Shown piece after piece: positions 1 through 28,728 of a stretch of DNA of 28,728 nt. The stretch is from the NCBI GenBank assembly GCA_024692105.1, contig JAILMZ010000020.1, forward strand, positions 1 to 28,728. The letters run 5' to 3'. This stretch comes from Saccharofermentans sp. (GTDB lineage: Bacteria; Bacillota_A; Clostridia; Saccharofermentanales; Saccharofermentanaceae). A program made the translations under genes and the position numbers. Position 1 is the stretch's first letter. Each line of letters begins with the position of its first letter. Under the pieces are notes generated by a model. That model did not search any database, was not told the DNA's origin, and saw only the letters and a list, made by a program, of their open reading frames with translations.

Positions 1-75
1 ACAAGGGGTTGGCTGACAGTTTATTTGACGGATGCAAGATCCAAAGGGCCGCACGTCAGACCAATTACTCCCCTC

Positions 76-104
76 ATTATAAAAAGTGCAACTGTCGGAG
101 TTAA
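76..104 (-). promoter_or_regulatory. Possible leftward sigma-A-type promoter
   Basis: On the minus strand TTAACT (104-99) and a perfect TATAAT (81-76) are separated by 17 bases. A purine-rich GAGGGGAG follows directly. It points out of the left edge, beyond the terminator of the CAP gene, so it probably serves a gene outside the window. The -35 matches consensus at four of six positions. No gene is visible in positions 1-190. Confidence 0.4.
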
Positions 105-136
105 TTACTCTCTAACAATTACACTTTCTATGGTAC

Positions 137-165
137 TAAAACGGGGCCGCTTTGAGGCAGCCCCG
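137..165 (-). terminator. Rho-independent terminator of the ChW/CAP gene
   Basis: Read on the minus strand, CGGGGCTGC and GCGGCCCCG form a 9-bp stem with one G-T pair and a CTCAAA loop, followed by TTTT. It lies about 25 bases after the stop codon of the CAP gene. The T tract is short, so termination may be partial. Confidence 0.7.
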
Positions 166-190
166 AATATGTGATCACATAAGCCTGATC

Positions 191-1891
191 CTATTTGTTG
201 AGCTTGTCGTACACAGCCTGCGCACTGTTGAGCTGTGCGGTAACTCCGGACATGTATGCATCAAGTGCCTTGCGGTACTCGGATGCCGTCACGCAGTAGG
301 AAGTAACGGACAGGCCGAAACTCTGCTCTTCGACAGAACCGTATGCGAACGGACCATTGGAGTAAGAACCCCAGGCACATGCAAAACCTGTCGTCTTGTA
401 GCTGCTGTTGATGATGTTCTTGTAGTGTCCGCCGTTATATGATTTCTCTTTGAAATACCATCCCTCGAAAGGATCGGAGTAGCCCCAAGCGAGGTTCTCG
501 CCGAGGTTAACGTATCCTGCCTGGAACATAACGTGTCCGAAGGTCTTGGAAGAGATGGCAGCGGATGCCGTCGATACCGCCATCAGTTTCGGATCGATGA
601 GAAGCTCGCTCTTTCCTTCGCCTGCACGGAGCTGGTTGCACTCTTCGATGAAAGCGATCGACTTATAGATGTTCTCAGTGCTTGCGATCAGGGTATAGCA
701 GTCGAGATCCGAAGGATTTACGAGACCGTCAGACTTTGCACGTTCAAGATAGTATTCAACGGTAAGACCGCCGGCTGCGACAGAAGTCTTGTTCAGCCAT
801 TCAAGTCCTGCTTTGTTATATGCCTCCTGTGCGGCCGCAAGATTTGCAGCTGCGTTCTCGATCATAACATTGTCGATGTAGGGAAGAGCCGTGGATCCGG
901 GAGCGCTGCCGCCCTTTGCGACGAGCTTGATCTGAATGGCTTCGAGCCTGTAACCCTTTCCTGCAGTACCGCTCATCTCGCCGTTCTTGGCCCAGTCGAG
1001 CCAGCCGAAATTCTGAGCGTGCACGCAGTAATATACATCGTATTTGTTTGCCATCTCTCCAGTGAGTTCGATCTGTATAGCCTCAAGACGTTTTGCTTCG
1101 CCCTGGGTGCCGCTCATCTCGCCGTCATAGCACCAGCCCTGCCATCCGTAATCCTGTACGTGAGTGCGGTACTTGATGCCGCCTGTATACTGGCTTCCCT
1201 GAAGGTAGATCTCGATGCCTTCGAGTCTCTTTGCCTGTCCCGTCGTGCCTGATGTCGCGCCGTCGGTAAGGTAATTTGCTTCCCATCCGTAATCCTGTCT
1301 GTGGACACGGTAGTTGACCGACATGGAACCCGAACCGAGAGGAACGAGCTTGATCTGCACTTCTTCGAGACGCTTGCTCTCGCCGGTAGTGCCTGCGAGC
1401 GTACCGTCCCTTACAAAGCCCTGTGCATCGCCGTAATCCTGGATATGAACCTGGTACTGTACGGAATAGTAGCTGGAAAGAGAACCCGTGAGCCTGATCT
1501 CAAGGCCTTCGAGACGCTTGCTCTGACCTGCGGTACCTGCCGACTGTCCCTGGGAGACCCAGTCCATCCAGCCGATGTCCTGGACATGCACCCTGTATTC
1601 GAGACCGCCGTCCAAAAGATTGCCTGCGCCGTCGGTAAGACTGTCATTAGTGAAGTTAACTGTAATCCTCTCGACTCTCTTTGCCTGACCTCTGGTACCG
1701 AGCGTGAGTATGCCCGTAGATGCATCAAAGACGGCATCCGTATCACCGTAATCCTGTACGTGCGCCGTGCCCGACATCGTATATCCGCATGCGGATGCGG
1801 CATTGCTCTTGAACGCGGCAAAACCGGTCATCGACAACGCGATAACGGTGGACAGTAACAGGGACAGACCTTTCTTCAATAACTTGTTCAT
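191..1891 (-). CDS. Secreted protein with six ChW repeats and a C-terminal CAP domain
   Basis: This 566-residue protein starts with a signal peptide (basic MNKLLKKG, a hydrophobic core, likely cleavage near residue 31 after SNA). Residues about 37-325 hold six tandem copies of the clostridial hydrophobic-W repeat. Each copy has an H-x-Q-D/N-x-G core followed by a G-T-x-G-x-x-x-R-L/V-E block. The first and third copies lack the tryptophan after the glycine. Residues about 410-525 resemble a CAP/SCP domain, with His453, GENLAWG (464-470) and GHYKNI (488-493). A helical tail follows to the end. ChW repeats are associated with the cell surface, and CAP domains of bacteria are mostly of unknown function. 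The start is supported by AAAGGAGAG upstream. It begins 42 bases after the serS stop with no promoter seen between them, so co-transcription with serS is likely. The substrate or partner is unknown. Confidence 0.88.
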   Translation of the reverse strand: MNKLLKKGLSLLLSTVIALSMTGFAAFKSNAASACGYTMSGTAHVQDYGDTDAVFDASTGILTLGTRGQAKRVERITVNFTNDSLTDGAGNLLDGGLEYRVHVQDIGWMDWVSQGQSAGTAGQSKRLEGLEIRLTGSLSSYYSVQYQVHIQDYGDAQGFVRDGTLAGTTGESKRLEEVQIKLVPLGSGSMSVNYRVHRQDYGWEANYLTDGATSGTTGQAKRLEGIEIYLQGSQYTGGIKYRTHVQDYGWQGWCYDGEMSGTQGEAKRLEAIQIELTGEMANKYDVYYCVHAQNFGWLDWAKNGEMSGTAGKGYRLEAIQIKLVAKGGSAPGSTALPYIDNVMIENAAANLAAAQEAYNKAGLEWLNKTSVAAGGLTVEYYLERAKSDGLVNPSDLDCYTLIASTENIYKSIAFIEECNQLRAGEGKSELLIDPKLMAVSTASAAISSKTFGHVMFQAGYVNLGENLAWGYSDPFEGWYFKEKSYNGGHYKNIINSSYKTTGFACAWGSYSNGPFAYGSVEEQSFGLSVTSYCVTASEYRKALDAYMSGVTAQLNSAQAVYDKLNK

Positions 1892-1933
1892 ACCGATCTC
1901 TCCTTTAATGAATTGTTGGATTGTGAGTGAGGT

Positions 1934-3220
1934 TTAGGAAGGAACTTCTATTACCGACTTTCCGCCCATGTAAGGTCTGAGTGCCTCGGGGATCCTCACG
2001 GAGCCGTCCTCGTTCAGGTTGTTCTCGAGGAAGGCGATGAGCATTCTCGGAGGAGCAACACATGTGTTGTTGAGGGTGTGCGCAAGGTATGTGCCCTCGG
2101 GACCCCTGATCCTTATCTTAAGTCTTCTGGCCTGGGCATCACCAAGGTTAGAGCACGAACCGACCTCGAAATACTTCTTCTGTCTGGGGGACCATGCCTC
2201 GACATCACAGGACTTGACCTTGAGGTCAGCGAGGTCACCGGAGCAGCACTCGAGTGTCCTTACGGGGATATCGAGGGAACGGAAGTAATCAACCGTGTTC
2301 TGCCAGAGCTTGTCATACCACATCTTGGATTCTTCGGGTTTGCAGACGACGATCATCTCCTGCTTCTCGAACTGGTGGATCCTGTATACGCCGCGCTCTT
2401 CGATGCCGTGAGCACCGACTTCCTTACGGAAGCAGGGCGAATAGGATGTGAGTGTCTGAGGCATCTCGCTCTCGTCTGTGATCGTATCGATGAACTTACC
2501 GATCATGGAATGCTCGGATGTACCGATAAGGTAGAGGTCCTCGCCTTCGATCTTGTACATCATGTTCTCCATCTCGGCAAAGCTCATAACGCCGTCAACA
2601 ACGGCAGATCTGATCATGTAGGGCGGAATATAGTATGTGAATCCGCGGTCGATCATGAAGTCTCTTGCATATGAAAGGCATGCTGAATGAAGTCTTGCGA
2701 TATCGCCTCTCAGATAATAGAAACCGTTGCCGGATGTATCTCTTGCCTGGTCGAGCTCGATTCCCTTGAGCTTTTCCATGATATCGACGTGATAAGGGAT
2801 CTCGTAATCGGGAACCACGGGCTCGCCGAAACGCTCGATCTCAACATTCTCCGAATCGTCCTTGCCGATGGGTACGGAAGGATCGATGATGTTGGGGATG
2901 ATGAGCATGATCTTGCGGATCTTCTCCTCGAGTTCGGTCTCCTTGACGGAAAGTGCCTCGAGTTCTTCAGCCATGTCAGTGACCTGCTTCTTGACCTCTT
3001 CAGCCTCTTCCTTCTTGCCCTGTCCCATGAGCGCGCCTATCTGCTTGCTTATCTTGTTGCGCTGGGATCTAAGATATTCCGCACGTGTCTTTGCTTCGCG
3101 GAACTCCTTGTCCAATTCTATTACTTCATCGACCAGCGGAAGCTTGTCATCCTGAAACTTGTTCTTGATGTTCTGCTTTACGATGTCGGGATTTGTTCTT
3201 AGGAATTTAATGTCGAGCAT
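1934..3220 (-). CDS. serS: Seryl-tRNA synthetase
   Basis: Class II aminoacyl-tRNA synthetase that charges tRNA-Ser with serine in the cytoplasm. Its 428 residues have the usual length. Residues about 30-110 form the antiparallel coiled-coil arm that contacts the long variable arm of tRNA-Ser. Motif 2 is at 259-290 (CFRKE, then HQFEKQEM) and motif 3 at about 379-400 (HTLNNT, then APPRMLIAFLEN). SCSNLGDAQARR (355-366) is also typical. The motif-3 wording HTLNNT and the GTSEHS block at 233-238 differ from the common bacterial HTLNGS and TAEVP versions and look closer to archaeal-type or alternative SerRS forms. The start is supported by AAGGAGAAGG just upstream. There is no room for a T-box leader in the 69-base gap before the next gene. 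Confidence 0.96.
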   Translation of the reverse strand: MLDIKFLRTNPDIVKQNIKNKFQDDKLPLVDEVIELDKEFREAKTRAEYLRSQRNKISKQIGALMGQGKKEEAEEVKKQVTDMAEELEALSVKETELEEKIRKIMLIIPNIIDPSVPIGKDDSENVEIERFGEPVVPDYEIPYHVDIMEKLKGIELDQARDTSGNGFYYLRGDIARLHSACLSYARDFMIDRGFTYYIPPYMIRSAVVDGVMSFAEMENMMYKIEGEDLYLIGTSEHSMIGKFIDTITDESEMPQTLTSYSPCFRKEVGAHGIEERGVYRIHQFEKQEMIVVCKPEESKMWYDKLWQNTVDYFRSLDIPVRTLECCSGDLADLKVKSCDVEAWSPRQKKYFEVGSCSNLGDAQARRLKIRIRGPEGTYLAHTLNNTCVAPPRMLIAFLENNLNEDGSVRIPEALRPYMGGKSVIEVPS

Positions 3221-3250
3221 GTTCCTTCTCCTTATTTATAATCAAAATAT

Positions 3251-3279
3251 ATTCTATTGCCTCAGAAGCATTTAAGCAA
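3251..3279 (-). promoter_or_regulatory. serS: Candidate serS promoter
   Basis: On the minus strand TTGCTT (3279-3274) and TAGAAT (3256-3251) are 17 bases apart, 31 bases before the serS start. The -10 is good and the -35 weak. It may also drive the CAP gene downstream. Confidence 0.45.
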
Positions 3280-3289
3280 ACCCGTCAAA

Positions 3290-4609
3290 TTAGTTTTCCG
3301 GTACGGCCATATTGCCGTCATAGGTGCCTTCCGGATACTTTACCTTAGGGTCCCAAAGTATGTATTCCGTTATGCCGAGATCATGAAGTGCTTTTATCTG
3401 GGCGTTGATCTCGTCATATCCGTATTCGATGTAATTGCCCTCGCCTATATACGAGGCGGTAAACGCCTGCAGGTACGGCCGCACGGTAGAGAATCCCTCC
3501 TGATTGAATATCTCCTGGCTTTCCTGAAGGACGCTGTAGACGATCAGGTACGGCTCCTTGTCCGGATACTCGAAAGTAAATCCATTCAGCATCGTACCGA
3601 GCGCATAGTGCGACGGATACACCATCGGGCAGCATGAATCGATTCCCGTAAGTCCGAGCGTGGCAAAATCCTGCCCGATTATCTCGGCATCCATCGGGCT
3701 TGTGAGCACGATGCCGAAAATATCCGCCGACAGGGGCACGCCGAGCTTGTCCTGTATCCTGATCCTTGCTTCCTGCAGGAATCTGTTGATGGCATCGGAC
3801 TTGGACGGGGTGGAACCCTCGGGACCGTAGTACGGGTCGACGCCTTCGCTCGTGGCACCTGCAGGGAAACGGACATAGTCGAACTGGATCTCATCCACGC
3901 CGTAACCGCAGACTTCCTCCGCGAGGCTGATCAGGTAATCCCAGTTCTCTTCATTGTAGGGACTTAAGAACGGACGCTTGCCCTCAGTCTTGAAGTGGAG
4001 CATGTTGCCGTTCACATCGCAGATGGCGCGGTCGGGGTATTTCTCTGCCGCAGTGCAGTCGTTGAAACATACTATCCTTCCGATGACATAGATGCCGTTC
4101 TCGTGGCATTTCTCGACGACGGCAGCCAGGTCGTAAGCGTCCCAGACATAGCCGATGTCGTGTGCGGTCTCGTTCTCGCACATGAAGGGGATGCCCCATT
4201 CGTTCTTGATGTCTATGACGATCGCATTGAGTTCTGAATTGTTGCATCTCTCGATCGCAAGGTCGAGTGAAGATCCCGAGCCGACATAGAGTCCGCGGAT
4301 CTCGTTGTGGACAGGGATTATGACCTGGTCTGCCGGCAGTTCCTCGAGTTCGCCCCAGTACTGGTCGGCAAGTGAGTTCTCGGGAAGGAGTTCCGTGTTC
4401 ATTACCAGTTCCGTTGAAGTCGTGACATCCGTCGAAACTATCGGAACATAAGTCGACTCTGATACGGCAGTGTTGGCATTGACGATCCTTACGAACCTGA
4501 CCACGGACAACACGAGGATAGTGACAGCCAATACGGCAGCGATCGATGTCGCGGATACGAATACTCTCTGAAGCGTCAGGATCTTGCCAACGTCAGAAGG
4601 TGAATTCAT
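3290..4609 (-). CDS. Membrane-anchored DUF4015 (glycosidase-like TIM barrel) protein
   Basis: The protein of 439 residues has one N-terminal membrane segment (about 18-40), a Thr/Ser-rich linker and a barrel domain of the putative glycosyl hydrolase family DUF4015. Supporting segments are EIRGLYVG, VIDIKNEWG (131-139), GIYVIGRIVCF and the hallmark QFDYVRFP (242-249), where the Asp is the likely catalytic or substrate-binding residue. Activity in this family is not well established; an extracellular role on a polysaccharide or cell-wall glycan is inferred. The reading frame stays open up to 4651, but an ATG there would lie upstream of, and one at 4636 right at, the start point of the promoter seen at 4643-4670. 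The ATG at 4609 is therefore preferred; its Shine-Dalgarno (CAGGG) is weak. Confidence 0.85.
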   Translation of the reverse strand: MNSPSDVGKILTLQRVFVSATSIAAVLAVTILVLSVVRFVRIVNANTAVSESTYVPIVSTDVTTSTELVMNTELLPENSLADQYWGELEELPADQVIIPVHNEIRGLYVGSGSSLDLAIERCNNSELNAIVIDIKNEWGIPFMCENETAHDIGYVWDAYDLAAVVEKCHENGIYVIGRIVCFNDCTAAEKYPDRAICDVNGNMLHFKTEGKRPFLSPYNEENWDYLISLAEEVCGYGVDEIQFDYVRFPAGATSEGVDPYYGPEGSTPSKSDAINRFLQEARIRIQDKLGVPLSADIFGIVLTSPMDAEIIGQDFATLGLTGIDSCCPMVYPSHYALGTMLNGFTFEYPDKEPYLIVYSVLQESQEIFNQEGFSTVRPYLQAFTASYIGEGNYIEYGYDEINAQIKALHDLGITEYILWDPKVKYPEGTYDGNMAVPEN

Positions 4610-4642
4610 TTTGTGATTGCCCTGGTTCGTATGCATAAAGCA

Positions 4643-4670
4643 ATTATACAACCCTTTTAATAAAGAACAA
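4643..4670 (-). promoter_or_regulatory. Promoter of the DUF4015 gene
   Basis: On the minus strand TTGTTC (4670-4665), a 16-base spacer and a perfect TATAAT (4648-4643). Transcription would start near 4636, leaving a short leader before the ATG at 4609. This decides the start codon of the gene. Confidence 0.65.
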
Positions 4671-4750
4671 ACCTAATATGAAAGCACCCCGGATTATGTT
4701 AGAATTCAATTATGGATTTATAAATTTCCTTGATTTTGTGGAGATATGAG

Positions 4751-5170
4751 ATGATAGTCAGAAATTGCGCAGGCGGAATAGTCTTTTTCGAAGACAAGGT
4801 GCTTCTCATTTGCAATGACAAAAGAGAATGGAGCTTCCCCAAAGGTGTTTTGAAGGCGGGAGACAAGACCAAGCTCTCAGATCTTGCCTGCAAGAGAGTC
4901 AAGGCAGAGGCGGGTGTTGATACCAAGGTGCTTGCTCCGTGCGGCAAGACTAATTATGAGTTCTATTCGATCTCAAGAAGAAAGCCCGTGCACAACAATA
5001 TTTCCTGGTTCGTCATGGTCGCGGAGACCGGTGAGCCCCAGGCGGGACAAGACGAAGGAATCCTGGATGCGGCCTTCATCCAGGTCGAAGATGCGCTTGA
5101 TAAGATAACATACAGCCAGGACAGGTCACTCCTTATGATGGCATATCAGAAATACAAGGAGATCGTCTGA
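4751..5170 (+). CDS. Nudix-fold protein with a degenerate Nudix box
   Basis: 139 residues with the shape of a Nudix protein: RNCAGGIVFF at the start, EWSFPKGVLKAGD (27-38) and a helix ending in AGV (54-56). In the Nudix signature the first Glu is Asp38, the segment is two residues longer than usual, and the REUxEE block reads KRVKAE, keeping only one of the metal-binding glutamates. Catalysis by the standard Mg-dependent route therefore looks doubtful; a binding or altered role is possible. The start is placed at the ATG with GGAG seven bases upstream; an in-frame TTG lies 21 bases earlier. The stop is one base before the TTG start of the YigZ gene, so the two are likely co-translated. Confidence 0.82.
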   Translation: MIVRNCAGGIVFFEDKVLLICNDKREWSFPKGVLKAGDKTKLSDLACKRVKAEAGVDTKVLAPCGKTNYEFYSISRRKPVHNNISWFVMVAETGEPQAGQDEGILDAAFIQVEDALDKITYSQDRSLLMMAYQKYKEIV

Positions 5171-5171
5171 T

Positions 5172-5816
5172 TTGTCCGAGTTCATTACCCTCGGTTCAGA
5201 GGGCAGATCCTTTATCGAGATCAAACAGTCCAAGTTCATAGGACACTGCAGGAGGATTGAGTCTGCAGAAGATGCCGCAGCCTTCATCAGGGAGGAGCGG
5301 AATATGTATCCGGATGCCAGGCATTGCTGTTATGCGTGGGTCACAGGCGGAGAAACCAGACTTCAGAAGACAAGTGATGACGGAGAACCGTCAGGTACCG
5401 CGGGAATGCCGCTGTTGTCGCTTTTGGACAAGAACGGGCTGGCGTTTACGGCGGTCTGCGTGACGAGGTATTTCGGAGGGATACTGCTTGGCAAAGGAGG
5501 TCTTGTCAGAGCGTATACCGAAGCGGGTGCCCAGGCCCTTAAGGACGGACAGCCTACCGCGATCGAGATCGGCAAGAGATTCGTATCCGTCATGAACTAC
5601 GGCGATTACGATGCTTTTGTAAGAAAGGCAAACAGCAGCGGCTGGATAATAGAAGATACCGTTTTCGAAGGCGACGTAAGGGCAAATGTCCTGATCCCTT
5701 CCGGCAAAGAGGAGGATTTCTCCCTATACTGCCTCAGTATCAGCAAAGGCAAATCAGCTCCTGAGTGTCTTGGCGATGCCGAGATGCCGGGAAAGCAGAT
5801 AAGTCTTTTTGATTGA
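5172..5816 (+). CDS. yigZ: YigZ/IMPACT family protein (UPF0029)
   Basis: 214 residues with the family hallmarks KQSKFIGHC near the start, DDGEPSGTAGMPLL, VTRYFGGILLGKGGLVRAY, and a smaller C-terminal DUF1949-like part. The family is widespread; its bacterial function is uncertain, with links to translation suggested for the eukaryotic IMPACT relatives. The start is TTG, one base after the stop of the Nudix-like gene. AAGGAG lies inside the end of that gene about ten bases upstream. The length is normal and no damage is visible. Confidence 0.92.
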   Translation: MSEFITLGSEGRSFIEIKQSKFIGHCRRIESAEDAAAFIREERNMYPDARHCCYAWVTGGETRLQKTSDDGEPSGTAGMPLLSLLDKNGLAFTAVCVTRYFGGILLGKGGLVRAYTEAGAQALKDGQPTAIEIGKRFVSVMNYGDYDAFVRKANSSGWIIEDTVFEGDVRANVLIPSGKEEDFSLYCLSISKGKSAPECLGDAEMPGKQISLFD

Positions 5817-5836
5817 GTTTTGACACAAATTTGCCG

Positions 5837-5864
5837 TTACAAATATGCAGGTTTAGAGTATATT
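5837..5864 (+). promoter_or_regulatory. Candidate promoter of the HtrA gene
   Basis: TTACAA and TATATT with a 16-base spacer precede the gene. A perfect TTGACA also occurs at 5820-5825 but has only TATGCA 18 bases downstream. The block TTAGAGTATATT (5853-5864) is nearly the same as TTAGAGTATAAT ahead of the HD gene at 23401-23412. Confidence 0.35.
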
Positions 5865-5906
5865 TCATTTGAGAAGGAAGATGTCTCTGCAAAGAGGTGA
5901 ATATAG

Positions 5907-7226
5907 ATGACGGACAACAATGAAATCAACGTTAATGAAGAGTTGAAGGAAGAGATAAACGATAATACTGAGATCAAAGTCAGGCGCAAGGAAAAGAAGG
6001 AGAATAATGCCTTCGGCGTGTGGTTTAAAGTGGTCGTAGCTCTTCTTGTGCTGTGCATCATCTATTCCGCGATACAGACGGCATATATCTACAGACTTAA
6101 CGTCGGACTTGAAGGTCTTACGACTTATCTTGACCGCGGTGAGGATAAGCTGGCAGGTAAGGAAGCGGAAGAAGCGGAAGACATGTCTGCCGATAAGGAA
6201 GATCTTCCCGAGCCTTGGTTCTCACTTGAAGAAGCAGCGAGCGTATCAGATCCGAACAAGCAGACTCTTACCACTGTTGAGATAGTGGATAAGGTAAGCC
6301 CTGCCACACTCGCGATCCACCTGATGGGAAAGTCATCGGGTTCGAAGGATGTCGAGATAGGTGCAGGAACGGGCTTCATCATTACGGAAGACGGCTATAT
6401 CGTTACAAACCGTCATGTCATTGAATTTGCTCTGACGGACCCGGAGACTTACTATGTTACGGTCACGCTTCCCAATGAAGAAGTTGTCGAGGCAGCCATA
6501 GTCGGTACGGACATTCAGACTGACATAGCAGTACTCAAGGTGGATTATTCCGAAGACCTTCCCTGCGTAACGCTCGGCTCGTCCGATTTGCTCCAGACTG
6601 GAGAACTTGTCGTGGCGATAGGCAATGCGCTCGGAACTCTCGATGATACGGTAACGGTGGGCGTGGTATCTGCTTTGGACCGTGAGATTAAGAAAGACGG
6701 TTATACGATCGACGTCATCCAGACGGATGCAGCGATCAACAACGGAAATAGCGGCGGACCTCTCATCAATTCCTTCGGCGAGGTCATCGGAATAACGAAC
6801 GCAAAGATGGTAGCGAGCACTTCCGAAGGACTCGGATTTGCCATTCCGATAGATACGGTAAAGGATATCATCGAAGACATCATCAATTACGGCAAGGTCA
6901 TCGACAGGCCCTTCCTCGGCGTATCCGTCGTGAAGATCGAAGAGGGTGCTTATTACGGCGTCCAGCCCGGCGTCTATGCTGCCGAGATGGTCATCGGAGG
7001 CCCTGCTGATCATGCGGGCATCGAGATCGGAGACCTCATCCTGAGCATGGGCGGTGTTGAAATTAACGAGACTGATGATATTATTGATGTGCGAGACCAA
7101 CACGACGTCGGTGACACTTTGGAAGTCGTTGTCGTACGTGACGGTGAACAGATAACGCTGTATCTTGAGATAGGCGACAGCGGAGATTATGAGGGTGCCG
7201 AATACGTCGGCCAGACAGGGAATTAA
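5907..7226 (+). CDS. htrA: HtrA/DegP-type membrane-anchored serine protease with PDZ domain
   Basis: 439 residues: a charged cytoplasmic N-terminus, one membrane segment (about 38-60), an acidic linker, a trypsin-like domain (about 120-320) and one PDZ domain (about 335-425). The triad is visible as His170 in TNRHV, Asp206 in TDIAVL and Ser282 in NNGNSGGPL. Proteins of this kind degrade misfolded proteins on the outer face of the membrane. The start is supported by AGAGGTG upstream. A 41-residue membrane peptide follows 11 bases after the stop. A candidate promoter lies in the gap after yigZ. Confidence 0.95.
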   Translation: MTDNNEINVNEELKEEINDNTEIKVRRKEKKENNAFGVWFKVVVALLVLCIIYSAIQTAYIYRLNVGLEGLTTYLDRGEDKLAGKEAEEAEDMSADKEDLPEPWFSLEEAASVSDPNKQTLTTVEIVDKVSPATLAIHLMGKSSGSKDVEIGAGTGFIITEDGYIVTNRHVIEFALTDPETYYVTVTLPNEEVVEAAIVGTDIQTDIAVLKVDYSEDLPCVTLGSSDLLQTGELVVAIGNALGTLDDTVTVGVVSALDREIKKDGYTIDVIQTDAAINNGNSGGPLINSFGEVIGITNAKMVASTSEGLGFAIPIDTVKDIIEDIINYGKVIDRPFLGVSVVKIEEGAYYGVQPGVYAAEMVIGGPADHAGIEIGDLILSMGGVEINETDDIIDVRDQHDVGDTLEVVVVRDGEQITLYLEIGDSGDYEGAEYVGQTGN

Positions 7227-7237
7227 CGGTAAAGCTT

Positions 7238-7363
7238 ATGAGTGCAAGAAGCAAAGATTTTATGAAGAAGTTTATCGCATGGATGATCATCATTACCATG
7301 CTCCTGTCGACCGTGGTCTTCCTGATCATTGTGATAATGCAGCAATCTCAGCTTGGAATATGA
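7238..7363 (+). CDS. 41-residue single-pass membrane peptide
   Basis: A short frame begins MSARSKDFMKKFIAWM and continues with a hydrophobic stretch (about residues 14-33) and a short polar tail ending in QLGI. The basic N-terminus followed by one membrane helix predicts a small membrane protein with its N-terminus inside. It starts 11 bases after the htrA stop, so it would be on the same transcript, and a terminator at 7498 ends that transcript. The ribosome binding site is weak (GGTAAAG). It resembles in shape the small DUF4044-type membrane proteins of Bacillota, but this is not proven. It may act with the protease; no function is known. Confidence 0.6.
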   Translation: MSARSKDFMKKFIAWMIIITMLLSTVVFLIIVIMQQSQLGI

Positions 7364-7368
7364 CGCTC

Positions 7369-7433
7369 GAGCGGCTGTGTTCGCTTAGGTTCTCGACGCT
7401 GCGCGTCTGCGGAAAACGCTCACACAACCGCTC
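7369..7433. repeat. Inverted repeat after the membrane peptide gene
   Basis: GAGCGGCTGTG (7369-7379) and CACAACCGCTC (7423-7433) are complementary except for one G-T pair. They enclose a smaller GACGC/GCGTC hairpin around 7395-7407. The structure overlaps the first copy of the direct repeat at 7428. It could be part of an mRNA 3' structure or a short intergenic repeat element. Confidence 0.5.
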
Positions 7434-7483
7434 TCGCTTAGTAGTAGTGAAAGAGCTCGCATAGCCGCTCTCGCTTAGTAGTA
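7428..7483. repeat. Two exact 19-base direct repeats
   Basis: CCGCTCTCGCTTAGTAGTA occurs at 7428-7446 and again at 7465-7483, a period of 37 bases with an 18-base spacer. A degenerate version (TTCGCTTAGG) lies at about 7380. No coding function is visible. With only two copies it is not a CRISPR array. Confidence 0.8.
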
Positions 7484-7497
7484 TAGATAGAAAATGA

Positions 7498-7527
7498 AAC
7501 GGCCACTCGTTTGAGTGACCGTTTTTT
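7498..7527 (+). terminator. Rho-independent terminator between convergent genes
   Basis: AACGGCCACTC and GAGTGACCGTT pair over 11 positions with one mismatch around a GTTT loop, followed by TTTTTT. It ends the htrA transcript. On the other strand the stem is followed by TTTCATTTT, so it may also serve the gene ending at 7552. Confidence 0.85.
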
Positions 7528-7551
7528 GTTTGTCTGTGTTTTGCCTGCCTG

Positions 7552-9369
7552 TTACGGAACGTCGCTGATCTGCGCCAGTCCGTCCGGATTGAACTCCCAT
7601 GCATACTCTGCCTTCTTGGCCGTGAGGAATGCCTGATAGTTATTCATCCTGAGGAAGCTGTTGACCCTGTCGTACCACTCGGGGTTCTCGGATACGGAGA
7701 CGAAGTAGAGCACGTAGAATGTTCCGTTGTCCTCGATTATCGTCTTGTCGCCGAGCTGCCTGGTCTCATCGAAGATCCAGTCATTCAGGATATCGTTGTA
7801 CTCATACAGATACGTCATCTCGTTGTGCCTTACATTGAGCGTCCCGGCAAGGACGTAGTCATTGTAGAGGTTCTCGATCTCGTTGCATGAATCAGGGCTG
7901 TCGATGTAATCGAAGATCTCCTGTGACAGCGACTGTGAACCGGACATGTCAGGACCCAGCTCGTCGTTGTACTGCGGGTTGATGGTATAGATGAACACAT
8001 TGCGCAGCGGTGTCTGCATCCTCTCGCGTTCGACGAAAACAAGGATTATCGGGAATCCGTCTTCGTCCGGGATGATAGTCGCATCACCGGGTACTCTGGC
8101 AGGGTCAAACAGCCAGTCCCTGAATTCGGCATGCGTTATATCGCCGTAGCGCTGATCCGGGATGAGAGTCGAATCGGGCTCGCTCAATGTGTTGGCAGCG
8201 ACACCGGAGAAATAGGTTGCTGCTATGGATTCGAATGTAGAAGGATCGCCTGCCATCTTGTCGATGATCTCCTGGGCACGGATGTTGGCGGTATCGATGA
8301 ACGCCTGGTCTCTCTGCTCGTATGTGATCCTTAAGAGCTTGTAGCTGACGAGATCGTAGTCGTTGCGGGCATCGTTGTATGCCTGCTCAGCCTGCTCGTC
8401 GGTAGCGGAGAGCTCTACGAGTTTCTCGCCGTTAGCGTAGTCTTCCGTGAAGTACATTTTCGCGAGAGTGTTGATGATGCACTGCTCGTCCACCTGGTTG
8501 CCGAAGACACCCTTGATGTATGTGTCGAGGGGAACGCCGAGTTCCTTTGCGTTCTCGGACAGCCAGTTGATGTATGCGTTTGCACGGTCGAAATGAGCAT
8601 TCTCTATCGAGTAACCCTTGGAGACGGCATCGTCGTAAAGGATCTCCATCTTCTGGAGGTCGTTTGCCGCACGGTCGAGGAAGTAATCCCTGTATGTCGG
8701 GAAGTTCTCGTCATCGGGGTAGGGTGATGCGAGCATCTGCGCAGTCCCGGGTGCGAATATGTCGACGCCTTCCTGGAGGAGTTCGTAGTGATACATGAAG
8801 CTGAACTCATCGCTCGGGATGTCTTTGCCGTTGATCGTAAGAGGACTGATGAGCTGCTGGTCAAGACCTGTATCCACAAGATACGACAGTCCTGCGACGA
8901 TGAGCACGATGATGGCGCCGATTACAACGAACGCCAGGCCGGTGCTCTTGCGCTTCTTGCCTTCAGCGGGCTTTTCTTCCTCAGGTCCGAGGTTAAGAGC
9001 GACCTCGGCGATCTGATTCTTCTCGCCTGAACCGGCATGAGCGCCTTTCGCGGGGAGCTTTGTGTTGGTGTCCGCCTCGATCTCGGGTCCGGTCTTGCCG
9101 GAAAGAAGGTCGGGATCGATCTGGGAAAGCTCATCCAGAGTGCCGGAAGCCTTCCTCTCGGAAGTTACTGCTTCCTTAATGTCGGGTGCGGCATCAGGCG
9201 CGGGCTCTGAGATATAGCTCTCACTGCTCTCCGTGATGCTGACCTGTTCCGTCGTCTCCGTAGCGGCTTCGGGAGCCTGACCGGGAACCTGCTGAGCCGT
9301 GCCTTCGATGGACGAAGGATCGATCATCGGCTGTCTTATCTTTTTGTTCTTGTCATTCTTGTTTTTCAA
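7552..9369 (-). CDS. Membrane-anchored SurA/PrsA-like protein with two parvulin-like modules
   Basis: 605 residues. The first 140 are hydrophilic, rich in Glu, Ala, Ser and Pro and probably disordered in the cytoplasm. A membrane segment spans about 144-165. Next, LTINGKDIPSDEFSFMYHY (177-195) is typical of SurA/PrsA-type N-terminal domains. Two parvulin-like modules follow at about 339-448 and 455-559. Each ends in the family-like pattern W-x-F-D-x-x-R-x-x-G-D-x-T-I-I-x-D (419-435 and 531-547). Such proteins assist folding of secreted proteins outside the membrane; whether either module is an active prolyl isomerase is unclear. The start is TTG, sharing TTGA with the stop of the upstream lipid kinase. 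AAGGAGG about ten bases upstream lies inside that gene, so translation is coupled. Confidence 0.75.
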   Translation of the reverse strand: MKNKNDKNKKIRQPMIDPSSIEGTAQQVPGQAPEAATETTEQVSITESSESYISEPAPDAAPDIKEAVTSERKASGTLDELSQIDPDLLSGKTGPEIEADTNTKLPAKGAHAGSGEKNQIAEVALNLGPEEEKPAEGKKRKSTGLAFVVIGAIIVLIVAGLSYLVDTGLDQQLISPLTINGKDIPSDEFSFMYHYELLQEGVDIFAPGTAQMLASPYPDDENFPTYRDYFLDRAANDLQKMEILYDDAVSKGYSIENAHFDRANAYINWLSENAKELGVPLDTYIKGVFGNQVDEQCIINTLAKMYFTEDYANGEKLVELSATDEQAEQAYNDARNDYDLVSYKLLRITYEQRDQAFIDTANIRAQEIIDKMAGDPSTFESIAATYFSGVAANTLSEPDSTLIPDQRYGDITHAEFRDWLFDPARVPGDATIIPDEDGFPIILVFVERERMQTPLRNVFIYTINPQYNDELGPDMSGSQSLSQEIFDYIDSPDSCNEIENLYNDYVLAGTLNVRHNEMTYLYEYNDILNDWIFDETRQLGDKTIIEDNGTFYVLYFVSVSENPEWYDRVNSFLRMNNYQAFLTAKKAEYAWEFNPDGLAQISDVP

Positions 9370-10286
9370 AGCTCATCTTCCTCCTTGGGAACTACGAGAT
9401 TAACTGCGCCGTGTACGCATTCTATGTCTATGGGAAGGTCGGGGCCTTCCTCTCCGTCAAGATCAAGTGTTACGGGAGCCTTGGCATCCGCGGCTTCCAT
9501 GCGGAACTTATTCGACTGGAAATAAATAACCTTGTCGCTGTTGATGTGCTCGCCGATCATGAGCTTGCCCAGAAGCGGCATGATCTCTGCATAGTCGACT
9601 TTCCTGATGATCATCACGTCGAGCACGCCGTCCGTCACGTCTGCCTGCGACATCAGGTTGCGGAACCCGCCGACGCTCTTTGTGTTGGACACGAAAAACA
9701 TCAGCGCATCGGCAGTGATGTCTCCGTCGTCCTTCTTTATGACAAGCGGTATGGTCTCACCGATCTCCTGGAAATCCTTCATTGCGGAGAACCAGTATGC
9801 GGCAGGACCGATAGCGGTCTTGAGATCGGAAGGAACGGAATATCCGACATCCGTGAAAATTCCGCCAGCAAGCACATTGAGGAAGTAAGTGTCTCCCGCC
9901 TTTCCGCAGTCGACCTTCCTGGTGTTCATGTCGAGCAGCATCTTCGCAAACTCGCCGGGTGTCTGCGGAAGCTCATTTATCCTCGCGAAATCATTCACCG
10001 TGCCGGACGTATAGATAGCCACGGGGATATCGACCCCCGCACACATCAGACCTGTTATGACCTCGTTGACGGTTCCGTCTCCGCCGGCCGCAACAAGGCA
10101 GTCGTAATCAGCGGGATCGGTATCCATAGCGAAATTCTTCGCATCGAATCTTGCATGTGTGTAGTATATGTCTGCACGGTCTATCTCACCGCGCATGGAA
10201 AGCAGGGCCAGAACATCCTCGATGTTCGTTCTCGCCGTCTCGCGTCCCGAAGAAGGATTGAGTATTACCTTAAGACGCAGCCCCAA
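9366..10286 (-). CDS. Diacylglycerol kinase-family lipid kinase (YegS/BmrU type)
   Basis: 306 residues. MGLRLKVILNPSSGR at the start, AAGGDGTVNEV around 66-76 and SGTVNDFAR (94-102) are the nucleotide-binding and catalytic signatures of this family, which phosphorylates diacylglycerol or related lipids at the membrane. The C-terminal half holds the usual beta-rich domain. The frame is open 66 bases further upstream (a TTG at 10352). The TTG at 10286 is chosen because a perfect AGGAGG (10299-10294) sits seven bases before it and the family's beta strand begins there. Its stop overlaps the start of the parvulin-like gene (TTGA). Confidence 0.9.
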   Translation of the reverse strand: MGLRLKVILNPSSGRETARTNIEDVLALLSMRGEIDRADIYYTHARFDAKNFAMDTDPADYDCLVAAGGDGTVNEVITGLMCAGVDIPVAIYTSGTVNDFARINELPQTPGEFAKMLLDMNTRKVDCGKAGDTYFLNVLAGGIFTDVGYSVPSDLKTAIGPAAYWFSAMKDFQEIGETIPLVIKKDDGDITADALMFFVSNTKSVGGFRNLMSQADVTDGVLDVMIIRKVDYAEIMPLLGKLMIGEHINSDKVIYFQSNKFRMEAADAKAPVTLDLDGEEGPDLPIDIECVHGAVNLVVPKEEDEL

Positions 10287-10361
10287 ACGTATACCTCCTG
10301 ACACAATTTTGCATATTGACACTTTAACATAATCATCTTCTGAATCATTCAAAGTATGCTA

Positions 10362-10391
10362 TTATTAACTAGTTTGTAATCTAAATATAAT
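10362..10391 (+). promoter_or_regulatory. Candidate promoter of the YfhO-type operon
   Basis: A perfect TATAAT (10386-10391) lies 25 bases before the first YfhO-type gene. The -35 (TTATTA, 18-base spacer) is weak. The region between the divergent lipid kinase and YfhO genes shows no other clear site. Confidence 0.4.
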
Positions 10392-10415
10392 CAAGAAAGA
10401 GCGTACTTCAAGCCA

Positions 10416-13256
10416 ATGGGAGATGCTACACCTAAGTTAAAGAAAAGAACGGCAATTTCAGACTCTTGGCCGCAGTATCTGCTTGCATTCCTTTTCCCGA
10501 TGCTGACGGTCTTTTCCGCACTTGCGATAACCGAGTGTTATCCGTTCGGCACGCATACGATGCTGACGGTCGACTGCTACCATCAGTATGCACCGTTCCT
10601 TGTTGCGTTCAGGGATAAGATCCTTTCCGGAGATTCGCTCTTCTACAGCTGGAATGACGGCCTCGGCCAGGAATACTATGCCGCTTATGCGAATTACACG
10701 GCCAGCCCGCTCAACATACTGGCGATATTTGCGACGGCCAAGACCATCCCGGTATTCATAGGCATACTCACATGCATCAGGGCAGGCCTGGCATCCGTTT
10801 TCATGACGATGTTCCTGTCCGCAAACGACAACAAGAGGATCGACAACGTAACTGTTGTTTTCGCTTCGGCGTATGCCCTGTGCGGATGGTACATCTCGTA
10901 TTTCTGGAACATCATGTGGTGTGATGCCGTTGTGCTCCTGCCCCTCGTAATGCTGGGCCTTAGAAGGCTCCTTCTGGACAGGAGGATCGATCTGTATGCA
11001 ATCTCGCTTGCAGTCCTCATCTACAGCAACTATTACGCAGGCTATTTTGTCTGCCTGTTCCTGGTCATGTTCGCACCCGTTTACTACCTGGCGCTGTACC
11101 AGCCCTCGAAAGACAAGAGTGCACCTCACAGGCTCTGCCCGAAAACTTTCGCCGTATCTGCGGGACTTTTTGCAGGCGCCAGCCTTGTTGCAGCCGGAGC
11201 TACCGCGCTTCTTACGCTTCCCACGTATTTCATCCTGCAGAACTGTTCTGCCACAGGCGACCAGCTTACCGTGGATCTCAACCTGCAGACCAACCTTTTT
11301 GATTTCCTCGGAAGACTTATGGTCGCTGCCAACCCGAATATCAGAGACGGCATGGCAAACGTATACTGCGGCCTGATCATAGTTCTGCTGCTCCCGCTCT
11401 TCTTCATGCTTCCGAAGAATTCGGGAATCACATTACGACATAAGATCGGATTCGGCGCGATCATGATAGTCATGTATCTGAGCTTTACCAACAGGATGCT
11501 CAACTTCATCTGGCACGGAATGCATTTCCCGAACCAGATCCCTTACAGAGAGTCTTTCCTCATGAGCTTCCTGCTGGTCTTCGTGGCCTTCCTGACAATC
11601 AGGAGGATAAGGCTGATCACGCCTTCAGCGGTCATGGGTTCCGTAGCCGGATGTGCGGCATTCCTGATCCTCTATGAGAAGTTCGGTACCGGCAAGGAAG
11701 GCTATATCCAGATGGGACTTACGCTTCTGTTCCTGTTCATTCAGGGCGCGGTCCTTAAGGTGATAAGCGACAAGAACTGCAAAAAGAGTTCTTTCTTCTG
11801 TGAGACTCTCGTTACGGTGACGATGCTCATCGAGATCTTTACGTCAGCAACGGTCTCGATCTCTACGGTTGCCGATAATGAGGGCTTTGCAGGATACAGT
11901 TTCTACGGCAAGAACCAGCAGCAGATAATGGAATATGCATTGTCCGTCGAAGGCACCGAAGGCCACAACACATTCGAGAGGACAGAGCTCTTCCCGAATA
12001 ACATCTGTGATATCCAGTCCCTATATAACGTAAAGGGAATGTCGATCTTCTCTTCCACGGCAAGGGAGAATTTTGTCAGGTACATGAGGAATTTCGGATT
12101 CCACAGCAATAACATCAACGGATTAAGGAACGCGGGTATCACAAGGGTAACCGCGACTCTCCTGGGTGTCAGGAATCTCGTCACGATAGAGAATACCCAG
12201 ACCGTCCCGTCCGTCTTTGACAAGGAAACATCCGTCAGCGATGAAGTCACGGTATACGGCAATCCCGATGCCCTGAGCGTGGGTTACATGGTGTCTGAGG
12301 ACATACTCAATTACTATCCTGATTACGATCTTGAGAGCGATGCTTTCCTCAAGACAAATCTGTGGGTCAAGTCGATGGGCTGCGAAGGTTCGGTATACAC
12401 GCCTCTGATCATGACAGCCGAAGAGACTGAGAACATGAACATTCCCCAGAACAACGGCAACTCACTTGTTTATGATATCGTTAAGTCCGATACCAAGAGC
12501 GTGTTCACCGTAACGGTGGACGGCGCGGAGGAAGGCGCTGATGTATACGTCTATACCAATGCCAGCAAAGGCGGCACCGCAGTCGTCACATGTGAAGGCC
12601 AGGTAAAGACTTTCGAGATCAGGGCATACCAGACGATAACGCTCGGTACTTACACCGGAAGTCCGATAACCCTTCAGGTCACGTTCCCTGTATCACCGAT
12701 GGGCCAGCTCAAAGTCTATGCTTATCAGCTTAACTACAATGCGTATGAGAACATGGTGGCAACGCTGGCAGACGAACAGCTCAATGTCACTTCCTATGAC
12801 TCCACGCACCTTAACGGAACCATAGACGTAAAAGAAGACGGCCTCATGCTCCTCACCATTCCGTACTCAGAAGGCTGGAGTGCCGAAGTTGACGGAAGCG
12901 AGGCAGAGATAATCGCTATAAACGATGCTCTTATGGGCATAAGGCTCAGCAAGGGCTCGCACGAGATAAAGCTTACTTACAGCCCCTATATGTTCAAGGA
13001 AGGACTGGCAATATCCTGTGCCTGTATCCTTGTGATAGCACTGGCTTCAGTGATACCTGCAGTCGCAGACAAACGCAGGGCAAAGACCGTTTCTCCGGTA
13101 CCTGAGCAGATCCTTGAGGAGATACCTTTCGATATCCCTGAGGAAAAAGCAGAAGAGACAGTGGCGGAAGAGACAGCATCCGAATCCGAACTTTCTTTGC
13201 CTGAACAGGCGGCGGAAGACAGCCCGGCAGATGACGCCGGAGATGAGCCCGGATGA
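10416..13256 (+). CDS. YfhO-family polytopic membrane protein (first copy)
   Basis: 946 residues. An N-terminal half with many membrane segments carries YfhO-type signatures: ECYPFGTHTMLTVDCYHQY near residue 40 and SWNDGLGQEYYA near 85. A long extracellular beta-rich part follows (about 480-860), then a last membrane segment (about 870-895) and a very acidic cytoplasmic tail. YfhO proteins are GT-C-like membrane proteins; in Gram-positive bacteria members are linked to glycosylation of lipoteichoic acid or other surface polymers, using polyprenyl-linked sugars. Function here is inferred from the family. No good Shine-Dalgarno precedes the ATG. The stop overlaps the ATG of the second copy by four bases (ATGA). 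Confidence 0.9.
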   Translation: MGDATPKLKKRTAISDSWPQYLLAFLFPMLTVFSALAITECYPFGTHTMLTVDCYHQYAPFLVAFRDKILSGDSLFYSWNDGLGQEYYAAYANYTASPLNILAIFATAKTIPVFIGILTCIRAGLASVFMTMFLSANDNKRIDNVTVVFASAYALCGWYISYFWNIMWCDAVVLLPLVMLGLRRLLLDRRIDLYAISLAVLIYSNYYAGYFVCLFLVMFAPVYYLALYQPSKDKSAPHRLCPKTFAVSAGLFAGASLVAAGATALLTLPTYFILQNCSATGDQLTVDLNLQTNLFDFLGRLMVAANPNIRDGMANVYCGLIIVLLLPLFFMLPKNSGITLRHKIGFGAIMIVMYLSFTNRMLNFIWHGMHFPNQIPYRESFLMSFLLVFVAFLTIRRIRLITPSAVMGSVAGCAAFLILYEKFGTGKEGYIQMGLTLLFLFIQGAVLKVISDKNCKKSSFFCETLVTVTMLIEIFTSATVSISTVADNEGFAGYSFYGKNQQQIMEYALSVEGTEGHNTFERTELFPNNICDIQSLYNVKGMSIFSSTARENFVRYMRNFGFHSNNINGLRNAGITRVTATLLGVRNLVTIENTQTVPSVFDKETSVSDEVTVYGNPDALSVGYMVSEDILNYYPDYDLESDAFLKTNLWVKSMGCEGSVYTPLIMTAEETENMNIPQNNGNSLVYDIVKSDTKSVFTVTVDGAEEGADVYVYTNASKGGTAVVTCEGQVKTFEIRAYQTITLGTYTGSPITLQVTFPVSPMGQLKVYAYQLNYNAYENMVATLADEQLNVTSYDSTHLNGTIDVKEDGLMLLTIPYSEGWSAEVDGSEAEIIAINDALMGIRLSKGSHEIKLTYSPYMFKEGLAISCACILVIALASVIPAVADKRRAKTVSPVPEQILEEIPFDIPEEKAEETVAEETASESELSLPEQAAEDSPADDAGDEPG

Positions 13257-15583
13257 ACCGTTCTGTTCAAAAGGACAGGATAAGAGACGGTGCGGTGATC
13301 ACTTTTCTTGCCGCGGTGCTCATTGCCGTCCTTGCATTCCAGGTGTGCCTCAACACCAAGCCGGGACAATTCCTTCCCAAAGAACTGACACAAAGAGAAA
13401 ATGTGACGGGCGCATATATCATCCAGGGAATAGAGGACGCCTCAGCCCAAGCTTTTGAGATAAGGGATTCTCTTTCCGGCAACGGGAAGATGACCGCGGG
13501 GGAATGCTGGACCGCCTTTGCAAATGACAATTTTGATCCGTTTTTCCTTTTGGCGGTGATGATCCCCGGTGCGGGAAGGTTCCTGCTTGAACTCGGTCTT
13601 TACCTGAAGTTCGGTCTGGCTGCCGCTTTTATGTATTACTTCTGCTGCAGGCATGTGGAACTGGACAGGAAGATGTCCGTTATACTGGGACTTGCATACG
13701 CGTTTTCCTCACAGGTAATACTCCTTGCCCAATTCTCAGCCGTTATGAACATGGTGGTCATGCTGCCTGTTGTCCTGTCTTCTTATGACTCGTTCCTGAG
13801 GAATAGAACAGGCAGGAGTTTTGCGGCATCATCTCTTGCGGCAGCTCTGTTCATGGCATCAGGAACATGTGCGGACATCGTGGGGATCCCGTTCCTTGTG
13901 CTTTCGTCGCTGGTCATGTGCATAGCGCTTTACGACGGCGCGCGTACGATCCTGACATCATGGACAAGGCTCCTTGTAACGGATCTGCTCGGCTTCCTTC
14001 TTGCCGGGTTTGTTCTGTTCCCGAGGTTCATGTCCCTTGAGACGTCTTTCGACCCGGAGACCGCTTTCGAGAAGGCGTCGGTTGATTATACGGTCTTTGA
14101 CATACTGACCGGCAACAGGCTGTTGCAGTCGGGTGGGATCACGAATGAGAACGCTCCTCTTTGTTATATGGGCATACTTACCGTTACTGCTCTGGTGCTC
14201 TTTGCGGCAAACAGGAAGATCCCGTTCAAGCTTAAGATTGCTGTCTTTGCCGTGACGGCTCTTACATTCATATCCTGCGGATACAGCTTTGTCCGCGAGA
14301 TGTTCACGCTTTATGAGGTTACGCCGGTCATAACGGAATGCAGGATAATCTGTCTTTCCGCACTTCTTATCTTCATCGCGGCGCTGTCCATCAAGAACGC
14401 ATCGGGACTGAAAAACGGTGTCTATTATGCTTCGTGTGCGATCCCGTGTGCTTTTATCATGCTGGCAAACATCAAATCTTTTGACGGCAAGTCTTCGGGA
14501 ATGTCTTTGTTGATTACGATCATTGCTTATATTGTCTGCGCATGCACGGTCAAATATCAGGCAGATGGCGGCTCAGGACACAGGCTCAAAGTGTTCACGG
14601 TGCTCGCTTCGTTTGCGATCCTTTGCAATACGGCATTTCTCATAGCAAACAACTCGATAAAGGCAACAGCCGTCTACGACCCTTACGGGTCCCGCGAGCA
14701 GGCAGACGGGAACTCTCTTTCGTGCGAGGAAGGCTTTACGCTGTCCGTCTTCACCGACAGTGACAGTGTCCGGTATCTTGTTGCTTCATCCGATCTGTCA
14801 CAGAACGGTGGGAACATGGAATTCGTGCAGGCAGTGAACAGCGCTTCCGGATCGTGCCTTATCGGGAATGTATTCGAAGCCGAAGACTCTTCCATGTTCG
14901 ATGCGCGAAATCTCACTGCAGACGGCATGAACAGGTACACCATAGGAACAGGTTACTGCGAGACTTCGTTCTCCGTGGGAAGCCTTAACGCAAACGAGTG
15001 CTATATCTACTGCGGCTTTGACTGCCCGGCTTCCGTCGGATACAGACTGGACGGAATGGAGACAAAGACAGAATTCGGAGGTCCTTTCCTGTGCCCGGTC
15101 GGCGGGGGAGACAGCATCGGAAGCGTCAAGGTTACTTTCAATTCATCTGAAGAAATGACAGACGTGATCACTTTCCTGAGACTTGACCGGGAGGCTCTTT
15201 CCGCTTTGAATGATGTGACTCGCACTGCCTACAGTCTTAAATTCTCCTTTGAGTATGCCGACATACCGGGAGACCAGGGCGGGATCAAGTCCGTAGTGTT
15301 CTCCATACCTTATTCAGACGACTATACCGTGAAGTTCAACGGTAATGAAGCGAAGACTTTCGAGTACGGCGGAAGGCTTGCTGCCGTTTTCTCCAGCAGT
15401 GAGAATGTTCCCCGTTATGATGTTGTTATCGGCAAAAAAGTACCGGGCCTCGGCGGCGGGATAGCCGTATCGGTCGTGATAGGAGTATTTCTTGTCGCAT
15501 TGACCGTGAGAGGCGGTTATAATAAGAAAGCGTCTTCGGACGGCGGGAAGGCAGGAACTGATGCTCAGCAAGAAGATAACTGA
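13253..15583 (+). CDS. YfhO-like polytopic membrane protein (second copy)
   Basis: 776 residues, a divergent tandem relative of the gene before it. It has an N-terminal membrane segment (about 14-32), many further segments up to about 470, an extracellular domain (about 480-740) and one final segment near 745-763 followed by a charged tail. The early loop has lost most of the YfhO signature seen in the first copy, but the order of membrane and extracellular parts is the same. It starts inside the stop of the first copy (ATGA) and its end overlaps the exonuclease start by 23 bases, so the three genes form one operon. Possibly the two copies act together on one surface-polymer substrate. Confidence 0.78.
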   Translation: MNRSVQKDRIRDGAVITFLAAVLIAVLAFQVCLNTKPGQFLPKELTQRENVTGAYIIQGIEDASAQAFEIRDSLSGNGKMTAGECWTAFANDNFDPFFLLAVMIPGAGRFLLELGLYLKFGLAAAFMYYFCCRHVELDRKMSVILGLAYAFSSQVILLAQFSAVMNMVVMLPVVLSSYDSFLRNRTGRSFAASSLAAALFMASGTCADIVGIPFLVLSSLVMCIALYDGARTILTSWTRLLVTDLLGFLLAGFVLFPRFMSLETSFDPETAFEKASVDYTVFDILTGNRLLQSGGITNENAPLCYMGILTVTALVLFAANRKIPFKLKIAVFAVTALTFISCGYSFVREMFTLYEVTPVITECRIICLSALLIFIAALSIKNASGLKNGVYYASCAIPCAFIMLANIKSFDGKSSGMSLLITIIAYIVCACTVKYQADGGSGHRLKVFTVLASFAILCNTAFLIANNSIKATAVYDPYGSREQADGNSLSCEEGFTLSVFTDSDSVRYLVASSDLSQNGGNMEFVQAVNSASGSCLIGNVFEAEDSSMFDARNLTADGMNRYTIGTGYCETSFSVGSLNANECYIYCGFDCPASVGYRLDGMETKTEFGGPFLCPVGGGDSIGSVKVTFNSSEEMTDVITFLRLDREALSALNDVTRTAYSLKFSFEYADIPGDQGGIKSVVFSIPYSDDYTVKFNGNEAKTFEYGGRLAAVFSSSENVPRYDVVIGKKVPGLGGGIAVSVVIGVFLVALTVRGGYNKKASSDGGKAGTDAQQEDN

Positions 15584-16553
15584 CGGATGTGAATTTGTCG
15601 TATTTGATATGGAGTGGAACCAGCCGTTCCCCGGCAAGACATATCCTTTTGATGTCTCGACACTGACAGGTGAGATAATCGAGATCGGTGCGGTCAAGTA
15701 TATCTATGACAACGGACAGCTCCTCCAGCGTGATGTGTTCTCGCAGGATGTGCGTCCCACACAGTATAAGAAACTTCATTATCACGTTAAGAAAGTAACC
15801 CAGAAGAAGAACAGCGATCTTATGAACGGAAGGCCGTTCGAAGAAGTCAGCCGTGAATTCCTGGATTTCTGCGGTCCCGATGCCATCCTGGTCGGTTGGG
15901 GCAATTCGGATCCCGCGATGCTCAAGATGAACCTCAAGTTCTTCGGTCTTGATGACAAGCTCGGCATCCCTTTCCTTGACATACAGCCTCTGTTCTCGTC
16001 GTTCAGCGGTCAGAGAGGAAAGCAGAGGAGCGTCGAAGCAGCGGTAGATTATTATAATATCGAGAAGAACGACATATTCCACAGCGCCACGGCTGATGCG
16101 CACTATACCGGAAGGATCTTCGAAGAGATATTCCGTCATAACCAGTGCACGGAAGTCATATCGGCCATATCGAGTTCTTCGGTGGATCCCGATATCAGGA
16201 GCGAATTCGGTTTTGTGGGACAGGCATCTGACAGCAGTGATGCCGCACTTGCGGGCGCAGAGGGCTTTATTACAACCTGTCCCGTCTGCGGCAAGAAGCT
16301 CACGGCAAAGATCGAGCCTTTCAGGATCCGCAAGTCACAGTACGCATTGATGTACTGCAGCGAGCACGGCGAGATGTTCTCCCGCACCCGCTCGAAAAGA
16401 ACCAAAAACGGAAAATATTACGCTTCATCTGTACTCCGTTTTGCCACACAGACGGATTATTACCTCGTGGCATCGAAGAAGGAAGAGTTCGATAAATTCG
16501 GCCGTGAGGGCAAACCTGCCGCTGAAAAGAAGCCGGAAGAAGCCGACAACTGA
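15561..16553 (+). CDS. DEDDh 3'-5' exonuclease with C-terminal zinc-binding segment
   Basis: 330 residues. The exonuclease fold spans about 10-190, with Asp16 and Glu18 in FDMEWN, Asp117 in GWGNSDPAML, and His174 and Asp179 in HSATADAHYTGR: the full DEDDh set. It is closest in style to ERI-1/KapD-type RNA or DNA exonucleases. A second part (about 235-300) has CPVC (240-243) and CSEH (266-269), a likely zinc site, followed by a basic segment that could bind nucleic acid. It overlaps the end of the second YfhO-like gene by 23 bases, with AAGGCAGGAAC as ribosome binding site. Why a nuclease is coupled to membrane glycosylation-type genes is unclear. Confidence 0.88.
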   Translation: MLSKKITDGCEFVVFDMEWNQPFPGKTYPFDVSTLTGEIIEIGAVKYIYDNGQLLQRDVFSQDVRPTQYKKLHYHVKKVTQKKNSDLMNGRPFEEVSREFLDFCGPDAILVGWGNSDPAMLKMNLKFFGLDDKLGIPFLDIQPLFSSFSGQRGKQRSVEAAVDYYNIEKNDIFHSATADAHYTGRIFEEIFRHNQCTEVISAISSSSVDPDIRSEFGFVGQASDSSDAALAGAEGFITTCPVCGKKLTAKIEPFRIRKSQYALMYCSEHGEMFSRTRSKRTKNGKYYASSVLRFATQTDYYLVASKKEEFDKFGREGKPAAEKKPEEADN

Positions 16554-16692
16554 GCGAGTTGTGAACGATTTGTTAACAAACTATGTAAAAAAAGTTAGCA
16601 AATTTGGAATTTTCTGTTGAATTTTTAAATTCCATGTCTTAAAATAGGCTTAACCAAGTGTGTCGGAATGTGCAAATTCGGATACAAGGGCA

Positions 16693-16698
16693 TATAAT
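16693..16698 (+). promoter_or_regulatory. -10 element ahead of the PilX-like gene
   Basis: A perfect TATAAT lies 41 bases before the ATG at 16740 in an A+T-rich gap of 186 bases that holds no gene. No convincing -35 is found at 16-18 bases; TGTGCA at 16669 is the nearest candidate. Confidence 0.45.
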
Positions 16699-16739
16699 AT
16701 TAGTTAACAAGAGTTAATCATAAAAGGAAGGTGCTTCTT

Positions 16740-18668
16740 ATGGTCAAAAGATTCAGTAAGAAACAGGGAAGCAAGCAGGGCGTAATACTCCTGACTGTTG
16801 TCTTCATCCTTGCAATGGCGATCATCTTCATCGCTGCCTGCATGGTAATGACCCAGGCGACGAGGAATCGTCTGTATTGGAAGGCTGAACAGAGCCAGGC
16901 AAGACTTACAGTTACGTCTGCTGCCGAAGCTTTATATCAGGCGTTGCTTGTCGGAGACTTCAAGGAATCCGATCTCAAGACATTGGCTTCGCAGCAGGCA
17001 ACCGGAATCTTAATAACTGCCCAGGGTCCGGATGGTTATCTTCCTGGCATGTCTACTGATTCCAAAAACTGCACTACTCTTTCTCTGAAGAGAAAAGATG
17101 CTACGTATAGCGAGATCTATGCGTACTTGACTACTACGATTGGCGATGAGTCAGAGAACGTTAAAATTACTTTTAAAGTAAAGCCTAAGACTACTCCAAC
17201 CGGTCTTTTCGGAAACCCTGTTGACTATAACGGTACAGTAGGACAGCTCAACTTCGAACAAATGGGCTATGTTATTGGAGGCGGAACCAAGAGCGATAAC
17301 TTCCTGGTAGTACGTAAAGGCTGCAATGATGCGGATACTTCATCCAACATTTATTCAAAGATTGTATTCGTCGGCGGTAATGTTACTTCACTCAGAGCAA
17401 ATTTACATCCAGGCGCGGATGTTATTCTGCTCGAGTCGGCAAAATGGGGCATCAACGATTATGATCCTAAGCCTGTGTCAGCGGCAGGTGCAACACCTAA
17501 TTACTATTTTGTAAGTTCAGGAAGCACTTCAGAAGCTCTGACGAAGAGTATGCAGTACAGTAATTTCTCAACATCGGGTTCCATTGTTTTTGTTAACCGT
17601 GATATTAATGAGAGCATGCTTAATTCCGATTCAAACCCGGTGTATTCGTTTGATTTAAGCGGAAATTGGAATACTGGTGCGACATACAATTCTGGTTCAA
17701 ACACACTTACAAAGCCTGCGGATTCGGTTCTTTCATCTGCATATGCCAATGCTTCTGTTTACTCAAGTGAGGATTTCTCCAAGAATTCTATTGGTTCATT
17801 CCCGACTACTTCACAGGCTTTCACTAAGCTTGGTATAGATCAGGCTACTCTTGATGCCGGTACGGAGATGACTCTTGATCAGTTCGTAAGTAAATATGGT
17901 AATCAGAGTGCAACTGATACTAAGCCTATGGTTGGTGATGATAATACTTCTAACCCGGGAATAGAGACAGCGTGCATTAAGATTACTACCGGCGGTACTA
18001 TAGGAACAGAAGCTAATGACGGAACGTCACGTTATACTTTCCTATTTGATGGTGGTACAGATTATATTATCTACTTTACCGGCACGGTAAACATGTCAAA
18101 GTGTACTTTTGCTGTTGTAAATCCGGATAGCAGTCATAATCAGTTGATTGTTCTGAAGAAAGGTGCAGATCTTAATATCAGTATAAATGATGCTCAAGGT
18201 GACGCTTATGATGGAGCAGGTTTCCTGTCAGTTCCCCGTGGTACTAATTCAGCATCTACGTCAGCATACCTGACATATATCTACGGTACAGATATTCCGG
18301 GTGGCGAGATGACACAATCGGCGGCTGTATCATCTTATTATGACTCTACCACCAAACCTACGTTCTATGTTATCGGAGCGGGTGACAACCAGGTCTTATT
18401 TGGAGCTTCCAGCTACTTTGAAGGATATCTCGGACTGTTCAATCCGGATACTACTACGACTTCACAAGTATCATGCTCTGGAAACGGCAGTACTGGTCAG
18501 TTCCTGTACGGAAGAATGATGTTTGACGGATGGAACTCCGGTGGTGACGCTGGTAGATTCTATATGCCTTATTGTCCGGGTCCTGGCGATAATTCGTCTC
18601 CGGATGATGTAGAGCTCTATGAGTTCGGTTATACCGTATTAAAAGTCGATTACTACTTCACAGAATAA
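16740..18668 (+). CDS. Orphan PilX-like (pilin-type N-terminus) surface protein
   Basis: 642 residues. A short basic start (KRFSKKQGSKQG) is followed by one hydrophobic segment (about 16-36) and an amphipathic helix with SQARLTVTSAAEALYQAL. This is the layout of PilX-type minor pilins, except that the Glu at position 5 of mature type IV pilins is missing. The rest is a large, Ser/Thr/Gly/Asn-rich, beta-type domain; near the end, FGASSYFEGYLGLFNPD and GQFLYGRMMFDGW recall domains seen in other PilX-like proteins. No pilus assembly genes lie nearby. ATG 16740 is chosen over a GTG at 16731 because AAGGAAGG is correctly spaced only for the ATG. Codons are visibly richer in A and T than in the neighbours. 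The gene is a single transcription unit closed by a strong terminator. Confidence 0.65.
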   Translation: MVKRFSKKQGSKQGVILLTVVFILAMAIIFIAACMVMTQATRNRLYWKAEQSQARLTVTSAAEALYQALLVGDFKESDLKTLASQQATGILITAQGPDGYLPGMSTDSKNCTTLSLKRKDATYSEIYAYLTTTIGDESENVKITFKVKPKTTPTGLFGNPVDYNGTVGQLNFEQMGYVIGGGTKSDNFLVVRKGCNDADTSSNIYSKIVFVGGNVTSLRANLHPGADVILLESAKWGINDYDPKPVSAAGATPNYYFVSSGSTSEALTKSMQYSNFSTSGSIVFVNRDINESMLNSDSNPVYSFDLSGNWNTGATYNSGSNTLTKPADSVLSSAYANASVYSSEDFSKNSIGSFPTTSQAFTKLGIDQATLDAGTEMTLDQFVSKYGNQSATDTKPMVGDDNTSNPGIETACIKITTGGTIGTEANDGTSRYTFLFDGGTDYIIYFTGTVNMSKCTFAVVNPDSSHNQLIVLKKGADLNISINDAQGDAYDGAGFLSVPRGTNSASTSAYLTYIYGTDIPGGEMTQSAAVSSYYDSTTKPTFYVIGAGDNQVLFGASSYFEGYLGLFNPDTTTTSQVSCSGNGSTGQFLYGRMMFDGWNSGGDAGRFYMPYCPGPGDNSSPDDVELYEFGYTVLKVDYYFTE

Positions 18669-18688
18669 TCGCACAACAACTAAATCAA

Positions 18689-18716
18689 AGAGCCGGCTGA
18701 CCAGCCGGCTCTTTTT
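18689..18716 (+). terminator. Strong rho-independent terminator
   Basis: AGAGCCGGCT and AGCCGGCTCT form a perfect 10-bp stem with a GACC loop, followed by TTTTT. It ends the PilX-like gene transcript 20 bases after its stop. Confidence 0.93.
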
Positions 18717-18731
18717 ATGCCTTTTTATCGA

Positions 18732-18759
18732 ATGACAAAAATAATATTAATAATATAAT
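18732..18759 (+). promoter_or_regulatory. Promoter of the murT-gatD operon
   Basis: ATGACA (18732-18737), a 16-base spacer and a perfect TATAAT (18754-18759). It sits between the terminator of the previous gene and the GGAGG ribosome binding site of murT. Confidence 0.6.
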
Positions 18760-18784
18760 AAGAGTACGGATCAGGAGGTAATCA

Positions 18785-20173
18785 ATGAAAGGATTAAGGT
18801 TCTGTCTTGCTCTTTGGCTTGCAAAACTCTCGATTCCCGCACTTAAGTTAACTCACCATAACGGAACGGACTATCCCGGACATCTTGCACTCAAGGTTTG
18901 TCCTGATTTTCTTGACAGGATAGAGAAGCCGCCGCTTGTTATTGCTGTTACGGGTACCAACGGTAAGACTACATGCACGAACATGATCTGCGATGCTTTC
19001 GAAGCAGCAGGCAAAAAGGTGCTCTGCAACAGATACGGTTCTAATATCAATTCAGGTGTATCCACCTGCCTGATCACAGGTTCCACACTGACCGGCAAGA
19101 CCAAATACGACACGGCGATCCTTGAGACGGACGAGCGTTCGGCTCCGAGGATATATCCGTATCTCAAACCCGATTATATCGTTGTGACCAATCTGTACAG
19201 GGATTCCATAATGCGCAACGCACATCCCGAGTATATTCAGTGGGTCATGAACAAAGGCATCCCGCCGAAGAGCAAGATGGTCATCAACGGTGACGATCTA
19301 ATCTCATGCGGAATCGCACCGGATAACGAGCACATCTACTACGGCATCGGCAAGCTCGCTTCCGATACGACAGAGCAGGTCAACAGACTCTGTGACCTGA
19401 GGATATGCCCTGAGTGCGGCAGAAAACTCGTTTTCGATTACCGCAGATACCACCATATCGGAAGGGCACACTGCTCTAACTGCGGATTCAAGTCTCCTGA
19501 ATACGATTACGAAGGACACGATATCGATAAGGAAGCCGGAACAGTCAATGTCACTGACAAGGACGGCACCAAGGCTTACAAGATCGCTAACGACAGTCTG
19601 TTCAACATATATAACACAGTCATGACCGTGGCCCTGATGAGAGACCTGGGTTTCCCTGCTGATGAAGTTCAGTCTCTCATGGACAAGGTCAAGATCCCAC
19701 CCACGAGATTCTCCCGCGTTACGGCAGGACCTTGCACGATTACGACACAGCTTGCCAAAGAGATGAATGCGCTTGCCGTTACCCGTGCCACAGATTATGT
19801 AAGGCATCAGCCGGGACACAAGAGACTGTTCCTTCTGCTTTCATGCTATAAGGTCGCAGAGAACTGGTCGGAGAACATGGGCTGGCTGTACGACTGCGAT
19901 TTCGAGATGATGAACGATCCCCTTATAGATACGTGTGTCGTTACGGGCCCGCGTGCGCTGGACTTCAAACTCAGGCTTCTTCTTGCGGGTGTTCCCGAAG
20001 AGAAGATCCTCTGCAGCGAGGATGAGCGTGAAGCGGCAAAGAAGATGGATATAGCAGCAGGCGACAGCATCTACATCTACTGCGGCATGGTCGAAGGTTT
20101 CGGCGTGGTTGATGACTGCAGGAAGATCCTGACGGAGCGTTGCGAGGCTTTAGGCGGAAAGGAGCAGGCATGA
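18785..20173 (+). CDS. murT: MurT-like Mur ligase with altered amidotransferase-coupling region
   Basis: 462 residues with the layout of MurT, the ligase subunit that works with GatD to amidate the D-Glu of lipid II. The ATP loop VTGTNGKTT (55-63) and the MurT zinc ribbon (Cys208, Cys211, Cys230, Cys233) are intact. Other conserved blocks are not. NFFRDQxDRFGE reads NLYRDSIMRNAHPE; LAKNPAG reads LAKEMNA (323-329); and the NDNAADGRDxSW block reads SCYKVAENWSENMGW (353-367) with two extra residues. That block carries the Asp reported to complete the GatD triad in Staphylococcus aureus. WLYDCDFE and VTGPRA downstream align well, so the reading frame is whole. GGAGGTAATCA supports the start. ATGA overlap with gatD. 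It may be a paralogue with a changed reaction. Confidence 0.85.
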   Translation: MKGLRFCLALWLAKLSIPALKLTHHNGTDYPGHLALKVCPDFLDRIEKPPLVIAVTGTNGKTTCTNMICDAFEAAGKKVLCNRYGSNINSGVSTCLITGSTLTGKTKYDTAILETDERSAPRIYPYLKPDYIVVTNLYRDSIMRNAHPEYIQWVMNKGIPPKSKMVINGDDLISCGIAPDNEHIYYGIGKLASDTTEQVNRLCDLRICPECGRKLVFDYRRYHHIGRAHCSNCGFKSPEYDYEGHDIDKEAGTVNVTDKDGTKAYKIANDSLFNIYNTVMTVALMRDLGFPADEVQSLMDKVKIPPTRFSRVTAGPCTITTQLAKEMNALAVTRATDYVRHQPGHKRLFLLLSCYKVAENWSENMGWLYDCDFEMMNDPLIDTCVVTGPRALDFKLRLLLAGVPEEKILCSEDEREAAKKMDIAAGDSIYIYCGMVEGFGVVDDCRKILTERCEALGGKEQA

Positions 20174-20907
20174 TAATAGAAGTATTGTTCCCGGAAGTCG
20201 CAAACCTTTACGGAGATCTCGGCAACATTGAGTACATTTCCCGTTCGCTTGAAGCAGCAGGCAAAGAGTGCGAGATCATCAACACCGATCTGTACACACG
20301 CCCCGCATTCGCGGACAGGGATGACATAGACCTTATCTACATGGGCCCCGTTACGGAGAAAGGCCAGATCAGGGTCATCGATTCGCTTATGCCGTACAAG
20401 GAAAGGCTCGCCCAGCTGATCAAAGACGGACAGAGATTCTTCATGACGGGTAATGCCGTTGAAGCATTGGGTGAATACATAGAGTGCGAAGAGGGCGGCG
20501 ATAAGATCGAGTGTCTCGGTCTGTTCCCGTTCATGACCAAACAGCGCATGATGGCACGCACCAGCTCGTTTTGGGTAGGCCAGTATGAGGGTCTCGATGT
20601 GGTAGGTTACAAGAGCCAGTTTACCCACATCTATCCAAGCGATGAGAAGGCCGTAACGAGTCTGTTTACGACAGAGAAGGGCGAAGGACTTAATCCCGGT
20701 TTCAGCGGAGAGGGTATTAAGGAGAATAATTTCGCCGGCACATATCTTCTCGGACCGCTGTTTGTCCTCAACCCGCTGCTCCTGAAGAAGTTTCTCGAAG
20801 ATCTCGGCTGCGAAGGCTGCGCACCGCTCTTCGAAGAGGCTGCGATGGAAGCATACAGGAAGCGTCTGGACGAATACCGCGAGCCGGGACGCAATTATAA
20901 GTATTGA
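20170..20907 (+). CDS. gatD: GatD-like protein lacking the catalytic Cys and His
   Basis: 245 residues with the fold of GatD, a class I glutamine amidotransferase. EVANLYGDLGNI (9-20) and AGTYLLGPL (189-197) mark the family. In canonical GatD the nucleophile is in ICGGYQ and the base in GTYLHGP. Here the first reads MTGNAVE with Thr93 in place of Cys, and the second has Leu194 in place of His. The GGG after the third strand is GPV (59-61) and the glutamine-binding GGRT is also absent. Glutaminase activity by the known mechanism is therefore not expected, while complex formation with the MurT-like partner still seems likely. The ATG at 20170 overlaps the murT stop (ATGA); AAAGGAG lies upstream. 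The frame is open back to 20140 but lacks a better start. Confidence 0.85.
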   Translation: MIIEVLFPEVANLYGDLGNIEYISRSLEAAGKECEIINTDLYTRPAFADRDDIDLIYMGPVTEKGQIRVIDSLMPYKERLAQLIKDGQRFFMTGNAVEALGEYIECEEGGDKIECLGLFPFMTKQRMMARTSSFWVGQYEGLDVVGYKSQFTHIYPSDEKAVTSLFTTEKGEGLNPGFSGEGIKENNFAGTYLLGPLFVLNPLLLKKFLEDLGCEGCAPLFEEAAMEAYRKRLDEYREPGRNYKY

Positions 20908-20924
20908 TCAAAAGGAGACATAAC

Positions 20925-21179
20925 ATGCACTACGAATATGCACCTCAGGGAGTTTGCGCAAACAGGATAGATTTTGATATTGACGAGCAGGCGAAGATCA
21001 CAAACATCAGCTTCACCGGCGGATGCAACGGCAACCTTAAGGCCATAAGCAAGCTCTGCGACGGCATGACCGCCGATGAGATCGCAGGAAAACTTGCAGG
21101 GAACACCTGCGGATTCAAGAATACTTCCTGCGCAGACCAGTTCTCCAAAGCAGTACTCGAAGCAAAATCAAAACTGTAA
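20925..21179 (+). CDS. TSCPD-domain protein (TIGR03905 type)
   Basis: 84 residues. GVCANRIDFDIDE, FTGGCNGNLKAISKLCDGM and the terminal TSCADQFSKAV identify the small stand-alone TSCPD proteins. The TSCPD motif is otherwise found at the C-terminus of vitamin B12-dependent ribonucleotide reductases; the cysteines suggest metal or redox chemistry, but no function is established. The start is the ATG with AAAAGGAG seven bases upstream; a TTG 21 bases earlier lacks this. It follows gatD by 17 bases and is probably in the same operon. Confidence 0.92.
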   Translation: MHYEYAPQGVCANRIDFDIDEQAKITNISFTGGCNGNLKAISKLCDGMTADEIAGKLAGNTCGFKNTSCADQFSKAVLEAKSKL

Positions 21180-21239
21180 AAGTCTCTTTGTTATGTTAAG
21201 ATATCGCAGAATGTTTTTGCGAATCGGAGAACTTGTTCA

Positions 21240-21965
21240 ATGCTGAGCATCATCGTGCCCGCCTTTAATGAAGGCAGCCGCATCTACGACAATCTTGGCA
21301 CCATCAGCGCGGCTCTGTCGCGTTTTACCGATGACTACGAGATCATTGCCGTTAACGACGGATCGGGCGACAACACGGGCGATGAGATCATTCGCGCAGC
21401 ATCCGATGACGATCACATAATCCCGGCAGGATACAGTAAGAACCGCGGCAAGGGCGGTGCGATAATCGAAGGCGTTTCCGTTTCGAGAGGGAGCATGGTC
21501 GGTTTTATCGATGCTGACCTGGACCTTTCTCCTGACCAGATAGAAAGCTATGTCAGAACATTGGAAGAGAAGGACGCGGATGTCGTCATCGGCTCGAAAA
21601 TGCACAAGGAGTCCAAGCTCGAGTATCCGCCTGCACGAAAGGTGTTCTCTTTTTGCTACTACGTGATGCTCAAGGTGCTGTTCGGACTCAAGTGCCACGA
21701 TACCCAGACCGGTCTCAAGATATACAAAGGCGACCTTATAAGGAAAGTTGCCGCAGTTCAGACGATCCACGGCTATGCGTTCGATATCGAGATGCTCGCC
21801 CTTGCATCGAAGTGCGGTGCAAGGCTGGTCGAGATGCCCGTTAAGCTTAACTATACGCGCAACACGTCTTTCGGAAGGATAAGGACCAAAGACGTCATCC
21901 GCATGTTTACAGACACCTTGAAGATCTGGTGGAATCTCAGGATACGGAAGACTTATTCCCTCTGA
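21240..21965 (+). CDS. Family 2 glycosyltransferase (DPM1-like)
   Basis: 241 residues. SIIVPAFNE (3-11), VNDGSGDNT (38-46), KGGAIIEG and FIDADLDLSP (89-98) with the metal-binding DAD (91-93) are GT-A signatures. QTGLKIYKG and YAFDIEMLALA are typical of dolichyl- or polyprenyl-phosphate sugar transferases, which load a sugar onto the lipid carrier at the inner face of the membrane. No membrane segment is seen. It could supply polyprenyl-phosphate sugars for GT-C enzymes such as the YfhO proteins upstream, but that is only a guess. GGAG lies ten bases before the ATG. The last 29 bases overlap the convergent MATE gene. Confidence 0.92.
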   Translation: MLSIIVPAFNEGSRIYDNLGTISAALSRFTDDYEIIAVNDGSGDNTGDEIIRAASDDDHIIPAGYSKNRGKGGAIIEGVSVSRGSMVGFIDADLDLSPDQIESYVRTLEEKDADVVIGSKMHKESKLEYPPARKVFSFCYYVMLKVLFGLKCHDTQTGLKIYKGDLIRKVAAVQTIHGYAFDIEMLALASKCGARLVEMPVKLNYTRNTSFGRIRTKDVIRMFTDTLKIWWNLRIRKTYSL

Positions 21966-23295
21966 TATTGCGGTTCGTTACCAATACTATGAGTATGAAT
22001 ATGGCGCAGACGCACCAGATAACGGGTTCGCACAACGCGACTCCGAAATAAGCAAATCTCTTAACAAGATATCCTGCCGTAAAGGCTTTAAGGAGCAGTT
22101 CCATTACGCTTGCTATGACGGGCGTTATCTTTGCACCGACGCCCTGCAGTGCGGAACGCGCAATGAGAAGTATGGCAAGGACAAAGTAGAACGGCAGGTC
22201 GAACCTGAGATAGTAGACCGCGCTGGAGATGATGATATCGTTTGAAGAACCCGAGATCGTCTTTACCATGAATTCCCCGAGAGTATAAATGAACAGCACG
22301 AGCACGGCAGCGATAGCAAATGAGAGCATCAGGGTATGGCGCATTCCTTTCCTGATCCTGTCGTATCTTCCGGCACCGTGGTTCTGACCTGCGAAAGTGG
22401 CAATGGCAGAGCCCAGCGTCGATATTGTCATCATGCAAAGGGAAGATATCTTTCGGGCTGTCGTGTGCGCGGCGATTATGTCGTCACCGAGACCGTTGAT
22501 GGCCTTCTGGAGGATGACCGTACCGACGCTTACGACAGAGAACATCAGCGCGAAAGAAAGACCCGCCGAGAAGATCTCGGATATCATACCGGCGTCAGCC
22601 TTCATGTCCTGTTTTGTCAGGTGGAGTTCCGGCACCTTCCTGATGATGTAGATCAGGCAGGCAAAGGAAGAACAGGCCTGCGCTATGACCGTAGCAACAG
22701 CTGCACCGGGAAGGCCGAACCCCAGCACCGGAACAAACAGTATGTCGAGACATATGTTAAGAGTCACGGACACGATGAGGAAGACCAGTGGGATGACCGA
22801 ATTGCCTATACCCCTCAGTATTCCGGACAGCGCGTTATAGAAGAACACAAAACCTGCGAGCGAGACCATGATGATCGCATAGCTGTGCGCGGTCTCGAAA
22901 ACAGAAACGGGCACGGAAAGAAGATACATCAGAGGCTTAAGCGCCAGCACACCCGCGAAGGTAACAACTATCCACCAGGCCACGGAGATGAGGATAGTGT
23001 TGTATACACTCTTTCTTAGTTTGGCTGGATCGTGCTCGCCGTAGTATTTGGCAACCGCGACAGAGATGCCGTTGCCCATGCCTATCATAAGGAAGTTTAC
23101 GACGTCCACGATGGTAGAGACGGAGCCTATCGCTGTCAGGGCATTATCGCCCAGAGTATTGCCGATGATAGAGATGTCGGTGAGGCTGTATACCTGATGC
23201 AGGATATTGCTCAGATACAGTGGAAGGGCAAACATCATGATGACCCGTAATTCCGGGCCTTTTGTCATATCAAAAGCCTTAGATCTTGTTGCCAT
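21937..23295 (-). CDS. MATE-family efflux transporter
   Basis: 452 residues with twelve predicted membrane segments and MATE signatures: PLYLSNILHQVYSLTDISIIG near the start, IGMGNGISVAVAKYYGE, and the second-half repeat ALMFSVVSVG and FAGQNHGAGRYDRIRKG. Such transporters export drugs or metabolites in exchange for sodium or protons. An ATG twelve bases upstream (23307) is also possible, but only the ATG at 23295 has a spaced GAGG before it. The 3' end overlaps the glycosyltransferase gene on the other strand by 29 bases and no terminator is seen between them. Confidence 0.95.
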   Translation of the reverse strand: MATRSKAFDMTKGPELRVIMMFALPLYLSNILHQVYSLTDISIIGNTLGDNALTAIGSVSTIVDVVNFLMIGMGNGISVAVAKYYGEHDPAKLRKSVYNTILISVAWWIVVTFAGVLALKPLMYLLSVPVSVFETAHSYAIIMVSLAGFVFFYNALSGILRGIGNSVIPLVFLIVSVTLNICLDILFVPVLGFGLPGAAVATVIAQACSSFACLIYIIRKVPELHLTKQDMKADAGMISEIFSAGLSFALMFSVVSVGTVILQKAINGLGDDIIAAHTTARKISSLCMMTISTLGSAIATFAGQNHGAGRYDRIRKGMRHTLMLSFAIAAVLVLFIYTLGEFMVKTISGSSNDIIISSAVYYLRFDLPFYFVLAILLIARSALQGVGAKITPVIASVMELLLKAFTAGYLVKRFAYFGVALCEPVIWCVCAIFILIVLVTNRNIRGNKSSVS

Positions 23296-23406
23296 ATCTT
23301 GCCTCATATACCAAACAATAACATTCTAGAAATCAATAGTGAGAATGTCTTTTAAATGACTTGTAAATTTATGATTTTGATGGTGTTTTTACTTATTCGC
23401 TTAGAG

Positions 23407-23412
23407 TATAAT
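23407..23412 (+). promoter_or_regulatory. -10 element of the HD-Nudix-DUF4037 operon
   Basis: A perfect TATAAT within TTAGAGTATAAT lies 44 bases before the TTG start. The -35 (TGTTTT at 23384, 17-base spacer) is weak. A short hairpin in the leader (GGAAGG 23423-23428 with CCTTCC 23434-23439) sits just before the ribosome binding site. Confidence 0.45.
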
Positions 23413-23455
23413 GTACGAGGTTGGAAGGGGAAACCTTCCGTAAGAGGAGTACGAA

Positions 23456-24049
23456 TTGGCTTTATATTTTCCTAAGCATATCACCGAGTACAAGCTCGCT
23501 AAGGACTTGTTTACCCGCGGTAAGGATATTATCCTGAGCTCGGAAGCACAATCATTGAAGGGATACACCCAGCACGGAACGACCACCGTGTTTGAACACA
23601 GCGTTTCCGTAGCCAAGTTCAGCCTCCTCTTTGCATACGCCATTGAAAGAAGATTCCCGGGATTTGAGATCGATAAGACGAGCCTTGTAAGAGGCGCGCT
23701 TCTTCACGACTATTTCCTTTATGACTGGCACGATCCGGATCCGTCGCACAGACTGCACGGCTTTACGCATCCAGGTACCGCTTTGAGAAATGCCGAGAAG
23801 GATTTCGAGCTCAATGAGATCGAGAGGGACATAATCTGCAAGCACATGTTCCCGCTTACGATCGTTCCCCCGAGATTCAGAGAGAGCGTTATCGTCTGCC
23901 TCGCGGACAAGTGGTGCGCACTCTGCGAGACTTTCAAGGTGGATGTTTCTTCTTATCTCATCTACCGTGTAAATTACCGCATCGCGCTTGAGAGCGGTGA
24001 GCTCACGATCAGACACGGCAGGGATGAAGCAGAAGAAGTTCCCGCTTAA
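23456..24049 (+). CDS. HD-domain phosphohydrolase
   Basis: 197 residues. His48 in FEHSVSVAK, His84-Asp85 in ALLHDYFLYDWHD, His130 and Asp151 in CLADKWCAL follow the order of the HD superfamily H...HD...H...D metal site; His92 and His101 are further candidate ligands. Members hydrolyse phosphate esters of nucleotides or related compounds. The gene starts with TTG, supported by AGAGGAG six to seven bases upstream. It is first in an apparent operon with a Nudix hydrolase 9 bases downstream, which points to nucleotide turnover. The substrate cannot be read from the sequence. Confidence 0.9.
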   Translation: MALYFPKHITEYKLAKDLFTRGKDIILSSEAQSLKGYTQHGTTTVFEHSVSVAKFSLLFAYAIERRFPGFEIDKTSLVRGALLHDYFLYDWHDPDPSHRLHGFTHPGTALRNAEKDFELNEIERDIICKHMFPLTIVPPRFRESVIVCLADKWCALCETFKVDVSSYLIYRVNYRIALESGELTIRHGRDEAEEVPA

Positions 24050-24058
24050 CTTTTACAT

Positions 24059-24544
24059 ATGAGGATCAAGAATCTTACGACACTCATCTACGTCACGAGC
24101 GAAGATGAGTGTCTTTTTATCAGGAAGACCGGCGAGGGCGATATCAACCTCGACAAATACCTCGGCATCGGCGGACATTTCGAAGACGGCGAATCGCCTG
24201 AAGAGTGTGTCCTGCGTGAGCTTTATGAAGAGTCCGGGATCAAGCAGGATGATCTCACAGGCTTTGCGTACCGCGGTCTGGTAACGTTCGTGTCGGAGCA
24301 GTATGACAACGAATACATGCATGTTTTTACCGCGCAGCTTCCGGCGGAGAAGAGGCCTGAACATTTCGAGTGCGATGAAGGCGAGCTGTCGTGGGTGCCC
24401 GTAAAAGATATCTGCAAACTTCCCGTGTGGGAGGGCGACAAACTGATGTTCGCAAAACTCTTCTCGGATGACAGCCGTTTCTTTACGATGAAGCTCTGCT
24501 ACGACGGAGACAGGCTCGTCTCCCATACTGAAGCCGTATATTGA
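24059..24544 (+). CDS. Nudix hydrolase (MutT-like)
   Basis: 161 residues with a complete Nudix box at 39-61, starting GHFEDGESPEE and ending RELYEESGI, which carries all metal-binding glutamates. The fold start LTTLIYVTSEDECLFIRK is typical. Such enzymes cleave nucleoside diphosphates linked to another group, often oxidised nucleotides. No clear Shine-Dalgarno precedes the ATG, which lies 9 bases after the HD gene, so translation may depend on the upstream gene. Its stop is one base before the DUF4037 start. It contrasts with the damaged Nudix box of the protein at 4751-5170. Confidence 0.93.
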   Translation: MRIKNLTTLIYVTSEDECLFIRKTGEGDINLDKYLGIGGHFEDGESPEECVLRELYEESGIKQDDLTGFAYRGLVTFVSEQYDNEYMHVFTAQLPAEKRPEHFECDEGELSWVPVKDICKLPVWEGDKLMFAKLFSDDSRFFTMKLCYDGDRLVSHTEAVY

Positions 24545-24545
24545 T

Positions 24546-25487
24546 ATGTCCCAGACAGATAACAGCCGCAGATTCTATCTAAAATTCGTCCAGCCGATGA
24601 TACAAGAAAAGTTCGGCATGTACGAAGGCCGCATCGCGGTGGGACTTGCAGGCGAAGGTTCCGACTGTTTCGGTTATGACGACTTCATGAGCCGCGACCA
24701 TGATTTCGGAACGGGTGTCTGCCTGTGGCTTACCTGCGCTGACTATGAGTTGTTCGGTGATGCTCTTCGCGATGCCTATGATGATCTGATCGCAAAGATG
24801 CCGGGAAACAATCTGACCGCCAGGCTTAAAGCCAGAAGGGGCGTCATGACCATAGACGGTTTTTATTCCAATGTACTCGGCATCACCTTACCTGCAGAGC
24901 AAGGACAGCTGACGGAAGAAGAATGGCTTGCCCTGGATCATTCGTGTCTTGCGACTGCCACCAACGGCGAGGTTTTCAAAGACGACCTCGGAGTATTCAC
25001 ATCGTTCAGATCTTATCTGCTGTCTTACTATCCCGACCGTGTATGGAGATTCAGGATAGCAGATGAACTGCATAAGTTTGCTTCAGCGCTTCAGGTCAAT
25101 TACGCCAGGTGCATGTCGAGGGGAGATACGGTTGCCGCAAGGATGTGCCATCTGAACGGACTGGCTGCTTCCATGGAATTGTTCTTCCTTTTACACAGGC
25201 AGTATCCTCCGTACTACAAGTGGACATACCGCCGTATGTGCGAGATAGAAGACAGTCTGTATGCACAAAGGGTAAAGGATCTTGCCTGTGCCGTAAGTAA
25301 TCCTTCTGTCTGGGAAGGCAAGCAGTACAGCGCTGATTATATTAATCTGTCTGACCCCGTTGTCTTAAGTGCGGAGATGGTCGCAGAGTCCGTCATCGAT
25401 CTCATGTCACAGACGGGACTTGTTACCGCATCGAACAAGTATCTGGAAAAGTACGTTGATGCGGTGATGGACGGCGCCGGTCAATAA
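24546..25487 (+). CDS. DUF4037 protein (nucleotidyltransferase-like)
   Basis: 313 residues. VGLAGEGSDCFGYDDFMSRD (33-52), followed by HDFGTGVCLWL, is the hallmark of DUF4037 and has the G-S followed by D-x-D pattern of the polymerase-beta-type nucleotidyltransferase fold. The remainder is mostly helical, as in proteins that pair such a domain with a helical bundle. No substrate is known. It begins one base after the Nudix stop and ends the HD-Nudix-DUF4037 operon; no clear terminator follows. Confidence 0.85.
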   Translation: MSQTDNSRRFYLKFVQPMIQEKFGMYEGRIAVGLAGEGSDCFGYDDFMSRDHDFGTGVCLWLTCADYELFGDALRDAYDDLIAKMPGNNLTARLKARRGVMTIDGFYSNVLGITLPAEQGQLTEEEWLALDHSCLATATNGEVFKDDLGVFTSFRSYLLSYYPDRVWRFRIADELHKFASALQVNYARCMSRGDTVAARMCHLNGLAASMELFFLLHRQYPPYYKWTYRRMCEIEDSLYAQRVKDLACAVSNPSVWEGKQYSADYINLSDPVVLSAEMVAESVIDLMSQTGLVTASNKYLEKYVDAVMDGAGQ

Positions 25488-25527
25488 CCAACGCAAAAAA
25501 AGAATCCCTCGATTTCCAAGTTTTTTC

Positions 25528-25572
25528 ATGTTAAGCAACGCTTCTTCTGATCCCTGTTGCTTAAGCATCAGA
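25528..25572 (+). promoter_or_regulatory. Inverted repeats upstream of the double-glycine peptide gene
   Basis: TTAAGCAAC (25531-25539) and GTTGCTTAA (25556-25564) pair perfectly around a 16-base loop; the stem can be extended by ATG/CAT with one bulged base. An overlapping pair TTCTGAT (25545-25551) and ATCAGAA (25566-25572) would exclude the first. Both lie upstream of the candidate promoter at 25591, so the palindrome may be an operator rather than an RNA element. Confidence 0.5.
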
Positions 25573-25590
25573 ACGGCCTGATATTACTGA

Positions 25591-25619
25591 TTGTTTGCAC
25601 TTCCTGCGCAGATGATAAT
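25591..25619 (+). promoter_or_regulatory. Candidate promoter of the peptide gene
   Basis: TTGTTT (25591-25596), a 17-base spacer and GATAAT (25614-25619). The start of transcription would be near 25626, giving a leader of about 40 bases that contains the AGGAGG site. Confidence 0.4.
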
Positions 25620-25664
25620 GAAGCCATCAAACCAAAACAAATTATCCAACAGGAGGACAAGACA

Positions 25665-25754
25665 ATGAAAAACACAAACATTACAGAGATCAACATGGAT
25701 CTGCTCGAAATGGTAACAGGCGGCGTATTAGGCACTTGTGATCCCGCACTATAG
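25665..25754 (+). CDS. 29-residue double-glycine-leader peptide
   Basis: A perfect AGGAGG eight bases upstream marks the start. Residues 1-20 look like a leader for C39-type peptidase transporters: Gly19-Gly20 preceded by Val at -4, Leu at -7 and Ile at -12 in INMDLLEMVTGG. Cleavage after GG would release the nine-residue VLGTCDPAL with a single Cys25. The spacing of Cys to the C-terminus (five residues, CDPAL) equals that of the thiolactone ring in some staphylococcal Agr signals (CDFIM), but the acidic C-terminal tail of AgrD is absent. It may be a signal peptide, a small bacteriocin or a truncated remnant. No transporter, maturase or receptor gene is in the window. It lies in an A+T-rich patch next to a tRNA gene. 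Confidence 0.65.
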   Translation: MKNTNITEINMDLLEMVTGGVLGTCDPAL

Positions 25755-25824
25755 ATATAAGGTTTTTCACCGTTTGTTAATAATACATTAATGTATAACC
25801 GGGTGTTCAATGTTAAGATGAGGG

Positions 25825-25913
25825 TGCGACACAATTTAATTAATTCTATGGTAGTTCGACGTTTGGCAAAAACGTTGGCTTCACATTCCTACCATAGAAT
25901 GAATTGTGTCGCA
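25825..25913 (+). repeat. 89-base inverted repeat (large hairpin)
   Basis: TGCGACACAATT (25825-25836) pairs with AATTGTGTCGCA (25902-25913), and ATTCTATGGTAG (25843-25854) with CTACCATAGAAT (25889-25900). The two stems are split by a TAATTA bulge opposite one G. The 34-base loop contains a further ACGTTT/AAACGT hairpin (25859-25875). It could be a structured mRNA leader, a small mobile (MITE-like) insertion or a protein-binding palindrome. No flanking target duplication is obvious. Confidence 0.85.
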
Positions 25914-25936
25914 ACAATCGAGGCTAACGCTTTTCG

Positions 25937-25966
25937 GTGCAGTAGCTTCGGTTGCTGCACTTTTTT
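25937..25966 (+). terminator. Attenuator-like terminator just before the zinc-ribbon gene
   Basis: GTGCAGTAGC and GTTGCTGCAC form a 10-bp stem with two G-T pairs closed by a stable TTCG loop, followed by TTTTTT. The ribosome binding site of the next gene (TGGAGG) starts three bases later. No promoter fits in between, so transcription of that gene must pass this terminator. Confidence 0.88.
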
Positions 25967-25981
25967 ATTGGAGGTCATACT

Positions 25982-27442
25982 ATGAAGTACGATGTCAATG
26001 CCAAGAGTCTTAATTGTCCAAATTGCGGTGCTCCACTTTCAATACCGAAAAACACTACAGGTGTTGTCTATTGTGAATCTTGTGGTGGAAGATGTGTTTT
26101 ATCTGGGATAAATGTAAATGATGAGATTCTAAAGAAAAACAATATTAACAGTGGTATTCCACTTCAAGAGAGCTCTGATAAAATACACGCTACAATAGTT
26201 GATTTTATTACGACCTCAAAGAATTTTCCGATAGATGTTCTTGAGAATGCAGTTATTACTGAGGAGAAACACCTTTGCGTTCCTGCATATTTATTTACAT
26301 GTAGTGCTTTTGCATCTTATTCTTATGAAGCAGGCAACCGTAGAGTAAGCAATGGAAAGAGTTATACGGAATGGACACAAATGAGTGCTATAGCCAATGA
26401 TACCAAGACTGTTGTTGTTTGTGGTAACTCAAAGTATATGGATGTAATTAACTCCTTCTATAGTAATTTAGATCCAGCCCGTTTGATCGATGTCGAAGAA
26501 CTCAATTATCCTGATGATGCAGATGCTGAAACATTTAATGTTCCATACGCATCAGCTTTCAGTACGTATGTAAAGCCGGCTATAGATAATTCTATAAAGG
26601 AAACTGCTCTTTCTACTTTGAAGGGTAGATCATACAGAAATTTCACCATTGGTCAACCTAATATTCAAAAAGAGTATGAAGCAAGAATTAGCCTTGGTCT
26701 GTTTTTGGTTACTCTTGAATATAAAGGTCAGGCGATTTATTTCTATTTTAATTCTGATGCAACCAGTTTTATGCCATGCGCTACAGCACCAGAAGATTAC
26801 GCAAGAACAGAGTATATTAAATCATTAAGACAGCAGCGTTCCAGTATTAGATCTTCCTGGTTCAGTGATCTTTTCCATGGTGGTTTTGCTAAGGCAAATG
26901 AAATCAGCGGTGAAAAGAAACAAGAGAGACAAGAGATCAATCAAACAATAAATGGTATCCAAAATGAACCTGCAAAGGCAAAGGATTACTTCAATAGACA
27001 AAGATGCAGGCTTAAAGGTATATATTCTGACGGAACCCGTGAGTTTTCTTGGAAGTCCGAGTATCCGGATGTTCCATTAACAACAAATCCCTTTAATACT
27101 ACTGGTGAAAAAACGGTAATCAATAATTCCACATCGTCCACATCAAACAATTACTCAGTTAATTCTTCGAATACAACAGCTGGTTACCAGAGTCCAGCGC
27201 CAAAGAGTAATAGCAATTTAATATGGTGGATTTTGGGTTGGCTCTTCTTTTTCCCCGCACCTTTAATGATACTGATATGGCGGAAAAAGAATACATGGAA
27301 CACCCCAACCAAGATAATTGTTACTGTTTTGATATGGGTTGTAATTCTAGCATATGGTTCATGTAATCGAAGAACCGGTAATACGACAAAAACATCGACT
27401 CCAACGGTTACAACTATTACTCAAGTAGCCGACGATCAATAA
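25982..27442 (+). CDS. Zinc-ribbon protein with C-terminal membrane segments, unknown function
   Basis: 486 residues. The N-terminus has a four-Cys zinc ribbon (Cys12, Cys15, Cys31, Cys34) of the TFIIB or rubredoxin-like type. The middle part (about 60-310) is a globular domain that I do not recognise. A charged helical region follows (about 300-345), then a Ser/Asn/Thr-rich linker (about 370-405), two membrane segments (about 413-432 and 441-460) and a short polar Thr-rich tail. The start at 25982 is set by TGGAGG; the frame is open 30 bases further upstream through the terminator stem. Codons are much richer in A and T than in the rest of the window, suggesting acquisition from elsewhere. 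The gene is preceded by a long hairpin and an attenuator-like terminator. It stands alone before tRNA-Ser. Confidence 0.8.
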   Translation: MKYDVNAKSLNCPNCGAPLSIPKNTTGVVYCESCGGRCVLSGINVNDEILKKNNINSGIPLQESSDKIHATIVDFITTSKNFPIDVLENAVITEEKHLCVPAYLFTCSAFASYSYEAGNRRVSNGKSYTEWTQMSAIANDTKTVVVCGNSKYMDVINSFYSNLDPARLIDVEELNYPDDADAETFNVPYASAFSTYVKPAIDNSIKETALSTLKGRSYRNFTIGQPNIQKEYEARISLGLFLVTLEYKGQAIYFYFNSDATSFMPCATAPEDYARTEYIKSLRQQRSSIRSSWFSDLFHGGFAKANEISGEKKQERQEINQTINGIQNEPAKAKDYFNRQRCRLKGIYSDGTREFSWKSEYPDVPLTTNPFNTTGEKTVINNSTSSTSNNYSVNSSNTTAGYQSPAPKSNSNLIWWILGWLFFFPAPLMILIWRKKNTWNTPTKIIVTVLIWVVILAYGSCNRRTGNTTKTSTPTVTTITQVADDQ

Positions 27443-27490
27443 TATCCTCTTGAAAGGACTGTCCTACATTTGGACAACTTATGTTTAGAA

Positions 27491-27526
27491 AGAAAACAGC
27501 GACCGGACTTTCATCCGATCGCTGTT
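27491..27526 (-). terminator. Bidirectional terminator between the zinc-ribbon gene and tRNA-Ser
   Basis: AACAGCGACCGGA and TCCGATCGCTGTT pair over 13 positions with one G-T pair on the minus strand (A-C on the plus strand) around a six-base loop. On the minus strand TTTTCTTTC follows, fitting the end of the tRNA-Ser transcript. On the plus strand only TTTC follows, but it may still end the zinc-ribbon gene transcript. Confidence 0.75.
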
Positions 27527-27548
27527 TCATTGAGCGCATCTTTTTCAA

Positions 27549-27570
27549 TTTGTCGTAAGTTTGTCGTAAG
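27549..27570. repeat. Tandem TTTGTCGTAAG repeat downstream of tRNA-Ser
   Basis: Two perfect, directly adjacent 11-base copies, followed by a partial third (TTACG). They lie about 75 bases beyond the 3' end of tRNA-Ser, at the border between the A+T-rich patch and normal sequence. Such short tandem motifs can be integrase-binding arms, but no integrase gene is present. Confidence 0.7.
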
Positions 27571-27644
27571 TTACGTATTCTGTTCGTTCAAGAACTACGC
27601 AAACCCTTGATCTTATTGACTTTTTACGACGCTCGTTGCATTTA

Positions 27645-27735
27645 TGGCGGAGATGAGAGGATTCGAACCTCCGCGCAGGTTGCCCCGCCTAAAGCTTTAG
27701 CAAAGCCTCCCCTTCGGCCTCTTGGGTACATCTCC
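27645..27735 (-). tRNA. tRNA-Ser(GCU)
   Basis: On the minus strand 91 bases fold as a class II tRNA. The acceptor stem is GGAGATG with CATCTCC, the discriminator is G, and CCA is encoded. The anticodon stem AGGCT/AGCTT holds the loop TTGCTAA with anticodon GCT (27699-27701). The long variable arm GCGGG-GCAA-CCTGC is typical of tRNA-Ser. The T arm has TTCGAAT. It decodes AGC and AGU. The 3' end faces the A+T-rich accessory patch. Confidence 0.95.
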
Positions 27736-27785
27736 ATCCTTGGCGCCTTGTAATATTAACACAAACAGAAATTAAATGCCACATG

Positions 27786-27814
27786 TTTACATCGGCGTAT
27801 ACAGAAGGCATAAT
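27786..27814 (+). promoter_or_regulatory. rex: Promoter of rex
   Basis: TTTACA (27786-27791), a 17-base spacer and CATAAT (27809-27814), each one base from consensus. Transcription from about 27821 rules out the in-frame ATG at 27783 and supports the rex start at 27846. Confidence 0.6.
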
Positions 27815-27845
27815 TAACCTACAAAACGAAAACGAGGTCAGGACA

Positions 27846-28463
27846 ATGCGCAGCAACGAGGTATCCAGGGCAACAATAGGCAGGCTTCCTGCTTATCTTG
27901 CATTCCTTGAGAATTCGCCCAAGGTATCCCATGAACCCGGCGCTACGATCTCATCTTCGGTAATAGCCGCGGAACTCGGTCTCGGCGAAGTGCAGGTGCG
28001 CAAGGATCTCGCTTCGGTCGCCGGTGCAGGTAAGCCGAAGGTCGGTTTTGATGTTGCCGCTCTGACGGAATCCATCGAGAGATTCCTCGGGAGAAGGAAA
28101 CTCGAACCGGTAGTCGTCATCGGTGCCGGAAGACTTGGCACCGCCGTCCTGAACTATAACGGACTTGCCGAGTACGGATTTGAAGTCATCGCGGCATTCG
28201 ACAGGAGCCGCATCAAGATGGGCGATCCGAGGATCCTCACGATGGAACAGCTTCCGGACTTTTGCAAGGAGCATAACGTAACAATGGCTGTCGTTGCCGT
28301 CCCCGACTTTGCCTGCCAGGAGGTCTTCGACAAAGCAGTAGAGGCAGGCATCACACGATTCGTCAACTTCTCGTCCGCGAAACCGAAGGTCCCTTCTGGG
28401 GTATTCGTCGAGCATCTGAACATCGCTTTATCGCTTGCAGCGCTTAAGCATGCGGAAGACTGA
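27846..28463 (+). CDS. rex: Redox-sensing transcriptional repressor Rex
   Basis: 205 residues, the usual Rex length. The N-terminal winged helix carries LPAYLAFLE and the recognition region GEVQVRKDLASV (47-58), followed by GKPKVGFDV. The Rossmann domain has VVVIGAGRLGTA (89-100), the NAD(H) site. Rex binds DNA when NADH/NAD+ is low and represses fermentation and respiration genes. The start at 27846 fits the promoter just upstream and AGGTCAGG before the ATG. The gene stands alone, divergent from tRNA-Ser and upstream of an rRNA operon. Confidence 0.95.
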   Translation: MRSNEVSRATIGRLPAYLAFLENSPKVSHEPGATISSSVIAAELGLGEVQVRKDLASVAGAGKPKVGFDVAALTESIERFLGRRKLEPVVVIGAGRLGTAVLNYNGLAEYGFEVIAAFDRSRIKMGDPRILTMEQLPDFCKEHNVTMAVVAVPDFACQEVFDKAVEAGITRFVNFSSAKPKVPSGVFVEHLNIALSLAALKHAED

Positions 28464-28513
28464 GACGGCCCGGAATATAAGTTAAAGTTCAATTATTTAT
28501 AATAAAGAGAAAA

Positions 28514-28536
28514 TTTTTGCGTTTCACACGCAAAAA
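28514..28536 (+). other. A/T hairpin upstream of the rRNA promoter
   Basis: TTTTTGCGT and ACGCAAAAA form a 9-bp stem with a TTCAC loop, ending four bases before the -35 of the rRNA promoter. As DNA it may act as an A/T-rich UP element; as RNA it could help end the rex transcript, though no T tract follows on the plus strand. Confidence 0.5.
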
Positions 28537-28540
28537 GTCC

Positions 28541-28569
28541 TTGACAGAAATCAACACCCGAATTAGAAT
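28541..28569 (+). promoter_or_regulatory. Ribosomal RNA operon promoter
   Basis: A perfect TTGACA (28541-28546), a 17-base spacer and TAGAAT (28564-28569), preceded by A/T-rich sequence. The strength and the leader that follows fit an rrn promoter. Confidence 0.85.
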
Positions 28570-28728
28570 AATCAAGCACTTTGCGGAAAGGCAATGAAAA
28601 TATGCCTGCAAAAACCGCCGAGGCGCGCACCTTGAAAATTGAATAGAATGCAAGAACTTGAAGTAATAACGGACCTTTTCAATTCTAAGAATTGAGTTTA
28701 AAAGAGTAATTGAGCCAAACATGGCTCT
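28570..28728 (+). other. Pre-16S leader of an rRNA operon (16S outside the window)
   Basis: No coding frame. CCTTGAAAATTGAATAGAATG (28630-28650) is wording typical of rRNA operon leaders and spacers in Bacillota. Two small hairpins follow: TCAATTC/GAATTGA (28679-28695) and GAGCCA/TGGCTC (28712-28727). These are likely pre-rRNA processing or antitermination structures. The 16S start is not reached before the window ends. Confidence 0.65.

What the first reader, a model, noticed from the sequence alone, without database searches (positions are those of the whole stretch)
18785..20907. MurT/GatD pair in which the whole shared catalytic triad appears lost
In Staphylococcus aureus the amidotransferase uses GatD Cys94 and His189 plus MurT Asp349. 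Here the GatD positions are Thr93 and Leu194, the GGG and GGRT elements are also gone, and the MurT NDNAADGRD block is replaced by SCYKVAENWSEN. Yet both genes are full length, overlap by ATGA, keep the MurT ATP loop and zinc ribbon, and have a good promoter. Coordinated loss on both subunits argues for a second, changed Mur-ligase complex (ammonia- or amine-using ligation, or a regulatory role) rather than decay.
Basis: partly seen in the sequence, partly recalled or inferred. Interest (0 to 1): 0.72.

Follow-up and report, generated by a model that had tools for sequence, protein, structure and literature searches.

The report
MurT/GatD pair without a glutaminase site
A cell-wall enzyme pair that normally takes nitrogen from glutamine has lost the glutamine-cutting site on both partners, keeps its ligase site, and belongs to a large conserved group in gut and rumen bacteria, so these microbes probably modify their walls with free ammonia or another amine.

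Summary
Window MurT (18785-20173) and GatD (20170-20907) have the MurT/GatD folds, but GatD Cys94 and His189 are Gly94 (not Thr93) and Leu194, and MurT Asp349 is Asn364.

This is not decay. dN/dS against four close relatives is about 0.03-0.05 (MurT) and 0.07-0.10 (GatD). Of 176 GatDs extracted, 146 lack the Cys-His pair; none of these has the His, and 2 have a Cys. No Cys or His is conserved elsewhere in 119 window-type GatDs. MurT residues for ATP, Mg2+ and the acceptor carboxylate are kept. The clade shares new signatures: GatD G-N-[A/S]-x-[E/D], and a His in the MurT active-site loop where canonical MurT has Glu (131 of 137).

It is not a "second" complex. In 188 genomes of one order, canonical and triad-less GatDs never co-occur (78 and 74 genomes, partly classed by score; about 31 shared expected).

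Best reading: a glutaminase-independent MurT ligase in the canonical pair's place, with GatD structural, probably fed by free ammonia, as the S. aureus GatD C94G mutant is in vitro. An amine or amino-acid donor is the main rival; an ATP-grasp ligase adjoins the pair in 28 of 94 related loci, not in the window. Substrate and product are untested. I found no description in the open papers searched.

The parts
18732..18759 (+). promoter-like site ATGACA-16-TATAAT
   Evidence: consensus scan, 11 of 12; 2 sites found against 3.4 in shuffles, so weak
18773..18778 (+). AGGAGG ribosome-binding site of murT
   Evidence: sequence read directly
18785..20173 (+). MurT-like Mur ligase, 462 aa
   Evidence: AF2 mean pLDDT 84; best PDB hits are S. 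aureus and streptococcal MurT
18953..18970 (+). MurT P-loop GTNGKT (residues 57-62)
19199..19228 (+). MurT active-site loop RDSIMRNAHP (139-148) with the clade's new His147
   Evidence: His in 131 of 137 triad-less MurTs with a letter there, 0 of 26 canonical
19406..19483 (+). Cys4 zinc ribbon (C208, C211, C230, C233)
   Evidence: 137 of 137 triad-less and 26 of 26 canonical with letters there
19841..19876 (+). SCYKVAENWSEN block (353-364) replacing NDNAADGRD; Asn364 opposite S. aureus Asp349
20170..20907 (+). GatD-like protein, 245 aa, glutaminase residues absent
   Evidence: AF2 mean pLDDT 92; best PDB hit 6gs2_A, TM 0.83
20449..20463 (+). GatD GNAVE (94-98) in place of CGGYQ
20557..20559 (+). 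GatD Arg130, equivalent of the glutamine-capturing Arg128, retained
   Evidence: 143 of 146 triad-less, 30 of 30 canonical
20740..20757 (+). GatD TYLLGP (191-196) in place of TYxHG[PS]; Leu194 opposite His189

Best explanation
The pair is a glutaminase-independent form of the MurT/GatD lipid II amidotransferase. MurT binds ATP, phosphorylates the alpha-carboxyl of D-Glu in the peptidoglycan precursor, and an amine attacks the acyl phosphate. GatD no longer hydrolyses glutamine but stays as an obligatory structural subunit. The nitrogen donor is most likely free ammonia, plentiful in gut and rumen, as in CPS1. Shown: loss of the triad, its conservation, retention of the ligase residues, the predicted folds, and mutual exclusion with the canonical pair in one order. 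Inferred: that D-Glu is still the acceptor, that GatD is needed, and that ammonia is the donor.
For: Ligase residues that S. pneumoniae work tested or implicated (K59, N85, E110, D112, E113, N132, R135, D136, R140, N273, R304, K321, N322) are the same residue in at least 124 of the 136-139 triad-less MurTs with letters there, and all are present in the window. S. aureus GatD C94G, the substitution seen here, loses glutamine-dependent but keeps NH3-dependent amidation at pH 8.5, and still needs GatD (PMC3266927 passages and Table 2). S. aureus MurT D349N, also the substitution seen here, abolished (legend) or severely reduced (text) activity in vitro (PMC6113224 passages); S. pneumoniae D355A only reduced it (PMC6085368 section 12). 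The types exclude each other in 188 genomes: 78 canonical, 74 triad-less, 0 both; 54 of the 78 and 54 of the 74 were checked by sequence. GatD also lost Cys and His beside an otherwise canonical MurT in L262 and L263, so the glutaminase can be lost while the ligase side stays unchanged. CPS1 is a precedent: its glutaminase-like domain has Ser for Cys and the enzyme takes free ammonia (PMC4655335 passages).
Against: A merely structural GatD should not keep the glutamine-capture Arg (143 of 146) nor gain Asn95 (145 of 146) and Glu/Asp98 (141 of 146); that looks like a ligand pocket. The MurT block and loop changed too, beyond loss of Asp349. In some subclades an ATP-grasp ligase is an operon neighbour. 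With the S. aureus enzyme, ammonia worked only at pH 8.5, not 7.5. The MurE specificity motif does not argue for one shared stem type: canonical hosts are mixed. No data on position-2 chemistry of these hosts were found.
Confidence: 0.42

Rival explanations
1. The complex ligates an amino acid, diamine or other primary amine, not ammonia, to the alpha-carboxyl of D-Glu; the old glutamine pocket of GatD now binds that amine or amino acid.
For: Retained Arg130 (carboxylate capture) with new acidic Glu/Asp98 and Asn95 in the pocket. New loop His where MurT lacks the His that other Mur ligases use. ATP-grasp ligase (PF14397) within 90 bp in 28 of 94 related loci, in several arrangements, 0 of 20 canonical. 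N-acetylputrescine on D-Glu is reported in Cyanophora (a passage and a reference title of PMC3266927).
Against: No ATP-grasp near the window or near 20 triad-less loci of its order. Mutual exclusion with canonical pairs suggests the same job. No such muropeptide known to me in these taxa.
Confidence: 0.3
2. The ligase acts on another acceptor, such as another carboxyl of the precursor or a cell-surface polymer, so the pair left the D-Glu pathway.
For: The DNAAD-type block proposed to contact the third stem residue is replaced. PF14397 is described as sugar-transfer associated.
Against: Acceptor-carboxylate and Mg2+ residues N85, D112, E113 kept; mostly one pair per genome, never beside a canonical one in the order studied.
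Confidence: 0.15
3. GatD kept or regained a glutaminase by other residues, or acts only as a glutamine sensor for MurT.
For: Arg130, Asp16/Glu and Glu63 kept; pocket residues conserved.
Against: No Cys or His conserved above 50% in 119 window-type GatDs; two of three oxyanion-type glycines lost.
Confidence: 0.07
4. The pair is decaying or inactive.
For: Loss of all three triad residues.
Against: dN/dS 0.025-0.046 (MurT) and 0.07-0.10 (GatD) among the window and L001-L004; ligase residues and zinc ribbon kept.
Confidence: 0.02

Closest known systems
MurT/GatD lipid II isoglutaminyl synthase (S. aureus, S. pneumoniae)
   Same: fold, ATP loop, Mg2+ and acceptor residues, zinc ribbon, two-gene operon
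   Different: no GatD Cys and His, no MurT Asp349; GNxxE pocket motif, RNAHP loop and WSEN block instead
S. aureus GatD C94G mutant complex (laboratory mutant, PMC3266927)
   Same: Gly at the nucleophile position, GatD present
   Different: here also His and Asp lost, pocket and loop rebuilt; donor not tested
CPS1, ammonia-dependent carbamoyl phosphate synthetase (analogy only)
   Same: glutaminase-like domain with lost nucleophile, retained as a domain
   Different: unrelated synthetase; CPS1 ammonia use is established, here inferred
archaeal MurT-like without GatD (PMC11915815, passages)
   Same: MurT relative without an active glutaminase partner
   Different: species with only MurT-like have no GatD; here GatD is kept and conserved

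Membership tests
MurT/GatD lipid II isoglutaminyl synthase | MurT_C (PF08353) and Mur ligase middle domain above cut-off | tested here: met
   67.9 and 35.7 bits
MurT/GatD lipid II isoglutaminyl synthase | NCBIfam equivalog cut-offs for MurT and GatD | tested here: not met
   172 of 800 and 42.6 of 400 bits; no GatD in 188 genomes of the order, canonical ones included, reached 400, so not discriminating
MurT/GatD lipid II isoglutaminyl synthase | GatD Cys-His glutaminase pair | tested here: not met
   Gly94 and Leu194
MurT/GatD lipid II isoglutaminyl synthase | MurT Asp349 completing the triad | tested here: not met
   Asn364
MurT/GatD lipid II isoglutaminyl synthase | MurT ATP, Mg2+ and acceptor residues | tested here: met
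MurT/GatD lipid II isoglutaminyl synthase | Cys4 zinc ribbon | tested here: met
   metal binding itself not tested
MurT/GatD lipid II isoglutaminyl synthase | MurT/GatD fold | tested here: met
   predicted models: Foldseek 6gs2_A TM 0.83 for GatD; 6h5e_B top by E-value and 9sqj_BBB TMq 0.71 for MurT
MurT/GatD lipid II isoglutaminyl synthase | glutamine-dependent amidation of D-Glu in lipid II | not testable with these tools
   needs assay
class I glutamine amidotransferase (CobB/CobQ type, PF07685) | gathering score and catalytic Cys-His | tested here: not met
   23.8 of 27 bits; no Cys/His

The most novel reading that the evidence does not exclude
Triad-less MurT/GatD is an unrecognised Mur-ligase class that attaches an amino acid or other amine to the alpha-carboxyl of D-Glu in gut and rumen Clostridia. 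GatD has become an amine-presenting subunit, in some lineages together with an ATP-grasp ligase. It could be an enzyme for peptidoglycans substituted or cross-linked at D-Glu.
Probability: 0.24. Interest if true: 0.86.

Novelty: new variant of a known kind. Interest (0 to 1): 0.62.

Why it matters
In 66 of 80 sampled species genomes with this GatD only one MurT was found, so annotations that predict glutamine-dependent D-isoglutamine in such walls are probably wrong about the nitrogen donor and perhaps about the product. Position-2 chemistry affects cross-linking and recognition of wall fragments by NOD receptors. The pair also separates the structural from the catalytic role of GatD, and it makes the donor question directly testable with purified proteins.

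Tried and rejected
Second canonical pair in the window's genome: not testable, no genome held; I used relatives instead.

Relocated catalytic Cys/His in GatD: searched for, none.

Decay: rejected by dN/dS. The WIN-L115 comparison was saturated (GatD dS undefined; MurT dS 4.25) and is not used.

Single origin: the concatenated tree of 80 rows (thinned from 162) gives one change, support 100. A MurT tree of 71 rows (thinned from 183; L263 fell out) that includes loci of the class sample needs 3 changes and starred branches force at least 2, but the AU test does not reject one (p 0.33). The number of losses is therefore open. Both are quick trees with long branches.

Third stem residue as a difference: MurE was read in 28 of 30 chosen genomes (G154 and G003 gave no match over the cut-off). 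A first regex failed, a second read part, and an alignment read the rest. DNPR: 8 of 8 window-type, 4 of 4 Q-type, 5 of 12 canonical and 0 of 4 other triad-less hosts; 3 canonical hosts have DNSR. So window-type hosts look mDAP-like, but canonical hosts are mixed and no clean separation or match exists. I had counted this as support for "same job"; it is weaker than that, and I lowered the best reading from 0.43 to 0.42 and raised the other-acceptor rival from 0.14 to 0.15.

Gene context of the window (TSCPD protein, glycosyltransferase, exonuclease): no peptidoglycan link seen.

ATP-grasp: no NCBIfam model, no PDB relative, no paper in the held library. Fisher p 0.003 (28 of 94 against 0 of 20), or 0.013 with the 21 other triad-less loci added, ignores kinship.

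The neighbour picker took an antisense ORF for gatD in 13 of 81 loci; one search used profile hits instead. The first Cys/His regex on L270-L289 picked wrong sites; one search read them by alignment.

Full report
OBSERVATION. The window holds an intact murT-gatD operon: MurT 18785-20173 (462 aa), GatD 20170-20907 (245 aa), overlapping by ATGA. MurT aligns with S. aureus MurT at E 3e-48; GatD aligns with S. aureus GatD at E 5e-9. Predicted structures match the solved complexes best: GatD pLDDT 92, 6gs2_A TM 0.83; MurT pLDDT 84, best hits 6h5e, 7q8e, 6gs2, 9sq9/9sqj and 6fqb. Profile-profile alignment to canonical clostridial pairs puts Cys94 opposite Gly94, Gln98 opposite Glu98, Arg128 opposite Arg130 and His189 opposite Leu194 in GatD, and Asp349 opposite Asn364 in MurT.

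NOT DECAY. dN/dS between the window and L001-L004 (MAGs titled Ruminococcaceae or Clostridiales; L003 from buffalo rumen) is 0.025-0.046 for MurT and 0.07-0.10 for GatD. In the 120 best listed relatives plus the window, GatD Gly94 and Asn95 are 121 of 121. MurT Trp361 is 121, Glu363 120 and Asn364 119 of 121. These are the best 120 of 399 GatD and of 2738 MurT hits.

A LARGE CLADE. The genome scan found 242 places that encode a relative of GatD and kept the best 80. I extracted 176 GatDs from the 174 loci held at that point (L001-L174) and the window. Thirty have Cys and His; 146 do not. Of the 146, none has His at the His column, 139 have Gly at the Cys column and 2 have Cys, 145 have Asn next, 141 have Glu or Asp in place of Gln98, and 143 keep the Arg. 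Of 140 paired triad-less MurTs, the zinc cysteines are kept in 137 of 137 with letters there. The ligase residues K59, N85, E110, D112, E113, N132, R135, D136, R140, N273, R304, K321 and N322 (S. pneumoniae numbering, from PMC6085368 sections 11-13) are kept in at least 124 of 136-139; D136 is the lowest, with Glu in 13. N270 is kept in 100 of 138. The set was collected by similarity to the window's GatD and is therefore enriched in its kin.

TWO TYPES. Window-type MurTs (119) have Ser or Thr after the loop Asp, and Asn at Asp349 in 105. A second type (18, called Q-type here, "intermediate" in my notes) keeps Gln in the loop and Asp349 in 17 of 18 (the other a gap), but has lost Cys and His. 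Three of the 140 fit neither. Both types have a His where canonical MurT has the loop Glu: 113 of 119 and 18 of 18, against 0 of 26 canonical. PMC6085368 notes that this loop in MurT lacks the His that coordinates Mg2+ in other Mur ligases. The new His is not at the same alignment position, so equivalence is only suggested.

ONE PAIR PER GENOME. PF08353 in the 80 genomes that gave loci L001-L080: 66 have one match, 13 have two or three, 1 has none (its locus begins near the contig end). All 14 extra copies are triad-less. In the 188 held genomes of G001's order, 78 have a GatD scoring at least 126 bits with NF045636; 54 of these were fetched and all have Cys and His. The other 24 are classed by score alone, and score is no proof: in the class sample four GatDs with broken sites score 130-158 bits. 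All but three of the 78 score at least 173 bits, and the three lower ones (G119, G118, G253) were fetched. Another 37 genomes score at least 125 bits with my triad-less profile (all 37 fetched, none with both Cys and His), and 38 score 66-97 bits with NF045636 (18 fetched, all triad-less, Q-type); G002 has both of the last two. A contig-end fragment in G096 and a weak hit in G110 were left out. No genome has canonical and triad-less; about 31 would be expected (Fisher p 6e-25, ignoring kinship). Many of the genomes are draft assemblies and their completeness is not told. In a class-wide sample of 148 genomes NF045636 hit 100 (some of them CobB/CobQ-like long proteins) and the triad-less profile 82; I did not class them all.

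FURTHER LOSSES. Twenty loci of that class sample, chosen mainly for middling scores, were fetched. Four have Cys and His (L258, L259, L261, L264), eight resemble the Q-type and two the window's wider type (L256, L257). L262 and L263 have a canonical MurT (Asp349, loop RDQMDRYGE) with a GatD lacking Cys and His; L255 keeps Cys but has Asp for His; L260 has His but Gly for Cys; L250 and L254 are a further divergent type. On the MurT tree dead and active sites need 3 changes, but one loss is not rejected. So the glutaminase can be lost while MurT stays canonical.

MECHANISM. In S. aureus, C94G kills glutamine-dependent amidation, leaves ammonia-dependent amidation intact at pH 8.5, and GatD is still required (PMC3266927, passages and Table 2). 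D349N abolished (legend) or severely reduced (text) activity in vitro (PMC6113224, passages). The natural pair carries both equivalents plus loss of His189. With the ligase residues kept, the simplest reading is a MurT ligase taking its amine without glutaminolysis. Ammonia is favoured because the pair fills the canonical pair's slot and because CPS1 shows the same kind of evolution (PMC4655335 passages). Abundance of ammonia in gut and rumen is general knowledge. MurE gives little help: DNPR in 8 of 8 window-type and 4 of 4 Q-type hosts, but only 5 of 12 canonical and 0 of 4 other triad-less ones. An amine or amino acid donor is a serious rival because the GatD pocket is rebuilt and conserved, the loop gains a His, and an ATP-grasp ligase (PF14397) lies within 90 bp in 17 of 80 first-scan and 11 of 14 extra-copy loci, upstream, downstream or on the opposite strand. 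It is absent in 20 canonical loci, in 20 triad-less loci of the window's order, and in the window itself.

LITERATURE. Searches of the held open library listed no paper describing triad-less MurT/GatD; subscription journals are mostly missing. PMC6085368 states that murTgatD is widespread in Clostridiales (passage) and PMC11915815 builds a 229-sequence MurT/GatD tree (passages); the passages read say nothing of missing catalytic residues in GatD. A gut peptidoglycan review gives mesoDAP for Blautia and Faecalibacterium and mostly blanks for Lachnospiraceae (PMC11382707, passages). A 2025 paper on an unusual MurC and peptidoglycan in Lachnospiraceae was seen only as a reference title.

VERDICT. 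Real, conserved, widespread in Clostridia, and a new variant of a known enzyme. Substrate and donor are open and directly testable.

Noticed in passing
L062:359-1417 and 27 further loci: ATP-grasp ligase (PF14397) beside triad-less MurT/GatD in 28 of 94 loci, in several orientations; 0 of 20 canonical loci.
   Followed up: partly
L266 (G092), 640-2778: MurT followed directly by a Peptidase_C26-type class I amidotransferase instead of GatD: possible replacement of the glutaminase partner.
   Followed up: partly
L265, L267, L268, L269: MurT genes with no GatD hit in the fetched flanks, some with Asp349-type motifs: solo MurT or distant partner.
   Followed up: no
L165 and L166 (G089, G088): Natural MurT-GatD fusions of 822 and 734 aa with Cys and His present.
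   Followed up: no
L139 (G086), L144 (G087): Triad-less GatDs with Cys or His at the nucleophile column and Met at the His column; G086 has two such genes about 2.3 kb apart.
   Followed up: no
window 20925-21179: TSCPD-domain protein (TIGR03905) starts 17 bp after the gatD stop and may be co-transcribed.
   Followed up: no
window 16731-18668: 645-aa protein with an N-terminal hydrophobic segment and no Pfam match, ending before a hairpin that lies upstream of murT.
   Followed up: no
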